A stretch of DNA of 64,000 nucleotides from Gammaproteobacteria bacterium. Lineage in GTDB: Bacteria; Pseudomonadota; Gammaproteobacteria; Steroidobacterales; Steroidobacteraceae. The notes under the pieces were generated by a model. It made no database searches, was not told the origin of the DNA, and saw nothing but the letters and a program-made list of their open reading frames with translations. Position numbers and translations under genes: made by a program. Of the stretch, positions 1 through 64,000 are shown piece by piece. Where the stretch lies: the NCBI GenBank assembly GCA_947455595.1, contig CANGOP010000012.1:1-64000 (forward strand), in the 5' to 3' direction. The stretch's first letter is position 1. Every line of letters starts with the position of its first letter.

Positions 1-252
1 CCCGTCACTGAATTCGCCGACGTCGTACGACGCCATCAAGAGGGTCGCCGCGATGCGCAAGCGATCACGTTATTCGACTCGGTCGGATTCGCCCTCGAAG
101 ATTTCTCAGCGCTACGCTGCCTTCATACCCTCATGGCGGAAACCCGCGATGGCGTGCGTGAGATCGATCTCGTCCCCACCATCCCGAATCCCAAGGACTT
201 GTTCGGTGGCACCCTCGGTCGATCCCGCGCGCGACTCAAACAGGTAGGTTGA
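1..252 (+). CDS. Ornithine cyclodeaminase/mu-crystallin family protein, 3' end only
   Basis: Frame 1 is open from the first base to a TGA at 250-252. The window therefore starts inside this gene, and only about 83 C-terminal residues are visible. The motif ITLFDSVGFALEDFSALR is typical of the ornithine cyclodeaminase/mu-crystallin family, NAD-dependent enzymes that convert ornithine to proline and ammonia or act on related imino acids. The end of the gene abuts the arginase start, so the two are probably one operon for arginine to ornithine to proline breakdown. The ORF track lists only an overlapping out-of-frame ORF here (53-247). Substrate cannot be decided from the fragment; alanine dehydrogenase or ketimine reductase activity is possible in this family. 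Confidence 0.8.
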   Translation, partial: PVTEFADVVRRHQEGRRDAQAITLFDSVGFALEDFSALRCLHTLMAETRDGVREIDLVPTIPNPKDLFGGTLGRSRARLKQVG

Positions 253-254
253 CC

Positions 255-1166
255 ATGCGACACGCCCGACTTATCGGAGCACCAACGGACATTGGCGCTA
301 GTCAACGAGGGTCCTCGATGGGACCTGAAGCTTTACGCGTCGCAGGTCTTACGGACGCCTTACGGTCGCAGGGTCTCACCATCACGGATGCCGGTGACTT
401 GGCGGGACCCGCCAACCCCTCGAGCCCGCCGGTCGGCGGATATCGCCACCTTGATGAAGTCACCGCGTGGTGCCAAACCGTCGATCGAGCCATCTCGCAA
501 GCGCTGGACGCCGCTGAGCTACCGATACTCCTCGGGGGTGACCACTGCCTCGCCATTGGATCCATCAGTGCCGTTTCACGCCACTGCCGACGCACTGGCC
601 GGCCCTTGCGCGTGCTCTGGCTGGACGCCCATGCCGACTTCAACACCAGCGCCCTGACCCCGACCGGCAACGTCCACGGTATGCCCGTCGCCTGCTTGTG
701 TGGGCACGGCCCAGATGTGCTCACTCACTTGTCCGGCCAGACGCCTGCCTTGCTACCGCGCGAACTCCGCCAAATTGGTATCCGCAGCGTGGACCAAGGG
801 GAGAAGCGATTCGTGCATGAGGCCGGCCTAGAGGTCTACGACATGCGCTATATCGACGAAATTGGAATGCGCCAGACCTTAGCGGATGCCCTCAAGGACT
901 TGCCCAAGGACGCCCACTTGCATGTGAGTTTCGACGTCGATTTTCTCGACCCCGGCATCGCGCCAGGCGTCGGCACCACTGTGCCGGGAGGGCCGTCCTA
1001 TCGAGAAGCGCAGTTATGTATGGAAATGATCGCAGATACCGGTCTATTGGCATCGCTAGACATCGTCGAACTCAATCCGGCCTTGGATATCCGCAATCGA
1101 ACAGCAGAAGTCGCCGTTGATCTCGTCGCGTCTCTCTTCGGCAAGAGCACGCTGATGAGACGCTGA
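255..1166 (+). CDS. rocF: Arginase
   Basis: Arginase hydrolyses L-arginine to ornithine and urea in the cytoplasm using a dinuclear manganese centre. The metal-binding signatures are all visible: GGDHCLAIGS, DAHADFN followed by GNVHGMPVA, and SFDVDFLDPGIAPGVGT. The protein has about 303 residues, normal for the family. The HGMP segment favours arginase over agmatinase. The ORF track begins at a TTG (249) that overlaps the upstream stop codon; I prefer ATG at 255, two codons on, preceded by an AGGTAGG-like ribosome site. The preceding ornithine cyclodeaminase-type gene would use the ornithine produced. The gene ends only 4 bases before the convergent TonB receptor, with no terminator hairpin visible between them. 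Confidence 0.88.
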   Translation: MRHARLIGAPTDIGASQRGSSMGPEALRVAGLTDALRSQGLTITDAGDLAGPANPSSPPVGGYRHLDEVTAWCQTVDRAISQALDAAELPILLGGDHCLAIGSISAVSRHCRRTGRPLRVLWLDAHADFNTSALTPTGNVHGMPVACLCGHGPDVLTHLSGQTPALLPRELRQIGIRSVDQGEKRFVHEAGLEVYDMRYIDEIGMRQTLADALKDLPKDAHLHVSFDVDFLDPGIAPGVGTTVPGGPSYREAQLCMEMIADTGLLASLDIVELNPALDIRNRTAEVAVDLVASLFGKSTLMRR

Positions 1167-1170
1167 CGCG

Positions 1171-3330
1171 TCAGGTGCCTGCGGCGTCGTACTCGAAACC
1201 CTCGCGCTTGGATTTCTTGCCGCCGTTACCCAACTGATAGACGAAGCCAACAAAAAGCAAGCGACCCAGCGGCTTACGTTCGTACGTCTCAGTCAAAACC
1301 GCCGTGTTGGTATAGCGATGCCAAGCCTGCGTATCGAATATGTCGGTGACCGTCGCAACGAGCGATCGCTTGGCGTCCATCTGATGGCGGTAACCGAGGT
1401 TAATCGACCCCACCGGCTCAAACGAACCTTGCGGCGTAATGCGCTTACCGTGATTCATATACGCCATCTGCCAGGTATCGCTTGCTGTCGACTTGAAGTC
1501 TAGACTGGCTTTCGTTGACAGGGACGTTCCCGACCGGCTGGCCATGGAAGGAAAATTGATCGTGTAATAGTTCAAATTGCCACTCACGTTGTACGTGAGC
1601 CGCGGCATCAGACGACCATTGGCTGTGAATTCAACGCCGCCCGACCGTGAATGGTCAATATTGGAACGAGTCGACAGCACGGTGTTCGCGTCAACGACTT
1701 CGACAACTTCAGTGAATGCGTCGCGGATATCGCGCAAATAGCCCGTAAGACTCACGCTGTGAGCATGGCCCTCGAACGAATATCCGGCCTCGTACGCCGT
1801 CGTGATTTGCGGACGCAGCGCGGGGTTTCCGCCGCGTAAGTTATGAATGTCTTCTCGATTGACGTGCGGATCCAGTGACTCGGGATTCGGCCTCGTGATA
1901 CGCCGCCCCACATTGAATGACAGCGTGCCTTGCTCGCCGATGCCACGCTCTAGATGCAGACTGGGGAAGAACTTCGTATCCACGCTCGGCGCAGGCGTGA
2001 CGCTGTCATACGAAGACAACTCAACACGCGCACTTTCAACACGCAGACCAAGCAGTGACGTCCAGCCATACCGCTCCGTTTGAAAACTACCGTAACCCGC
2101 GTTAACAGTTTGGTTGTACTTAAAGCGGTTGGTCAGCAGTGGGTTGTCAAGCCACGCTCCACCGGTGACCTGCAGCTCGCCGAAATTATCGTAGGCGTTT
2201 GCGCTGTCCTCGTATGCATAGCCAAACTTCACGGATTGATGGAGCGCTAGCGGACGTGTGTAATCAACATTCGCTAGTTTTTTCTGATAGTCGTTCACAA
2301 AACCGTAGCCATCACCCGGCAACTCGAGCATTGGAACCACTGAGGCGTTCAGGTAGCGGTAGTGCTCATGCTCGTGAAAATGAGTACGCCCAATCGAGAC
2401 CGATAGCTTTTCGTCTTTCAGGTTCGTCGTGCGTTCGTACGTCAGCGTTTCGCCGTTATCAAATGCCGTCTCTGTTCCGTCACTGGTTCGAGTGGTCTCG
2501 CCAACCCGTACTCCACCAACGAAAGTTTGGTCGGTTTCATCAAAATGACGACCTCGCCCATCGCGCAAGGAGCCGGAAGCCGTCAGAGCCCATGTGTGAC
2601 GCGCATCGGGCTTCCATTCAAGCGTGCCTTTAAAGTTCGGCATGAGTCGCTTGACGATTTCCTGCTGCGACCGCATTACCGTTGTTTCGCCCCCCGAGGC
2701 ATCCAGGATATGACGGTCGTCAGTCATCGAGCGAATACGCTCATCTAAACGAGCACCGACACTGCCTGATACCGCGAGTGTTTTTTTCTTATAGGAGCCC
2801 GCTGTACCGACTGACCATCGATCGTGGTTACCCACATTCGCTTGCAGGGATCCTGATCCACCTTCGGCACGCGCACGCTTGGTCACAATATTGATGACGC
2901 CTGCCGTTCCGTCCGCCTTGTATTGCGCTGGCGGGTTTGTAATGACTTCGATGCGCTCAATTTCATTCGCCGGCATCTGCTGCAAAATATCGCCGACGCT
3001 GGCCCCTTGCAATTGGGCTGACGGACGACCATCAATGAGGACCGTGACATTGCTATCGCCGCGCAGGCTGATGTTCCCGTCGACATCGAGCTGAACCGAT
3101 GGAATCGCCGACAGAACGTCCGAAACGGTTCCCGTTAGGCTTTGCAGGTCCGCCGCAATTGAATAGACCTTGCGATCGATCAGATTTTGGACTGCCAACC
3201 GATTAGCCGTGACGACCACCTGCTCACCTTCGGAGACCGGTGCGGCGGGGGGCGCCGATGCGGCCGAAACCGCTGCCGCATTCAGCACCAGTGCGACAGA
3301 CAGGGAGATCAGACGGATCGGGGCGTTCAT
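1171..3330 (-). CDS. TonB-dependent outer-membrane receptor (plug plus beta-barrel)
   Basis: A 719-residue outer-membrane protein. It starts with a signal peptide (MNAPIRLISLSVALVLNAAA) and a TonB-box-like stretch (EQVVVTAN). A plug domain follows at about residues 50-150, with the typical pieces LRGDSNVTVLIDGRPSA and PPAQYKADGTAGVINIVTKR. The rest is a beta-barrel. The last strand (LLFVGFVYQLG) is followed by a basic, GFEYD-containing tail rather than a terminal phenylalanine, as in the OMP_b-brl_3-type receptors. These receptors import ligands too large for porins, energised by TonB-ExbBD. The ligand is not known. Its neighbours (arginase, amidase, peptidase-like genes) make peptides a reasonable guess, but that is inference from context only. 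Confidence 0.85.
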   Translation of the reverse strand: MNAPIRLISLSVALVLNAAAVSAASAPPAAPVSEGEQVVVTANRLAVQNLIDRKVYSIAADLQSLTGTVSDVLSAIPSVQLDVDGNISLRGDSNVTVLIDGRPSAQLQGASVGDILQQMPANEIERIEVITNPPAQYKADGTAGVINIVTKRARAEGGSGSLQANVGNHDRWSVGTAGSYKKKTLAVSGSVGARLDERIRSMTDDRHILDASGGETTVMRSQQEIVKRLMPNFKGTLEWKPDARHTWALTASGSLRDGRGRHFDETDQTFVGGVRVGETTRTSDGTETAFDNGETLTYERTTNLKDEKLSVSIGRTHFHEHEHYRYLNASVVPMLELPGDGYGFVNDYQKKLANVDYTRPLALHQSVKFGYAYEDSANAYDNFGELQVTGGAWLDNPLLTNRFKYNQTVNAGYGSFQTERYGWTSLLGLRVESARVELSSYDSVTPAPSVDTKFFPSLHLERGIGEQGTLSFNVGRRITRPNPESLDPHVNREDIHNLRGGNPALRPQITTAYEAGYSFEGHAHSVSLTGYLRDIRDAFTEVVEVVDANTVLSTRSNIDHSRSGGVEFTANGRLMPRLTYNVSGNLNYYTINFPSMASRSGTSLSTKASLDFKSTASDTWQMAYMNHGKRITPQGSFEPVGSINLGYRHQMDAKRSLVATVTDIFDTQAWHRYTNTAVLTETYERKPLGRLLFVGFVYQLGNGGKKSKREGFEYDAAGT

Positions 3331-3430
3331 TAGGTTCCGGGCCCAAGGCCAAGGTCGCTCTCAAGGCCGGGTAGTGTAAACGCCGGAGACCGCGTTTGGA
3401 TGACAACACAGGGCGTCTATCGCTCGGCCA

Positions 3431-4210
3431 TTACGACTCGTCGAAAATCGCAACGGCGCGAGTCCATCCCGCTGAAGCACCCCGAATTTTGCAGGAGAAG
3501 CAGGCAATGGTGAATCCCGTTGGCGGCAGGACCTCCAGATTGTGGAGCTTTTCCAGGTGGCAATAGCCCACTTCCCGACCAGCCTTGTGGCCTTCCCAGA
3601 TCAGGGAGGCATCGCCCGTCGCGGCATAGCGCTCAGCGGTATGGACAAAAGGAGCGTCCCAACTCCAGCCATCTGTACCGGTGAGACGTACGCCCGCGTC
3701 CAACAGCCGCAAGGTCGCTTCCCTGCCCATCCCACAACCGGCAGCCACATAGTCCGGGTGCCCATACCGTGTCCCCGCCCTCGTGTTGATCACCACAATT
3801 TCCAAAGGACTCAGCACATGTCCAATGCGGGCCAGTTCCGCATCGACATCCGCGGCGGACACGACGTAGCCATCAGGAAAGCGACGAAAGTCGAGTTTGA
3901 CTCCGGGTTGAAAGCACCAGTCCAGCGGCACCTCGTCAATCGTAATGGCCCTCTCTCCACCGTTCATCGTGCTGGCGAAATGATAGGGCGCATCCAAATG
4001 GGTGCCGTTATGCGTGATCAACTCAACTTTCTCGATAGACCAAGCTTCGCCATCCGGCAGATCGCCAGGCTGTAGACCCGGGAAGAATCCGAGCAATTGA
4101 TCGCGGGAAGCCGTGTGGTCGATGTAATCGATTTTGGGCCGATACATCGGCGGATCGGAGATCACATCATTTTCGAGGTAAATGGACAGGTCTACGATTC
4201 GGCGGGGCAT
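3431..4210 (-). CDS. Cyclase family / kynurenine formamidase-like metal-dependent hydrolase
   Basis: A 259-residue protein of the cyclase (PF04199-type) superfamily, whose members include arylformamidase (KynB) and polyketide cyclases. The metal-binding signature HNGTHLDAPYHF sits near residue 85, with GREVGYCHLEKL later in the chain. There is no signal peptide, so it is probably cytoplasmic. A GAGGAAG ribosome site precedes the ATG. Members of this family hydrolyse cyclic amides or N-formyl compounds using zinc or manganese. No tryptophan-catabolism genes are adjacent, so I do not assign kynB. It is separated from the TonB receptor start by about 100 bases on the same strand. Confidence 0.75.
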   Translation of the reverse strand: MPRRIVDLSIYLENDVISDPPMYRPKIDYIDHTASRDQLLGFFPGLQPGDLPDGEAWSIEKVELITHNGTHLDAPYHFASTMNGGERAITIDEVPLDWCFQPGVKLDFRRFPDGYVVSAADVDAELARIGHVLSPLEIVVINTRAGTRYGHPDYVAAGCGMGREATLRLLDAGVRLTGTDGWSWDAPFVHTAERYAATGDASLIWEGHKAGREVGYCHLEKLHNLEVLPPTGFTIACFSCKIRGASAGWTRAVAIFDES

Positions 4211-4336
4211 TGTGCTTCCTCAGGTGCTCGTCACGACGATGAGAACCGTCCACCGCGCGATCGTCGGGTGATCTCGCCGCTCTCATGGTCCTGTCCGCTA
4301 TAGTCTGCATGGAAAATGGCTCTGAGGAACCTCCCC

Positions 4337-5818
4337 ATGCCGTCACTTCGGCCCCGCCTGCTTGCTGTCTTGGTCGCCCTGTGGGCAACTCAATCTGGAT
4401 CCGCTGATCCACGCCAAGATGCGGTCGCTCGAGCACATCGGCTTGAATTGCCCACCACCTCCGAGCCACTGCCCGGCGATCCGTTGACGTATTACGCCGC
4501 CGCCTACTCACAGGTGCTCTGTCAGGCACTCTTCATCACGGGGCTGGATCTCGAATTCGCCAAGGAAAATGTCGGCTTTTTCACGGCGCCCTATGCCGTC
4601 CGCGCCAAACTCGGTACGCCAGAAGTGGACGCCGAGAGGCGGGCCGTTCGGGTACCCGTGCCCAACGGCCCAGTCCGGGAGTCCCGAGACGTTGGCGGCC
4701 AGGGATGCATTGCCTTACCGATCGGCGAATCAGCGCCGTACTTTAATCCCAAGCTCGTGACCTCCGCGTTGCCCGATGCTGCGAAGACCGACTGGCCCAT
4801 GGGCGACCGGGAGCCCGCACAACCCATCCCCCCGGGTGTGCATTGGGAACGAGTCCAAGCCGCTACGAATGCTGCGTTTGCCCATGCTGACGGGCTGACC
4901 GCTGCCTTCATCGTGACCTGGCGCGGGCGCATCATTGCCGAACACTATGGCCCGGGCATTGATGCGAAGACTCGGCTTGAAAGCTGGTCGATGGGAAAGA
5001 GCGTCACCGCCAGTCTCATGGGGGTCTTGATGCAGCAACAGGTGTATTCGCTGTGGCAGCCGGCACCCATTCCGGAGTGGCAATCACCTGGCGATCCCCG
5101 CGCAACGATACGCATCGCCGACTTGCTGCATATGTCGAGTGGCCTGCGCATCCGTGCACCGTACGACCCTGATTTTGATCCGAACGGGCCTTATCCCGAA
5201 CATTTTTATTACTACACAGGCGCGGATAACGCGTTTCATTATGCGGCGACGCGCCCATTACAATGGCCGCCCAATACGGTCGGACGCTATCGCAACACGG
5301 ATCCAGTACTGGTCAATTATCTGATTCGCTTAGGCGTCGAAGGAAAAGGTCTCGACTACCTAACGTTCCCGCAGCGCGCTTTATTCGACCGTATCGGCAT
5401 TCGCTCCATGGTCATCGAGACTGATCCCTACGGCAACTTACTCACTCAAGGTGCGGAACTCGCGGCCGCACGGGATTGGGTGCGACTGGGCAATCTCTAC
5501 TTGCAAGATGGGCTTTGGAATGGCGAGCGAATCTTGCCTGAGGGATTCAACACCTTCGTCAGCACCATTGCACCGGCTTGGTTGACTGACCACAACCCAG
5601 TCTACGGTGGGTTTTTCTGGATTAACGGCGATGGGAATTGGCCATTGCCTAAGAATGCGTATTTTATGGCAGGTGCAGGCGGCCAGTACACGTTCATAGT
5701 CCCGTCGCACGACCTTGTGGTTGTGAAATTAGGGCATTACAGAGGAAATGAGCGGAGCGACCAGGACCTGAAGGAAGCGCTCAAACTGCTCCTTCAGGCG
5801 GTGCCCGGTCACCGTTAA
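4337..5818 (+). CDS. Exported serine hydrolase, beta-lactamase/penicillin-binding-protein fold
   Basis: About 493 residues, with a signal peptide ending near GSADP. The SxxK nucleophile/base pair is in SMGKSVTAS, a YRNTDP segment fits the YxN motif, and a GAGGQYTF-like segment near the C-terminus may supply the third motif. This is the class C beta-lactamase/esterase/D-aminopeptidase superfamily (Beta-lactamase PF00144 type). A long N-terminal region of about 150 residues precedes the catalytic domain. The ORF track starts at 4316. I prefer the ATG at 4337 because GAGGAAC lies 8 bases upstream and the signal peptide then begins MPSLRPRLL. Function is most likely an esterase, D-amino-acid amidase or peptidase in the periplasm; true beta-lactamase activity is unlikely at this length. 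It converges on the cytochrome gene with 3 bases between them. Confidence 0.75.
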   Translation: MPSLRPRLLAVLVALWATQSGSADPRQDAVARAHRLELPTTSEPLPGDPLTYYAAAYSQVLCQALFITGLDLEFAKENVGFFTAPYAVRAKLGTPEVDAERRAVRVPVPNGPVRESRDVGGQGCIALPIGESAPYFNPKLVTSALPDAAKTDWPMGDREPAQPIPPGVHWERVQAATNAAFAHADGLTAAFIVTWRGRIIAEHYGPGIDAKTRLESWSMGKSVTASLMGVLMQQQVYSLWQPAPIPEWQSPGDPRATIRIADLLHMSSGLRIRAPYDPDFDPNGPYPEHFYYYTGADNAFHYAATRPLQWPPNTVGRYRNTDPVLVNYLIRLGVEGKGLDYLTFPQRALFDRIGIRSMVIETDPYGNLLTQGAELAAARDWVRLGNLYLQDGLWNGERILPEGFNTFVSTIAPAWLTDHNPVYGGFFWINGDGNWPLPKNAYFMAGAGGQYTFIVPSHDLVVVKLGHYRGNERSDQDLKEALKLLLQAVPGHR

Positions 5819-5821
5819 CGG

Positions 5822-7180
5822 TCATAAGGCATTCAAGAAATTCGCAAGGTCGGTCGCTTCCTGAACCGATAGGTTGAGGTTGAACCGCGTGTTGTAGAAC
5901 GCGACCACGTCCGCCGCGCTCTTGGCCGAACCATTGTGAAAGTAAGGCGGGTGAGCCGCAAAGCCCCGCAATCCCGGCACCTTGAACTTCCCAACATCGA
6001 CGAAACGCCCGCTCGTCAGAGCAGCGCCGGGATCCGTCACTTGCACACGAACACCCGTCGATTTCTGCACGACCGTGATCAGTGGCAAGTCGACGTTCTT
6101 CGGGATGATCCGAGCCTGGCCTTCATCAACCAAAAAGTGCGAGTTGTGAGTACCGACGTTCACAACGTTATGGCACGTGCCGCACGTACCGATGAGCACT
6201 TTGTGAACTTGCCCGTCGGTGCTGGCAACGTCATTCAGTCCAGCCACACCGGCGATTGTCATCGGTCTGCTATTAAAGATCCGCTCCCCTCGACCGATCG
6301 ACGCTCGCGCCGCGACGGCGGGATCGCTCGTCCCCGATAGCGTCTCCCAGTTGGCATAGAGTGTGAACGCCGGCTGGCCTGGTGCCGCCGCCGCCAGACC
6401 GATTCGCGACAGCGCCCCCAATCCGCCGACCGCGCCATTGGCGTCCAATGCGCCCGCCGCCGTGTCCACAATCTGGGCCGTGTACTGCAGCAATTCCAAT
6501 CCGACGGCCGAACCGATGACCGACGGGGCAGCAGCCGTCGTACCAGCTGCGTGTCCGTGTACTGCATCGTTCGCTTGGTTCACCAACGAATCTGTCAGCG
6601 CCCCTGACACTAGCGTCTCACGGCCATCCCACATGACATCTGACAGGAAGGCCAAATTGGTCGTCGCCAGAATCCGTCGATAGACCGATATGGCACTGGT
6701 CGATGAGCACCCGTAAGGATTGCTCACGGCCGAAATCGTGTAGTCAGCAGATGCGGGAACGGGGAGTTCGACGCGGATCAGCCCTCGACTCAACAACAGG
6801 CTCGAGGCCGTTTGTCGATGTGCCAATGTATCTAGGGGCAGCGTCGGGCAATTGGTGCCATCGAGCGGAAGAAAAATAGGGTCGAAGCCGGACGTATTTG
6901 AGAACCGCTTCAGTAAGCCACCAGGACTGACGCTCCAGCCATCATTCGGGGCATGACAAGTGGCACATGAACGACCGTTACTGCCGAGCGCTTTAAAGAA
7001 GGGGTTTGTCGTGTCGGGACGAGCGGCAGGCGCATTACCCCAGATGCCGCTGCGATCCGCGAAGGTGCCGTTAGCCGCCGTCGGCGCCGTAGACGCCACC
7101 TGCGCCCCCGCAGCCGTGATCATCGAAATCCCGAAGGCAACCGCGGATAGGCGGGCTTTTACGCGATTGAGCGTCGGCAT
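5822..7180 (-). CDS. Di-haem cytochrome c peroxidase/MauG-family protein
   Basis: A 452-residue periplasmic protein with a signal peptide (about residues 1-26). Two covalent haem c sites are visible: CATCH at 72-76 and CGTCH at 333-337. The PPYFHNGSAKSAADVVAFYN segment close to the C-terminus is characteristic of the bacterial di-haem cytochrome c peroxidase/MauG superfamily. The protein is longer than a classical CcpA (about 330 residues), with an extended region between the haems. Such proteins reduce hydrogen peroxide with electrons from small cytochromes, or oxidatively modify a partner protein. No obvious partner lies next to it. It is convergent with the serine hydrolase and divergent from the ABC transporter fusion, about 240 bases away. 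Confidence 0.8.
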   Translation of the reverse strand: MPTLNRVKARLSAVAFGISMITAAGAQVASTAPTAANGTFADRSGIWGNAPAARPDTTNPFFKALGSNGRSCATCHAPNDGWSVSPGGLLKRFSNTSGFDPIFLPLDGTNCPTLPLDTLAHRQTASSLLLSRGLIRVELPVPASADYTISAVSNPYGCSSTSAISVYRRILATTNLAFLSDVMWDGRETLVSGALTDSLVNQANDAVHGHAAGTTAAAPSVIGSAVGLELLQYTAQIVDTAAGALDANGAVGGLGALSRIGLAAAAPGQPAFTLYANWETLSGTSDPAVAARASIGRGERIFNSRPMTIAGVAGLNDVASTDGQVHKVLIGTCGTCHNVVNVGTHNSHFLVDEGQARIIPKNVDLPLITVVQKSTGVRVQVTDPGAALTSGRFVDVGKFKVPGLRGFAAHPPYFHNGSAKSAADVVAFYNTRFNLNLSVQEATDLANFLNAL

Positions 7181-7424
7181 GAGGAAGCTCCGTTTAGATA
7201 CGCCGAATGAGCGTACAGGACGATAACGTTCTCGCGGCTATGCCGTTCACAGCGCTAATGAGACACCCATCACGTTTCGAGACGAGCCGTCTTTCTTATG
7301 TTGAAATCACCGATGGTTCAGCAAAATTGCGCCGTCACTGTATCCGCATTAATCTCGCCTCGCTCTCCTGCCCCGCTTCACTATCTGAGTAGCGCTACGA
7401 GAAGCCAACCGTGGACTTTGCTCT

Positions 7425-8930
7425 ATGCGTCATCGAATTTTCGCTCTTCTTGCCGCCCTGAGCAGCACAGTCATACTCGCCGCCTGCTCACGCGTTGCCC
7501 CCATCATCACGTCCGTGAACGATGCCGAAACGGCTCGTATGGGGGTCATGACCGGTACAACCGGTGAAACAATTGCCATGACGCGCTTCCCGAAAGCTGA
7601 TCTCAAGCACTTCGACGACATTGTGGACGCCATCGGAGCCCTGAAGGCCGGCCAACTGGATGCCGTCCTGACGGGGTACCCCGCAGCATTGCAGTCAACC
7701 AAGCGCAATCGCGACCTCACGCTTGTTCAAGAAAAACTCTCGACTGAAAACACCTCGATTGGCATACGCAAGGGCAACATTGAGCTGTTGACTCACGTCG
7801 ATCGCATTCTGAGCGAGCTGAAGGCAGACGGCACGCTCGCCGATATGTCACGGCGCTGGCTCAAGTCCGACCTGAGTCCGTACGAGGAAGTGGACATTCG
7901 ATTACCGAGCACCGGCACGCCTTTACGGGTGGGCGTGTCCGCCACGCGGGAACCCTTTAATTTCGTCGACGCAAACGGTCGAATTACCGGCCATGACGCT
8001 GAGCTCTCGCGCCGTATTGGCGAAAAATTGGGCCGTCCGGTGGAATTCCAGAACATGAAGTTCACCGCGCTCATCCCAGCGCTTCAAACTGGAAAGATAG
8101 ACATCATCATCACCGGAATGAGCGCGACGCCTGAGCGCGCCAAAAAGATAGACTTTACCCAGCGATATTACGAGTTACATCAGGTTCTACTCGTTCGATC
8201 AGCTCTGGCCATTGAATCGAGCGAAACCTCTTTTGGAAAAAAACTCGTCGAAAGCTTCGAGATCAACATCCTGAAGGAGCATCGGTATCTTCTGCTTTTT
8301 GAGGGCCTTAAAAACACGATCATCATCTCGATCTTCTCGGCCGTTTTCGGCACGCTTCTAGGCGCCTTAGTCTGCTTCCTTCGAATGTCGCGCACCGCAT
8401 TCCTTAGAACCCCTGCGAACGTCTTCATTGATGTACTCCGAGGAACACCCGTTCTCGTTCTGTTGATGCTGATTTTTTACGTCGTCTTCGCCTCCGTTGA
8501 CGTCAGCCCCGTAGCGGTTTCAGTAGTCGCTTTTGGTCTGAATTTTGCCGCCTATTCGGCCGAAATCTTCCGATCTGGAATTGAAGGCGTCGACAAGGGG
8601 CAGACAGAAGCGGGTATTTCGATGGGCTTCTCGCGAACACAGACCTTCTTGAACATCGTGCTTCCCCAAATGATCCAGAGAGTCCTCCCCGTCTATAAAG
8701 GTGAGTTCATCTCGCTCGTCAAAATGACGTCGGTTGTCGGATATATTGCGGTTCATGACTTGACGAAAGCCAGCGACATCATTCGCAGCCGCACATTCGA
8801 TGCATTTTTTCCGCTCGTCATGGTGGCCGTTCTCTACTTCATGGTGTCTTGGCTATTCATCCGACTGCTTAGTCTCATTGAACTCAAAACCGACCCCAAG
8901 CGCCGACGCCAAGGGAGGGTCTCGCCATGA
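7425..8930 (+). CDS. Polar amino-acid ABC transporter: permuted substrate-binding domain fused to permease
   Basis: A 501-residue fusion. Residues 1-21 form a lipoprotein-type signal (VILAAC, Cys21). Residues about 28-146 look like lobe 2 of a family 3 binding protein: a [12 protein letters not shown] segment, then [14 protein letters not shown], ending [16 protein letters not shown]. Residues 167-258 look like lobe 1: [15 protein letters not shown], then [20 protein letters not shown] and [14 protein letters not shown]. In ordinary members lobe 1 comes first, so the order here is swapped. Residues about 285-490 are a GlnP/HisM-type permease with the EAA loop ([12 protein letters not shown]). 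The stop overlaps the ATPase start by 4 bases. It likely imports a polar amino acid. A hand count of bases 8221-8280 gives 27/60 G+C, below neighbouring genes. Confidence 0.88.
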
Positions 8931-10036
8931 TCACTGTTGATAATTTAAATAAGCGCTTCGGCGATCTTCACGTCCTAAAAGACGTCAGCACGCAGATTAA
9001 TAAGGGGGATGTCGTCTCCATCATTGGACCTTCCGGTTGTGGAAAGAGCACGTTTCTTCGCTGCTTGAATCTTCTGGAACAACCGGACTCGGGGACCATC
9101 GTCGTCAATGGTCAGGACATCACGGCACCCGGGGTCCATATCGCGTCAATTCGACAAAAGATGAACATGGTTTTTCAATCGTTCAATCTTTTTTCGCATC
9201 TCACCGTGTTGGAGAACCTCACCGTCGGCCCCATCAAGCTGAAAGGATTCGCCCCCACCGTCGCCGAGGAGAAGGCCTGCGAGTTATTGCGCCTCGTCGG
9301 GCTTGGAGACAAAGGGCATCATTTCCCAGACGAACTCTCCGGCGGGCAGAAGCAGCGGGTTGCGATCGCGCGCTGCCTAGCCATGGAGCCAGAGGTGATC
9401 CTTTTCGACGAGCCCACCTCGGCGCTTGATCCAACGATGGTTCGGGAAGTGCTGTCGGTGATTCGACGGCTGGCAAAAGACGGCATGACGATGCTGATTG
9501 TCACGCATGAGATGGATTTCGCTCGCGACGTATCCAATCGGGTGTTCTATATGGACGCCGGTGGCATCCATGAAGATGGGACACCGGAGCAGATATTTCT
9601 CAACCCGCAGCGAGAAAAGACACGTGCGTTCATCAATCGCACCAGGAGCTTGTCTTTCACGATTGCTGACAGAAATTTCGACTTTTATGGCATGAACGCT
9701 GAAATCGAGGGGTTTTGCGAGAAACAAATCCTCTCGAAGCGTTTTCGGCAGAATCTTCTCCTGTTGGTGGAAGAGTTGGTGCTGGTTCACCAGCCCTTAC
9801 TCGCGTACGGACCCCTCACGCTGCGGATCGAGCATGCGGAGCGGTCAAATCAGCTCGGGGTCATTTGCGAGCAGGCAGGATTGGACAGGAATCCCCTAGT
9901 CGGCGGCCACTTACCGGATGAGTTCGGGGTGATGATTATCCGTAGCCTCGTGCAGTCGATTGATCACCGGCATGAAAGTGGCCATTCTAGGCTAACCTTG
10001 GTTGTCCGCTCTAAGGCGCCTCCAGAGAATGGGTAA
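8927..10036 (+). CDS. Amino-acid ABC transporter ATPase (GlnQ-like) with an extra C-terminal domain
   Basis: A 369-residue protein. Residues 1 to about 243 are a complete polar-amino-acid transporter ATPase: Walker [10 protein letters not shown] at 34-42, signature LSGGQKQR, Walker [14 protein letters not shown], and the switch histidine in IVTHEMDFA. Ordinary GlnQ proteins stop near residue 245. Here about 120 residues follow, including [17 protein letters not shown], then [19 protein letters not shown] and [10 protein letters not shown]. The spacing of these pieces resembles the RsbW-type HATPase fold, but the Asn of the N-box and the DxGxG box are not preserved. I infer a decayed HATPase-like regulatory tail. 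It overlaps the upstream permease and its stop touches the amidase ATG. Bases 8941-9000 hand-count to 25/60 G+C. Confidence 0.88.
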
Positions 10037-11532
10037 TGCACCGTCGTGAATTACTACTAGCCGGTCTGTTAAGTCCACTTATGGCGCATGGCAGTGAGGG
10101 TTCACCGACCCGTACTCAGGAGCCCTTTTCGTGGTCAGCCGAGAGGCTTGCACAAGCGCTCCGTAGCGGCGAACTGGGGGTCGTTGAGTACGCTCGGGCC
10201 GCGATTGACCGGGTGAAATCTGCGAAGGCATTAAATGCCTTCATCACTTTTGATCCCGAGCAGGTACTCGCGGACGCCCGCCAGTTAGAACGCCGTCGAT
10301 CTCACCGCAGGACGGGCGCACTCTTCGGCGTTCCCATTCCCATCAAGGACAGCGTCAATACGGCTCAGTACCCGACGAGCGGTGGCACGTCTGCCTTGCG
10401 GCACTTTCGCCCAAGGGGCGACGCTCCCATCGTTGCCCGCTTGCGAGCGGAGGGGGCAATCGTTTTGGGGAAAACCAATCTCCACGAACTGTCCTACGGG
10501 TGGACCAGCAACAATTTGGCTTTCGGTCCTGTACGCAATCCCTATGGTCTTGATCGGATCCCCGGCGGCAGTTCGGGCGGCACGGCCGCTGCCGTGGCAG
10601 CGCGACTGGCGCCTTTCGGAATCGCGGAGGACACCGAGGGAAGCATCCGGGTTCCGGCGGCCCTCTGTGGTGTCGCCGGTTTTCGGCCAACCACGGGACG
10701 CTATTCAACAGAAGGTGCGATTCCCATTTCGCCCCTATTCGATCAGATCGGTCCGGTAGCCCATCACGCGTCCGATCTCCTGCTGTTTGACCGCCTCATG
10801 AGCGACGATCCGACCGTCGTTGCGCAGCAAAGTTTGAAAGGTATCCGTCTTGGGGTCGTGCAGGACCCGTTCTGGCGTGACCTACATCCGCAAGTCGAGG
10901 CGGCAGCCCGTGCCGCCTTACGACGCCTACAGGACGCGGGTGCTGAATTGGTGGAGGCAGATTGGCCTGAACTGACCGACAGGGTCGGCACGATTTGCGA
11001 GCCGATCCAAAATCACGATGTTCGTATTGCGCTGACGGCGTTCTTGCGGCGTTATTCCGCGCCGACTGACTTTGACGGAGTGGTATCAGCAGCAAGCGCA
11101 GACATCCGGGCGGTGTTCGCGCATGACATTCTGCCGGGAAGCCCCGGGTTTGTAGATGCACACCGTTATCAGGAGATGGTCCACGTTCAATTGCCTGCAC
11201 TCCGTCAGGCCTATGCCGACTTTTTCGAGCGACTGCGCGTCTCGGCCATCGTTTTCCCGACCACGCGGACGACGGCCCCGCGTATCGGAGAAGAGGAACT
11301 CGTCGACATAGGCGGTCGCCAGATCGACTTCACCCGGGCAATTGCGGGAAATATCGCACCTGGAAGTACGGCGGGACTGCCAGGGCTCGTACTACCGATA
11401 GGCCTAGACACCGGCGGACTGCCGCTGTCGCTGGAGTTTGATGGCCCTGCTGGCTCTGACCGCGCCTTACTCAGCCTCGCCGTCTGCTTGGAGGAGACTC
11501 TGGGGCGACTTGCGCCGCCCCAGACCACCTAG
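10036..11532 (+). CDS. Amidase-signature family hydrolase, exported
   Basis: A 498-residue amidase-signature enzyme. It shows the Ser-cisSer-Lys triad segments: PIPIKDS for the lysine near residue 98, and GGSSGGTAAAVAA with IAEDTEGSIRVPAALCGVAGFRPT for the serines. The N-terminus ([19 protein letters not shown]) looks like a twin-arginine-style signal sequence, so it probably acts in the periplasm. Family members hydrolyse carboxamides, including amino-acid amides and acylamides; the substrate here is unknown. The ATG overlaps the last base of the ABC ATPase stop codon, so it is probably translated from the same message. That makes it plausible that it releases the amino acid the transporter imports. 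Confidence 0.83.
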   Translation: MHRRELLLAGLLSPLMAHGSEGSPTRTQEPFSWSAERLAQALRSGELGVVEYARAAIDRVKSAKALNAFITFDPEQVLADARQLERRRSHRRTGALFGVPIPIKDSVNTAQYPTSGGTSALRHFRPRGDAPIVARLRAEGAIVLGKTNLHELSYGWTSNNLAFGPVRNPYGLDRIPGGSSGGTAAAVAARLAPFGIAEDTEGSIRVPAALCGVAGFRPTTGRYSTEGAIPISPLFDQIGPVAHHASDLLLFDRLMSDDPTVVAQQSLKGIRLGVVQDPFWRDLHPQVEAAARAALRRLQDAGAELVEADWPELTDRVGTICEPIQNHDVRIALTAFLRRYSAPTDFDGVVSAASADIRAVFAHDILPGSPGFVDAHRYQEMVHVQLPALRQAYADFFERLRVSAIVFPTTRTTAPRIGEEELVDIGGRQIDFTRAIAGNIAPGSTAGLPGLVLPIGLDTGGLPLSLEFDGPAGSDRALLSLAVCLEETLGRLAPPQTT

Positions 11533-11541
11533 TCACCGCAT

Positions 11542-13380
11542 TCAATTGGTACGAGCGCGTTCCGACGTAATCCAATCGTCGATGACACGCTCCAAAACGG
11601 TGAGCGGCAGACCGCCATGGTCAATAACCGCGTTGTGAAAGCGACGTATATCGAACTTCGCGCCGAGAGCTTCCTCGGCTTTGTGCCGCTGAGCGAGGAT
11701 CACCTGCTCGCCCACCTTGTAGGCGGTTGCTTGGCCGGGCCAAACCAAATATCGATCGGTTTCTGCCTCCGCAAAACCGCGCTCTAGTTGCGCATGCTCA
11801 ACGAGATAGTCGATGGACTGATCGCGAGTCCATCCAAACGCGTGCATACCGGTATCCACGACGAGGCGAGCGGCCCGGTGGGCTTCCATACTCAGTCGTC
11901 CAAATCGAGTGTAGGGATCGGTGTAAAGACCTAACTGCGCACCAAGCCCCTCGGAGTACAGCCCCCAGCCCTCGCTGAAACCAGAATTGCCATAGGCCCG
12001 ACGCCACTTGGGCAGCGCGCTTAATTCTTGCGCTCGTGCAATCTGTAAGTGATGACCGGGTACCGCTTCGTGCAACACCAGAGCGTCCATCGTCCACTTC
12101 GGCCAGGCTGCAAGATTATTGGTATTGGCCTCAAAGTAACCGGCTCGCGAACCATCGATCGCGCCCGCGATGTAATGGGGCGCGTTATTTCCTTCTTCCT
12201 TGGACATCGGTCGTACGCCGTACGGGAGCCGCGGCAATTCGACAAACAGTGACGGCAATTGTGGATCAATGCGCTTCGCAATATCTCGAAGCGCCGACAA
12301 CTCTGCCTCCGCAGATTCATATTGAAACTGCTTGTCCGACCGCAAGAAGGTTCGGAACTCAGCGATTGAGCCATTAAAACCAGCCTCTCGCATCACGTCT
12401 CGCATCGCCGCATCGATCCGAGCGACCTCACGCAGTCCCAACTCATGGATTTCGCGAGCGGTCATACGCGTGGTGTTGTAATGCTGCAAACTCCAAGCGT
12501 AGTACTCGTCACCATTAGGCAACTGCGATGCGCCCGTCTTCGCGGCGGCAGCGGGGACATAGGTCGCTGCCAGGTAGTCACGCAAGATTACGAGCGCCGG
12601 CATAACCTGAGCGCGAATAATCGTCGCAGCCTCCTGCTTCAAGGAAGCCTGAGCCGCAGCGGGCACGGTGGACGGGAATTTTACAAAAGGGGCGTAGAGC
12701 GGGTTGTGCTCGAGGTCGTCATTGAGCAGCGGACCAAACTGCGTGGGCAACCGCTCAATGGCCACGCGTGGCGGGACGAGACTAACCGATCGCCCCGCCT
12801 CCAGAATGGCCTGTTGTTGGGCAAATACGGTTGGCCATTGCGCCATTCGCTTGAGGAAGTGACGGTAGTCACTCTCATCTTGAAAGCGGGTCGCACGCAC
12901 CAATTGCGGCAGCGATAACTGGGGGCCGGACATTTGATTCATCGCGAACGGCGAGTCGTCCGATGAAAATGCCAAATCCAGTTTTGGAGCTACGCCGCGA
13001 TAGAGCGCATCACCTTTTGCCGCTAGTTCTGCCGTAAATTCGAAGATATCGCGGGAAATTCGATCTTCTCCGCTCAGCTTCGAACGATCTATTAGACGAA
13101 TCGCGTTCAGCGCTTGCGTATGGTGTGCGCGTCGTGATGCGATCGCGGAGGGTGATCGATCCGTCACGCGGTCATCATAACGATGATCGCCGAGGGACGT
13201 GGCATGCTCTGGAAACTGACTGAGTTCCCATTCCCACTCGGAATCCAACAGTTGATGAAGCGCACTGACAGCGGGTTCGCTCGCTGCCATCGCGGCACTC
13301 ACGGGCGCCGTCGCAACGGCAAATAGCGACAAGAAGCCCAACATCCACGCAATCTTCCGACCCACATTCAATGGCAACAT
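11542..13380 (-). CDS. DUF885 family metallohydrolase (M32-like), exported
   Basis: A DUF885 protein of about 612 residues when started at the ATG at 13380. The longer ORF in the track adds 104 residues with no domain character that would overlap the divergent FAD gene. From 13380 the protein begins with a good signal peptide (MLPLNVGRKIAWMLGFLSLF, cut near AAMA). The zinc-binding motif HEAVPGHHLQ is present near the last third, followed by SEGWGLYSEGLG. DUF885 proteins are gluzincin-like peptidases with few characterised members. Location is probably periplasmic. It converges on the amidase and is divergent from the FAD oxidoreductase. Confidence 0.82.
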   Translation of the reverse strand: MLPLNVGRKIAWMLGFLSLFAVATAPVSAAMAASEPAVSALHQLLDSEWEWELSQFPEHATSLGDHRYDDRVTDRSPSAIASRRAHHTQALNAIRLIDRSKLSGEDRISRDIFEFTAELAAKGDALYRGVAPKLDLAFSSDDSPFAMNQMSGPQLSLPQLVRATRFQDESDYRHFLKRMAQWPTVFAQQQAILEAGRSVSLVPPRVAIERLPTQFGPLLNDDLEHNPLYAPFVKFPSTVPAAAQASLKQEAATIIRAQVMPALVILRDYLAATYVPAAAAKTGASQLPNGDEYYAWSLQHYNTTRMTAREIHELGLREVARIDAAMRDVMREAGFNGSIAEFRTFLRSDKQFQYESAEAELSALRDIAKRIDPQLPSLFVELPRLPYGVRPMSKEEGNNAPHYIAGAIDGSRAGYFEANTNNLAAWPKWTMDALVLHEAVPGHHLQIARAQELSALPKWRRAYGNSGFSEGWGLYSEGLGAQLGLYTDPYTRFGRLSMEAHRAARLVVDTGMHAFGWTRDQSIDYLVEHAQLERGFAEAETDRYLVWPGQATAYKVGEQVILAQRHKAEEALGAKFDIRRFHNAVIDHGGLPLTVLERVIDDWITSERARTN

Positions 13381-13489
13381 CCGGTTTCTCTCCTCGACAG
13401 TATTTTTGAATCCTCCGCTGTCTACGCCGACAGAGCAAGCAGCCGGCGATAGCTCCGGTATGCTTCGCGGAGTGGGAGGTGGCTGAAGC

Positions 13490-14692
13490 ATGCGACGACG
13501 ACAGTTTCTGGTCGGTATCGGTAGCCTCGCGACCGGATGGTCGATGGCAGGGTCCGCTCGTCGGCGCCCACTCCGAGTTGGGGTTGTCGGTGCCGGCATA
13601 CTCGGCAGTTCTATCGGGTTGCATCTGGCGCTTGCCGGCGCGGACGTCACCATGATCGAGAGTGTCGGGCCGGCAGCCGGCGCGACGCGCAATTCCTATG
13701 CTTGGCTGAATGCGTTTGTAGGCGATCCTCTTTATCGGGATCTAAGACTGGCGAGCCTCGCCCGGTGGCGCTGGCTGGACGATCGCTATGCGCTTGGCAT
13801 TCAGTGGGGCGGTTACTTGAACTGGGGAGCAGGCGAGGAAGGCCGGGCAACGGTTCAGGCCAACTTCGACCAAATCGTCGACTCCTCAGCGCCCGCTCGG
13901 ATGCAAAGTCCTGACGAGGTTGTACGCCGGGCGCCCTACCTTACGCCGGGTCCGATCGACGCCGCGCTGTTTGCGCCCAACGATGGTCACCTCGATCCCG
14001 AGGCCGTGACTCTCCGCTTGATCGAGGCCGCACGGGCCTGTGGCGTCCGGTTTGCCTGCCCAAGCCGTGTGGAGGAACTGGCATTCCGACACGGCCGCCT
14101 GACCGCAGCGATCACCTCGACAGGCCGCGTCGAACTTGACCGCCTCGTGGTGGCGGCGGGCACAGCCACACCTGCCATTGCTGCACTGGCCGGCGGACAT
14201 TTTTCGCTGGCGCACGCCCCGGGTATTCTCGCGCACACCCACCCGCTGGCGTTCTTGACGAATCTCACGCATGAGGGCCCTGGGGAGTCGAGTTTCAAAC
14301 AACTCGCAAACGGACGGATTGTGGCGTACGACGCACCCCATCCGCCGGACATCGCCGCTCATACCGGGATCCGCGCCAATGAGATGGATTACCCCTCCGA
14401 AGCGCTGCGGCGAGAGCATGGCGAGCGGATGCTCGCCCATCTCTCCCGCTACTGCCCGCAGATTCAGGCCCGCGACTGGGCGCGGCTGACTCTGGGATTC
14501 CGCCCGATGCCCCCGGACGACAGGCCTATTGTGGGCGCGCTACCGAGCGCGCCCGACGTGCATATTGCGGTCACCCATAGCGGGGTCACCCTTGCCGCGA
14601 TCTTAGGGCGATTAGTCGCCTCAGAGGTTGTCGATGGCACGCGGTCGACCGTTTTGCACCCCTACCGGCCAGAGCGATTCGCAGCCCACTGA
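13490..14692 (+). CDS. FAD-dependent oxidoreductase, DAO (glycine/D-amino-acid oxidase) family
   Basis: A 400-residue flavoprotein. The FAD dinucleotide-binding motif VGVVGAGILGSSIGLHLA lies near residues 29-46, after a short arginine-rich leader (MRRRQFLVGIGSLATG) that could be a twin-arginine signal. The C-terminal part has the usual DAO-family end, with LGFRPMPPDDRPIVGALP and HSGVTLAAILGRLVASEV. Family members oxidise amino acids or N-methyl amino acids (D-amino acid, sarcosine or glycine oxidases and dehydrogenases). Substrate is unknown. The start lies about 110 bases from the divergent DUF885 gene. The exported hydrolases and the amino-acid transporter nearby fit a role in amino-acid catabolism. 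Confidence 0.8.
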   Translation: MRRRQFLVGIGSLATGWSMAGSARRRPLRVGVVGAGILGSSIGLHLALAGADVTMIESVGPAAGATRNSYAWLNAFVGDPLYRDLRLASLARWRWLDDRYALGIQWGGYLNWGAGEEGRATVQANFDQIVDSSAPARMQSPDEVVRRAPYLTPGPIDAALFAPNDGHLDPEAVTLRLIEAARACGVRFACPSRVEELAFRHGRLTAAITSTGRVELDRLVVAAGTATPAIAALAGGHFSLAHAPGILAHTHPLAFLTNLTHEGPGESSFKQLANGRIVAYDAPHPPDIAAHTGIRANEMDYPSEALRREHGERMLAHLSRYCPQIQARDWARLTLGFRPMPPDDRPIVGALPSAPDVHIAVTHSGVTLAAILGRLVASEVVDGTRSTVLHPYRPERFAAH

Positions 14693-14854
14693 TCTGCGGG
14701 GGAATTGTGCTTGCTGCGGGCCGTGATTTTGACGCCACTTCCAGCCCTTTAGATGAATCTTTTTAACTCATAGATCAGGGTTATTTCGTTTGCCGAATCG
14801 GCACAACTCAATGAAATATAAGGGCCCTGTAGTTCGCAGATCAAAGGAATCGTC

Positions 14855-15010
14855 ATGATGACGACACTTCGCATGCCATCCACTTGGTGGGATGCCCTTG
14901 CCCAGAAATCGGCTCGCGACACCCGGCTTCAGCGCCAACAACCCGCCCAGCAGGTCAGGACTTACCCGCTGTGGATGTGGCGGTCAGGGATCATCGTGCG
15001 CTCTCGCTAA
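14855..15010 (+). CDS. Possible small protein, 51 aa, unrecognised
   Basis: An ATG with AAAGGA 6 bases upstream opens a 51-codon frame ending in TAA. It is too short for the supplied ORF track. The peptide contains WW near residue 11 and WMW near residue 40, is rich in Gln and Arg, and has no signal peptide or membrane segment. A strong hairpin (15020-15045) begins 9 bases after the stop, which fits a short monocistronic message. I do not recognise it. It could be a real small protein, a leader peptide or chance; the ribosome site and following hairpin are the only support. Confidence 0.35.
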   Translation: MMTTLRMPSTWWDALAQKSARDTRLQRQQPAQQVRTYPLWMWRSGIIVRSR

Positions 15011-15019
15011 GAGCGGTTG

Positions 15020-15045
15020 GGGAGGCCGCCGAATCACGGCCTCCC
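15020..15045. terminator. GC-rich hairpin, possible terminator
   Basis: GGGAGGCCG and CGGCCTCCC form a perfect 9-bp stem with an 8-base loop. No T-run follows on either strand. It lies between the small ORF on the plus strand and the end of the binding lipoprotein on the minus strand, so it could serve both. Confidence 0.5.
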
Positions 15046-15080
15046 GCCTCCCCCATTAACGTAGGGAGGGATCTGCTGAA

Positions 15081-15851
15081 TTACTCAGCAACGAGCGCCG
15101 ACAGTCCGCCCTGATAGTACGGGGTCGAGAAGAGCACTTTCGTCGAACGCTCGGCCGTGATCGTGATGCACGCGCCGATCATGTCGACTTTTCCGGAAAT
15201 CAGTGCCGGAATCATGGCGCCAAAATCCATATTCACCACCTCAATGCGTCGACCCAATCGCTGGGCAACACGGCGGGCGATTTCAACATCGAGGCCCACG
15301 ACGGCCTGACTGCCGTCCACGAAGGAGAATGGTTCCGTCACAGCCGAGGTGCCGAATCGCAGCACCGGGCCATCAGTAGCGGGAATTTCAGGCATCGCGG
15401 CAGGCGCTCCGACATCTGGAAGCCAACGCTTGACCATCGCTGCGTAGTCACCGTTCGCCTTCATATCGGCGACCACGCCATCAATGGCGGCTTTCAACTC
15501 AGCATCACCCAAACGGACGGCAAATCCATAATCGTCCTTGGTGATTGGATCCGGAAGCACCCGGAGGCCGGGATTTTTAGCCGCGATGTTGCGAAGAATC
15601 GGCTCGTCGTAGGCGGCGACATCCGCCTTATGCGACTTCACCGCCAACGCCGCATCGAGAACGGTATTGAAGTAGCTGATTTTGGCCGTCGGGATTTTGC
15701 TCAACACGAGCTGGTCGGCAACTGTACCGGTGGGCACGGCAAACTCCTTGCCGTCTAGATCAGCGACCGAATTGATTTTCGCACGCTGCGTGCAACCGGC
15801 CACCAAGGTCAACCCTACCAGCAGAGAAATCAATAAACGATTACGAAACAT
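15081..15851 (-). CDS. Polar amino-acid binding lipoprotein with swapped lobe order
   Basis: A family 3 solute-binding lipoprotein of 256 residues from the ATG at 15851 (GGAG 6 bases upstream; ATGs at 15857 and 15863 are alternatives). The signal is MFRNRLLISLLVGLTLVAGC with Cys20 as the lipidated residue. The lobe order is unusual. Residues 28-145 match lobe 2 (VADLDGKEFAVPTGTVADQL, then DDYGFAVRLGDAELKAAIDG, ending MVKRWLPD). Residues 163-255 match lobe 1 (LRFGTSAVTEPFSFVDG, SGKVDMIGACITITAER), and the protein stops right after the hinge strand (STPYYQGGLSALV). All parts of a normal binding protein are present, so this is a permutation and not a truncation. It has no transporter genes beside it and may serve the fusion transporter at 7425. 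Confidence 0.85.
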   Translation of the reverse strand: MFRNRLLISLLVGLTLVAGCTQRAKINSVADLDGKEFAVPTGTVADQLVLSKIPTAKISYFNTVLDAALAVKSHKADVAAYDEPILRNIAAKNPGLRVLPDPITKDDYGFAVRLGDAELKAAIDGVVADMKANGDYAAMVKRWLPDVGAPAAMPEIPATDGPVLRFGTSAVTEPFSFVDGSQAVVGLDVEIARRVAQRLGRRIEVVNMDFGAMIPALISGKVDMIGACITITAERSTKVLFSTPYYQGGLSALVAE

Positions 15852-16011
15852 GCGCATCTCCATGAGCAACTAGGCGGTCATTATAGTGCCGGGGCATTCA
15901 ATATCCGTTTGAAAATTCGCGACTTCTCGCCATTCAGTAGACGATAGCCATCCATGCCCCGCACCCCTTTTGCTAGGCTGACGCTCCATCTTTCGCCGTC
16001 CGGAAGAAGTC

Positions 16012-16326
16012 ATGACGTACTGCTCACATTGCGGCTTTCAGGCTCAGCCACAAGCGGTGGTATGCGTGCGATGTGGCGCCGCGATCAGACATGACTTTAC
16101 GGCGACTCGCGATCCAGCATCCTCTCCCTACGACTGGCTGACCACCGCCCTACTTTGTTTTTTCTTGGGCGTCTTTGGCATACACCGCTTCTATACGGGT
16201 CACCGCGCGATCGGGGTTTTCCAGTTACTCACGGCCGGTGGCTGCGGTATCTGGTGGCTATTCGATATGTTGATGATCATTCTCGGGAACTTCCGAGATG
16301 CCGATGGCCGGGTTCTCACGCGCTGA
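16012..16326 (+). CDS. TM2-domain membrane protein with N-terminal zinc ribbon
   Basis: A 104-residue protein. The N-terminus has two CxxC pairs (CSHCG near residue 4 and CVRCG near residue 20), forming a zinc ribbon. The C-terminal half is a TM2 domain with two membrane helices: ALLCFFLGVFGIHRFYTG and GGCGIWWLFDMLMIILGNF. The connecting GIHRFYTG and final DxxMIILG segments are typical of TM2. These proteins are widespread inner-membrane proteins without a settled function. It stands alone between the binding lipoprotein and the zinc-finger gene. Confidence 0.8.
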   Translation: MTYCSHCGFQAQPQAVVCVRCGAAIRHDFTATRDPASSPYDWLTTALLCFFLGVFGIHRFYTGHRAIGVFQLLTAGGCGIWWLFDMLMIILGNFRDADGRVLTR

Positions 16327-16404
16327 TTCTCAAAAACGCCACGCGCCGGCTGAATTTTGTGAGCGTGGCGCTATCGATGCACTCGCTCAGCCCGCGTCTA
16401 GGTG

Positions 16405-16671
16405 TTAGCGCAACTGGCTATCTTTCGATCCCCGTCGATTATAAGGACTGGCCGCACGGCGATGCTCATCGAGCGCGCTCTGACAGGTCACGCACAGACG
16501 CACCCCGGGGACTGCGATCCGACGAGCCTCCGGAATCTCTGCTTCACACTCTTCGCACGCGTTGAGGCTCGGCCCTTGAGCTAACTGCGCGCGCGCACGC
16601 TCCACAGCATCCTTAATGCTGTCATCAATCTGCTGCTGCACCGCGCCGTCTGCTGCCCAACCACCTGCCAC
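16405..16671 (-). CDS. TraR/DksA-type C4 zinc-finger protein
   Basis: An 88-residue protein starting at GTG (16671) with AAGGAGA about 7 bases upstream. The DksA/TraR zinc finger is CEECEAEIP...GVRLCVTCQSALD, two CxxC pairs separated by 17 residues. The short N-terminal helix is much shorter than the DksA coiled coil, so this is a YbiI/TraR-size member. Such proteins may bind the RNA polymerase secondary channel, but many small ones are uncharacterised. It is convergent with the TM2 gene and divergent from the quinone reductase. Confidence 0.8.
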   Translation of the reverse strand: MAGGWAADGAVQQQIDDSIKDAVERARAQLAQGPSLNACEECEAEIPEARRIAVPGVRLCVTCQSALDEHRRAASPYNRRGSKDSQLR

Positions 16672-16750
16672 GGGTCTCTCCTTAGATTACGGATCTCAAG
16701 GCTAACATCCCGACTCGCGACAGCGCATCAGCCCCGTTACACTGCCAGTC

Positions 16751-17734
16751 ATGAAAGCCGCCTACTATGACCGTATTGGCCCCGCTCGCGACGTTCTCGT
16801 GGTGGGTGATCTTCCCGAACCGATGCCCGGGCCTGGCGAAGTCCGCGTTCGGATCCAATGGTCGGGCGTCAATCCATCGGATGTGAAGTCACGGTCCGGC
16901 GCGCGTAGCGCCATCATGCCCTTCCCCCGAGTGATCCCACACTCGGATGGCGCTGGGTTCATTGATGCCGTCGGCGAGGGCGTACCAGCCGGGCGCCTCG
17001 GTGAACGCGTCTGGACGTGGAATGCGGCATGGGGCCGCGCCCACGGCACAGCTGCGCACTACGTTTGCCTGCCCAGCTCCCAGGCGGTGCACTTGCCCGA
17101 GCATCTATCCGGCGAGGCTGGGGCCTGTTTAGGCATCCCGGCCCTTACCGCTCTGCACGCCGTCCTGATGGATGGCGGAGTTGCCGGCAAGACCGTGCTC
17201 GTCGCGGGTGGTGCTGGCGCCGTCGGCCACTACGCCGTACAGATGGCGAGCCGCCTCGGTGCGGCGCGGGTGATTGCTTCCGTGAGCACGCCTGAAAAAG
17301 CCGGCATCGTGCGTGCCGCAGGGGCTGATGACGTCATTTTGTATCGAGACGAACCATTGGTCGATCGTGCCCGCGAATTGACCCACGGCCGTGGGGTTGA
17401 CCGCGTCATTGAGGTCGATATTGCGGCGAATGGCGCCGCCGATGTCGAGCTCTTGGCGACGAACGGTGAGTGCGTCACGTACGGCAGCAGTGGCATCGTG
17501 AATACGCCCTTCTTTCCGCTGATCGCCAAAAATTTACAACTCAAGTTTTTCATCGTCTACCACCTCACAGCCGCGGATCGGGCTCGAGCCCAGTCGACAT
17601 TGACTCGCATGCTGCTCAGGGACGAACTGGATCATCGCATCGCCGCACGCTTTGCACTGTCCGACATCAGCGCAGCACATGAGTTGGTCGAATCGGGCCA
17701 GGCGATTGGCAACGTCGTCGTCAATTGTGACTAA
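16751..17734 (+). CDS. NADPH:quinone reductase-type oxidoreductase (zinc-free MDR family)
   Basis: A 327-residue medium-chain reductase. The N-terminal GroES-like domain has GPGEVRVRIQWSGVNPSDVK. The Rossmann domain has VLVAGGAGAVGHYAVQMA, and ASVSTPEKAGIVRAAGADDVI follows the usual quinone-reductase layout. Cysteine ligands of zinc-dependent alcohol dehydrogenases are absent, pointing to the QOR branch that reduces quinones or enones with NADPH. The DksA-like gene is divergent, with about 80 bases between starts. Cytoplasmic, monocistronic by layout. Confidence 0.85.
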   Translation: MKAAYYDRIGPARDVLVVGDLPEPMPGPGEVRVRIQWSGVNPSDVKSRSGARSAIMPFPRVIPHSDGAGFIDAVGEGVPAGRLGERVWTWNAAWGRAHGTAAHYVCLPSSQAVHLPEHLSGEAGACLGIPALTALHAVLMDGGVAGKTVLVAGGAGAVGHYAVQMASRLGAARVIASVSTPEKAGIVRAAGADDVILYRDEPLVDRARELTHGRGVDRVIEVDIAANGAADVELLATNGECVTYGSSGIVNTPFFPLIAKNLQLKFFIVYHLTAADRARAQSTLTRMLLRDELDHRIAARFALSDISAAHELVESGQAIGNVVVNCD

Positions 17735-17828
17735 GGGCATCATCCGCAGGATGTAGAGATAAGTCCCACGGCGAACGACCCGTTCCTTGCGCTAGCATGG
17801 GCCTAGCCGTTTGGATGGAGATTCGGCC

Positions 17829-18686
17829 ATGACCACTGCGCCTTCTTCGCTTCCCAGCCTCGATGCGCTGCCGCCAGCGGACGTAGCCCGCGCTTGCGCC
17901 GAAGCCGGCGTCACCAAAGCCGGCCGCGACACGCTCACCCTACTCACGCTCGGCATCTTGGCCGGCGCCTTCATCGCGCTCGGCGCAGTCGCCATGGTCA
18001 CAACCTTGACCGGAGCATCGGTATTACCCTGGGGCGTCGCCCGACTCTTGGGGGGCTGCGCCTTTTCGCTGGGCCTGATTCTCGTCGTCATCGGTGGCGC
18101 CGAGTTATTCACCGGCGACTGCCTCATGGTGGTCGCGTGGGCGAGTCGTCGAATCGCAACGGCTGCGTTGCTGCGAGCGTGGATCACTGTGTACGTCGGC
18201 AATCTTCTGGGCGCTGGCGCAACCGCAGCCCTCCTTTTTCTCTCAGAGCACTATCGAATGGATGGGGGACTGGTCGGCTCGACGCTGCTGACCATCGCAA
18301 GCAACAAGGCCGCTCTGCCAACGCAGCCGTTGGTATTTTTATCGATCCTTTGCAACGTCCTCGTCTGCCTGGCCGTCTGGATGGCATTGAGCGCGCGCAG
18401 CACCGTCGACAAGGTCGCCGTCATCGTCCCGGCGGTCACCGCGTTTGTGGCCGCGGGATTTGAGCACTCTATCGCGAACGCCTTTATTTTCCCGTATGCC
18501 CTGTTGGTGAAGGAACATGCCCCGACAGAGTTCTGGACGCTCATTGGCCGGGAACCCGAAACCCTGACGGCGCTGACGTGGGCTAACGCCGGGTGGAATG
18601 TGTTGGTCGCGACGCTCGGCAATCTCCTCGGCGGCAGCCTGCTCGTCGGGGGCGTCTATTGGTTCATCTATCTGCGTCGCCGCTAG
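17829..18686 (+). CDS. Formate/nitrite transporter family (FocA/NirC) channel
   Basis: A 285-residue inner-membrane protein from ATG 17829 (GGAG 8 bases upstream; the track starts 6 codons earlier at TTG). It has about six hydrophobic helices. FNT-family signatures include GGAELFTGDCLM in the first half and GFEHSIANAFIFPYALL in the second, with NVLVATLGNLLGGSLLVGG near the end. These pentameric channels move formate, nitrite or hydrosulfide. The specific anion cannot be read from the sequence, and no pyruvate-formate lyase or nitrite reductase genes are near. Sulfur genes lie 1-5 kb downstream, so a hydrosulfide role is possible but only a guess. Confidence 0.85.
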   Translation: MTTAPSSLPSLDALPPADVARACAEAGVTKAGRDTLTLLTLGILAGAFIALGAVAMVTTLTGASVLPWGVARLLGGCAFSLGLILVVIGGAELFTGDCLMVVAWASRRIATAALLRAWITVYVGNLLGAGATAALLFLSEHYRMDGGLVGSTLLTIASNKAALPTQPLVFLSILCNVLVCLAVWMALSARSTVDKVAVIVPAVTAFVAAGFEHSIANAFIFPYALLVKEHAPTEFWTLIGREPETLTALTWANAGWNVLVATLGNLLGGSLLVGGVYWFIYLRRR

Positions 18687-18956
18687 CTTGCGCGCCGTGA
18701 GCGGTGGATAGCCGCCAATATCGGCATCAATGCTCATCAGTGCAAAAGTGGGCGGTGATAACCGTCGTGTATCGCGAAGTGCGAAATTCGCCGCCAGTGA
18801 TTTTGGCGTAGGTTGACGCGGTCGGAGTTTGGAGCAGCTCAGGACGGGGGTTCGGGCTCCGATGGTGAGCGCACTGACGCGCCTCACCACTCGGCGCCAC
18901 CGCCATTCCTTCTCTTCTAGCGTTGGGATGACGCGGCGCTCTAGGGAGGAATCCAC

Positions 18957-19469
18957 ATGAAACATCTTGTTCTCGCAGCCGCGCTCCTGACCGCCACGCC
19001 AGTCGCACTGGCTGACGACCCACAGGGCTTCTACACGCTCGGCTACAGCTATGCGAGTTTGAAAGACTCCGGCACGACGCTCAATGTGAGCCTCCTCGGC
19101 GGCTCACTTGGCTGGCAGCCACTTCGTTGGCTCGGACTTGAAGCCAACGGGTTTTGGGGCGTGTCGAGCGCCAACCTCGGTGGATATGACGTCAAGATCA
19201 ACTCAGGCTACATGGCTTCCGTGCTGCCGACCCTGCCACTGGGCGAAGACTGGTCCTTCTATGCTCGACTAGGCTACATGCACGCCCGTATTTCGGTCTC
19301 AGAGTTTGGAGCCGGCTCCGACCACGACACCGCGTACGGGGTTGGCGCGCAGTGGGTTCCGCACTGGGCATCCGAACAAATGGGCGCCCGCCTGGAGTAC
19401 ACCCAGTACTACCATAAGGATGGGCTGACGATTGATGGCGTCACGTTATCGTTCGTTCAACGATTCTGA
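18957..19469 (+). CDS. Small outer-membrane beta-barrel protein (OmpA/OmpX-like fold)
   Basis: A 170-residue protein with a signal peptide (MKHLVLAAALLTATPVALA). The mature part has alternating hydrophobic strands ending in a classic outer-membrane signature (LSFVQRF, terminal Phe), as in small eight-stranded OmpA/OmpW/OmpX-type barrels. The segments GFYTLGYSYASLKDSG and LEYTQYYHKDGLTIDGVTL look like strands. A good ribosome site (GGGAGGAATCCAC) precedes the ATG. A perfect 11-bp hairpin follows the stop, so it is probably monocistronic. Function unknown. Confidence 0.75.
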   Translation: MKHLVLAAALLTATPVALADDPQGFYTLGYSYASLKDSGTTLNVSLLGGSLGWQPLRWLGLEANGFWGVSSANLGGYDVKINSGYMASVLPTLPLGEDWSFYARLGYMHARISVSEFGAGSDHDTAYGVGAQWVPHWASEQMGARLEYTQYYHKDGLTIDGVTLSFVQRF

Positions 19470-19478
19470 CCATCTGTC

Positions 19479-19505
19479 GCGCAACGGGCCTTCAGCCCGT
19501 TGCGC
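19479..19505. terminator. Hairpin terminator, bidirectional
   Basis: GCGCAACGGGC, a CTTCA loop, then GCCCGTTGCGC: a perfect 11-bp stem. It begins 9 bases after the beta-barrel stop and lies between it and the convergent TauE/SafE gene. There is no clear T-run, so efficiency is uncertain. Confidence 0.65.
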
Positions 19506-19556
19506 CTGTGAAAGACGCTTGCGCGGGCGCGCCGGCAGAACCTGTCGGCACCGCGC

Positions 19557-20438
19557 TCATGACCTCAGTCGGCGCTCTCTCCATGACCCTGTGGCTGCCA
19601 TCAAGAAATCGGCAGCGACATACAGCGCCACCGCCGCCACAAGCCAGCGCAGCACAACGATTGACAGAGATTTGACCAGGAGCGCTGCAATTAATGCGCC
19701 GAAAAAGCCCCCAACTCCCAGTCCCACGGCGGTGCCGAACGCATAATGATCCGACCTTAAGTAGCGAATTCCGGACACCAACTGCTGCAGCGCGCCGGCG
19801 GACATCATGATTGGAAACGCAGCCAACGGATGCATGCCCAATAGCGCCAAGATGATCATACACGGCCCAAAAAGCCCTACGTCTGCAGCCATGAGCGCCC
19901 CTAAGACGACGCTGCTACCGACAGCGACCACAAAAGGGACCCCCGACAATGAGAACGCGGCTCCACCGCCCGGCAGCAGATGCAAGTTAACCGCCACGAA
20001 CAAGGCAGCAGCCACCAACGTGCCCAGACCCAACACGAGTTGCAAGCCAAGACGGGGCAGTCGGATAACGACTCCCGCGCCGAGCCAGGCCCCGACTACC
20101 GTGCCGACATTCATCGCGATCAACAACACCGGATCAACAGCAATCGCGACTAAGAAAATCATCGCCTCTACGATGGCTGCTGGCGCGTGACCCACATTCA
20201 GTGTGCCCGGGATATCTTCTTCAGGCACCATTTTGCGTAGCCTGAAAATACTGGTGGAGGTCGGAAAGGAGCCAATACCAAGCGCATCAAAAAAATTGGT
20301 TACGAATCCAATCAACACTTCATCTAACGTCGGCGCACGACGATCGGCATGCCGCTTTCCGCTCCGCCACCAACCTGCCAGAAATACAACTGTTAGCAAT
20401 GCGATGATGCCGAGGACAATACTGTGAATTGAAAGCAT
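19557..20438 (-). CDS. TauE/SafE (TSUP) family sulfite/sulfur-anion exporter
   Basis: A 293-residue inner-membrane protein with about eight hydrophobic helices and the internal repeat typical of the TSUP family. TSUP segments include FVTNFFDALGIGSFPTSTS early, and GALMAADVGLFGPCMIILALLG with ALIAALLVKSLSIVVLRWL later. TauE/SafE proteins export sulfite, sulfoacetate or other organosulfur anions. It is the last gene of a probable operon behind two YeeE-type proteins and a persulfide dioxygenase-rhodanese fusion. Export of sulfite made from persulfide is therefore a sensible role (inference). Confidence 0.85.
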   Translation of the reverse strand: MLSIHSIVLGIIALLTVVFLAGWWRSGKRHADRRAPTLDEVLIGFVTNFFDALGIGSFPTSTSIFRLRKMVPEEDIPGTLNVGHAPAAIVEAMIFLVAIAVDPVLLIAMNVGTVVGAWLGAGVVIRLPRLGLQLVLGLGTLVAAALFVAVNLHLLPGGGAAFSLSGVPFVVAVGSSVVLGALMAADVGLFGPCMIILALLGMHPLAAFPIMMSAGALQQLVSGIRYLRSDHYAFGTAVGLGVGGFFGALIAALLVKSLSIVVLRWLVAAVALYVAADFLMAATGSWRERRLRS

Positions 20439-20514
20439 AACGTCTCTTAAAACCTGCAGCCCTGATCAGTTAGCTAGAAGCCGAGTGGATCTAGTGCCCC
20501 GGATAACTCACGGC

Positions 20515-21591
20515 TTAGGGCGACTCTCCATTGACCGCCATTTGCTCGGCCCGCCAACGGAGCATCCCTCCGGCCAAATTGGCGACTTTTGAAATCCCGG
20601 CCTTGCTCAACATGACGCTCGCTTGCGCAGATCTAGAGCCAGCACGACAAACGGTCACAACGGGACGTGTCGAATCAATTTCCGCCATTCGATCACGTAG
20701 CGACGACAGCGGTATTAACTTCGCGCCGGGTATGTGTCCTAGCGCATCATTGAATTCGGACGCTTCTCGAACGTCAATGATTTGGAATTCAGAAATCCGC
20801 TCCATCAGTGCTAAGGGCTCAATTTCCCAGATTCCGCCGAAAGTAAATCGCAAGGGCGCCCAGATTGGGTCTTCAGTCGGCCGGGCATCTTGGCCTGGGC
20901 GGCCGCATTTAAGGTTTGCAGGCACCGCCAAGTCAATCAACTTAGGATGCGGCAGACCTAAATTTCGCATGAATCCAGCGAAATCTTCCGCACTGGCCGT
21001 TCCGCCAAGCCGTGGATTATGCTCGCGTTCCTCACGGACACTTGTCACCGTTAATCCCCGGTAGTCGTGTCCGGGGTACAGCAGACAATCGGCAGGCAGC
21101 GTGAATATTTGCTCATGGATCGACTGGTACAGCCTCTCAGGGCTCCCCTGCTGAAAGTCAGTTCTCCCACAACCGCGGATCAGCAATGCATCACCAGTAA
21201 ACGCCACGCTCTCGTCATCTAGCACGAAAGTGAGACATCCATTGGTGTGCCCGGGCGTTGCGCGCACAGCGATATGTCGGTGACCGAACGGTATTCGATC
21301 GCCATGGCGCAGCGGTTGATCGACGTTCTCTGCGCCGGCTACGTCAGCGATCGCGATCCGACTACCCCATTTTTGTTTGAGCAGCCATGCGCCGGTAATG
21401 TGATCGGCATGGGCATGGGTCTCCAAGGTTGTCACGAGGCGCAAGCCGAGTTCATCGAGCAAAGCAGAGTCACGCCGGACATGCTCAAAGACGGGGTCGA
21501 TGAGAATCGCCTCGCCTGCACCGCTATCGCCGAGCAAGTATGTGTAGGTGGAGGAGATGGGATCGAATAATTGGCGAAAAACCAGATTCAT
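20515..21591 (-). CDS. Persulfide dioxygenase (ETHE1-like) fused to a rhodanese domain
   Basis: About 358 residues from the ATG at 21591, which has GGAG 8 bases upstream; the track's start at 21645 adds 18 residues that overlap the preceding gene. The N-terminal metallo-beta-lactamase domain has the iron-binding THAHADHITGAW, then CGRTDFQQGSPERLY and LYPGHDYRGLTVTSVREE, all characteristic of ETHE1-type persulfide dioxygenases. A C-terminal rhodanese domain has the active cysteine in VCRAGSRSAQ. The dioxygenase oxidises glutathione persulfide to sulfite; the rhodanese moves sulfane sulfur between thiols. Natural fusions of these two are known and couple sulfide detoxification steps. The operon context with YeeE and TauE proteins agrees. 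Confidence 0.88.
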   Translation of the reverse strand: MNLVFRQLFDPISSTYTYLLGDSGAGEAILIDPVFEHVRRDSALLDELGLRLVTTLETHAHADHITGAWLLKQKWGSRIAIADVAGAENVDQPLRHGDRIPFGHRHIAVRATPGHTNGCLTFVLDDESVAFTGDALLIRGCGRTDFQQGSPERLYQSIHEQIFTLPADCLLYPGHDYRGLTVTSVREEREHNPRLGGTASAEDFAGFMRNLGLPHPKLIDLAVPANLKCGRPGQDARPTEDPIWAPLRFTFGGIWEIEPLALMERISEFQIIDVREASEFNDALGHIPGAKLIPLSSLRDRMAEIDSTRPVVTVCRAGSRSAQASVMLSKAGISKVANLAGGMLRWRAEQMAVNGESP

Positions 21592-21620
21592 TGGAAATTC
21601 TCCAAAGCCATTGTCGCGAT

Positions 21621-22049
21621 TTACGAGTTTCGGTTCGCCATCCATTTCGAGAGCTGGTCATGAACCAGCATCCCAGCCACCATGGCGACCACGAAAATGG
21701 CTGCACCACGATATCCAGCGCCGAGATTGACGAGCGCCGGTCCTGGGCACATACCGCCGATTCCCCATCCAGCACCGAACAAGAGCCCGCCGAGAATCAG
21801 CCGTCGGTCGATGATGTTATTGGTCGGTATATCGATTCGTTCACCCATCCAAGACCGGGATCGACCAGACGCAGCGATGTAGCCGATGGCTGCGAGGGAG
21901 ATGCCGCCGACCATCACGAGAGCGAGACTCGGATCCCAAGACCCAGCCACATCGAGGAAGCCCCTCACCTTGTCAGGATCTGTCATCCCACTCAACATCA
22001 GGCCAATACCGAACAAGACCCCCAAGAGGGTCGCAATAATTTCCTTCAC
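21621..22049 (-). CDS. YeeE/YedE family sulfur-transport half protein (DUF6691-like)
   Basis: A 142-residue membrane protein with four hydrophobic segments. The cysteine-bearing motif GWGIGGMCPGPALVNLGAG is diagnostic of the shorter YeeE/YedE (PmpB-like) member. YeeE-type proteins import thiosulfate or related sulfur species across the inner membrane. The partner half gene lies immediately upstream, 9 bases away. The stop codon is about 30 bases before the persulfide dioxygenase start, so all are likely co-transcribed. Confidence 0.85.
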   Translation of the reverse strand: MKEIIATLLGVLFGIGLMLSGMTDPDKVRGFLDVAGSWDPSLALVMVGGISLAAIGYIAASGRSRSWMGERIDIPTNNIIDRRLILGGLLFGAGWGIGGMCPGPALVNLGAGYRGAAIFVVAMVAGMLVHDQLSKWMANRNS

Positions 22050-22058
22050 GTTGCTCTC

Positions 22059-22499
22059 CTAGAGGTGCTTCAGCCAATAGACGGTCACCATACCGGCCAC
22101 CATGAAGGCGCAAACGTTCACAAAGCTGCGCATTGACAACCGACTAAGGCCACAGATGCCGTGTCCGCTGGTACAGCCGTTACCCATCCGCACACCGACA
22201 CCGACTAACAAGCCCGCGATCAACGTCGCTCCCGTTTTTTCCGGGATCGCGACGGATGGAAGCGCAGCAAATAGCCGCCAGATCCATGAGGCCATCACAA
22301 GACCTGTCACGAACGCGAGACTGACGCGTTCGGATGCTCCGAATTTCCCTTGGATCGTTGCGAGGATCGGGCGGGCGATGAGCCCCGCGATTCCAGCAAT
22401 GCGACCTAAAGCCAGGAGAAATAGCCCAGCCGATGCCCCGATCAGCAGACCGCCCAATAACGATGAACCCGGTGTGAACTGAACCCAATTGATACCCAT
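22059..22499 (-). CDS. YeeE/YedE family sulfur-transport half protein
   Basis: A 146-residue membrane protein, the second half of the YeeE/YedE pair. The signature MGNGCTSGHGICGLSRLSMRS contains the conserved cysteines that handle thiosulfate in characterised YeeE proteins. It begins GVNWV-like (MGINWVQFTPGSSLLGGLLIG). It is the first recognisable gene of the sulfur operon. An ArsR-type sulfide-responsive repressor (BigR/SqrR) often precedes such pairs, but none is visible upstream here. Confidence 0.85.
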   Translation of the reverse strand: MGINWVQFTPGSSLLGGLLIGASAGLFLLALGRIAGIAGLIARPILATIQGKFGASERVSLAFVTGLVMASWIWRLFAALPSVAIPEKTGATLIAGLLVGVGVRMGNGCTSGHGICGLSRLSMRSFVNVCAFMVAGMVTVYWLKHL

Positions 22500-23319
22500 C
22501 TCACCCCCTCCTCATCATTGAAGAACGATTCACCAAACTGCGCAAGCAACCCAGCGACACCGACCGCCGTCGCCCCAAGTGCCCCACCACCCAGTCGATG
22601 GATGCTTGAGCTGACGTTAGCAGGATGCGGGCGCTCGCCATCAAAGATTTCCTGACGCAGCAGGTGACAAAAAATTCGGTTTCGTCTTTCAACGGCCGGT
22701 GCGCTCCGCGGAATTGGCCTTTGCGACGCCTTTCGGTTCGGCGGCCATGTACATTGAACATCCCAAGCCGAGACAAATGCCGACCGTCTTCTTATAGGTC
22801 GGAAGCATCGATTCAACCGGCTCTACGGTAGCCGTCGCGCAGTGGGGACGCCCAGAAGTGTGCGGAACGACCCCACGGGAGGGGTAGCGCTCTAGCGCTG
22901 CAATGAAAAGTCCTTATGGACTCCGGAACACCGCGGAAGCGCTGTTGCATTGGCGCTCATTTCACGGATGAAGACCGCCATGGCGGCCGCGTGATCGCCA
23001 AGTCTGCGAGGCACGTTACCCGCTCTCGTGACGAGAGTATCGCGCTCGTGGTGTTTTGTCGCAGCAAGGGGCATTTCCTATATGGGCCTCAAGAGTAGCC
23101 TCCGCTCTCGAAACCAATCGGTCAGTTTATGATTACCCGCATCGCATCGGCGTCCCACGAATCTCGACCCGCACGCCAAGATTCGCCGGTCCCGAACTGT
23201 CTGCAGCGACAACCCAAGCGCCGCAAGGCAGCAAGCGCATTCTTGACGAGCGGTGAGGGACTTCAGCGATGATGGCGGCGCCGGGATCATGCATTCGGCG
23301 ATGGATTCAAGGGGGGCTT
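22500..23319. other. Gene-poor stretch, possible decayed coding sequence
   Basis: About 820 bases without a supportable gene. The minus strand carries ORFs of 39 aa (22689-22808, MLPTYKKTVGICLGLG...) and about 86 aa (22501-22776), and a third frame with hydrophobic residues (IHRLGGGALGATAVGVAGLL). No frame holds a recognisable domain. An AGCGCTctAGCGCT repeat lies near 22890 and a CTCTCG-TGA-CGAGAG hairpin near 23023. It could be promoter DNA for the sulfur operon plus remnants of an old gene; I cannot decide from sequence. Confidence 0.4.
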
Positions 23320-23955
23320 ATGAAAATCAGTGCGGCGAACGGAGCGACCGTCGGCATTGTCGAACATGGTAACGACGCCATCGCCGTCACGATTGGCCCT
23401 CGTGACGAGATCCTTGATCGGCGGTCCATCGCACTCACCGAAGGATTACCGACCCATCCTTATCACCATGAGGGGGCGTGGGCAGTCGGGCGATATTTGG
23501 ACAGCCCTTGGGCGCGTCCCATGTCGTTTTCCGACGCAGTCGCGCTGGTTGCGCGGGTCACGGAGGCTGCGGCCCATGGTGCACAGAAAGGCCTCGCGGC
23601 CTTGGCCGCAGACCTTTCCTTCCCCATCACGGCCATCGCGATTCGACTCTGCCCGGCGTTGCCGCCCTCCATCGAAGAGCGGATTCATGACAATCGAGCG
23701 CAGGTGGTTGCCGATTCGGTGATGTATCGCGAAGCGATGGCGAATGCTGCACGTGCTCGGGGATGGTCTGTGGAGTGGTACGACCGGGACCAGATCTATG
23801 ATGAGGCGGCCAACCGACTGGGGATTCCGGATATCGACCCACTCCTCCGGGACATGGGACGCCGAATCGGTCCGCCGTGGCAAGCCAAGCAGAAACTCGC
23901 CGCCGTCGCCGCATTGGTCGCCGCAAGAGGGCCGTCCACTCGCTCGGCCCCCTAA
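23320..23955 (+). CDS. Conserved-looking hypothetical protein, 211 aa
   Basis: I do not recognise this family. The ATG at 23320 sits behind AAGGGGGG and gives a 211-residue soluble protein; the track's start at 23269 adds 17 residues of no clear character. Visible features: a beta-rich N-terminus (ATVGIVEHGNDAIAVTIG), a central VGRYLDSPWARP, then SIEERIHDNRAQVVADSVMYREAMANAARARGWSV with a helical pattern, and a C-terminal IGPPWQAKQKLAAVAALVA. The overall strand-helix pattern with acidic residues could fit an RNase H-like fold, but that is speculation. It has normal base composition for the window and is followed by tRNA-Phe. Confidence 0.6.
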   Translation: MKISAANGATVGIVEHGNDAIAVTIGPRDEILDRRSIALTEGLPTHPYHHEGAWAVGRYLDSPWARPMSFSDAVALVARVTEAAAHGAQKGLAALAADLSFPITAIAIRLCPALPPSIEERIHDNRAQVVADSVMYREAMANAARARGWSVEWYDRDQIYDEAANRLGIPDIDPLLRDMGRRIGPPWQAKQKLAAVAALVAARGPSTRSAP

Positions 23956-24049
23956 CCGACGACACAGCGAGCAGCGGCCATGCGCAGAAAGTGGCCGAAC
24001 CGCTACCGAGAATTCTCAAGCGGTGAGGGTGATTCGCGAGGGATTAAAA

Positions 24050-24125
<76 letters not shown>

Positions 24126-24453
24126 ACTGCAACCGACTGATTTTCATCGGTTACCGCATCGACGCAGATCGAGCGGGGGCGCGTATTAGACCGGCACTAG
24201 GGGCTGCGCGTCAAGGCCGGAAGACCGCTATTCTCACCCGAAGCACGGCGGTGGCACCACGAGCCGAGCGTCGCGTCCTTTTGGCCAGTTTTCCGGATAG
24301 ACAAACTTTAGTAATGGTCGTGCCGTATTCAGCCGATTTGACCATTCCCGTCTCACTCGCTCACGCGCTCTTGGCGTCACCACTAACCTCAGCCGCGATG
24401 GACGATGTCGCCAACTGCATCCGTTGACGCCCCAAGATCCACCCATCAGGAGC

Positions 24454-24482
24454 GGGCAGGCAGAGCGTCACTCTGCCTGCCC
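24454..24482 (-). terminator. Hairpin terminator of the TonB receptor
   Basis: GGGCAGGCAGAG, a CGTCA loop, then CTCTGCCTGCCC: a perfect 12-bp stem beginning about 10 bases past the receptor stop codon. Confidence 0.75.
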
Positions 24483-24491
24483 AACGGCCGT

Positions 24492-27041
24492 TTAGAAGCG
24501 CTGGCTGAAATTGAAGCCGACCAGCCGTGGGCGCGTAGGAATCACGTTGACCAACTTACAGATGGACGGGGCGCAGCTGGTGTAACGAATCAGCTGTCCG
24601 CGAGAGTCGAACACGTTGCTCACAAACAACTCAGCCGACCAGCTGTCTTTCGCGGTTCCCAACGCGAAATCCACTGTGCCATACGCCGGCTGCTTACCCA
24701 CGATCGCCTCGTCGGCAACCTTGAGCGACGATAACGCATCCGACTGATAAACCCCGGCCACCTGAGAGTGCAGGTGATACTCACCTGCGTTCCATTCGTA
24801 CCGAGCGATGAGATTCCCCTTGAACTTCGAGGATACCGGCAATCGCGAACCCGACGGCGCGAAGACGGCATTTGCACGTCCATTTAAGGACGGTTCGGTA
24901 CAGGTGAAGCTAGGGCTTGGGTAATGACACACATTCGTCAGCAATTGGCTGTCGAGAATCGTCGCCGATGAACTGACGGTGAGACCACGATTCACCTTGT
25001 AGTGAACTTCTGCTTCAAGGCCCTTGATCTGGGCACGGCCAGCGTTGATCACCACGTTCACGCCATTAGGGCCAGGGTACGCAAACTGCGCGTCCGTCCA
25101 GCGCTCCATGAACGCGGCCGCGTTCACACGCAGGCGATGGTCAAGCCACGTCGTCTTGGTGCCCAACTCGTAATTCGTTAAGAAGTCGGGATTGTACGGG
25201 GGAACACTCAGCAAGCGGTTGACGCCGCCAGGACGGAAGCCCGTCGACATCGTTGCATACACCATTCGGTCGTCATCGAACTTGTAGGTCACGTTGACGC
25301 GATGGGTTTCGCCAGATTTTGCGCCACGATTGAGTAGGTTCTTACACGGCAGGTTGGGGTTGGTCGGATCGATCGGCGTAAAGCAAATACTTTCCCCCGT
25401 CCAAGGACTCTCGGCTGTCGGGAAAGTCGCGCCGAAGCCGGCAAATCCATCCACCGTGTTGTCGTAGTGATAGGCACGGATACCACCGGTCACCGCCAAT
25501 TTGCTCGTGACATCGTAGGTGAAGTCGGCGAACACCGCGCGATCCTTGTCCACACGCATCGCGCGCTGGTACCAGACCGTACCGACCTGACCACCCACCG
25601 AGAGTTCTGGGGCAAGATCCGGGACGACATAGTTGTATTGCAGGCTATCCGTCTGGCGCTCATAGAACACACCCAAGACACCATGCAGCCGCCACGTCGA
25701 GGGAGTCGCCAATCGAACCTCATGCGACTGCTTCGTGAAGTCATTAAACCCGGTGTAGTACTGCCCCTTGCTCGTGTTGTAGCCGTCTTTGTTGCGGAAA
25801 TTGTCGGCGTAGTAAGCCGGGTTGTACGCATAAGCGACGTCATAAAAGAAGGAGTAGTCTGAGTAGTCGCTCTGCTGATACTCGTGACGCTTGATATAGC
25901 CGCCCGCGTAGGTCAGATCCAAGTCGGCTACCTTGCCCTCAACGACGAGTGTGCCCATCGTGAAACGATCCGTATTGAGATCGGGGAAGTAACGGACGGT
26001 ATTGAGATCACCCGTACCGCCCAGCGTCATGGAGGGGCCAGATGACCCATCGGGCAGCGTCGGCGTTACGGTCACTGCCTCGGGCGTATACGCCCACTGG
26101 CCATACGCTTTCATATCCTGACTCATCACCATCGCGGTCGCTGTCCAGCGATCACTGATGTCGAATTTGATCGCGGCGCGACCGCCCGTCGTGTTCGTCC
26201 GATTCGAGTTCTTCTCCACTAACGCTGCGTTGTCGCGCACATAGCCTAAGCCCAAGGTGTTCGGGCCGCCGTTATAGAGAGATGGGTTGGAGCCGAGAAT
26301 GTAGCTCGGATCCGCTGCATTGCCTGGGCCCGGATAATATTGCGGCGAGCTGCGGACATTGTTGATGAATCCACCGTCTCGCTGAGTCCAACCGACGAGT
26401 CGAACGGCCGTCTTTTCATTGATCGGAAGGTTCGCAAAACCCTCAATCTTGCCGCCCTGCCCGCCCCGGGTGAACGTCTCTCCGGTAATGTCATAACCCG
26501 CCTCAAAGTGAGTCGGATCCGGCTTATTGGTGATCAAGCGCATCGTTCCCGCCATCGAACTGGCACCGAACAACGTGCCTTGCGGACCCGAGAGCGCCTC
26601 AACGCGGGCCATATCGTAAACGTGGACATCCAAATTGTTGGCAATGGTCGTGACCGGCATTTCGTCCATGTAGACGCCGACCAGGGGTTGGGACCCGAGA
26701 TGGATACCGTCGCCACCGTTGGTCACGCCACGTACATACAGCTGCGCCTGACCAGGCCCGTACGATTGAACGGATAGGCTTGGCAAAAACCGAGCGTAGT
26801 CATCAAAGCTGGCGACCTGAAGGTCTGCCAATTTTTTGGAATCGATCGCTTCAATGCTGATGGGAACTGACTGAATATTTTCCTCGCGCTTCTGCGAGGT
26901 CACGATGACTTCGTCCAACATCGCCGACGACCCCGATCCTGCGGGTGCCTGCTGACCGCAAGCAATACTCGCCGCGAGAATCGATGAGGTGGCCACAAAC
27001 ACGGGCCGCAACTTCGGCATGCTGCTATTGGTCTTCTTCAT
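24492..27041 (-). CDS. TonB-dependent receptor, large, FecA/oxidation-type
   Basis: An 849-residue outer-membrane receptor. It has a signal peptide (MKKTNSSMPKLRPVFVATSSILAASIACG), a TonB-box region (LDEVIVTSQKREENIQSVPI), a plug (about 50-160, with YVRGVTNGGDG and GPQGTLFGASSMAGTMRLIT), and a barrel ending in the outer-membrane signature VGFNFSQRF. The DEVIVTSQKREEN box and long extracellular loops are common in receptors of Xanthomonadales/Sphingomonadales-type bacteria that take up plant-, steroid- or carbohydrate-derived compounds. GGGGAG lies 6 bases before the ATG. No ligand-processing genes are adjacent, so the ligand is undetermined. Confidence 0.88.
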   Translation of the reverse strand: MKKTNSSMPKLRPVFVATSSILAASIACGQQAPAGSGSSAMLDEVIVTSQKREENIQSVPISIEAIDSKKLADLQVASFDDYARFLPSLSVQSYGPGQAQLYVRGVTNGGDGIHLGSQPLVGVYMDEMPVTTIANNLDVHVYDMARVEALSGPQGTLFGASSMAGTMRLITNKPDPTHFEAGYDITGETFTRGGQGGKIEGFANLPINEKTAVRLVGWTQRDGGFINNVRSSPQYYPGPGNAADPSYILGSNPSLYNGGPNTLGLGYVRDNAALVEKNSNRTNTTGGRAAIKFDISDRWTATAMVMSQDMKAYGQWAYTPEAVTVTPTLPDGSSGPSMTLGGTGDLNTVRYFPDLNTDRFTMGTLVVEGKVADLDLTYAGGYIKRHEYQQSDYSDYSFFYDVAYAYNPAYYADNFRNKDGYNTSKGQYYTGFNDFTKQSHEVRLATPSTWRLHGVLGVFYERQTDSLQYNYVVPDLAPELSVGGQVGTVWYQRAMRVDKDRAVFADFTYDVTSKLAVTGGIRAYHYDNTVDGFAGFGATFPTAESPWTGESICFTPIDPTNPNLPCKNLLNRGAKSGETHRVNVTYKFDDDRMVYATMSTGFRPGGVNRLLSVPPYNPDFLTNYELGTKTTWLDHRLRVNAAAFMERWTDAQFAYPGPNGVNVVINAGRAQIKGLEAEVHYKVNRGLTVSSSATILDSQLLTNVCHYPSPSFTCTEPSLNGRANAVFAPSGSRLPVSSKFKGNLIARYEWNAGEYHLHSQVAGVYQSDALSSLKVADEAIVGKQPAYGTVDFALGTAKDSWSAELFVSNVFDSRGQLIRYTSCAPSICKLVNVIPTRPRLVGFNFSQRF

Positions 27042-27144
27042 ATCCGACTCCCCTGATCAAAATTAACACTGGCCTTTGGCAGGCTCATTTTCCGAGTATA
27101 GGGTGGGCGATCATCACTCGCATACCGCCCTGAGGTGCCGACCG

Positions 27145-27417
27145 TTACGCGCTCGGCGGGACGAAGCCTTCCGGCCGAGTAGCGCCTTCCCCAAACAGAA
27201 ATTTCTGCATTTCATCAACCAAGAATTGGCGATGCTTGGGATCGATGGGCGTTAAGCGATATTCGTTGAGCAGCATCGTCTGGTGATCGACCCAGCGCTG
27301 CCACCCTTCTTTGGAGACCTCCCGATAGATACGGACTCCAAGGTCCCCCGGGTAAGGCGCGTAGGCAAGTCCCTCGGCCTGACGGCCCAGAACCACACAT
27401 TGAACCATCCGCGACAT
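27145..27417 (-). CDS. yggX: Probable Fe(2+)-trafficking protein YggX
   Basis: A 90-residue cytoplasmic protein from the ATG at 27417, which has GGAGG 7 bases upstream; the track starts at a TTG two codons earlier. Diagnostic YggX segments are MVQCVVLGRQAEGLAY (with the conserved Cys), PYPGDLGVRIY, SKEGWQRWVDHQTMLLNEYRL and FLVDEMQKFLFGE. YggX protects iron-sulfur clusters and DNA from oxidative damage. It lies downstream of mutY in the same direction, a common gammaproteobacterial pairing. Confidence 0.93.
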   Translation of the reverse strand: MSRMVQCVVLGRQAEGLAYAPYPGDLGVRIYREVSKEGWQRWVDHQTMLLNEYRLTPIDPKHRQFLVDEMQKFLFGEGATRPEGFVPPSA

Positions 27418-27451
27418 TCTCAAACCTCCAGACGGGGATTCCTAATCTTCG

Positions 27452-28528
27452 TTAAGCCGAGCGTAGTTTCCCCACCAAGGCTGAAACCGGCGCCGCGATG
27501 CCCAATTCAGGTGGGCAATCGAGGTTGTACCATGTCTCCGAGTCGCTCTCTACGATCTCAGCAGCCGCGTCGACTGCGCCGATCCAAGGATGAATCTGTA
27601 ATTCGAAGTGGGTAAAGGCGTGACTCACCATCGGCAAGCCATACAGTGGAACTGTGGCGCCTCCTGCTCGGGCTTTGGCCATTTTCCGGAGGGACTCTTC
27701 GTCTACCGCCTCCGCAAATCCGTAGAGTCCGCCCCAAATACCCTGATTCGGTCGCCGGGTGAGCAACACGGCACGGGCCTTTTGGAAGATGAGCCAATGT
27801 ACCGATCGTTTCGGCCGGTTCCGTTTTTCCTTCGGGGTCGGCAATTCGCGCTGTCGCCCATCCCGAAAGGCCACACATCCGGACCGCACCGGGCAGCGAT
27901 CACAGACCGGCCGATGGCGCGTACAGACCATCGCACCCAAATCCATGATCGCCTGGGTGTAGTCAGCCACTCGCTCTGTGGGCGTCAAGGCCTCGCTGAG
28001 GGCCCACAAACGAGCGAGCGTCGCGGGCCGGGTGGGCGACCCGTCGATGCCAGCCCAGCGCGCGAGCACACGCTTCACATTCCCGTCCAGAATGGCATGT
28101 CGCTGGTTGAGTGCTTGGGCCAAAATCGCGCCCGCCGTAGAACGCCCGATGCCGGGCAAGGCATGCAGTTGTTCCAGATCGGCGGGCATCGTGCCGCCGT
28201 GCTCGATCGTCACTCGCCTCGCAGCCGATTGCAGATTTCGCGCGCGGGCGTAATAACCCAATCCCGACCAGAGATGCAGCACCTCATCGAGCGGGGCTTC
28301 TGCCAACGCCGTAACCGTCGGGAATCGCGCCAAAAATCTCTCAAAGTAGGGAATGACCGTCGTCACCTGCGTCTGCTGCAGCATGACCTCGGAAACCCAG
28401 ACACGGTACAGCGTACGGTCTCGCTGCCACGGCAGATCGTGTCGCCCCTGTTGCTCAAACCACGCAAGCAAGGGCGCCGCGAATGCCGGCGCGGTCTCAT
28501 CCGTTTCTGTCGGATCGCTCACGAACAC
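27452..28528 (-). CDS. mutY: A/G-specific adenine glycosylase
   Basis: A 358-residue DNA repair enzyme that removes adenine mispaired with 8-oxoguanine. Visible features: [24 protein letters not shown] at the start, the helix-hairpin-helix [14 protein letters not shown] with the catalytic Asp in [13 protein letters not shown], the four-cysteine iron-sulfur loop ([17 protein letters not shown]) and a C-terminal NUDIX-like domain ([12 protein letters not shown]). The start is a GTG at 28528; another GTG lies two codons later. It pairs with mutM further along the window for oxidised guanine repair. Confidence 0.95.
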
Positions 28529-28538
28529 CCCGCCTGCA

Positions 28539-28564
28539 CTTGCCTAGACCCGATTCTAGGCAAG
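28539..28564 (-). terminator. Hairpin after the DUF4097 gene
   Basis: CTTGCCTAGA, a CCCGAT loop, then TCTAGGCAAG: a perfect 10-bp stem. It lies between the end of the DUF4097 gene and the mutY start, closing the sigma-factor operon. Confidence 0.6.
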
Positions 28565-28579
28565 CGTGCGGTCGGTAGC

Positions 28580-29497
28580 TTAGCGATCACACAAGGCGAC
28601 GTCACCGCTCTTGGTATCAATGTGAACACGCGCGGTCCCCGCGCCCTGCCGGTAAGCCAACCGCGAGCCCGGCCCGACACCTGGATGGACCGCTTTGTGA
28701 CCATCACATGTGGATAGCTCGCCCGACAGTGTGGACAAGTCATAGTCCGCAGGTGGCATGCCGCCAGCGAAATCGACGCGCAGGTCACCGCTCACGGATT
28801 CCGCCTCCAATCGACCGTCTGGCGTGAGAGCGCTCGCCATCGACAGATCGCCTGATACGGTCTTCAGCGCGACGCGCGACAGGAGACCTGCCTTGACGCG
28901 CGCATCACCGCTCACCGACCGGAAAGAAAACTCCCCGGTTGCGCCTCCCCCAACAATAGCATCACCACTCACCGTCGAGAGTTCCACGAGCTTTGAGGTC
29001 GATAGAACATCCAGATGAACATCACCGCTGACTGTCCGGATTCGGACATCTGCGGCCGCAGCGGCGTGAATGTCGCCACTGACACTCTGCAATTCCTGAT
29101 GTCCACTCACACCCTCGATACGGAGATCGGCGCTGACGAGTTGTGCGCGCAATGCAACGTTTTTGGGCACTTTCACCGTCAATGTCGTCTTGCCCCATTC
29201 GATGTGCAAGCCAAGCTTCTTGGGCACGACACGGACCGTGATCACGCTGCCAGTCTGCTGAATCTCTAGACGCTCAACTTCTCCGCCTAAGTTACCGGTG
29301 ACATTGAGGTCAGGCTTGTCCCATCCTTGGACCGCCACCACGCCGGCCGTGTCGATGATTTCGACTTGGGTCACTCCATCGGCTGATCGATGCTCTGAAA
29401 CGGCTTTGTTAATGGCATCCGCCAAAGAGGCGAAACTCAGTAGGCACCCCATCGCCAAGCACGCAGCTGGCGATCGGAAAAATAGATTAAATTTCAT
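28580..29497 (-). CDS. DUF4097-family beta-strand repeat protein, exported
   Basis: A 305-residue protein with a signal peptide (MKFNLFFRSPAACLAMGCLL) and a long series of short beta-strand repeats typical of DUF4097 (repeated SVSGDL/TVSGDV-like units: LQSVSGDIHAAAAADV, TVSGDVHLDV, TVSGDAIVG, SVSGDARV, TVSGDLSM, SVSGDLRV). These fold as a right-handed beta-solenoid. They are often encoded beside ECF sigma/anti-sigma pairs, as here. The start overlaps the stop of the putative anti-sigma gene by 4 bases. Function is unknown; surface or envelope stress roles are plausible. Confidence 0.82.
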   Translation of the reverse strand: MKFNLFFRSPAACLAMGCLLSFASLADAINKAVSEHRSADGVTQVEIIDTAGVVAVQGWDKPDLNVTGNLGGEVERLEIQQTGSVITVRVVPKKLGLHIEWGKTTLTVKVPKNVALRAQLVSADLRIEGVSGHQELQSVSGDIHAAAAADVRIRTVSGDVHLDVLSTSKLVELSTVSGDAIVGGGATGEFSFRSVSGDARVKAGLLSRVALKTVSGDLSMASALTPDGRLEAESVSGDLRVDFAGGMPPADYDLSTLSGELSTCDGHKAVHPGVGPGSRLAYRQGAGTARVHIDTKSGDVALCDR

Positions 29498-30006
29498 GTG
29501 GTTGTCCTCGTGATGGCGGGCTCAGTCGCCCGAACAATGGCGTCGTACAAATCAAATTCCTGTTGGACGGTGCCCTCGTACAGACGGGAGAGCACTGCGC
29601 TGTGCGGCGCGAGTGTCAGCGCTTGCGCCAGATCCGCCTCCGCGGCTTGAATGACGGCAAGGTCGCGCTCAACCCGCGCCCGCGTGGGGTCATCCAATAA
29701 CGGCAATCGCTCTTGATAAGCATGGGCCTGACGAGCGCGCACCGAAAGGAGCGCTCCTGAGTCACGCACAGACATCAGGCTCATGTTTGACCACCGGCTC
29801 CCCCACTGCGGCCAGAGCACCGCCAAAGCCAACGCGACCCCGGCCGCCAAGCCACCCGCGACCCAAGGCGTTACACGTCGCCGTGGGTGTCTGTCGGACA
29901 GGTTGGGGGCAATGCCACCCCAAAGATCGTGGCGGGGTCGGCGTTCACGGGGAAACTCTGCGAGCATCTGATCCAGTAATCGTTCGGCCTTCTCTGTGGA
30001 TGTCAT
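29494..30006 (-). CDS. Putative anti-sigma factor/membrane protein of an ECF sigma operon
   Basis: About 170 residues from the ATG at 30006; the track's longer frame adds 32 residues that overlap the sigma gene. A cytoplasmic N-terminal part of about 60 residues (MTSTEKAERLLDQMLAEFP...) is followed by one membrane segment (VAGGLAAGVALALAVLWPQ), then an extracytoplasmic helical part. That single-pass layout, and its ATGA overlap with the upstream sigma factor, suggest an anti-sigma factor. No zinc-binding anti-sigma motif is visible, so this rests on topology and context. Confidence 0.6.
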   Translation of the reverse strand: MTSTEKAERLLDQMLAEFPRERRPRHDLWGGIAPNLSDRHPRRRVTPWVAGGLAAGVALALAVLWPQWGSRWSNMSLMSVRDSGALLSVRARQAHAYQERLPLLDDPTRARVERDLAVIQAAEADLAQALTLAPHSAVLSRLYEGTVQQEFDLYDAIVRATEPAITRTTT

Positions 30007-30596
30007 GGCGTCTCCAATCCAAGCCGTTCCGTCAATAAGCGACGAGCGCGATTCAACTGCGCTTTGCTCGTACCCACGGCGATTCCCAAAAATTCTGCGC
30101 ACTCTTCGTGGGAGTATCCGCAGAGCGCGACCAACACAAGGACATGTCGCGCACCGCCCGGAAGCGCAGCAATGGCTGCCTCTAGGTCAAGCGCTGGCGC
30201 CGAGTCGTGAACGGTTCGATCGGGTGTTGTCGGCGAGTCTTTCTCGCTGAGCTCTAGGTGCCGAGCCCGCGGACGATCCCGCTGGAGAACCGTATTGACG
30301 GCAATTCGGTGGAGCCATGTCCCAAAACGACTACGCTCCGCGAAATTCGGAAGCGCTCGCCAAGCCGAGATAAAAGCCTCTTGGGTCGCATCCTCGGCTA
30401 AATCCAAGCGACCCGCACACAGCCGAAAGCAGGTCGCATGAATGCGACCGACATGTTGGCGGTAGAGCTGCTCAAAGGCCCGCCGATCGCCGCGCTGCGC
30501 GCGATGCACCAGTCGAATTTCGTCGAGATCGGCGGGCAGAAAGGTCGTTACCCCCCCTGCCACCTCGCCGACCGACATTCCCATAACGTCACTCAT
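30003..30596 (-). CDS. ECF-type RNA polymerase sigma factor
   Basis: A 197-residue sigma-70 family extracytoplasmic-function factor. Region 2 is visible as FEQLYRQHVGRIHATCFRL, then DLAEDATQEAFISAWRALPNF and FGTWLHRIAVNTVLQRDR. Region 4 is LPGGARHVLVLVALCGYSHEECAEFLGIAVGTSKAQLNRARRLL with its helix-turn-helix. It is the first gene of an operon with a putative membrane anti-sigma factor and a DUF4097 protein, all joined by 4-base overlaps. The signal it answers to is unknown. Confidence 0.9.
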   Translation of the reverse strand: MSDVMGMSVGEVAGGVTTFLPADLDEIRLVHRAQRGDRRAFEQLYRQHVGRIHATCFRLCAGRLDLAEDATQEAFISAWRALPNFAERSRFGTWLHRIAVNTVLQRDRPRARHLELSEKDSPTTPDRTVHDSAPALDLEAAIAALPGGARHVLVLVALCGYSHEECAEFLGIAVGTSKAQLNRARRLLTERLGLETP

Positions 30597-30633
30597 GGGA
30601 ACTTAGATGCTCCAAACGGAGGAAAGGTTTAAA

Positions 30634-31236
30634 TCAATTTTTTTGATGCGCGCTTGGCGCTTTTCCAGCCACGGGTGGTGCGACAGGCGTCAGATTCAAG
30701 TGAACGATCACGTCTACCCGTCTACCCACCATGCTGTCATCGGCCCACTCGCCCGCTCCCAATGCAAAATCCAAGCGATCCAAGGTCACTCGGGAATCGA
30801 GAGTCGCGCCGGCAGCCGTCTTTTGGAACTGGAAAGGAAAGCTAATGCGCTTGGTGCGGCCCTTAATGGTGAGATCCGCGTCCGCCACCGCCCCCTGCGC
30901 TGTGACGCGGAAATTCACCGTCTTAAAGACAGCCGTTGGATAACGACCCGTATCAAACCAGTCGGGCGTTTGCATCGCCTGATCGCGCTCCAAATTGCGA
31001 CTGTCGATCGATTTGAGCTGCATGGTCACATCAAATGAGGCCTGCGCAAGGTCATGGGCGTCATAGGAGATTTTTGCTTCGAATACTTTGATCGCGCCGG
31101 TGAATTTTTCACCTTGCTGTGTACCCTGAAACTGGAGAGTGCTCGTGGACTGTAGCGAATAGATCGGGGCCGCCTGCCCATTACCCGCGATGAAGACAAG
31201 ACAGAGCCCCATAAAAAAAGAACGTGTCATCATCAT
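30634..31236 (-). CDS. YceI family periplasmic protein
   Basis: A 200-residue exported YceI-like protein (lipocalin-type fold that binds isoprenoid quinones or related lipids). It has a signal peptide (MMMTRSFFMGLCLVFIAGNGQA) and the YceI pattern STLQFQGTQQGEKFTGAIKVFEAKISYD, DWFDTGRYPTAVFKTVNF and LTIKGRTKRISFPFQF. It is the last of three genes YceI-b561-YceI that overlap or abut. Two paralogous YceI proteins around one cytochrome b561 suggest a quinone-linked redox unit in the envelope (inference from context). Confidence 0.88.
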   Translation of the reverse strand: MMMTRSFFMGLCLVFIAGNGQAAPIYSLQSTSTLQFQGTQQGEKFTGAIKVFEAKISYDAHDLAQASFDVTMQLKSIDSRNLERDQAMQTPDWFDTGRYPTAVFKTVNFRVTAQGAVADADLTIKGRTKRISFPFQFQKTAAGATLDSRVTLDRLDFALGAGEWADDSMVGRRVDVIVHLNLTPVAPPVAGKAPSAHQKN

Positions 31237-31778
31237 TTTCTCCCAGGCAACATACGGGCCAAGGTCCGATCTCGATCAACGAAGTGGTGCTTGAGACTGC
31301 CCAAAACGTGCGCACCGATTACGCACAAAAAAATGGCCGCCCCCGTCTCGTGCCACTCCTTGATCATCCCTTTTACAGCGGGATTAGAGGCCATCAGTGG
31401 CGGCAGATTCACCAGATTAAACCACCGCAATGGGAACCCAGCCGCTGAGTTGTACAGCCATCCGGACAGTGGCAGCCCCAGCATGCAGACATACAACACC
31501 ATCACCGCCACGGCGGCAACGACGCGCTGCCATGCCGGCATCGGCTCCATGGCTGGCCGACGGTCGACCAGCCGCCAGACGATGCGCAGCGACACCAAGC
31601 CGAGCAGCAGGATGCCGACGGACTTATGCAGGGCGTAGATCTTCATTTTGGTCATTCCGAGCGGTAGATCGGTCATGTAGTAGCCGACCACCATCACCGC
31701 CGCCAACAACACAAACATTCCCCAGTGCAAGGTCTTCGCCACAGAGCCCCACGAATTCGGTGTCGCGCGCAACGTCAT
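31233..31778 (-). CDS. Cytochrome b561 family membrane protein
   Basis: About 181 residues from the ATG at 31778; the track's start at 31853 would overlap the upstream YceI gene. The four membrane helices and their histidine ligands are visible: LHWGMFVLLAAVMVVGYYMT, ALHKSVGILLLGLVSLRIVWRLVDRRP, AVAVMVLYVCMLGLPLSGWL and WHETGAAIFLCVIGAHVLGSLKHHFVDRD. These are b-type dihaem proteins that move electrons between membrane quinone and periplasmic acceptors. It overlaps the downstream YceI gene by 4 bases and starts 4 bases after the upstream YceI stop. Confidence 0.9.
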   Translation of the reverse strand: MTLRATPNSWGSVAKTLHWGMFVLLAAVMVVGYYMTDLPLGMTKMKIYALHKSVGILLLGLVSLRIVWRLVDRRPAMEPMPAWQRVVAAVAVMVLYVCMLGLPLSGWLYNSAAGFPLRWFNLVNLPPLMASNPAVKGMIKEWHETGAAIFLCVIGAHVLGSLKHHFVDRDRTLARMLPGRK

Positions 31779-31782
31779 CTGA

Positions 31783-32376
31783 TTACCCCTTAGGCGGAAC
31801 GTAAGCTTCGATCTCAATACGCACATCCAGCTCATCGGCAACGGCGGGCACATAGGCGGCCACGCCGAATTCCGAACGCTTCACGACCGTCGTCGCAGTA
31901 AAGCCCACTGCGGGCGTCTTACGCATCGGGTGCTCACCAGCCTTGTTCAGACGCAGATCCAACACGACCGGTTTAGTCACACCATGAATCGTCAGGTTGC
32001 CATAAAGCTTGCCGCGGCCGCTGCCCGTCGACTCGACACGAGTGCTCGCAAAGCGAATCTCTGGATACTTGGCCGCTTCCAGGAAATCAGCGCTCAAAAT
32101 GTGCGTCTGCCATTTGAGGTCGCCTAGATTGAGCGATTCGACCGGCAACCGGGCCTCAATAGACGACCGCGACCAGTCATTTACATCGACATTCAAGGTC
32201 GCATCGGCCAGATGAAACTCACCAACGGAATTCGAGAAGCCGAGGTGATTGACGTAGAAAGTCACCCGGGAGTGCACCGTATCGACGGTATAGGCAACGG
32301 TTTCCGCACGAGAAGGCTGGGACAAACCGGCACCGACCAAGAGGCTGGCCACCGCTAGACCATGACGAAAGGACAT
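31783..32376 (-). CDS. YceI family periplasmic protein, first gene of the YceI-b561-YceI operon
   Basis: A 197-residue YceI-like protein with a signal peptide (MSFRHGLAVASLLVGAGLSQPSRA). YceI pattern: VHSRVTFYVNHLGFSNSVGEFHLADATLNVD, SADFLEAAKYPEIRFASTRVE and GNLTIHGVTKPVVLDLRL, ending RSEFGVAAYVPAVADELDVRIEIEAY. It is closer to the classic YceI consensus than the other copy, with which it shares a fold but modest identity by eye. The 167-base gap upstream holds a palindrome (32525-32541) that may control this operon. Confidence 0.92.
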   Translation of the reverse strand: MSFRHGLAVASLLVGAGLSQPSRAETVAYTVDTVHSRVTFYVNHLGFSNSVGEFHLADATLNVDVNDWSRSSIEARLPVESLNLGDLKWQTHILSADFLEAAKYPEIRFASTRVESTGSGRGKLYGNLTIHGVTKPVVLDLRLNKAGEHPMRKTPAVGFTATTVVKRSEFGVAAYVPAVADELDVRIEIEAYVPPKG

Positions 32377-32524
32377 TTTGAACTCCTAAAACTGAGAGAA
32401 AACAACGTGGTACCCGCCACGTTCTCCACCGCCGACCGCGGGAGCACCAGCCCCCCTCTGTTCGGCGTAACGAAGCATCGTTGTTCTCATGACGATTAAA
32501 TAGCCGCCTGAAAATTAACCTTTC

Positions 32525-32541
32525 GTTTCTATTTTAGAAAC
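32525..32541. promoter_or_regulatory. Palindrome between LysR gene and YceI operon
   Basis: GTTTCT-ATTTT-AGAAAC is a perfect 6-bp inverted repeat with a 5-base spacer, and it includes a T-N11-A-type LysR half-site arrangement. It sits 3 bases after the LysR stop and about 150 bases before the YceI ATG. It could be a LysR operator for the YceI operon or a weak terminator for the LysR gene. Confidence 0.4.
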
Positions 32542-32543
32542 AA

Positions 32544-33470
32544 TCAATCGACCTCAACGACAGTCCATGGGGGCCTCGGCCGTAAGGCGGCCGCCAAATG
32601 ATCCACCAGAGCCCGAATCCGCACGGACCCCTGACGGTCGCGGGGATAGAGCGCGTGGAGCACCTTCCCGACGGGCGGGCTCTGCGGGAGGACCCTGACC
32701 AGATCCCCGCGACGCAAGTGCTCGGCCACAATGAACTCTGGGACCATCAGTAAACCCAATCCGGCGACAGCAGCGTCACGCATCAACTCTGCGTTATTGG
32801 CGACAAACCGACTCTGGACCCGCACAACCTGCTCGCCACCCGCACGAGTTCCCTCGAATCGCCAGACCTGGCCTGCCGGCAAATGCGCATACCCAATGCA
32901 GGCATGGGCTGGGAGATCTTCCAACGATTTGGGGGCACCGGCACGGGCTAAATAGTCTGAGCTTGCACAGACGACCAGTGGCATATCGGCCAAGACTCGC
33001 GCGATGAGCGATGAATCCGGCATTGAGCCGATTCGAATACCTAAATCGTAGCCGCTACCCAATAAGTCGACGATGCGATCGTCCAGATCCAGCGCAACCT
33101 CCAGCTGGGGATGCGCCCGCAAGAACGGCCACATCAGATCACCGAGATACAGCGTCCCAAATGACACGGGCGCCGCGATCCGTATCAGGCCGCTCAACGA
33201 CTGCTGCAGATCGCGGACCTCTCCAGCAGCCTCGTCCAACGACGCTAAAATGATTCGTGCGCGCTCATAGTAGGCGCGTCCCCGATCGGTCAGCGTCACC
33301 GCCCGTGCAGCCCGCAAGAGCAACGTAGCGCCAAGGCTCCGCTCCAGCGCCGCGACACGTTTACTCACCACGGACTTTGCAATCCCGAGTCGTCGCGCGG
33401 CGCCGGAGACGCCTCCTGTCTCAGCGACGGCGATAAAGGCTTCAATGTCCCGAATTTCAGGCGTGCTCAT
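32544..33470 (-). CDS. LysR family transcriptional regulator
   Basis: A 308-residue LysR-type regulator. The N-terminal winged helix-turn-helix is AFIAVAETGGVSGAARRLGIAKSVVSKRVAALERSLGATLLLR; the C-terminal co-inducer domain has the usual LIRIAAPVSFGTLYLGDLMWPFL and DLGIRIGSMPDSSLIAR segments. It resembles the CrgA/DsdC-like branch (AARAVTLTDRGRAYYERA). The start overlaps the stop of the upstream hydrolase by 4 bases, so the two are co-translated. LysR genes beside YceI-b561 operons often regulate them; that is inference here. Confidence 0.92.
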   Translation of the reverse strand: MSTPEIRDIEAFIAVAETGGVSGAARRLGIAKSVVSKRVAALERSLGATLLLRAARAVTLTDRGRAYYERARIILASLDEAAGEVRDLQQSLSGLIRIAAPVSFGTLYLGDLMWPFLRAHPQLEVALDLDDRIVDLLGSGYDLGIRIGSMPDSSLIARVLADMPLVVCASSDYLARAGAPKSLEDLPAHACIGYAHLPAGQVWRFEGTRAGGEQVVRVQSRFVANNAELMRDAAVAGLGLLMVPEFIVAEHLRRGDLVRVLPQSPPVGKVLHALYPRDRQGSVRIRALVDHLAAALRPRPPWTVVEVD

Positions 33471-34102
33471 GCGGACTGAACCGGCGGCGACGACACCAAA
33501 ATCTCGGCAAGCGCATGCCTGACCGCGAGCGCAAGGCGTTCCGCGCGGCGTGAGCGTCGCAAGGGGTGAGTGATCTCCAACTGCACGCCAGCTCCCTGGG
33601 CTCCCCGGTTACAGACGTTTTCTGGATGTCGCCCCGGAAACGGATGATCGCCTGTCTCCGCCTGAATACCATGAACCCGCAAGCATCGATGGATGTGGTC
33701 GGCCAACTCTTGATCACGGCCACCGATATAGACCAGTTCGTGATGACCGCGACAGCCGTGCACCGCGACGACGCGCTCAGCCTCTTGCAGAAGACTCAGG
33801 CAGCGAGGCTCATCAAAGCGATGACTGGTGAGGTGCAGCGTATGGTAATTGTGCGAGACACGCCGCCCCTCCAGCAGATACAGATGATGATCCTGCGCGG
33901 CGATCGCCTGCGCAATTTCTGAAGTACCGTCTTCTATGCGACCGCCATGCGGCGCCAAAATGGCCGCGCGCGCACCCGGGCGACGGTGCACCGCGACCGA
34001 ATAATGCTCTCCCTCTCGCTGCGCGGCAGCGAGATCCGCATAACTGCGGTAATGGTGAGCGTCGGGCAAGGCCGACAAATGCATCAGCAACTTCAAGCGC
34101 AC
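33467..34102 (-). CDS. Poly-gamma-glutamate hydrolase family zinc peptidase
   Basis: A 211-residue protein of the poly-gamma-glutamate hydrolase family, whose founding members come from Bacillus phages. Diagnostic segments are AAILAPHGGRIEDGTSEIAQAIA (metal-binding HGG/E), then YLLEGRRVSHNYHTLHLTSHRFDEPR, VAVHGCRGHHELVYIGGRD and VQLEITHPLR. There is no signal peptide. Chromosomal copies are of unknown role; they could degrade gamma-linked glutamate polymers or related amides. It overlaps the LysR gene start by 4 bases. Confidence 0.78.
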   Translation of the reverse strand: MRLKLLMHLSALPDAHHYRSYADLAAAQREGEHYSVAVHRRPGARAAILAPHGGRIEDGTSEIAQAIAAQDHHLYLLEGRRVSHNYHTLHLTSHRFDEPRCLSLLQEAERVVAVHGCRGHHELVYIGGRDQELADHIHRCLRVHGIQAETGDHPFPGRHPENVCNRGAQGAGVQLEITHPLRRSRRAERLALAVRHALAEILVSSPPVQSA

Positions 34103-34161
34103 ACTCCTGAGAGAATGACGCTAACTAACACGCCCGGGGGCTTCAGCGCTACGCTAGCCAT

Positions 34162-34641
34162 ATGGACATAACCCCAACACGGCGTCGATTGCTGATCGTT
34201 TACGGTGGACGCCCAGGCGGCCGAACCGAGCAACTGCGGCGCGCCGCTGAGGCCGGTGTGCGCAGCGTCGGCAGCGGAATTGAACTGGTCAGCCGCCACG
34301 CGTTGGCGTGTGGGCCCGACGAGTTGCTCACGGCCGATGGGATCTTGCTCGGCACACCCGAGCACTTCGGCTATATGTCAGGAGCCCTGAAGGACTTCTT
34401 TGATCGTACGTTTTATCCGGCAGAAGGCCGGATGCAAGGCCGTCCCTACGCCCTGTTCGTCAGCGCAGGCACCGACGGTACCGGCACCGTCCGCAGCGTC
34501 GAGCGCATCACGACGGGGTACGGATGGACCGCGATCGCGCCACCGCTACTCGTTGTCGGCGCCGTTACGACGACCGCACTTCAACAAGCAGAAGAATTGG
34601 GCGCCACCCTAGGAGCGGGGCTCGAAGCAGGCATCTTCTGA
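34162..34641 (+). CDS. Flavodoxin-like FMN-binding protein
   Basis: A 159-residue protein with a flavodoxin fold. The N-terminal RLLIVYGGRPGGRTEQLRRAAEAGV is the phosphate-binding loop region, although the usual TxTGNT is altered to GGRPGGRT. The middle has LLTADGILLGTPEHFGYMSGALKDFFDRTFYP and the C-terminal third FVSAGTDGTGTVRSVERI. The segment GTPEHFGYMSGALKDFFDR is typical of NAD(P)H-dependent FMN reductase/WrbA-like flavodoxins. Electron-transfer partner unknown. Divergent from the poly-gamma-glutamate hydrolase. Confidence 0.75.
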   Translation: MDITPTRRRLLIVYGGRPGGRTEQLRRAAEAGVRSVGSGIELVSRHALACGPDELLTADGILLGTPEHFGYMSGALKDFFDRTFYPAEGRMQGRPYALFVSAGTDGTGTVRSVERITTGYGWTAIAPPLLVVGAVTTTALQQAEELGATLGAGLEAGIF

Positions 34642-34669
34642 CCAGAGCAGAAGCCATCCGATGGGATGG

Positions 34670-34743
34670 TGGAGCGGGCGATGGGAATCGAACCCACGTT
34701 AGTAGCTTGGGAAGCTACAGTTCTACCATTGAACTACGCCCGC
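34670..34743 (-). tRNA. tRNA-Gly (CCC)
   Basis: Read on the minus strand, the 74-base gene has the acceptor stem GCGGGCG/CGCCCGC, a TAGTTCAATGGTAGAAC D-arm, an anticodon stem GTAGC/GCTAC around TTCCCAA (anticodon CCC), a GGTTCGATTCC T-arm, discriminator T and encoded CCA. All stems pair. It reads the GGG glycine codon. Confidence 0.95.
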
Positions 34744-34866
34744 GCGGGGGGTGGATTCTATGCCCCACCCTGACACCCGGGCAACCCCGCGGTGCAAGGC
34801 CGAGCAGCCGAGACGGGCTCACCCCATAATGTGGGCTTCGTTACCGGACCGCTTGGAGTTGAGTTC

Positions 34867-36873
34867 ATGACACGCACACTTTGGCCAATGGCCACGCTTT
34901 TCAGCGCCCTGTTACTCAGCGCTACGACCAATGCGGCACCCCGGAGCTTACAACCCGACGACATCTATGCGCTGAGAGCCGTGTCCTCCCCCGCGGTGTC
35001 GCCCGACGGCCAGTGGGTGGCCTACGTCGTCACGCTGAACGACCGTACTGCCGATGAGCGCCGCTTCGAATTACGGATGGTCGACGCGCAGGGCCACGAA
35101 GCGATCACGCTTGCGGCCCCCTCAGCGTCCCTGCGGACGCCCCGTTTTAGCCCCGATGGACGATACCTCGCCTACATCGCTACCCCGACGGGTAGCCACC
35201 ACAGCCAGATCATGCTGCTCGATCGACGGGGCGGTGAACCGGTCGCCCTGACGCACGTCAGCGGAGATCTGGGTGAGTACGCCTGGTCGCCGGATGGACA
35301 GCAGATTGTGGCGACCTTGGAGGCGGACGATGCGTCGGCGGACGAGCCCCCCGCCAGACCAAAACCGATCGTGATTCGCGACTGGCACTTTAAACAAGAC
35401 GTTCAAGGGTATCTAGCGACTGGCCATGACCGCCACTTGATCACCGTTAAAGTCTCAGAGGGTTCCGTCACAGCGCTGACTCTGGACCCCGCTGGACAGG
35501 AGGACCATCCCGTCTGGTCACCCGATGGTCGCTGGATCGCCTTTACACGAACGCACGAAAAAGGCGGCGATCCTGATGGCTCGAATGACATCGCGATACT
35601 GCCTGCAGCCGGAGGGCCCGTTCGGGTGCTCACGCGCGCCTATGTCAGCAATCAGCAGGGATTGGAATTCACGCCGGACAGCCGCCTCCTGAGTTATCGC
35701 GTCGGTTTTGAGCCGCGCTATTACGCCTACCAACAAGATCAATTGGCGGTCATTCCGGTGATTGGCGGAACCTCGCATGTCGTCACGGCAGGATTAGACC
35801 GCGCCGTGATGAGCGCTGTGCTTTTAGAGGACAGTCAATCCGCGGTGATCGCCATCGAGGACGACGGCAGTCTATACCCGGCCCGGGTCAACCTGAGCAC
35901 GGGCGAGACGCAACGACTCGTGACTGGCAAACGCTCCATGCCTCAATTAGCCCGCGGGGGTTCGCTGGTGGTAGCCATCGGCAGCGACGACGTCACGCCG
36001 AGCGAAGTCTATGCTCTGGAGGCCAATGGCCCACGTCGCCTCACTCATGAGACAGATGCATTCATGGCGACGATTTCGCTCGGTGCTGTCGAGGATTTGG
36101 TGTTCAAAAGTCGTGACGGCACCGAGATCCATGGCCTCGTGACGCGCCCACCCGGTTACACCCCCGGCAAGCGCTACCCAACCGTACTCTGGATTCACGG
36201 CGGACCCAACGGCCAAGACGAACATTCTCAAGACTACGAGGCGTACCAGTTCCGTCGCCAGTTCATGGCCGCCGCCGGCTATGTGGTCGTTGGCATCAAT
36301 TACCGCGGCAGCAGCGGTCGCGGATTTGATTATGCCCGCGCGATTTATGCTGATTGGGGGCACAAAGAGGTGGAAGATCTCTTGGCCGGGATGGATGCCG
36401 TGGTCGCCAGCGGCCTGGCCGACCCGGAGCGCCTGATGATTGGCGGCTGGAGTTACGGCGGCATCCTGACCGATTACACCATCGTTCGCGACCAGCGATT
36501 TAAAGCCGCCACCAGTGGCGCCGGCAGCGGAAATCAGTTCCTGATGTACGGCATTGACCAATATGTGATGCAGTACGAACGCGAACTTGGCATGCCGTGG
36601 CGAGACACCGCAACGTGGATGAAGGTGTCATATCCCTTCTTTCATGCGGATCGGATTCATACGCCCACGCTCTTTATGGGCGGCGACCGAGACTTTAACG
36701 TGCCCGTTTCAGGCGGCGAGCAGATGTATCAAGCGCTGCGCAGCCTCGGGGTACCCACCGAACTGGTGGTATATCCCGACCAGTTTCACGACGTCACGCG
36801 CCCAAGCTTTGTAAAAGATCGAATGGAACGCGTACAGGCATGGTTTGAAAAATTCGCCCATCCGCGCCAATGA
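34867..36873 (+). CDS. S9 family (prolyl oligopeptidase-type) serine peptidase, exported
   Basis: About 668 residues from the ATG at 34867. The track's start at 34792 runs 25 residues further upstream but makes no signal peptide; from 34867 the leader is MTRTLWPMATLFSALLLSATTNA. An N-terminal WD-like beta-propeller (several SPDG units, e.g. VSPDGQWVAYV, WSPDGRWIAF) precedes the hydrolase domain. The catalytic Ser is in GGWSYGG, the Asp in GGDRDFNVP and the His in YPDQFHDV. This matches the acylaminoacyl-/dipeptidyl-peptidase group of S9. It would release amino acids or dipeptides from short peptides in the periplasm. A strong bidirectional terminator follows. Confidence 0.9.
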   Translation: MTRTLWPMATLFSALLLSATTNAAPRSLQPDDIYALRAVSSPAVSPDGQWVAYVVTLNDRTADERRFELRMVDAQGHEAITLAAPSASLRTPRFSPDGRYLAYIATPTGSHHSQIMLLDRRGGEPVALTHVSGDLGEYAWSPDGQQIVATLEADDASADEPPARPKPIVIRDWHFKQDVQGYLATGHDRHLITVKVSEGSVTALTLDPAGQEDHPVWSPDGRWIAFTRTHEKGGDPDGSNDIAILPAAGGPVRVLTRAYVSNQQGLEFTPDSRLLSYRVGFEPRYYAYQQDQLAVIPVIGGTSHVVTAGLDRAVMSAVLLEDSQSAVIAIEDDGSLYPARVNLSTGETQRLVTGKRSMPQLARGGSLVVAIGSDDVTPSEVYALEANGPRRLTHETDAFMATISLGAVEDLVFKSRDGTEIHGLVTRPPGYTPGKRYPTVLWIHGGPNGQDEHSQDYEAYQFRRQFMAAAGYVVVGINYRGSSGRGFDYARAIYADWGHKEVEDLLAGMDAVVASGLADPERLMIGGWSYGGILTDYTIVRDQRFKAATSGAGSGNQFLMYGIDQYVMQYERELGMPWRDTATWMKVSYPFFHADRIHTPTLFMGGDRDFNVPVSGGEQMYQALRSLGVPTELVVYPDQFHDVTRPSFVKDRMERVQAWFEKFAHPRQ

Positions 36874-36883
36874 CCGCCTAAAC

Positions 36884-36915
36884 GAAACGGGCCACGGAGG
36901 ATCGTGGCCCGTTTC
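36884..36915. terminator. Hairpin terminator, bidirectional
   Basis: GAAACGGGCCACG, a GAGGAT loop, then CGTGGCCCGTTTC: a perfect 13-bp stem after the S9 peptidase stop and before the convergent APC permease. Confidence 0.8.
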
Positions 36916-37052
36916 CCCACGCAGACGCGTTAACCGCTATGCGGTTTATTCAGGCTAAACGCGCTCAGCGGGTAGCCGCAGAGCAATGCCTTTGCGGCGA
37001 TCCTGACAGGTCTTACGGTGCGGTTGAGCGAATGTGCACGTCTGAAGGACCG

Positions 37053-38372
37053 TCAATGTCGGCGGATAGACCATAGATAGATGGGCACTGCCGTCGCGAT
37101 CAGGCCCAGAGCTGCAAGTGCGGAATGAACATCGTCCATGACGGTGGCCCCGAGGAAAGCGAGTGAACCGATCAAGACCAGAGCCGTTGAGACGGGATAC
37201 CCAACGACCCGAAATGGGCGGGTGGTCTGCGGCTCGCGTCGTCGCAACGTGAAGACGGCAACATAGGCTGATACGTAATTGAGCACGAACAGCACCGCAG
37301 CCACTGCGATCAGAAATTTCAAAGATCCCGACAGGATCATGATCGCTGCGGCGATCGCCGTCGCCAACAACGCGATATGTGGTGTTCCACCTTCTCGAAC
37401 CTGCGTCACCTGAGACGGCACGAGCCCATCACGTCCCAATGCGAAGAGAATTCGCGGTGTTCCAAGAAAAATGGCATTTACCAGTGACAGCACTGTCAGC
37501 AGCGAGACGACCGTCACAAAGGTGGCCCCACCGTTTGGAAGAATCATTTGCGCCACATCGGCAGCCGGCAGCGTCGAGCTCGCTAATACGGGAACCGACA
37601 ATGCGTGTACGAAGCCGGCATTGATCAGAACGTACAAGACGGTAATGAGCGCTGCGCAAGCAATCATGGCGCGTGGCACGTTACGGGCAGGATCAACGGT
37701 TTCTTCGGCCATATAGATAGCGGCATACCAGCCGTCATACGTCACGATCACGTTTCGTAACGCCACCGCAGCAGCCCCTAACGTGAACGCAACGGGCACT
37801 GAGGGCCCAGCGGAGGCCACGCTGCTAACAGCTACCGGCGTTGCCATGAATCCCGCGATGGCGAGCGCCACCAACATCAGCCCAACGAGTGCACTGATGC
37901 CATTCTGTAAGCGACTCCCCACTCGCAAGCCCAGCCAATGAATGGCGGTGAAGAGCAGTACGATGGACAAGGCCACGGCCTGTTCGTGCCCGATGAAGAT
38001 CGGCTTGAATTTGCCTAAAAAGTCAGCCGCCGTATAGGCGGTGTACGCCACGGTGATACAGTTTAGGAGCCAGTCATTCCATCCAATCACAAATCCTGCG
38101 GCAGGTCCGAACGCGCGGCGCGAATAGACGTAGAACCCCCCCGCGGTTGGCATCATCGCCGCTAATTCAGCGACGGAAACGGCGCCCAGAAGCGCATATC
38201 CGCCACCGAGAATCCACGCGATTAGGGTGGCGTGGGCATCGCCGAGTGCGCCGACCACTTCGCCGGGTAATCGCAAAATGCCGACGCCAATAGTGTTGCC
38301 GAAGGCGAGGGCGATACTGAACCCGAATCCCAGAATGCGGGTCAACGCACCCGCTGCATGACCTTTCGACAT
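37053..38372 (-). CDS. APC superfamily amino-acid permease
   Basis: About 439 residues from the ATG at 38372 (AGGGGG 6 bases upstream). The track's start at 38480 adds 36 residues that overlap the divergent gene. Twelve hydrophobic helices are apparent. The first helix has the APC hallmark FSIALAFGNTIGVGILRLPG. The rest follows the amino-acid/polyamine/organocation (APC) layout, including MAEETVDPARNVPRA. It imports amino acids or related cations by proton symport or exchange; the substrate cannot be read. It is divergent from the periplasmic AroQ-PheC gene, with 96 bases between the starts. Confidence 0.88.
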   Translation of the reverse strand: MSKGHAAGALTRILGFGFSIALAFGNTIGVGILRLPGEVVGALGDAHATLIAWILGGGYALLGAVSVAELAAMMPTAGGFYVYSRRAFGPAAGFVIGWNDWLLNCITVAYTAYTAADFLGKFKPIFIGHEQAVALSIVLLFTAIHWLGLRVGSRLQNGISALVGLMLVALAIAGFMATPVAVSSVASAGPSVPVAFTLGAAAVALRNVIVTYDGWYAAIYMAEETVDPARNVPRAMIACAALITVLYVLINAGFVHALSVPVLASSTLPAADVAQMILPNGGATFVTVVSLLTVLSLVNAIFLGTPRILFALGRDGLVPSQVTQVREGGTPHIALLATAIAAAIMILSGSLKFLIAVAAVLFVLNYVSAYVAVFTLRRREPQTTRPFRVVGYPVSTALVLIGSLAFLGATVMDDVHSALAALGLIATAVPIYLWSIRRH

Positions 38373-38468
38373 GGCGCCCCCTTCGTACCCCAGTAGAGCA
38401 TACGCCTGCGGAGCATGGCTGTCGTGACCCGAGTCTTGGTAGTCTCGGCGGACTTCAAGGATCACCGC

Positions 38469-39728
38469 ATGCGACGCCAATCCAGATTCGGCCTGTGTTT
38501 TATCACTCTGGTGCTGTGGATCAGTCCGGTCTGCGCTGCGGAGCCCGAATTGCGAGATGGGAATTCGTTAGTTCGGGAGATCTTTTCCTTATTAGATGCA
38601 CGCCTCGCACTCATGCCAGACGTGGCGGCTGCGAAGTGGCTTGCAGGGCAACCCGTCTCCGATCCGGTGCGCGAGGCCGCCGTCATCAAAGCCGCTGGCG
38701 AGGCTGCTGCGCACCGCGGACTGGCAGATGCGCCCGTTGAAGCGTTGTTTAAACAGCAAATTGCCCTTGCACGCGAATCTCAAGCCAATTGGATGGAACG
38801 ATGGCGGGTAGAGGGCTCGGCCCCCACCGCTGCGCGTTCGTTGCGGGATGACCTACGCCCAGCGATCGATCGACTGACCCAAGCCTTACTGCGCTCGCTC
38901 GCACTGGCAGCACCGTACGTCACGACGAGCGATCTGAAAGAACTGTCTGGATCGCTTCCGACAGAGCGGTGGAGCGCCCGTGATCGCGAGGTCGCGGCAG
39001 AGATCATCCGCTCTATATACCTAGATGCGCCGCGTACTCCGAGCCGGGCGAGTGCCTCCGGCGTCCTGCGAATCGGCGTTCCAGGGGACTACGCGCCGTT
39101 TGCAACGAGCAGTCGCGGGCGGTTAGCGGGTGCGGACGTTGAGCTAACTCAACAGATAGCCAGAACATTGGGCCTTGAACCCGTCTACATCCGTAGTTCG
39201 TGGGCCAAGCTGTTGGATGATCTCGATGCCGACCGATTCGACCTCGCTGCAGGGGGGATTTCCGTGACCGCAGCTCGGCGGGCTCGGGCGTCGTTTTCAA
39301 GACCTTTGGTGCAGGGTGGTAAAACCGCGATTGGACGGTGCGCCGATCGTGATCGATTCAGCTCAATCGATCGTATCGATCAACCCGATGTCCGAGTCAT
39401 AGAGAATCCCGGAGGAACCAACGAACTCTTCGCACGTCGGATCCTGTCGCGCGCCCAACTGACCATCCATCCCGAGAATCTCACGATTTTTCGCGAGCTG
39501 GTCGAAGGTCGGGCCGATGTCATGTATACCGACGATCTTGAGATCGCACATGTCGCACGCGTCGAACCCAGTCTCTGTCGACTCCTTGACACCGTATTCG
39601 ATCCGGCCGACAAAGCGCTGCTGCTGCCCATGGGGGACGACTGGGCACGATTCATCGGCCCGGCGCTCGACGCCGAATTGGACTCCGGAGCGTACCAACG
39701 CGCTCTTGATCAGGCGATCACCCATTAG
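38469..39728 (+). CDS. Periplasmic chorismate mutase-cyclohexadienyl dehydratase fusion
   Basis: A 419-residue exported bifunctional protein from the ATG at 38469; the track's earlier start (38415) adds 18 residues before the signal peptide. The leader is MRRQSRFGLCFITLVLWISPVCA. Residues about 31-185 are an AroQ-gamma chorismate mutase (LLDARLALMPDVAAAKWLAG, DPVREAAVIKAAGEAA, FKQQIALARESQANWMERW). Residues 199-419 are a PheC cyclohexadienyl dehydratase of the binding-protein fold (LRIGVPGDYAPF, FDLAAGGISVTAARR, VIENPGGTNELFARRI, IHPENLTIFRELVEGRADVMYTDDLE). Together they turn chorismate into prephenate and then phenylpyruvate in the periplasm, bypassing cytoplasmic feedback control. It is divergent from an amino-acid permease. 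Confidence 0.9.
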   Translation: MRRQSRFGLCFITLVLWISPVCAAEPELRDGNSLVREIFSLLDARLALMPDVAAAKWLAGQPVSDPVREAAVIKAAGEAAAHRGLADAPVEALFKQQIALARESQANWMERWRVEGSAPTAARSLRDDLRPAIDRLTQALLRSLALAAPYVTTSDLKELSGSLPTERWSARDREVAAEIIRSIYLDAPRTPSRASASGVLRIGVPGDYAPFATSSRGRLAGADVELTQQIARTLGLEPVYIRSSWAKLLDDLDADRFDLAAGGISVTAARRARASFSRPLVQGGKTAIGRCADRDRFSSIDRIDQPDVRVIENPGGTNELFARRILSRAQLTIHPENLTIFRELVEGRADVMYTDDLEIAHVARVEPSLCRLLDTVFDPADKALLLPMGDDWARFIGPALDAELDSGAYQRALDQAITH

Positions 39729-39976
39729 GGCTCCAGCCCATACGGACGGGCCAGGTAGAAGCCGTGATGCCATCCACAATCACCCTGAAACGAGAAACGG
39801 CGTCACTGACCCGCTTTGATCTGCTTTGCTGCGAGAGGGTTCTGAAGCGACTTGTGTCGCGGGACGCCTACGCCCACCGACGTCGACGTGGATGCGGACG
39901 GAATTTCTGTGCATTCACTAGCGCAGGGCCGGCACAGACGGCTACCGTAGAGGCTTCTCGACAGGAGAGTCTCTAA
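39729..39976. other. Intergenic gap before the M24 peptidase
   Basis: 248 bases with no gene. It probably carries the promoter of the M24 peptidase gene; the ribosome site AGGAGA is at its end. No hairpin or motif stands out. Confidence 0.5.
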
Positions 39977-41257
39977 ATGCTGACGCGCCGCCAATTTCTT
40001 GGATCGACTACTGCCACCACGGCAATGTTGGGGGTGGCTGCCTGCTCACGAGCAATGCCAGCCAACACGGAAGCGCCATTTGCTCATCTGGTATCGCGCG
40101 CGAACGAAGCGACGCCCATCAGTGCCGAGGAATACGCAGCTCGGCAGCAGCGTGCCCGCGAGCTGATGCATGAGCAGGGGCTGGACGCGATCATCGTGGC
40201 AGAGGGAACCTCTCTCACCTATTTTAGCGGTGCGAAGTGGTGGGGTTCAGAGCGGCTGTTCGCCATGGTATTGCCCGCCAAAGGCGAGCCCTTTTACGTC
40301 TGTCCCGCATTTGAGGAAGCACGCGCACGCGAACAGGTGAAGGTCACGGGCGCCACAACCGGTGTTGATGTGCGCACTTGGCAAGAAGATCAAAGCCCAT
40401 ACGCCATTTTGGCGCAGGGACTGCGAGAGCGGGGTGTTGCGACCGGGCGGGTGGGACTCGAGGAGAATGTTCGGTTCGTGTTTGCGGATGGCATCGCCCA
40501 TAGCGCTCCGCAAGTTCGTCTCACCGCAGCCACGGCCGTGACGGCAGGCTGCCGAATGGTCAAAAGCGCGCACGAATTGGCACTGATGCGATTAGCGTCG
40601 GAAGTGACATTGGCCGCCTATGAAGCGACATGGAAATCGTTGCGTCATGGCATGACGCCGAGTGAAATCACCGCGCTTTCGAAACAGGCCCATGCGGCGC
40701 TTGGTTTTGAGGGTGCCGCCGATTTGGTTCTGATCGGGGCCGCATCGTCATTCCCGCACGGCTCGGTACAGGCGACCCATGTCGAGGAAGGCACCATCGT
40801 CTTGTTTGACGGGGGATGCACGGTTGAGGGATATAAGTCAGACCTCAGTCGCACCTTTGTCATCGGCAAAGCGACCGATCGCATGCATCTGGTATTCGAT
40901 ACGGTGAAGAAGGCCCAGTCTGCCGCGCTGGCAGCGGCTCGGCCTGGAGTCACCTGTGGCGATATTGATGCTGCCGCACGGGCGGTGGTTGACGCCGCCG
41001 GATTTGGCCCCCACTACGCGCACTTTACCCATCGCGTCGGGCATGGCATGGGCATGGACGGACATGAGTGGCCCTATCTGGTCAGAGGCAACACCCAAGT
41101 GCTCGCCGCGGGCATGACCACCAGCAATGAACCGGGCATTTATCTCGCCGGTCAGTTCGGCGTTCGCTTGGAAGACGATATGGTCATCACCGATTCAGGC
41201 GCGGCATTATTTACCCCCCAAAGCCACTCGCTGGAACTGCCCTTCGCGCGAGATTAA
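39977..41257 (+). CDS. M24 family metallopeptidase (Xaa-Pro aminopeptidase-like), exported lipoprotein
   Basis: A 426-residue protein. The N-terminus MLTRRQFLGSTTATTAMLGVAAC carries a twin-arginine motif and a lipobox, so it is likely a Tat-exported lipoprotein. The creatinase-type N-domain is about residues 50-190. The M24 domain has the metal ligands in order: FDGGCTVEGYKSDLSRTFVIG (two Asp), HRVGHGMGMDGHEWPY (His), TSNEPGIYL (Glu) and RLEDDMVIT (Glu). These peptidases remove an N-terminal residue before proline. AGGAGA lies upstream of the ATG. A 248-base gap without a gene precedes it. Confidence 0.87.
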   Translation: MLTRRQFLGSTTATTAMLGVAACSRAMPANTEAPFAHLVSRANEATPISAEEYAARQQRARELMHEQGLDAIIVAEGTSLTYFSGAKWWGSERLFAMVLPAKGEPFYVCPAFEEARAREQVKVTGATTGVDVRTWQEDQSPYAILAQGLRERGVATGRVGLEENVRFVFADGIAHSAPQVRLTAATAVTAGCRMVKSAHELALMRLASEVTLAAYEATWKSLRHGMTPSEITALSKQAHAALGFEGAADLVLIGAASSFPHGSVQATHVEEGTIVLFDGGCTVEGYKSDLSRTFVIGKATDRMHLVFDTVKKAQSAALAAARPGVTCGDIDAAARAVVDAAGFGPHYAHFTHRVGHGMGMDGHEWPYLVRGNTQVLAAGMTTSNEPGIYLAGQFGVRLEDDMVITDSGAALFTPQSHSLELPFARD

Positions 41258-41260
41258 ACC

Positions 41261-42166
41261 TTAGGTTCGCAAGAGCTTTGCCCGGAGCTGAGCAAGACGC
41301 CGGTGCTCCACACTGGACGCCAAGGGCAAATGCAATGGCAACGAGGCAATTGTTCCTGACAACGTTGCCGCGACCGAGGCGCGCGCAATGTGTTTGTCGT
41401 CCGCTGGAATAATGAACCACGGTGCGTGACGGGTGCTGGTAGCAGAGAGCATGTTCTCGTAGGCGCTCATGTAGTCATCCCAGTACGCCCGTTCCTCGAC
41501 ATCAGCGGAAGTAAACTTCCAGCGCTTTTCCCGGGTGTCAATGCGCTTCAGCAGTCGCGCCCGCTGCTCGTCTCGCGACAAGTGCAGGAAGAACTTTAAA
41601 ACCACCGTGCCGTTGCGCACGAGATGCCGCTCAAACGCATTGATATCGTCAAAGCGTTCGCGCCACACACGGCCACCCTTACCAGGTGCCGGCAAGAATC
41701 GGGTAGCCAGCAACTGAGGATGCACCCGTACGACCAATACCTCTTCATAGTAGGAACGATTGAACAGTCCGATCCGGCCTCGAGCAGGCAACCGATTCGA
41801 ATAGCGCCAGAGGAAGTTATGGGACAGTTCCTCATGCGAGGGAACGCCAAAACTATGCACTTCACATCCCTGGGGACTCACGCCGCTCATGACGTGCTTG
41901 ATCGTCCCATCCTTACCTGACGCGTCCATTCCTTGGAGAATCACCAACACGGAGTGTGTGTTGCTCGCCCACAGTCGCTCCTGCTGTATCGACAGCTCCA
42001 TACGACTGTGCTCCAAAAGGGCTTCTGCGCGTGCTCGCAGGGGCGCATCGCCAGGCAGGACAAATCGGGCCAGATCGGTCCCAACCGGGTCGATTTGGTT
42101 GAGCCGAACCCGTGTCCCGGGGCGGACGCGGCAGTGACGGATCAAGCGACGATGATGCTTGGACAT
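41261..42166 (-). CDS. Polyphosphate kinase 2 (PPK2) family protein
   Basis: About 301 residues from the ATG at 42166; the track's start at 42256 adds 30 residues before it. PPK2 motifs: Walker A LQGMDASGKDGTIKHVMSGV, the lid/NRSYYEEVLVVRVHP segment, and KFFLHLSRDEQRARLLKRIDTREKRWKF. PPK2 enzymes transfer phosphate between polyphosphate and nucleotides in the cytoplasm (GDP/ADP to GTP/ATP, or AMP to ADP depending on class). The class cannot be fixed from motifs alone. It is convergent with the M24 peptidase and divergent from trmB. Confidence 0.9.
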   Translation of the reverse strand: MSKHHRRLIRHCRVRPGTRVRLNQIDPVGTDLARFVLPGDAPLRARAEALLEHSRMELSIQQERLWASNTHSVLVILQGMDASGKDGTIKHVMSGVSPQGCEVHSFGVPSHEELSHNFLWRYSNRLPARGRIGLFNRSYYEEVLVVRVHPQLLATRFLPAPGKGGRVWRERFDDINAFERHLVRNGTVVLKFFLHLSRDEQRARLLKRIDTREKRWKFTSADVEERAYWDDYMSAYENMLSATSTRHAPWFIIPADDKHIARASVAATLSGTIASLPLHLPLASSVEHRRLAQLRAKLLRT

Positions 42167-42286
42167 CGTGAGCAGCCTCCTAGCCTCTGATGGGGAGTGT
42201 GCGCCGTCCGCGCGAGCGGTGAAAGCGCTGGCACCTGTCGGCGCGACAGGCGACACTGTGAACCCGCCCTATCCGCGCCCCTCGCA

Positions 42287-42982
42287 ATGAACGACCCTGC
42301 CGCCACTCCGCCGCGATCGTCAATCAAATCTTTCGTGCTCCGCACGGGCCGTATGACGTTAGCCCAAACACGGGCCCTCGAGGACCTCTGGCCACAATAT
42401 GGATTGGAGGCGGGGGATGAACTTTTCGATTTGGATCACATCTTTGGCCGGGGAGCGCCTCGCACCGTCGAAATCGGCTTTGGCGACGGCGAGTTGCTCG
42501 TGACGCTAGCAGCGGCACACCCTGAACGGGATTATCTCGGGTTTGAGGTCCACACGCCCGGCGTTGGCCACTGCTTGCTGCGCGCCGCTCAACTAAACCT
42601 TCCGAATTTACGAGTTGTGCGGGCAGATGCTGTGGAAATTATCGGCCGATGCCTCGGCGAAAACACGCTGGATGAGGTGCTCGTTTACTTTGCCGACCCA
42701 TGGCCCAAAAAACGTCATCACAAGCGTCGGATCGTCCAAACCGCGTTTGCGACCCTGATCGCCTCACGCTTACAACCCGGCGGCAAGCTGCGATTAGCGA
42801 CTGACTGGATGCCGTATGCGGACTGGATGCGTGAAGTACTCGATCCACACCCGGCTTTTTATAACGCGGCCGGGGAAGCCGGGTTCATCAGCCGTCCAGA
42901 ATCGAGACCAGTCACGAAATTCGAACGGCGGGGCGAGCGACTCGGACATGAGGTTCGCGATCTGGAGTACGTTCGCCGGTAA
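42287..42982 (+). CDS. trmB: tRNA (guanine-N7-)-methyltransferase
   Basis: A 231-residue SAM-dependent enzyme that methylates G46 in tRNA. Start chosen at ATG 42287, since the track's 42197 start adds 30 unlikely residues. Motifs: RTVEIGFGDGELLVTLA (SAM loop), YLGFEVHTPGVGHCLLRA, DEVLVYFADPWPKKRHHKRRIVQTAF and ATDWMPYADWMREVL. The DPWPKKRHHKRR segment is diagnostic of TrmB. It is divergent from the PPK2 gene and convergent with the Rieske gene. Confidence 0.95.
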   Translation: MNDPAATPPRSSIKSFVLRTGRMTLAQTRALEDLWPQYGLEAGDELFDLDHIFGRGAPRTVEIGFGDGELLVTLAAAHPERDYLGFEVHTPGVGHCLLRAAQLNLPNLRVVRADAVEIIGRCLGENTLDEVLVYFADPWPKKRHHKRRIVQTAFATLIASRLQPGGKLRLATDWMPYADWMREVLDPHPAFYNAAGEAGFISRPESRPVTKFERRGERLGHEVRDLEYVRR

Positions 42983-42984
42983 GG

Positions 42985-43338
42985 TCAGGGATCGTAGTCT
43001 GCCAGTCGAAACGAATCGGCTAACCATATCTGGTCGTCGGACACCGTGATTGGGATAGGTTGCAGCGCACGCCCGGCGCAGGGACCGATGAAGCAGAGCC
43101 CATCTTCTGGATCGAATTGGGCACCATGGGAACTGCACTGAATGGCTGACCCATCGGCCCCCAGAAACCGCCCGGGCACCAAGTCGAGCGGGTGCCCAGC
43201 GTGAGGGCAGCGGTTGACATAGGCCCTCACCTGCTCGCCATGGCGAACCACAAACGCACGTAGTGGCCAAGCGCCCTCGCCCACTCGGAAGCTGCGCGCG
43301 CCCGGATCAGGCAAGTCGCTGAGGTAGCAGATCTGCAC
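42985..43338 (-). CDS. Rieske [2Fe-2S] domain protein
   Basis: A 117-residue Rieske ferredoxin-like protein. The two cluster-binding boxes are CPHAGHPLDL and CSSHGAQFDPEDGLC, with the expected Cys/His ligands. It has no signal peptide or oxygenase catalytic domain, so it may be a soluble electron carrier or a reductase component of unknown partner. It is the last gene of the xth-ampG-Rieske run, starting 6 bases after the ampG stop. Confidence 0.87.
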   Translation of the reverse strand: MQICYLSDLPDPGARSFRVGEGAWPLRAFVVRHGEQVRAYVNRCPHAGHPLDLVPGRFLGADGSAIQCSSHGAQFDPEDGLCFIGPCAGRALQPIPITVSDDQIWLADSFRLADYDP

Positions 43339-43344
43339 GTGGTT

Positions 43345-44604
43345 TCAGCGAACCTGATCCAGCGCTTCGACCCGGGCCCGCATCCGCCACAGCAGCAAGA
43401 GGCCGGGTGCACCCGTCAGGAAACAGATCACGAAAAACATCGGCCACCCAACTTGCGCGACGAGCACGGCGGACACGGGGCCGACGAAGGTGCGCGATAG
43501 CGCTGCTAACGCCGAGAGCAGCGCAAACTGAAACGCACTGAACCGTGGATCACAGAGCGCCATCACGAATGCGCCGAAGATCGTCGCAGCCATGGCGCCA
43601 GCGAGATTATCAATACCCACCGCGAGCACCATGACCGACAGATCATGACCCTTCACGGCGAGCAACGAGTACAGGAGATTCGTGGCCGCTTGTAAAACGC
43701 CAAAGACAAATAAGGACCGGTACAAACCGAGTCGCGCGAACGCCAACCCTCCCAGCACTGTACCGATGATCGTCGCCGTAATACTGGTCGTTTTCGCAAC
43801 CGCACCCACTTGCGCTGCCGTAAATCCCACGCCTTTGATGAGAAACGCGGTCGACAGCGAAAGGGCGGCCGCGTCACCGAGCTTGTACAAGACCACCAGC
43901 AACAGCACCGCAACAACACCCGGACGTCCAAAAAACTCTCGAATGGGCTCAACGACCGCTTCTTGTAGAGTTCGAGGGGCTTGCACTCGAACTTCCGGCT
44001 CAGGCGCCAAGAAGGTGAGCAACGTGGTTGCACCCATGATCGCCGCCATGGTCAGGTAGGTGGCGCGCCAACCAATGACACCCGATAGCACCATGGCAAG
44101 GGCACCCGACACGTAGAACGCCACTCGCCAGCCAATTTGGACGGCGGTCGAACCCATACCGCGCTCTTCCGGACGCAAAGAGTCGGTGCGGTAGGCATCA
44201 ATGACCACGTCTTGGGAAGACGATAAAAAAGCCAACAGAAGCGAAAGCACCGCCACCACGTAAATGGCGTCGCCGGGCGCCTGCAAACCGAGGACAGCGA
44301 TCACCAGTGCAACCAACGCCTGCAGTAGAACAATCCAACCGCGACGACGGCCGAGAAAAGGCGGCACATATCGGTCAAGCAATGGCGCCCAAAGAAACTT
44401 GAGGTTGTAGGGCACGCCGACCAAGGTGAACCAGCCGATGGTCTTGATGTTGAGCCCGGTTTCCGCCAACCATCCCTGCAGCGTTCCTTGGGAAAGCGCG
44501 AAGGGTAGACCGGAAGCAAACCCCAAGGTCAGCGCAGCGGCTACGCGCCGATTGCCGAGCACATCCGCCAGTCGTAACGACCGACTACTGTGATCAGAAC
44601 TCAT
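43345..44604 (-). CDS. ampG: Muropeptide MFS permease AmpG
   Basis: A 419-residue, 12-helix membrane transporter. AmpG-family segments include LGFASGLPFALSQGTLQGWLAETGL, IGWFTLVGVPYNLKFLWAPLLDRY, SSSQDVVIDAYRTDSLRPEERG and DNLAGAMAATIFGAFVMALC. AmpG imports anhydro-muropeptides from the periplasm for cell-wall recycling. It overlaps the xth gene by 11 bases. A peptidoglycan-recycling set is not adjacent, but the family pattern is clear. Confidence 0.93.
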   Translation of the reverse strand: MSSDHSSRSLRLADVLGNRRVAAALTLGFASGLPFALSQGTLQGWLAETGLNIKTIGWFTLVGVPYNLKFLWAPLLDRYVPPFLGRRRGWIVLLQALVALVIAVLGLQAPGDAIYVVAVLSLLLAFLSSSQDVVIDAYRTDSLRPEERGMGSTAVQIGWRVAFYVSGALAMVLSGVIGWRATYLTMAAIMGATTLLTFLAPEPEVRVQAPRTLQEAVVEPIREFFGRPGVVAVLLLVVLYKLGDAAALSLSTAFLIKGVGFTAAQVGAVAKTTSITATIIGTVLGGLAFARLGLYRSLFVFGVLQAATNLLYSLLAVKGHDLSVMVLAVGIDNLAGAMAATIFGAFVMALCDPRFSAFQFALLSALAALSRTFVGPVSAVLVAQVGWPMFFVICFLTGAPGLLLLWRMRARVEALDQVR

Positions 44605-45367
44605 AGGCGTAATCCATCAACACGGGAGCGTGATCAGAAAAGCGGCTCTCCTTCCAAATCGAAGCGGATTGCGCTGTCGCCCCGATGCCGGGGGTCGTGA
44701 CCTGATAGTCGATACGCCACCCGACGTTCTTGGCCCATGCCTGCCCGCGATTTGACCACCAGGTGTACTGCTCGGGTTCGGCATTAACGGCCCGAAAAGC
44801 ATCCACCCAGCCCCATTCGTCAAACACTTTGTCGAGCCAGGCTCGTTCCTCTGGCAAGAATCCGGAATTCTTGAGGTTGCCTTTCCAGTTCTTCAGATCA
44901 ATGGGCTTATGGGCGATGTTGAAGTCTCCACACAGCACCACTTCCCTTCCCGCCGCCATCAAGCCTTGCATATGGGACTCAAACTCAGCCAGACAGCGAT
45001 ACTTGGCGGCTTGCCGCTCTGGCCCTGATGATCCGGAAGGCAAATAAACAGAGACAACCGACAGGTCACCAAACCGATATTCGAGGTAGCGACCCTCTCG
45101 ATCGAATTCCGCAGACCCATAACCACGGACCACCTCGTCCGGTGATCGTCTCGAGTAAATAGCAACGCCGCTATAGCCTTTTTTCTCGGCGTGGACCCAG
45201 TCGCTGTGGAATCCCGGCGGACGATAGGTCGACTCGAGTACATCTTCATCACTGCAGCGTGTTTCCTGCAGGCAAAGAACATCAATGCCCTGTTCGGGCA
45301 TCCAGTCGTAAAAACCCTTCCGCGCCGCAGAGCGGATTCCATTGCAATTCAAAGTGGCGATACGCAT
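44594..45367 (-). CDS. xthA: Exodeoxyribonuclease III
   Basis: A 257-residue AP endonuclease/3'-5' exonuclease from the ATG at 45367; the track's 45430 start overlaps the divergent pyrE. Motifs: MRIATLNCNGIRSAARKGFYDWM, VLCLQETRCSDEDV, VVLCGDFNIAHKPIDLKN, WWSNRGQAWAKNVGWRIDYQV and the C-terminal SDHAPVLMDY. It repairs abasic and 3'-blocked sites. It is divergent from pyrE with a 61-base shared control region and overlaps ampG. Confidence 0.94.
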   Translation of the reverse strand: MRIATLNCNGIRSAARKGFYDWMPEQGIDVLCLQETRCSDEDVLESTYRPPGFHSDWVHAEKKGYSGVAIYSRRSPDEVVRGYGSAEFDREGRYLEYRFGDLSVVSVYLPSGSSGPERQAAKYRCLAEFESHMQGLMAAGREVVLCGDFNIAHKPIDLKNWKGNLKNSGFLPEERAWLDKVFDEWGWVDAFRAVNAEPEQYTWWSNRGQAWAKNVGWRIDYQVTTPGIGATAQSASIWKESRFSDHAPVLMDYAYEF

Positions 45368-45428
45368 GGCCACGATCATAGCAAGCAGACGCTTGTGAGA
45401 TACCTCCCACCTGTCCCACACTAGGGGC

Positions 45429-46091
45429 ATGGAAAACTACCAGCGTGAATTTCTCGACCTTGCCCTCCGGTTAGGCGTACTGCGCTTCGGTCGCTTTACG
45501 CTCAAGTCTGGCCGGGAAAGCCCCTATTTCTTCAATGCCGGTCTGTTCGACACGGGCAGCGCGATCGCCGGACTTGGCCGCGCCTACGCCGCTGCTTTGG
45601 TCCGCTCGGGACTGGAGTTCGACCTTCTGTTTGGGCCTGCTTACAAGGGCATCCCCCTCGTCGCCACAACGGCAGCCGCGCTTCATGATCACCACGGCTG
45701 GGATGTGCCCTTCTGCTTCAACCGCAAAGAGGCCAAAGATCACGGCGAGGGCGGGCGGATCGTCGGGAGGCCACTGGCAGGGCGTGTCCTCATCGTGGAT
45801 GACGTGATCACCGCCGGTACCGCCATTCGCGAGTCGATCGACATCATCAGCGCAGCCGGCGCGACACCCGCCGGCGTCTTGCTCGCACTGGACCGGGAAG
45901 AGCAGGGTCGCGAGTCGACGCGCTCGGCGGTTCAAGAAGTCCGCGATAGCTTCGGGTTACCCGTCGTGTCCATTCTGACGCTCTCAGCACTCATAGACGG
46001 CGTCCGCAATGGCGTGGCCGGCGTGCCGGCGGAGGCATTGGCCAACCTTGAAGCCTACCGCGCCCGGTATGGGGTTGCGCCGAGCACCTGA
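45429..46091 (+). CDS. pyrE: Orotate phosphoribosyltransferase
   Basis: A 220-residue enzyme adding ribose-phosphate to orotate in pyrimidine synthesis. Features: [56 protein letters not shown], and the PRPP loop [17 protein letters not shown]. The length is normal. Its TGA overlaps the ATG of the DUF4124 gene. It is divergent from xth. Confidence 0.96.
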
Positions 46092-46780
46092 TGACCCACT
46101 TACCAGCTCGCCGCGCGGTCATCGCCTTGTGCTTGTGGGTTGGGCTCACGCTCACCGACATCACCTGCGCAGCACCCGAGAAAAGCGGCCACTTGTATCG
46201 GTGGACCGATGAAAAGGGCGTCGTGCATTTTGGCGATACGGTGCCGCCTCAGTTCGCCGACCAGGAGCAAACCATCCTCAATCGGCAGGGCATCGCGGTC
46301 GGCGCTATTGCCGGGCGTCGGTCCGCCGAACAATTGGCTGCTGATGAGGAAAGTCGCAAGGCAGACGCCCTCAACGTGGATGAGCAAAAACGTCGCCAAC
46401 TTCGAGATCAGAACCTACTGGCGACGTACTTGTCAGTAACGGAGATCGAGAGCCTACGGGATCGCCGCACGGAAATCCTCGATGGACAGGCTCGGGTCAT
46501 CTCTCAGTACCTCGAGCAATTGCAGGGACGCACCGCGCAACTGGAGGAGCAGATGCGTCACTTCAAGCCCTATGCCAGCAATCCTTCAGCGCCCACATTG
46601 CCGCAGCGCGTTGCCGAGGAAGCAGTCCGCACGTTGACCGATGTGCGATCTCAACAGCGCGCTCTGGTCGCCAAACGTGAGGAAATTGCGCGCACGCGGG
46701 CTCAATTCGAAGAAGACATTGGGCGTTTCCGGGAACTCAAAGGCCCCGCCGGAAAAGTGTCGGCTGCTCCGGTGCGCTGA
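46091..46780 (+). CDS. DUF4124 domain protein with coiled-coil region, exported
   Basis: A 229-residue protein with a signal peptide (CLWVGLTLTDITCA). The DUF4124 domain LYRWTDEKGVVHFGDTVPPQFADQEQTILNRQGI occupies about residues 36-70. The remaining 150 residues are strongly helical, rich in Glu/Arg/Gln, and look like a long coiled coil. DUF4124 proteins are exported gammaproteobacterial proteins without known function. It shares its start with the pyrE stop. No partner is obvious. Confidence 0.8.
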   Translation: MTHLPARRAVIALCLWVGLTLTDITCAAPEKSGHLYRWTDEKGVVHFGDTVPPQFADQEQTILNRQGIAVGAIAGRRSAEQLAADEESRKADALNVDEQKRRQLRDQNLLATYLSVTEIESLRDRRTEILDGQARVISQYLEQLQGRTAQLEEQMRHFKPYASNPSAPTLPQRVAEEAVRTLTDVRSQQRALVAKREEIARTRAQFEEDIGRFRELKGPAGKVSAAPVR

Positions 46781-47242
46781 TCAGCTACGACCTGAGCTAC
46801 CGAATCCGCCAGTCCCGCGATCTGTGGCCACGAAGGCCTCGACCACATCCATCTCCACCTGAACGACAGGCACAACGACCATCTGTGCAATACGCTCACC
46901 CGGCTCAATCGTGAACGCCTGGGCACCCCGATTCCAGACGGAAACCATGAGCGGCCCTTGGTAATCAGAATCGATTAATCCGACCAGATTCCCGAGCACA
47001 ATGCCGTGCTTATGCCCGAGACCAGAGCGCGGCAACAAGACCGCAGCGAGACCCGGATCCCCGAGGTAGACCGACAAGCCGGTCGGCACCAAGAGCACGG
47101 AGCCCGGCTCCAGCACCGTGGCAGAGGCCACGCACGCCCGAAGGTCGAGTCCTGCTGAACCCTGCGTGGCATACGTCGGCATAGGCCATTCGCGTCCAAG
47201 CCGTTCATCCAAAATTCGCACTTGGACTTTTTGCATCTTCAT
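46781..47242 (-). CDS. dut: Deoxyuridine 5'-triphosphate nucleotidohydrolase
   Basis: A 153-residue dUTPase that makes dUMP and keeps uracil out of DNA. Motifs are all present: [64 protein letters not shown] and the C-terminal arm [11 protein letters not shown]. It overlaps the coaBC stop by 4 bases, a common gammaproteobacterial arrangement. It converges on the DUF4124 gene with no gap. Confidence 0.97.
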
Positions 47243-48462
47243 TCTCCGTCGGAACGCGCGGACACCCGGTGGGCAATAAACGTGATGAATTCACGCGCCA
47301 GGTCAGCTTTCGACTGCAATCCCAGCGCCTGACGACCGCCCGACCAGAGCAGCAACAGCGCATTGTCATCTCGATCAAACGCACGCTCCGCACCAACCTC
47401 ATTCGCCGCAATCAGATCGAGCTTTTTGCGCTCGAGTTTCGCCAGAGCGTGGGCCTCAACATTGGTGGTTTCGGCCGCGAATCCAACGACGTACGGTCGT
47501 TTTGACAGGGCCGCGACCGAGGCGAGAATGTCCGGCGACTTTTCTAGATGCAAATCGAGCGTGTCGCTTGTCTTCTTGATCTTGTTTTCGGCGCAACAGT
47601 GCGGTGTGTAGTCCGCCACGGCAGCGGCTCCGATATACACATCGCAGTCATCCATCACGGCGTGCACAGCGGCGTACATTTGCGCCGCCGTCTCAACATT
47701 GATGCGCTCAACGCCGAGCGGAGTGGGTAGATGCACGGGGCCTGAGATCAACGTCACGCGCGCGCCGGCTTCGCGAGCCGCCTGCGCAACGGCGAACCCC
47801 ATCTTCCCCGAACTGCGGTTCGACAAGAACCGTACCGGATCGATGGGCTCGCGCGTGGGCCCCGCCGTAATGACGATATGACGCCCGGACAAGAGCCCGC
47901 CGTCAGCGGACGAACTAAGTACCTGCGCAGCGATATCGGCAGGCTCTAGCAAGCGCCCAGCGCCCTGCTCGCCACAGGCTTGCGAGCCCACACCGGGACC
48001 CAAGACGCGGACACTGCGTTGGCGCAGGGTCGTGATGTTCGCCTGAGTAGCGGCTGCTGACCACATCTGCTGATTCATGGCCGGCGCGACGGCAATGGGC
48101 GCTGTGGTCGCAAGACACGTCGTCGTTAAGAGATCGTTCGCCATCCCCGCCGCCAATCGCGCGAGAAAATCGGCACTGGCGGGCGCGACGAGCACCAACT
48201 CTGCCCACCGCGCCAGCTCAATGTGACCCATCGCTGCTTCGGCAGCTTCATCCCAGAGGCCCACGCGAACGGGTCGCCCGGAGAGCGCCTGAAACGTCAT
48301 CGGGGTCACGAAACGTGCCGCGCCCTCGGTCAAAATGACCTGCACCTCAGCACCGCCCTCGCGTAGGCGCCGCACGAGATCTGCGGCTTTATAGGCAGCA
48401 ATTCCGCCGGTAACACCCAGCAAGATGCGGCGGGGCAATACGGTCTGAGCTTCGTGAGTCAT
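47239..48462 (-). CDS. coaBC: Bifunctional phosphopantothenoylcysteine decarboxylase/ligase
   Basis: A 407-residue bifunctional coenzyme A enzyme. The N-terminal CoaC flavoprotein has [22 protein letters not shown] and [17 protein letters not shown]. The C-terminal CoaB ligase domain begins [28 protein letters not shown] and has [21 protein letters not shown] with [18 protein letters not shown]. Together they make 4'-phosphopantetheine from phosphopantothenate and cysteine. It is co-translated with dut and divergent from radC, about 160 bases away. Confidence 0.97.
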
Positions 48463-48621
48463 TCCCTCATTATCAACGTCCAGACGTCGACGGCCAACCG
48501 CCAGACGATGGGTTCGTCAGAACCAGCAGTTATGGGCTGCCGGCGTCTTCTGCGCATTTGTACATAAACACATCAATTTCTCGGCTCACGCCCCGACGGC
48601 CAGCCCCCGGACAATGACGCC

Positions 48622-49296
48622 ATGACCCCGCATCACCCCGCTGTTGAGCTTTATCCCCGTGACCGGCTCGCCACCATCGGCCCAACCGCCCTGTCGGACG
48701 CGGAATTACTCGCCATTTGGCTGGGTGGGCCGAGTAGCGGCCGCAGCCCCGTCACCCTCGCCCACGAACTTCTCGCCACTTTTGGCTCGCTGCGCGGAGT
48801 ACTCAAAGCGCCGCGTGAAGCGCTGACCCGGCAGAGGGGCATCGGCCCGGCACGCCTGGCCCAATTGCAAATCGTGCTGGAGATGGCGCGACGACATTTT
48901 CGGGAAGAGTTGCTGTGCGGCCCCTGCCTGACCGACCCACTCACCGCTCGAGACTTTCTCAGGGCGGAGTTGCGCGATCTCGACTACGAGACGTTCTATC
49001 TGATCTATCTCGACAGCCGGCATCGGGTGACCGGCTTCGAGCCGCTTTTCCGTGGAACCATCGATTGCGCGCAGGTGCACCCACGAGAAGTGGTGCGACG
49101 AGCGCTGCAAGTGCGCGCCGTTGCTGTGATTTTGGGCCATAACCACCCGTCTGGACTGGCCGAGCCGAGTGACGCAGACCGGATCATCACCCGGCGCCTG
49201 CGCGAAGCGCTGGCGTTGGTCGATATTCGCGTACTGGACCATCTGATCGTTGGTGAGAGCTCCTGCGTCAGCCTCGCTGAACGCGGACTGCTATAA
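48622..49296 (+). CDS. radC: RadC family JAB-domain protein
   Basis: A 224-residue RadC/YsxA (UPF0758) protein. The N-terminal helix-hairpin-helix region is LSDAELLAIWLGGP...GIGPARLAQLQIVLEMARRHF. The C-terminal JAB metalloprotease-like domain has EVVRRALQVRAVAVILGHNHPSGLAEPSDADRIITRRL, containing the HxHxxxxxxxSxxD zinc signature. The true function is unsettled; it was once called a repair protein. It precedes rpmB-rpmG, as in many gammaproteobacteria. Confidence 0.93.
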   Translation: MTPHHPAVELYPRDRLATIGPTALSDAELLAIWLGGPSSGRSPVTLAHELLATFGSLRGVLKAPREALTRQRGIGPARLAQLQIVLEMARRHFREELLCGPCLTDPLTARDFLRAELRDLDYETFYLIYLDSRHRVTGFEPLFRGTIDCAQVHPREVVRRALQVRAVAVILGHNHPSGLAEPSDADRIITRRLREALALVDIRVLDHLIVGESSCVSLAERGLL

Positions 49297-49300
49297 CCGA

Positions 49301-49329
49301 TTGCAAGCGGCCGCGACCGGTGGTTAAAT
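49301..49329 (+). promoter_or_regulatory. Putative sigma-70 promoter of rpmB-rpmG
   Basis: TTGCAA, 17 bases, then TTAAAT makes a good -35/-10 match. It lies 44 bases before the rpmB ATG, in the short gap after radC. Confidence 0.5.
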
Positions 49330-49372
49330 AGGCGGCTCTGCGGCTGCTTTTGGTCGCATCAGGATTTTCGCC

Positions 49373-49609
49373 ATGTCCCGAGTCTGTCAGATCACTGGAA
49401 AGAAGCCGACCGTCGGCAACTCCGTGTCGCACGCCAACAACAAGCGTCGTCGCCGCTTCCTCCCGAACCTGCACACGCAGCGTTTCTGGATTGAGGAAGA
49501 GAGTCGCTGGATCACCCTGCGTGTCTCCACCCAGGGCCTGCGTACCATCGAAAAGCACGGCGTTGCACACGTCGTCGCCAAGATGCGTGCGCGCGGCGAG
49601 TCCATCTAA
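49373..49609 (+). CDS. rpmB: 50S ribosomal protein L28
   Basis: A 78-residue ribosomal protein: [38 protein letters not shown] at the start and [18 protein letters not shown] later are diagnostic L28 sequence. An AGGA ribosome site precedes the ATG. rpmG follows after 21 bases in the same message, as in most bacteria. Confidence 0.98.
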
Positions 49610-49630
49610 CGCCGTCCAAGGAGCATCCCC

Positions 49631-49786
49631 ATGCGTGACAAGATCAAGCTCGTCTCCAGCGCCGGCACCGGCCACTTCTACACGACGACGAAGAACAAGC
49701 GTCTCCATCCGGAAAAGATGGAAGTCCAGAAGTATGACCCGGTCGTGCGCAAGCACGTGGCGTACAAGGAAGCGAAGATCAAGTAA
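49631..49786 (+). CDS. rpmG: 50S ribosomal protein L33
   Basis: A 51-residue protein missing from the supplied ORF track because of its length. Translation from ATG 49631 begins [20 protein letters not shown] and ends VAYKEAKIK, matching L33 without the zinc-binding cysteine pairs (zinc-independent C-minus form). AAGGAG lies 8 bases upstream. A T-tailed hairpin follows, ending the rpmBG operon. Confidence 0.97.
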
Positions 49787-49792
49787 TCGTCT

Positions 49793-49820
49793 AGCCGGTC
49801 TGCCTGTGCAGACCGGCTTT
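49793..49820 (+). terminator. Rho-independent terminator of rpmB-rpmG
   Basis: AGCCGGTCTGC, a CTGT loop, then GCAGACCGGCT followed by TT: a perfect 11-bp stem starting 6 bases after the rpmG stop. Confidence 0.85.
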
Positions 49821-49938
49821 GCGGCGCCTCATTCCGGGGCGCCCGCGCGGGTTCGCTGTATTCGGTGACCCCTTCTGAGCTGCCCCTGACCGTTGATAGG
49901 GTTTCCTCTAGACTGTGGGTCTTGGGAGGACGAGCGGC

Positions 49939-50754
49939 GTGCCTGAATTACCCGAAGTAGAGACGACCCGTCGCGGCCTTCTGGATGCCATGACAGGTCG
50001 AAGCATTGCGTCGGCCCGCGTCCATGACCGGCGGTTACGTTGGGCTATCCAAGACGATTTCGAGGAGCGCCTGGCCGGTGCTCGCATCGAGACCCTGACG
50101 CGACGCGCCAAATATCTGCTGGTGGCCACCGACCGCGGCACGATCATTATCCACTTAGGCATGTCGGGCAACTTACGCGTTGTGCCCGCGGACCTACCCA
50201 CGCGTCTGCACGACCATGTGGAATTCATCCTCGATGACGGCCGTTCTGTCCGATTCAACGATCCGCGTCGATTCGGCAGCATGCATCTCGTCGCCGGGGA
50301 CCCAAACCTGCACACCTTGTTGGCGCATTTGGGACCGGAACCCTTATCTGACACTTTCACCGGAGAGCATCTTTTCCAGGCGAGTCGTGGCCGAAAAGTG
50401 GCGATCAAGGTGTTTTTGATGAATGCAGCCCAGGTCGTCGGGGTCGGCAATATCTACGCTAGCGAATCGCTCTTCCATGCGGGCATCAGGCCGACCAAAG
50501 CCGCCGGCAAACTCACGCGCGCCGAATGCATCCGCCTAGCAGAACAGGTCAAACGTGTGCTGAGCGACGCGATTGAAGTCGGCGGCACGACATTGCGAGA
50601 CTATGTGAACCCGGAAGGTAACCCGGGGTATTTCCGTCAGCGGCTTTATGTGTACGAACGCGCCGGCAAAGCCTGTCGTCGCTGCCAGACGGCGATCACG
50701 CAACGCGTGCTCGGTCAGCGATCAACCTATTGGTGTGCAACCTGCCAACGCTAA
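49939..50754 (+). CDS. mutM: Formamidopyrimidine-DNA glycosylase
   Basis: A 271-residue 8-oxoguanine repair enzyme. The start is the GTG at 49939 behind GGAGG, which puts Pro and Glu right after fMet (PELPEVETTRRG), as catalysis requires. The track's ATG-like start at 49915 would bury the catalytic proline. The helix-two-turn-helix region NAAQVVGVGNIYASESLFHAGIRPT and the zinc finger CRRCQTAITQRVLGQRSTYWCATCQR are complete. It pairs with mutY elsewhere in this window. Confidence 0.97.
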   Translation: MPELPEVETTRRGLLDAMTGRSIASARVHDRRLRWAIQDDFEERLAGARIETLTRRAKYLLVATDRGTIIIHLGMSGNLRVVPADLPTRLHDHVEFILDDGRSVRFNDPRRFGSMHLVAGDPNLHTLLAHLGPEPLSDTFTGEHLFQASRGRKVAIKVFLMNAAQVVGVGNIYASESLFHAGIRPTKAAGKLTRAECIRLAEQVKRVLSDAIEVGGTTLRDYVNPEGNPGYFRQRLYVYERAGKACRRCQTAITQRVLGQRSTYWCATCQR

Positions 50755-50768
50755 GGCGGCGGCTGCGC

Positions 50769-52448
50769 TCAATACACAAGGCCAGCGCCGAAACCTCGTG
50801 GATCCGATGCGGTGACGACCTCGCCGGTCTGATAGTCCCAGGTGATCACCTGCGTGTTACCCCAGGTATTTCGGCCTTCGCTCACGTGGTGCCCACGCCG
50901 CTCCAACGCCGCCCGCTCGTCGGCCGATAATGCGCCTGGCTCCAGCGTCACGAGATCAGGCAGATACTGATGATGGACGCGTGGCATGGCCACGATCTGA
51001 GCAGCACTCATGCCGTCGAACCAACCGAGGATCCCGAACAGCACATTCGAAATGATCGTGCTTCCGCCGGGGGAGCCAATGATCAAGAGTCCCTTCGGGC
51101 TTTCTACAAACGTGGGCGTCATGCTCGAGAGGGCTCGCTTGGCCGGGCCGACCGCATTGGCCGCGGCACCGACCAACTGAAACGCATTGGGCTTCCCCGC
51201 CTCGATGGAAAAGTCGTCCATCGTGTCGTTGAGCAAGAAGCCGGTTCCGGGCACGACATACGTGGCGCCAAAGAACAAATTTACCGAGATCGTCGCCGCG
51301 ACCCGATTCCCTTGCGCATCCAAAACGGAGAAATGCGTCGTGTGCGGCCCTTCACTCTCCTCCGCCACGGGCCTGAGCATGTCGGAGGGCGTCGCGCGAT
51401 CGAGGCGGATGGAGGTCGCCATCCCGGCTGCGTAGTCTGCGCTGAGCAGGCGTTGCAGCGGCATTTGCACGAAATCTGGATCTCCGAGATATTCGGCACG
51501 ATCGCGGAACGCGCGACGTAAGGCTTCCAGCGTCAAATGTCGACGGGTATCGCGGTCGAGATGGCTAAAGTCATACTCCGACAGCATATTGAGCACCTCA
51601 CCGATGACGACGCCACCGGATGAAGGTGGCGCGGCCGTCACGAGGGTGGCATCGCGGTAATGCAGGGTAAGTGGCTTGCGCTCCACCACCCGATAACGGG
51701 CCAAGTCTTCACGCGTCCAAATACCGCCATCGCGCCGAATGCCATCCACCAGCCGATCGGCCCATTCCCCTCGATAAAACGCATCGACGCCCTTCCGCGC
51801 GAGGAGTTCCAAGGTGGCGGCCAGATCGGGTTGGCGAATGAGCGCCCCGACCGCAGGGACCTGTCCATTATCGAGGAAGACGCGAGCGGCATCGGGAGAC
51901 GCCGCCAATCGCGCCTGCTTCACCCGAATCGCATTTTGCAGTCGGGCATAGAGCGGAAAGCCATCCCGTGCAATCTGAATGGCCGGAGCCAGACTCTTGG
52001 ACAGCGGCAACCGCCCGTACTGGCGCGCCAAGTGTGCCCAAGCCGCCGGCTCGCCAGGAATACCCGCCGCGAGCGGTCCATCGGTCGAACTGGTGCCCGG
52101 CGCACGATCTGGCGCCACATACATGTCGGCGCGGGCCGCAAGGGGTGCTGCCTCGCGAGCATCCACCATGACATCGCGGTTACCCTTCGCCGAGTGCAAC
52201 AGGTAGAACCCGCCACCCCCGACCCCTGAGCTCGCGGGCTCCACGACTGCAAGTACCGCGCTGACCGCGACCGCTGCATCGAACGCGTTGCCGCCTTCAC
52301 GCAGCATCTGCATACCCGCCGCAGTCGCCAACGGGTGCGCACTCGCGACCGCGTTTTTAGGCGTTGGGGCAGCCGCGGCGGCACCAGCGATGACCAGCCA
52401 CACAAAAGCGGTTCGCATCCGACGCCATCGCATCCCGAATGACCTCAT
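50769..52448 (-). CDS. ggt: Gamma-glutamyltransferase, exported
   Basis: A 559-residue Ntn-hydrolase made as a precursor and self-cleaved. It has a signal peptide (MRTAFVWLVIAGAAAAAP after several candidate ATGs). Key segments: AVAVSAVLAVVEPASSGVGGGGF, the catalytic threonine in HTTHFSVLDAQGNRVAATISVN, GTGFLLNDTMDDFS and SPGGSTIISNVLFGIL. It hydrolyses or transfers the gamma-glutamyl group of glutathione in the periplasm. Its start overlaps the coaD stop by 4 bases, an unusual coupling of an exported enzyme to a coenzyme A gene. The track start at 52448 may be 5 or 10 codons too early. Confidence 0.93.
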   Translation of the reverse strand: MRSFGMRWRRMRTAFVWLVIAGAAAAAPTPKNAVASAHPLATAAGMQMLREGGNAFDAAVAVSAVLAVVEPASSGVGGGGFYLLHSAKGNRDVMVDAREAAPLAARADMYVAPDRAPGTSSTDGPLAAGIPGEPAAWAHLARQYGRLPLSKSLAPAIQIARDGFPLYARLQNAIRVKQARLAASPDAARVFLDNGQVPAVGALIRQPDLAATLELLARKGVDAFYRGEWADRLVDGIRRDGGIWTREDLARYRVVERKPLTLHYRDATLVTAAPPSSGGVVIGEVLNMLSEYDFSHLDRDTRRHLTLEALRRAFRDRAEYLGDPDFVQMPLQRLLSADYAAGMATSIRLDRATPSDMLRPVAEESEGPHTTHFSVLDAQGNRVAATISVNLFFGATYVVPGTGFLLNDTMDDFSIEAGKPNAFQLVGAAANAVGPAKRALSSMTPTFVESPKGLLIIGSPGGSTIISNVLFGILGWFDGMSAAQIVAMPRVHHQYLPDLVTLEPGALSADERAALERRGHHVSEGRNTWGNTQVITWDYQTGEVVTASDPRGFGAGLVY

Positions 52449-52951
52449 CGAGCTCGAACCGCGCGCTCCGAAGCCCGCTCTCGCAGGCGCGCCGCCACAT
52501 ACGGATCCACAAACTCACCCACGTTTCCGTTCAAGACGGCAATCTCGCGGATTAAGGTTGAAGAAATAAAGGTGAATTGTTCTTGGGGCGTCAGAAAAAC
52601 TGTTTCAATTTCCGGAGCCAAATGCCGGTTCATATTGGCCAACTGAAATTCGAACTCGAAGTCCGAAATCGCTCGCAGGCCGCGGACCACGCAGTCCAGA
52701 CCCTTTTCGCGAGCATATTCAATGGTAATGCCCGAATAGCCGGTCACCTCGACATTGGGGATATCCGCCAGCACGCGCCTCGCCATATCGACCCGCTCAT
52801 CGAGCGTGAACATGGGCGCCTTACCCGGATTGGCGGCGATCGAAACCAGCACGTAATCAAATACGCTCGCCGCACGCCGAATCAGATCTTTATGGCCGTT
52901 GGTTACCGGATCAAACGTGCCCGGATACATCGCCCGTCGTTTTGCGCTCAT
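52445..52951 (-). CDS. coaD: Phosphopantetheine adenylyltransferase
   Basis: A 168-residue enzyme that makes dephospho-CoA from phosphopantetheine and ATP. Start chosen at ATG 52951; a GAGGGA ribosome site precedes it. Motifs: MYPGTFDPVTNGHKDLIRRAA (nucleotide-binding), VVRGLRAISDFEFEFQLANMNR, LTPQEQFTFISSTLIREIA. It overlaps rsmD by 4 bases upstream and ggt by 4 bases downstream, so three genes are translationally coupled. Confidence 0.97.
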   Translation of the reverse strand: MSAKRRAMYPGTFDPVTNGHKDLIRRAASVFDYVLVSIAANPGKAPMFTLDERVDMARRVLADIPNVEVTGYSGITIEYAREKGLDCVVRGLRAISDFEFEFQLANMNRHLAPEIETVFLTPQEQFTFISSTLIREIAVLNGNVGEFVDPYVAARLRERASERAVRAR

Positions 52952-53547
52952 CTGGATCCCTCTTCCCGTCGGGCGAGCAAGGCCCGGACCTCGCCGGCGC
53001 GGGTTTCCTTGAGCAACTGCCAACCCACAGGCAGGTCCGGCAGCGCATCACGCGCGGACTGCTCAAGATAGATCCACGCCGTCGGCGCGAGCCACCCGCG
53101 AACATCCAGAAGTGTACACAATTCGGTCAGTGCGCCGAGCGCGAAGGGCGGATCAAGAAACACCAAGTCGAATGGCCGGACAGGCCCGGATAGGTACACC
53201 CCGGCATCGGCCTGCACAACGGTAGCCTGAGAGGCGCCCAGTAACGTCGCTGCCTGCAGCAGCTGACGGACCACGATCGGATCCTTTTCAACCAAGACCG
53301 CCTCGGCAGCGCCCCGAGACAGCGACTCAAAGCCGAGCGCCCCGGTGCCCGCATACAGATCTAAGCACCGACATCCCACAACGGCCCGCTGCAGCCAGTT
53401 GAAGAGCGTCTCGCGGACCCGATCGGGGGTTGGACGGAGCCCTGGAACCGGCTGAAAGGGGATGCGCCGTCCGCGCCATTGCCCGGCAATGATCCGGACC
53501 GAACGGTCGGCGCCCGGGGATTGGCCGGACTTGGGCGAATGTGACAT
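52948..53547 (-). CDS. rsmD: 16S rRNA (guanine(966)-N2)-methyltransferase
   Basis: A 199-residue methyltransferase from the ATG at 53547. Features: VRIIAGQWRGRRIPF, GLRPTPDRVRETLFNWL, LDLYAGTGALGFESLSRGA and the catalytic FLDPPFALG. It modifies G966 of 16S rRNA. rsmD followed by coaD is standard in gammaproteobacteria. It is divergent from the lipase-like gene, with about 120 AT-rich bases between. Confidence 0.95.
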   Translation of the reverse strand: MSHSPKSGQSPGADRSVRIIAGQWRGRRIPFQPVPGLRPTPDRVRETLFNWLQRAVVGCRCLDLYAGTGALGFESLSRGAAEAVLVEKDPIVVRQLLQAATLLGASQATVVQADAGVYLSGPVRPFDLVFLDPPFALGALTELCTLLDVRGWLAPTAWIYLEQSARDALPDLPVGWQLLKETRAGEVRALLARREEGSR

Positions 53548-53668
53548 AAGTCCGCCCGTTTGCGTCCCGACCTTGCTAGTCTTCCAACCCACGGCGTACC
53601 CTTAAAAAATTGTCATTAATTGCCATAATACGCCCCGACTGGCCATCGACCGCGAGGACCGCACCATT

Positions 53669-55864
53669 ATGAGAATTCGCCACGCCGTATTACTGATCGC
53701 AACCGCCTTCCTAGTGGGCGCTTGCGGATCAGGTTCTTCGACTCTGGGCAGCACCAACACCCAGTCGGGAAATGGCGCGACAGGCGCGGTTCACCCGTTA
53801 TTCAGGCCGCTTTTTCAGGTCGGCCAGGGCATTTTGCCTTACCCGACGGATCTATTCCTCAACGGCAGCGTCGACGGAACGCTGAAAGCCCCGGTGTTGG
53901 CGGTGACGCCGAATGTGGGGTCGCTGAACAGTCTGGACGGTTTCGGCGTGAACACCGAAATGACCATCCGCTTCTCGAAAAAAGTCGATCCAGCGACGCT
54001 CGCCGCTCCCGGCAGCATCGTGATTTTGGAAACCGTACAGCGCACGGTTGTCGCAAGCGCTTCCTCCATCGCCCGCGTTCCGGTTGGTGTACGCCGTGTG
54101 CTGGTACCGGGCGTTGATTACTCGGTGGGTCTATCCACGGCCTCGGATGCCGACGGCACCGTGGTTTCGATCAAGCCGCTCAAGCCGCTGACGCCATCGA
54201 CGGGCGGCATCATGACCGGCGCACCGACCGGTCTCGTCGATCAAAGCGGCGTGGGATACGTGGTCATCGTGACCAATGCCGTGAAATCGGTGGACGGCGA
54301 TCTCGCCTCGGCCGATGACGAATATGCACTCATCCGTCAGGCGGTTTACAGCCCAACAGATCCGAGCAACCCCGCCAGCAATTGCGACTCGGTTGGCAAC
54401 GTCACGCTGGCGGGCGTCTGCCGCCTGACGGCCCCTCAGTTGGCCATCGCACAAGCTGCGCACATCCCATCCGGCGCGATCGCACTGACCTTCAGTTTCA
54501 CGACGGAATCGACCCGCGACACCCTCGTGCAGATGGCCAACGCCGTGCTGTCTGGCCCGGCCCCCGCCTTGGCCGCACGCATGCTGCAGAACCCGGTCAC
54601 CGGCGTCGATCTGACCGATAAAGACATCCTCGATCCAGCCCACCAAATTCCGGAGCTCCTCGGCGTTGCAAACGTCTTTGAGGGCACGATCACGCTGCCG
54701 TATTACCAGGCGACACCTGCCGATGCGAGCGCCGGCGATCCTGCACCTTCGCTGACGGGACAGTGGCAGGCAGGTAATGCCCTTTCGCTCGTTCCGGGCA
54801 AGACGGGGAGCACCCGTATTACCCGTTACAACCCGCTACCGGCCGCGCGTCATACGATGGCCGTACCCGTGATGATCACGGTCCCTAACAATACCCCCCG
54901 ACCGGAAGCGGGCTGGCCGGTGGTGATCTTTGTCCATGGCATCACGCGTAATCGCAGTGACATGCTGGCGCTGTCGGAAGCCTATGCCGAAGCCGGCTAT
55001 GCCGTCGCGGCGATCGATCTGCCGTTGCATGGCATCACGCCCTCCGATCCGGCCGCGGCGTTGCGTATCCCGGGCGTTGCCGAGCGTACGTTCGATATGG
55101 ACTACGTCAACAACACCACAGGCATGCCGGGTCCCGATGGCCAAGTGGACGGCTCGGGCGCCAACTTCATTCAGGTAACCAGCCCCATCACGAGTCGAGA
55201 CAATCTGCGTCAGGCGGTCATCGACCAGCTCGCGTTGGCTCGTGCATTGGCGGCGCAGACCACCATACTCGTCACGGATACGGGTCCGGTCCCAGCACCG
55301 TTCAACCCGAACCGCATCCAACTTGCCGGCCAGTCACTCGGTGGCATCGTGGGCGCGACTACAGCCAGCCTGCCTTCGAACATCAACTCGTTTGCGCTCT
55401 CAGTACCTGGCGGCGGCATCGCTGATCTGCTGCTGCAGTCGGCGACGTTCGGCCCACCCATTGGCGGCGCCGTCGCGGCGAAGCTGGGTGCGAACACGTT
55501 CCTCTTTAACCGCATGTTCGGCGACGCACAGGCCGCTGTGGATGCGGGCGACCCGCTCAACCACATCGCGCTGGCGACGGCCAACAAGCCGATCCTGCTG
55601 CACAAGGTGGTGAACGATCAGGTGGTGCCGAATTCGTCGACCGATCGACTCATCGCGTTGTCGGGTCTGCAGAAGCAGACGACTCGGGGATTCTGGCCCG
55701 GTGGCAGTTATGTGACCTTCACGGCAGGCGGCCACGGCTCGCTGCTCGATGAATCGATCATGCCGCAGGTCACCGTCGAAATGCAGGAAGAGTTCGCGGC
55801 CTTCGCCTTCCTGAATGGTTCCGGTTTCGAGATCCTCGACGACACCTACATTCAGAACCCGTAA
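53669..55864 (+). CDS. Large lipase-like lipoprotein (Pla-1/cef extracellular lipase family)
   Basis: A 731-residue lipoprotein with lipobox FLVGACGSGS. The N-terminal region (PLFRPLFQVGQGILPYPTDLFLNGS...) matches the bacterial virulence-factor lipase N-terminal domain and is followed by an Ig-like part (TEMTIRFSKKVDPATLAAPG). The alpha/beta-hydrolase domain in the second half has the oxyanion segment VIFVHGITRNRSDMLALSEAYAEAGYAVAAIDLPLHG, the nucleophile GQSLGGIVGA and the catalytic His in AGGHGSLLDESIMP. It probably acts on lipids or esters at the cell surface. A strong terminator follows. Confidence 0.85.
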   Translation: MRIRHAVLLIATAFLVGACGSGSSTLGSTNTQSGNGATGAVHPLFRPLFQVGQGILPYPTDLFLNGSVDGTLKAPVLAVTPNVGSLNSLDGFGVNTEMTIRFSKKVDPATLAAPGSIVILETVQRTVVASASSIARVPVGVRRVLVPGVDYSVGLSTASDADGTVVSIKPLKPLTPSTGGIMTGAPTGLVDQSGVGYVVIVTNAVKSVDGDLASADDEYALIRQAVYSPTDPSNPASNCDSVGNVTLAGVCRLTAPQLAIAQAAHIPSGAIALTFSFTTESTRDTLVQMANAVLSGPAPALAARMLQNPVTGVDLTDKDILDPAHQIPELLGVANVFEGTITLPYYQATPADASAGDPAPSLTGQWQAGNALSLVPGKTGSTRITRYNPLPAARHTMAVPVMITVPNNTPRPEAGWPVVIFVHGITRNRSDMLALSEAYAEAGYAVAAIDLPLHGITPSDPAAALRIPGVAERTFDMDYVNNTTGMPGPDGQVDGSGANFIQVTSPITSRDNLRQAVIDQLALARALAAQTTILVTDTGPVPAPFNPNRIQLAGQSLGGIVGATTASLPSNINSFALSVPGGGIADLLLQSATFGPPIGGAVAAKLGANTFLFNRMFGDAQAAVDAGDPLNHIALATANKPILLHKVVNDQVVPNSSTDRLIALSGLQKQTTRGFWPGGSYVTFTAGGHGSLLDESIMPQVTVEMQEEFAAFAFLNGSGFEILDDTYIQNP

Positions 55865-55885
55865 GACGGTACTGCACGGAACTGA

Positions 55886-55922
55886 CAGGCCCCGTCGATC
55901 GGAAGATCGGCGGGGCCTGTTT
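55886..55922 (+). terminator. Rho-independent terminator of the lipase gene
   Basis: CAGGCCCCGTCGATC, a GGAA loop, then GATCGGCGGGGCCTG and TTT: a 15-bp stem with one G-U pair, 21 bases after the stop codon. Confidence 0.85.
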
Positions 55923-55991
55923 CATTTCATCCACACGCCACACGCTGCGAAGACACACAGTAGAATGGTCAAGGACCAGACGAGGCCGTGA

Positions 55992-56987
55992 ATGTTCGAC
56001 TTTTTTAAGAAACCGCCCCCGACGACCCCGACTCAAGACAAGCCCGATGCGACTGAGCGTCAAGGCTTGTTCGGGCGACTACGCGCGAAATTGACGAGTG
56101 GCGCAGCCTCATTAGCACGCGATCTGACGGATTGGCTCCCTGGGCGGAAGATTGACGCGGATCTGCTGGAAGAACTGGAACTGCGACTCCTCACCGCCGA
56201 TGTGGGCCTACCTGCCACCGAGCGCATCCTCGCCGATCTGCGTAGGCGTGTCGCTCGCCAAGAGCTGGCGAATCTGGATGCTCTGCTCGGCGCACTCAGA
56301 CAAAATCTGGCCGACCTGCTCCGACCGGTCGCACGCCCCTTAGACATTCCGTCGGATACCCGACCATTCGTGGTCCTCGTCGTGGGCGTCAATGGTTCCG
56401 GCAAAACGACTTCCATCGGCAAATTGGCGCATCGACTGCGCGCAGAGGGACGACAGGTCGTCTTAGCCGCCGGCGATACGTTCAGAGCGGCCGCAGTAGA
56501 ACAACTCCAGGTCTGGGGCGAGCGCAACGGCGTTCCCGTCATTGCACAAGCCACGGGTGCGGATCCCGCGGCCGTTGTCTTCGATGCGTATTCGGCTGCC
56601 AAAGCACGCGGCGCAGATGTCTTGTTAGCCGACACCGCGGGACGTCTGCAGACACAAACTCACCTGATGGATGAGTTGCGCAAGGTCAAGCGAGTGCTCG
56701 GGCGTCAGGATGCCACGGCACCCCATGAAGTCCTACTCGTCCTCGACGGCAGTCAAGGACAGAACGCGCTGAATCAGGCCCGCGTCTTTCATGAAGCGGT
56801 GGGCGTCACCGGGCTCGTCATCACCAAACTGGATGGCTCGGCCAAAGGTGGCATCGTGATCGCCATCGCGACCGAACTCGGCATTCCGCTACGCTTTGTG
56901 GGCGTCGGCGAATCCATTGAGGATTTTGGCGTGTTCGACGTCGACGATTTTGTGGATGCGTTGATCGCGCCGCCCCGAGCACCATGA
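55992..56987 (+). CDS. ftsY: Signal recognition particle receptor FtsY
   Basis: A 331-residue SRP-receptor GTPase that delivers ribosome-nascent chains to the inner membrane. The N domain is about residues 45-120. The G domain has G1 [26 protein letters not shown]3 [16 protein letters not shown], and G4 [10 protein letters not shown]. The usual acidic A region of enterobacterial FtsY is almost absent: only about 40 residues precede the N domain. It overlaps ftsE by 4 bases, giving the conserved ftsY-ftsE-ftsX order. Confidence 0.97.
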
Positions 56988-57646
56988 TTCGTTTCGAACA
57001 CGTCGACAAACACTACCCCACTGGGCGCGCTGCGCTCACCGACTTCAACCTCTCGCTCGGCGTCGGTGAGTTGGCGTTTCTGACCGGTCCGTCGGGGGCC
57101 GGCAAGAGCACCGCACTCAAGTTACTGGGCCTCTTGGAACGACCCACCCGAGGACGCATCATCGTCGGGGGTATCGATCTATCCCAAGTTGGCGCCCGCG
57201 AAATTCCGGCTTACCGACGTCGGATCGGCATGGTCTTTCAGGATCACAGACTCCTCAATGATCGATCGGTTTGGGACAACGTTGCATTGCCCCTGCTCGT
57301 GGCCGGCAGCCTGCGAGGCGAGCTCGATAAGCGGGTGCGGGCCGCGCTGGATACGGTCGGCCTGCTCGGACATGAGCAGAAGCTCCCGTTGGAAATGTCC
57401 GCGGGAGAGCAACAACGGGTGGGCATCGCACGGGCGCTCGTCACCAAACCCGATGTCGTCATCGCCGATGAGCCCACCGGCAATCTGGATCCGACCTTGG
57501 CGTTAGACGTGATGCGGTTGTTTCAGTCTTTCTCGCAAGTCGGCGTCACCGTGCTCGTGGCCAGCCACGATCTACACCTGATTGAACGGATCGGCGCGCG
57601 GCGAATCGCGTTGGATGCCGGCCGAGTCGCGGGAGAGCCGGCATGA
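56984..57646 (+). CDS. ftsE: Cell-division ABC ATPase FtsE
   Basis: A 220-residue ABC ATPase. It carries Walker A GPSGAGKSTALKLL, a signature EMSAGEQQRVGIARALV (a variant of LSGGQ typical of FtsE) and Walker B VVIADEPTGNLDP. With FtsX it controls septal peptidoglycan hydrolases during division. It overlaps ftsY and ftsX by 4 bases on each side. Confidence 0.97.
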   Translation: MIRFEHVDKHYPTGRAALTDFNLSLGVGELAFLTGPSGAGKSTALKLLGLLERPTRGRIIVGGIDLSQVGAREIPAYRRRIGMVFQDHRLLNDRSVWDNVALPLLVAGSLRGELDKRVRAALDTVGLLGHEQKLPLEMSAGEQQRVGIARALVTKPDVVIADEPTGNLDPTLALDVMRLFQSFSQVGVTVLVASHDLHLIERIGARRIALDAGRVAGEPA

Positions 57647-58614
57647 GCGACCGGCTGCGACCGATGCAAAAGCGTCCGCTGGATCAGCAGCTGCGCGTCT
57701 GGTGGGAACAACATCAGGACGCCGCTGGTAGCGCGCTGCGGCGCTTGTTGACCGCCCCCCTGGCGAGCCCACTGACCATTGCCGTGATTGGGATCGCGCT
57801 GGTCCTGCCGGCCACCCTGCAGGTCATCGCAGATAATGCGCGGGTGGCGTCCCATGGTCTGGATGCCGCGCTGGACGTTTCGGTGTACTTGAAAGGACGG
57901 TTGCCAGACGAGCAAGGGCGCTCGCTCACCGCCCAGATCTCCGCGAGGCCGGATATTCAAAACGCGCGCTACGTTTCGTCGGCCGAGGGCCTCGCGGAAT
58001 TTCGACGCTGGTCGGGACTCGGACCGTCGTTGGATGCATTGGGCCGTAATCCATTGCCGGCAACCATCGTCGTGCGGCCCCGCGCGGAATTCGCTGATCC
58101 GGCGGCCATTGATCGTTTGGTCGCGAGCCTGCAGACCTTACCGGAGGTCGATCAGGTTCAGTTCGATGGCCTTTGGGCGCGCCGCTATGGCAGTTTGGTC
58201 GATGCCGTCTCCCGGCTCGCGGAGATCCTCGGTGGGCTGTTGGCCGTCGCCGTGCTGCTGATCATCGGCAATACCGTCCGTCTCGATGTTGACGCCCGGC
58301 GACACGAGATCGACGTCATGAAACTGGTCGGGGCTAGCGACGGGTTCGTCAGACGGCCCGTCCTGTACGGCGGGTTGTGGTACGGGCTGCTCGGGGGCAT
58401 TGCCGGTGCCGGGCTGCTCGAACTGATCGTCCTTTTGGCCAGAGGCCCGGTCAGCCGGGTGGCGGCCGCCTACGGCAGTGCATATTCACTTTCAGCACCG
58501 TCCCTCACGCTGCTGACCCTGCTCGTGATGGGGGGCGCTGGTCTCGGCTGGATCGGAGCTTGGACGGCCGCAACTCGGCAGTTGCAGGCCATCGAGCCAG
58601 GCCGAGATGATTAA
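57643..58614 (+). CDS. ftsX: Cell-division permease FtsX
   Basis: A 323-residue FtsX-type membrane protein. After a cytoplasmic N-terminus of about 45 residues there is one helix (PLTIAVIGIALVLPATLQVI), a large periplasmic domain (about 70-190), then three more helices (ILGGLLAVAVLLIIGNTV, GGLWYGLLGGIAGAGLLELIVLL, LTLLTLLVMGGAGLGWIGAW). This is the FtsX topology used to activate EnvC-like hydrolases. It overlaps ftsE by 4 bases. Confidence 0.95.
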   Translation: MSDRLRPMQKRPLDQQLRVWWEQHQDAAGSALRRLLTAPLASPLTIAVIGIALVLPATLQVIADNARVASHGLDAALDVSVYLKGRLPDEQGRSLTAQISARPDIQNARYVSSAEGLAEFRRWSGLGPSLDALGRNPLPATIVVRPRAEFADPAAIDRLVASLQTLPEVDQVQFDGLWARRYGSLVDAVSRLAEILGGLLAVAVLLIIGNTVRLDVDARRHEIDVMKLVGASDGFVRRPVLYGGLWYGLLGGIAGAGLLELIVLLARGPVSRVAAAYGSAYSLSAPSLTLLTLLVMGGAGLGWIGAWTAATRQLQAIEPGRDD

Positions 58615-58666
58615 AATGATAAGTTATTGTCATCTAACATAATTTAAGTCGGAACTTTCCCGCCTC

Positions 58667-58693
58667 TTAGCACTCAAACGAAACGAGTGCTAA
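58667..58693 (+). promoter_or_regulatory. CIRCE element (HrcA operator) before rpoH
   Basis: TTAGCACTC-N9-GAGTGCTAA, matching the canonical CIRCE inverted repeat at all 18 half-site bases. It ends 45 bases before the rpoH ATG, so it is likely in the 5' untranslated region or over the promoter. HrcA binding here would repress rpoH until heat shock. hrcA itself is not in the window. Confidence 0.93.
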
Positions 58694-58738
58694 CATACAG
58701 GCAACCGGATTAACGGATCCGGAAAGGGAAAGGATTCG

Positions 58739-59614
58739 ATGACGATGGCGCTATCACCCGCTGTTCCGACTGCTACGGCGCTCGCGCTGCGCGGGCCTAT
58801 CGGCAGCTTGGATGCCTACATCGATGCGGTCTCGCGCATCCCCGTGCAGTCACGTGAGGAAGAGTTCGCGCTCGCGCGCCGCCTGCGTGAGAACGAGGAT
58901 CTGGAAGCCGCTCGCGAACTTGTGCTCTCCCATCTGCGTTTCGTAGTGCATATCGCACGTGGCTACACCGGCTACGGACTGCCCATGGGCGATCTGGTGC
59001 AGGAAGGCAACGTGGGCCTCATGAAGGCCGTCAAGCGCTTTGACCCCACACTTGGTGTCAGGCTGGTGTCCTTTGCTGTGCACTGGATTCGCGCTGAAAT
59101 TCACGAATACGTGCTGCGCAACTGGCGCCTCGTCAAGGTGGCCACGACCAAGGCGCAACGCAAACTGTTCTTCAATTTGCGCAAGGCGAAGAAGAATTTG
59201 TCGTGGCTATCGGCCGAAGAAACCGCCGCCGTCGCAAAAGACCTCGGTGTCACACCCGCTGAAGTGACGCAGATGGAGCAGCGATTATCGGCGCGCGACG
59301 TCTCGTTTGATCCCGTTCCGGATCAGGATGATGAAGACGGTAGCTATTCGCCAGCCGCCTATCTGCCCGCCCCCGATGCCGATCCGGCGATCGCGGTCGA
59401 GAACGAAGAATGGGAAGATGCATCCAGCACGCGCCTGCATCACGCGTTGGCGACGCTGGACCCACGCAGTCGCGCCATTGTCGAGCGTCGCTGGTTGGTG
59501 GAAGACAACAAAGCCACTCTGCATGAATTGGCTGCGGAATTTGATGTCTCGGCGGAACGCATTCGCCAGATCGAAACGGCCGCGATGAAAAAGCTCCGCG
59601 CAGCAATGGCCTGA
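58739..59614 (+). CDS. rpoH: Heat-shock sigma factor sigma-32
   Basis: A 291-residue sigma-70 family factor. Region 2 is [59 protein letters not shown]. The RpoH box [14 protein letters not shown] follows directly and distinguishes sigma-32 from other sigmas. Region 4 is [36 protein letters not shown] precedes the ATG. A perfect CIRCE element lies 45-72 bases upstream. It directs transcription of chaperone and protease genes. Confidence 0.96.
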
Positions 59615-59623
59615 CCTTCAGCC

Positions 59624-60070
59624 ATGGATTCGCTCGAGGTGTGGTTCGAGCGGTACGGCGAAAGCCATCGCCATCCGCTCAATCGGGCACTGCACACGCT
59701 TTGCGTGCCCGTGATTGCCGGGACACTGTTGGCCCTACTGGCCCTCATTCCGGTGCCTTGGAATCGATCCGCTAATCTTGGGATGCTCGCGCTGGCCGTT
59801 GCGATGATCGTCTATGTGCGGCTATCACTCCGCCACGCGTTGGGGATCGCTGTGCTCGCCGGTGCGACCGTCGCTCTGCTGTGCCAATGGCCCATCCTCA
59901 TGACACTTCCGGTCTTGCTCGGCGCTTTTGTCGTCGCCTGGATCGGCCAATTCATCGGCCACTCCATTGAAGGTCGGCGCCCCAGTTTTTTGGATGACCT
60001 GCGCTTTTTACTGATTGGGCCTTTGTGGGTGCTCGACGGGCTGTACCGCCGAATCGGCTTGGGGCGCTAA
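59624..60070 (+). CDS. Mpo1-like (DUF962) membrane protein
   Basis: A 148-residue membrane protein. The conserved DUF962 features are ERYGESHRHPLNRALHTLCVPVIAG near the start and WIGQFIGHSIEGRRPSFLDDLRFLLIGPLWVLDGLYRRIG near the end, with four hydrophobic segments. Family members related to yeast Mpo1 are iron-dependent dioxygenases acting on 2-hydroxy fatty acids; the histidines H17 and those in GHS/HP motifs are kept. It starts 9 bases after rpoH and may share its message. Confidence 0.85.
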   Translation: MDSLEVWFERYGESHRHPLNRALHTLCVPVIAGTLLALLALIPVPWNRSANLGMLALAVAMIVYVRLSLRHALGIAVLAGATVALLCQWPILMTLPVLLGAFVVAWIGQFIGHSIEGRRPSFLDDLRFLLIGPLWVLDGLYRRIGLGR

Positions 60071-60080
60071 GCGCCTATCG

Positions 60081-60263
60081 TTACTCGAGTTCTGAGCGAG
60101 GACTCAGCCGCTCGGTCACGATACGCTGATACACAGCCGAGACGCTGCGGCCCAGTACCGTCGCAATCTCCGCGCGTGGTGCCCCTCGATCAACGAGCGC
60201 CTTTAATTTTCTTAAATCGGATGAAGTCCATCCCGACCCATGATGGGCTCGCTTTCTCGTCAT
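60081..60263 (-). CDS. Small SANT/Myb-like helix-turn-helix protein
   Basis: About 60 residues from the ATG at 60263. The sequence SGWTSSDLRKLKALVDRGAPRAEIATVLGRSVSAVYQRI reads as a three-helix Myb/SANT-type DNA-binding unit: a Trp at the start of helix 1 and a recognition helix SVSAVYQRIVTE. It is very basic. Small proteins of this shape are common in proteobacteria and lack a known role. It converges on the DUF962 gene. Confidence 0.65.
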   Translation of the reverse strand: MTRKRAHHGSGWTSSDLRKLKALVDRGAPRAEIATVLGRSVSAVYQRIVTERLSPRSELE

Positions 60264-60378
60264 CACCACTCGCGCTCTCCCCAATCCCCAGCACTCGCCC
60301 CGACCATACGGGGGGCGGCATCATGCACCGGTTAGACGTTAATGCCAATCCCGATATGACCCTACAGGCAAAAAATTT

Positions 60379-61290
60379 TTAGTCGCGCTCGACCGCCCAG
60401 CGTTGTAAGGCTTCTTCGAAAACGATCGCGTGCAATTCAGTGGTCCGTCGAGTCGTCGGCGCATATCCGCCGCCGAGTACGATCGCAAGTGGCGCATGCC
60501 AATCCCGTACAGCTTGGATCACCGCATGATCCCGACGACGCAGTCCGTCCTCACTGAGCGCCAGGCGCCCGTAGCGATCACCCTCGACCACATCGACCCC
60601 GGCAACATAAAAAACGATGTCCGGACGATGGATGGCCAGCGCTTGATGGAGCGCCGGCGTGAGTGCCGCAAGATAGCCCTCATCGGAGGTTCCGTCGGGC
60701 AACCCCACGTCATGCGTGGAGGCCGGTTTGATGGCTGGATAATTGCGCTCACCATGCACCGACAAGGTGTAGACCGCTGACCGGCCCGAGAAAATCGCGG
60801 CAGTGCCATTACCCTGATGAACATCCAGATCGATGACCAAAGCACGCTGAATACGCCCATCGGCGAGCAGCCGCTCGATCGCAACCGCCACATCGTTGAT
60901 GACGCAGAACCCCTCGCCGTGATCGGCAAACGCGTGGTGGGTCCCACCGGCCAAATTCGCCGCCAATCCGTCAGAGAGCGCTGCCGCGGCAGCTAAACAG
61001 GTTCCCTCAACGGTTAGCCGGGAACGTCGCCAGAGACGAGGCGTAAAGGGGATCCCCAATGCCCGTCGCTCAGCCGGCGTCAATGCATCCGTTTGCAAAC
61101 GCTCCAGATACGCGGGCGTGTGGACACGCTGCAGATCGTCCAACGAGACTTCGGTCGGCTCCACATATTGAATTTTCGGTGAGAGACCGCGCTCGTCCAG
61201 TAGGGAACGTAGCAAGAGATACTTGCCCATCGGGTAGGGATGGGTTGGCGGCAAATCAACGCGATAGCCTTCGTGATAACTCACGCGCAT
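60379..61290 (-). CDS. Histone deacetylase family zinc hydrolase
   Basis: A 303-residue protein of the arginase/deacetylase fold from the ATG at 61290. The zinc site and active-site segments are NLAGGTHHAFADHGEGFCVINDVAVA (HH pair), VIDLDVHQGNGTAAIFSG (Asp, His), and the final VLGGGYAPT. Bacterial members deacetylate acetylated polyamines, acetoin-related AcuC substrates or small amides. The gabT gene upstream on the same strand would suit a polyamine/GABA role, but that is inference. Confidence 0.88.
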   Translation of the reverse strand: MRVSYHEGYRVDLPPTHPYPMGKYLLLRSLLDERGLSPKIQYVEPTEVSLDDLQRVHTPAYLERLQTDALTPAERRALGIPFTPRLWRRSRLTVEGTCLAAAAALSDGLAANLAGGTHHAFADHGEGFCVINDVAVAIERLLADGRIQRALVIDLDVHQGNGTAAIFSGRSAVYTLSVHGERNYPAIKPASTHDVGLPDGTSDEGYLAALTPALHQALAIHRPDIVFYVAGVDVVEGDRYGRLALSEDGLRRRDHAVIQAVRDWHAPLAIVLGGGYAPTTRRTTELHAIVFEEALQRWAVERD

Positions 61291-61383
61291 CACAACAGAA
61301 CCTCCGCCCAAAACCGAATTTTTACGGCACCGTCACAAGATGGGACCGATCGCCTCGAGGGTATCAGGGCCTCAGAACAAGCA

Positions 61384-61411
61384 AGGCCCGTGTCGCGAAC
61401 AACACGGGCCT
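61384..61411 (-). terminator. Hairpin terminator after gabT
   Basis: AGGCCCGTGT, a CGCGAACA loop, then ACACGGGCCT: a perfect 10-bp stem about 24 bases past the gabT stop, followed by T-rich sequence on the minus strand. Confidence 0.7.
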
Positions 61412-61434
61412 CGGCGTCAAGACGAACGAATGGC

Positions 61435-62742
61435 TTAAGCGATTTTCGCGGCGACGGCCGGCGCCGTCACTTCAGCAAGACTACGCTCCAGAATATCGAG
61501 GCCCTCCGCCAAGATCTCATCACTCACCGTCAAGGGCACGAGGAAGCGGATGACATTCGACCGCGTACCGCAAGAGAGAATGACGAGGCCGTTCGCCGCA
61601 GCCTTGGCCACGAGGGCTTTGGTCAGATCGGCGTCGGGACGCGCCACATCGCCATCCTTGACCAACTCCAGTGCGATCATCGCGCCAAGACCGCGCACAT
61701 CGCCGACGCAGGTGTAGCCCTTCGCCGTCAAGCCGTTCAGACGGTGCTTAATTTGCGCACCAATCATGTTGGCACGCGCACACAGATTCTCCTCCTCGAT
61801 TACCTCGAGAACGGCGAGCGCTGCAGCGCAGGAAATCGGTGAGCCCGCATAGGTGCCACCCAGGCCGCCTGGGGCCGGCCCATCCATGATCGCTGCCTTG
61901 CCGATAACGCCCGAGAGCGGGAAGCCACCGGCGAGGCTCTTCGCGACGGTGATCAAGTCCGGCTCGATACCCGCATGCTCAATCGCGAACAGTTTCCCCG
62001 TCCGAGCAAAACCGGTCTGCACTTCGTCGGCGATGAGCAGAATGCCGTGCTGGTCGCACAGCTGACGCAATGCCACGAGCAACTCGACTGGCGCCTGATA
62101 GAAACCACCCTCACCCTGTACCGGCTCAATGATGATGGCCGCTACGCGGGCCGGATCAACGTCGGCCTTGAGCAGCGTGTCCAGTGTCGCAAGCGACTGC
62201 TGGACCGTGACACCCAGAATAGGGCTCGGGAACGGCACGTGAAAAATTTCCGCCGGCATCGGGCCGAAGCCCGTCTTGTAAGGTGCCACTTTGCCCGTCA
62301 GGCCCATGGTCATCATGGTGCGCCCGTGGAACGAGCCGGAGAATGCAATGACGGCGCTGCGCTTGGTGTAGGCACGCGCAATCTTGACCGCGTTCTCAAC
62401 CGCTTCCGCACCGGTGGTGAGGAACATGGTCTTCTTCGGGGTGGGTCCTGGCGCCAAGTGATTCAGGCGATCCGACAACCGCACATAACTTTCGTACTGC
62501 GTCACCTGAAAGCAGGTGTGCGAATACAGTTCTAACTGTGCCTTGACCGCGGCCTGCACCTTCGGATGCAAATGGCCGGTATTGAGCACCGCGATGCCAC
62601 CTGCGAAATCAATGTAACGCTTGCCTTCGACGTCCCAGATCTCCGAGTTCTTCGCTTTGGCGGTGAACACCGGCAGAAGGTTCGAGACGCCACGAGGGAC
62701 AGCCGTCTCACGAAGTTTTTGCAGCTCAGCGTTCGTCGTCAT
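61435..62742 (-). CDS. gabT: 4-aminobutyrate aminotransferase
   Basis: A 435-residue class III PLP aminotransferase converting GABA and 2-oxoglutarate to succinate semialdehyde and glutamate. Typical GabT segments: LPVFTAKAKNSEIWDVEGKRYIDFAGGIAVLNTGH, TTGAEAVENAVKIARAYT, FSGSFHGRTMMTMGLTGKVAPYK, the PLP region IADEVQTGFARTGKLFA and the PLP lysine in TVAKSLAGGFPLSGVIGK. The length matches GabT. A terminator hairpin separates it from the deacetylase. Confidence 0.94.
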   Translation of the reverse strand: MTTNAELQKLRETAVPRGVSNLLPVFTAKAKNSEIWDVEGKRYIDFAGGIAVLNTGHLHPKVQAAVKAQLELYSHTCFQVTQYESYVRLSDRLNHLAPGPTPKKTMFLTTGAEAVENAVKIARAYTKRSAVIAFSGSFHGRTMMTMGLTGKVAPYKTGFGPMPAEIFHVPFPSPILGVTVQQSLATLDTLLKADVDPARVAAIIIEPVQGEGGFYQAPVELLVALRQLCDQHGILLIADEVQTGFARTGKLFAIEHAGIEPDLITVAKSLAGGFPLSGVIGKAAIMDGPAPGGLGGTYAGSPISCAAALAVLEVIEEENLCARANMIGAQIKHRLNGLTAKGYTCVGDVRGLGAMIALELVKDGDVARPDADLTKALVAKAAANGLVILSCGTRSNVIRFLVPLTVSDEILAEGLDILERSLAEVTAPAVAAKIA

Positions 62743-62882
62743 GGCGGGTTCGCTCCGATTAAATGGGGCCTGCTCCGCGTCGCCGGCCCGGGTTGAACGA
62801 CAAGCGTATCAGCCGGCGACACGCTTCGTCATGCCGGCCGCTACTAAAGTTCTGAAATATATGATTTTTTAGTGCGCTAGCG

Positions 62883-63893
62883 TCAGGTCAGGCGGACCAG
62901 CTGCTTGCCAAAATTGCGCCCCTGCAGCAATCCAAAAAACGCCTCCGGAGCCGCCTCTAGACCCTCGGCGATGGATTCGCGATAGCGCAGACGCCCCTCC
63001 ACATGTAGGCGGGCGAGTTCTTTGAACGCCTCGAGCATGTCCGCGGGATTTTCACTGATGATGAAGCCCTGCACTTTGAGACGGGAACGCAAGATAACCG
63101 TGGGATCTTTCAGCGGCACGGGTTCCCCGTTGTACCCGGCGATCATCCCGCAGACGGCGACTCGCCCGAACGCATTCATGCGCCGCAACGTCCCTTCAAA
63201 AACGAGCCCGCCCACATTCTCAAAGCAGCCGTCGACGCCATTGGGCGCCGCGGCCGCCAACGCCACGTCAAACGCACGCGCGTCGCGCAGCGCCTTGTGG
63301 TCGAGGCAGGCATCGAATCCCAACTCATCCGTCACATAGGCGCACTTCTCGGGACCGCCGGCAATTCCAACCACGCGACAGCCCGCAGCTTTAGCCAACT
63401 GACCCACCACAGAGCCCACAGCGCCCGATGCGGCGCTGACCACAACGGTCTCACCCGCTTTGGGTTCCATGATGCGATTCAAGCCGTACCAAGCTGTCAT
63501 GCCCGGCATACCGAGCGCACCCAAGTAGCGCTGCAGCGGCGCCAGATTCGGATCGATGCGATGCACCATACGCAGCGCTTCACCGGCGACCAGCGCGTAT
63601 TCCTGCCAGCCACCGAACGCCAGCACGGTATCGCCGACCGCAAAGCCCTCATGACCGCTCGCGGCTACAACGCCGACGGTACCACCGAGCATGACGGCGT
63701 CTAACGGATGCGGATCTGCATAGGACTTCGTAGTGCTCATTCGTCCCCGCATGTAGGGATCGAGCGAAAGCCAGTGATTGCGGATCAGGATCTCGCCAGA
63801 CGCGGGCACCGGCACCGGCACGGACTCCAGACGGAAATTCTCGGGTCCCGGCGCGCCTTCAGGACGGGATGCCAACACGATACGTCGATTCAT
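62883..63893 (-). CDS. NADP-dependent oxidoreductase, MDR family (curcumin reductase-like)
   Basis: About 336 residues from ATG 63893 (the track starts three codons earlier). It lacks zinc-ligand cysteines and has the leukotriene B4 dehydrogenase/YncB-type layout: NHWLSLDPYMRGRMS in the N-domain, GMPGMTAWYGLNRIMEPKAGETVVVSAASGAVGSVVGQLAKAAGCRVVGIAGG in the Rossmann domain, and the C-terminal LQGRNFGKQLVRL. These enzymes reduce enones with NADPH. It follows a partial gene on the same strand by about 45 bases. Confidence 0.9.
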   Translation of the reverse strand: MNRRIVLASRPEGAPGPENFRLESVPVPVPASGEILIRNHWLSLDPYMRGRMSTTKSYADPHPLDAVMLGGTVGVVAASGHEGFAVGDTVLAFGGWQEYALVAGEALRMVHRIDPNLAPLQRYLGALGMPGMTAWYGLNRIMEPKAGETVVVSAASGAVGSVVGQLAKAAGCRVVGIAGGPEKCAYVTDELGFDACLDHKALRDARAFDVALAAAAPNGVDGCFENVGGLVFEGTLRRMNAFGRVAVCGMIAGYNGEPVPLKDPTVILRSRLKVQGFIISENPADMLEAFKELARLHVEGRLRYRESIAEGLEAAPEAFFGLLQGRNFGKQLVRLT

Positions 63894-63938
63894 GGCTGTC
63901 ATCGGAAATCCTTTGGCTTGCGCCGATTATTTGTTCCG

Positions 63939-64000
63939 TCACGCCGCGCGCGAGGCGCTCGCAATACCCAGTTGCGTGAGGATGCCTTGAGCCGCTTCAC
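63939..64000 (-). CDS. Partial C-terminus of an unidentified protein
   Basis: The last 62 bases, read on the minus strand, give EAAQGILTQLGIASASRAA and a stop, open to the window edge. It is too short to identify. Its stop lies about 45 bases before the MDR reductase start, so the two may form an operon. Confidence 0.45.
   Translation of the reverse strand, partial: EAAQGILTQLGIASASRAA

Follow-up and report, generated by a model that had tools for sequence, protein, structure and literature searches.

The window analysed here, a stretch of 64,000 nucleotides from a gammaproteobacterium of the Steroidobacteraceae, contains a gene for a free lipoprotein whose two lobes come in an order opposite to the usual one, as well as a transporter fused to a binding domain of the same build. 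This raises the questions of whether the swapped order is a real, inherited architecture, how it might have arisen, and what a free protein of this kind does in a genome in which the transporter carries a receptor of its own.

Half-domain order of the free lipoprotein

The gene at 15081-15851, whose product is MFRNRLLISLLVGLTLVAGC-TQRAKINSVADLDGKEFAV..., encodes an SBP_bac_3 type II binding protein (SBP) with its halves in reverse order. The Pfam profile SBP_bac_3 (PF00497) matches the protein with an E value of 6.6e-32 and 110.5 bits (cut-off 26.4 bits), but in two stretches of swapped order: residues 164-254 correspond to profile positions 1-90, and an earlier segment identified in a six-frame search (15417-15647) corresponds to positions 97-131. 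The same exchange was found with NCBIfam models, residues 21-144 matching positions 118-243 of the GlnH model and residues 163-254 matching positions 25-116 of TIGR01096, and with the amino-acid-binding protein of PDB entry 6svf, in which residues 29-144 fall on chain positions 113-227 and residues 164-252 on positions 12-100. Both lobes are thus homologous to the SBP_bac_3 family (type II, cluster F), but the conventional succession of N-terminal half and C-terminal half is replaced by the swapped order in every homologue of the same subfamily (P1-type). The lobe order given by the sequence-only reading, that of a stand-alone lipoprotein with lobe 2 ahead of lobe 1, is therefore correct.

The boundaries within the protein required one revision (Table 1). 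In a normal SBP, the first block would be the C-terminal half and the second block the N-terminal half. A conventional type II SBP runs from the lobe 1 core across the hinge into lobe 2, and back across the hinge to the helices of lobe 1. Since the first block closes with helices (residues from about 105 to 146) that in a conventional protein lead back to lobe 1, the block that had been read as lobe 2 up to residue 145 is not purely lobe 2, and we place the cut at the first hinge crossing. It follows that lobe 1 is continuous, that a linker of about 15 residues, which has neither helix nor strand in the AlphaFold2 model, joins the old chain ends, and that both new ends lie at the hinge. The second block stops at residue 254 of 256 and nearly all homologues do likewise, in agreement with the earlier description of a chain that ends right after the hinge strand.

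Table 1. Features of the free lipoprotein gene and of the fused transporters of the same genome. Positions are those of the window unless a locus is named.
Feature	Position	Strand	Basis
Stand-alone permuted SBP_bac_3 lipoprotein gene, 256 aa	15081-15851	-	ORF with ATG at 15851
Signal peptide (residues 1-19) and lipidated Cys20, lipobox LVAG-C20	15792-15851	-	read from sequence
First block (residues 25-146): lobe 2, second hinge crossing, lobe-1 C-terminal helices	15414-15779	-	half-domain HMM, 211 bits
New linker (residues 147-161), former C-terminus to former N-terminus	15369-15413	-	gap between half-domain matches
Second block (residues 162-254): lobe 1 core up to first hinge strand	15090-15368	-	half-domain HMM, 174 bits; PF00497 positions 1-90
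Asp82 codon	15606-15608	-	28/28 in P1 subfamily
Arg235 codon	15147-15149	-	no exception among permuted or conventional rows
Permuted SBP domain fused to ABC permease (P0002), likely partner	7425-8930	+	
ABC ATPase of the fused transporter	8927-10036	+	
HATPase_c_2/RsbW-like C-terminal domain of the ATPase	9662-10033	+	hhalign 98.6%
757-aa fusion of two tandem permuted SBP domains and permease, genome contig C6	L010 4179-6452	-	
Own ATPase after the tandem fusion, C-terminal extension similar to that of the 8927-10036 ATPase	L010 3091-4182		

A gene-model error or a frameshift that hides a normal lobe 1 could mimic such a permutation, but we found nothing in favor of this explanation and reject it with near certainty. 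The intact lipobox directly precedes lobe 2, dozens of homologues have identical boundaries, and a six-frame PF00497 scan of the genome revealed no lobe-1 piece upstream of the gene in any frame and no further one near it. Moreover, the whole length of the protein can be aligned colinearly with the fused binding domain encoded at 7425-8930, with 33% identity and 58% similarity over about 250 aa (E value 1e-46), which provides the similarity between the two domains that a shared architecture demands.

The predicted structure agrees with this assignment. With 70 homologues, AlphaFold2 returned a confident monomer (pLDDT 95.5, pTM 0.90) in which the expected elements are present, and in a Foldseek search one lobe matched 4zv1 over 84 columns at 0.9 Å; on this prediction, the protein may have a two-lobed fold with an interlobe cleft. 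The same search against the PDB gave no full-length sequential match with a TM score above about 0.5 (rmsd 6-21), and the tandem protein 6h30 matched at 19 Å, its sequence alignment spanning two different domains. Poor sequential fold matches beside a good match of a single lobe are the pattern that a permutation predicts. Among the best PDB sequence matches there was no solved permuted family 3 structure, and only 6h30 aligned across the junction. Because standard domain searches show permuted SBPs as two fragments, a rearrangement of this kind is easily missed.

An Rfam search near the gene detected no riboswitch or other RNA, and a promoter search at the gene found none above chance. The adjoining oxidoreductase gene is not a recurrent neighbor in related loci.

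Distribution and origin of the permuted family

A scan of GTDB species genomes yielded 61 loci. Close homologues of the free lipoprotein (P1-type) are 49-82% identical to it and share its half order, lipobox start and hinge-strand end: a lipobox regular expression matches directly before lobe 2 in 37 of 47 members, most of the other ten also having a Cys there, and 40 of the 47 have zero extra residues past the same profile position at the C-terminus. They occur in MAGs labelled Pseudomonadota, Gemmatimonadota, Ignavibacteriota, Bacteroidota, Chlorobiota, Verrucomicrobiota and Bacillota, and also in strain-titled genomes such as Trichlorobacter thiogenes ATCC BAA-34 and Methylophilales LSUCC0135. 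Evenly drawn samples show the gene to be rare, with 3 of 274 genomes of the class and 1 of 118 of the phylum of Trichlorobacter carrying it. This rarity, taken with the scatter across phyla at high identity, suggests horizontal transfer, although contamination of MAGs may explain some cases.

Permuted domains also occur in other arrangements. When half-domain profiles were applied to all fetched loci, the order 2-1 was found in 112 ORFs, 2-1-2-1 in 15 and 2-1-2-1-2-1 in 14 (141 permuted), and the conventional order 1-2 in 47; these totals are ORF counts rather than independent genes because some ORFs recur in overlapping loci. Among the sampled proteins, a clean division results between those of order 1-2 and those of order (2-1)n, and the one 2-1-2 ORF may be cut off by the end of its locus. 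Three permuted systems are present in the genome of the window itself, namely the free protein, the single fusion at 7425 and the tandem fusion on contig C6, and fusions with three tandem permuted domains before the permease exist in other genomes. Most permuted SBPs of the Spirochaetota and Clostridia loci are part of an ordinary three-gene operon of SBP, permease and ATPase.

The relationships among these domains were examined in two trees. The first, with every domain recast in the usual order, comprised 80 permuted and 39 conventional rows, and the two kinds split at one branch with an SH-aLRT of 83. In the second, a careful tree from which long rows were left out, support was 89/76 (bootstrap 89) for the same split and 99/96 for the permuted domains once those of the Treponema type are set aside. 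Three clades were resolved in the second tree, the P1-type free proteins (100/100), the d1-type fused domains including P0002 (100/99) and the d2/d3 domains including both domains of the C6 fusion (100/100), and each of them crosses phyla. Since a single branch sets every permuted domain apart from the conventional ones in both trees, a single origin is favored, though not proven. The 141 permuted ORFs and their position in the trees bear out the proposal that the permutation is a real and inherited architecture. A second kind of stand-alone permuted SBP, of about 255-280 aa, was observed directly downstream of the ATPase gene at five loci (L027, L036, L038, L040, L056); four members in the large tree sit in a clade other than that of the window protein.

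The trees also bear on the proposal that the free protein is an ancestor or derivative of the fused binding domain, which finds no support in a recent sense. Such a protein, released from the fused domain or left as a fragment of it with little function of its own, would share its permutation and its neighborhood and would resemble it in sequence, as the free protein does (33% identity). However, the tree contradicts this scenario, in that the P1 and d1 types form separate, well-supported sister subfamilies that both cross phyla, and the P1 type is far better conserved across phyla (49-82% identity) than a degenerate copy would be. We therefore regard the free protein as an old paralogue, neither protein being a recent derivative of the other, and consider recent release highly improbable.

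As to the route of the permutation, the tandem protein 6h30 aligns with the window protein from the C-terminal half of its first domain to the N-terminal half of its second. This junction-spanning match points to tandem duplication, after which the outer halves were lost, as the likely origin of the permuted order. Tandem fusions may also adopt an alternative pairing, with an inner domain of conventional order and the outer halves paired with each other; this would be limited to the tandem forms because a single-domain form has only its own two halves to fold from.

Ligand site and the fused transporter

Two residues speak to the ligand. Arg235, at the position of the alpha-carboxylate-binding Arg of family 3 SBPs as in the GlnH and HisJ structures, is invariant in the P1 type (28/28) and in every row examined, permuted or conventional. 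Asp82, at the position of the residue that binds the alpha-amino group in the same structures, is found in 28 of 28 P1-type and 4 of 4 Treponema-type domains but is absent from all 13 of the fused d1-type domains. The free lipoprotein thus possesses both the Arg and the Asp that characterize cluster F, and since the Asp is lost in the d1 type, the free protein keeps a full amino-acid site whereas the fused first domain does not. Nevertheless, position 172, which is occupied by a ligand-stacking aromatic residue (Tyr or Phe) in conventional proteins, is Thr in 28 of 28 P1-type sequences, and T172/E173 are invariant in this type. The replacement of the aromatic residue suggests that the pocket is unusual, so that the P1-type ligand is probably an unusual one and perhaps not a standard amino acid.

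The altered pocket could instead reflect an SBP-derived enzyme similar to cyclohexadienyl dehydratase (CDT), or an orphan binding protein without a partner in the fused transporter. The close matches of the protein do include ancestral CDT reconstructions, and both the loss of the ligand-side aromatic and the invariance of T172/E173 would suit such a role. We nonetheless judge it improbable, given that both amino-acid-anchoring residues are invariant and that the gene is strongly linked to the fused importer. Elsewhere in the window, a plus-strand gene (38415-39728) encodes a chorismate mutase (CM_2) fused to an SBP_bac_3 domain of conventional order, which resembles the rare exported CM-CDT fusion enzymes (PMC10520331). 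These fusions have been reported from only nine species, Steroidobacter among them (PMC10520331).

The linkage is seen in both gene order and co-occurrence. A permuted SBP-permease fusion lies within 8 kb of the free gene in 25 of 47 P1-type loci, and 18 of these 25 fusions are less than 200 bp from it, mostly as direct neighbors on the same strand. Of 20 further genomes examined, in which the free gene has no close fusion, 17 have one elsewhere. Among 60 relatives, the fusion is present in all 8 genomes with the free gene and in 2 of 52 without it (Fisher 1.8e-8, a value that ignores relatedness). At two Bacteroidota loci, the P1-type domain is itself the first of three in one protein of 992-1027 aa. 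Arguing against a partnership, the free gene in the window stands by itself on the opposite strand, with about 5 kb between it and the end of the ATPase gene.

The adjacency and co-occurrence indicate that the free protein works with the fused transporter as an accessory receptor. Accordingly, the earlier suggestion that it feeds this transporter is supported as regards the partnership, while delivery itself is a step that we infer. The reading we prefer, and consider probable overall, is that of a lipid-anchored permuted SBP, most likely binding an alpha-amino acid, that acts as a free accessory receptor of an ABC importer with one to three fused permuted domains. An alpha-amino acid would be bound in the interlobe cleft, the lipoprotein would close on it in the manner of a venus flytrap, and the ligand would be delivered either to P0002 and its ATPase (7425-10036) or to the tandem paralogue on contig C6. 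The importer's own receptors, one to three in tandem on the permease, have the same permutation. Because the chain starts and ends at the hinge, the lipid anchor, or the permease in the fusions, is tethered at the hinge and not at lobe 1.

An amidase-family gene with an RR signal-like N-terminus (10036-11532, plus strand) overlaps the end of the ATPase gene. It may supply a substrate of the transporter; it is not a recurrent neighbor in related loci.

The RsbW-like domain and comparison with known systems

The C-terminal domain of the ATPase was assigned to Pfam HATPase_c_2 in 11 of 20 homologues. It apparently lacks the usual N-box Asn and may be a pseudokinase. This RsbW-like domain is kept with the fused permuted transporter across phyla and is absent from the ATPases of 240-250 aa in the Spirochaetota and Clostridia operons. 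Genes for STAS (9 loci), HATPase_c_2 (8) and SpoIIE (3) proteins occur near related loci. In Chlorobiaceae (L045, L051, L061, L062, L063), STAS and HATPase_c_2 genes stand in a row, and at L024, L029 and L036, STAS and SpoIIE genes directly precede the free permuted SBP gene; both arrangements place a partner-switching module next to the transporter.

The lipoprotein might serve signaling and not transport, as a receptor that reports an extracellular amino acid, via the fused transporter and its RsbW-like ATPase, to a partner-switching system. The HATPase_c_2-like C-terminus (hhalign 98.6%, Pfam in 11/20 homologues), the regulatory genes near related loci and the loss of the amino-binding Asp from the fused d1 domain are all consistent with this role. 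We consider it distinctly unlikely, however, since no STAS, HATPase_c_2 or SpoIIE genes stand beside the fused transporter within the window, the ATPase domain lacks the usual N-box Asn, the transporter genes are alone at most loci, and the Treponema-type members belong to plain transporter operons without an RsbW-like domain. A literature search on partner switching and ABC transporters returned nothing relevant. In a wider and likewise unlikely form of this proposal, a permuted type II family of single origin, partly housed in multi-receptor importers with an RsbW-like pseudokinase ATPase, would couple the sensing of extracellular amino acids to STAS/SpoIIE partner switching. If so, the hinge-tethered permutation would pass the closure of the receptor straight to the membrane domain.

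Returning to the accessory-receptor reading, the window protein resembles family 3 SBPs such as GlnH, HisJ and ArtJ of E. coli (PF00497; type II, cluster F) in that both halves are homologous, the protein is exported and the Arg and Asp anchors are common to them. It differs from these proteins in its reversed half-domains, in having both chain ends at the hinge and in the Thr that replaces the stacking aromatic. The natural precedent for its architecture is TpMglB-2 (Tp0684) of Treponema pallidum, a circularly permuted, lipid-tethered ABC binding protein for which the designation 'Type Ic / Cluster Bc' was proposed and which was shown to bind glucose and to change conformation (PMC4990184). 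The window protein is likewise circularly permuted and lipid-tethered, but TpMglB-2 has the type I (cluster B) sugar-binding fold, a different cut site and no permease fusion, and belongs to a different family; the family and PDB matches of the window protein are those of family 3 amino-acid SBPs rather than of the type I fold. Our literature search on circular permutation in SBPs returned TpMglB-2 as the sole natural case and no paper on a permuted type II family. The permuted family 3 proteins would thus be the type II counterpart of the type I permutation of TpMglB-2, a counterpart that is conserved across phyla and exists in free, singly fused and tandem forms. Such a family makes it possible to test by what route binding proteins become permuted (tandem duplication and trimming) and what effect tethering at the hinge has on delivery or signaling.

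Finally, the fused relatives are similar to importers of the GlnPQ type (SBD1-SBD2-permease; 6h30), in which tandem amino-acid SBDs are likewise fused to the permease. The stretch from the C-terminal half of GlnPQ SBD1 to the N-terminal half of SBD2 has the permuted order; the GlnPQ domains themselves are conventional, whereas every unit in the family described here is 2-1. Covalent fusion of an SBD to the permease is found in the paralogue P0002 but not in the free protein, which ends at the hinge strand.
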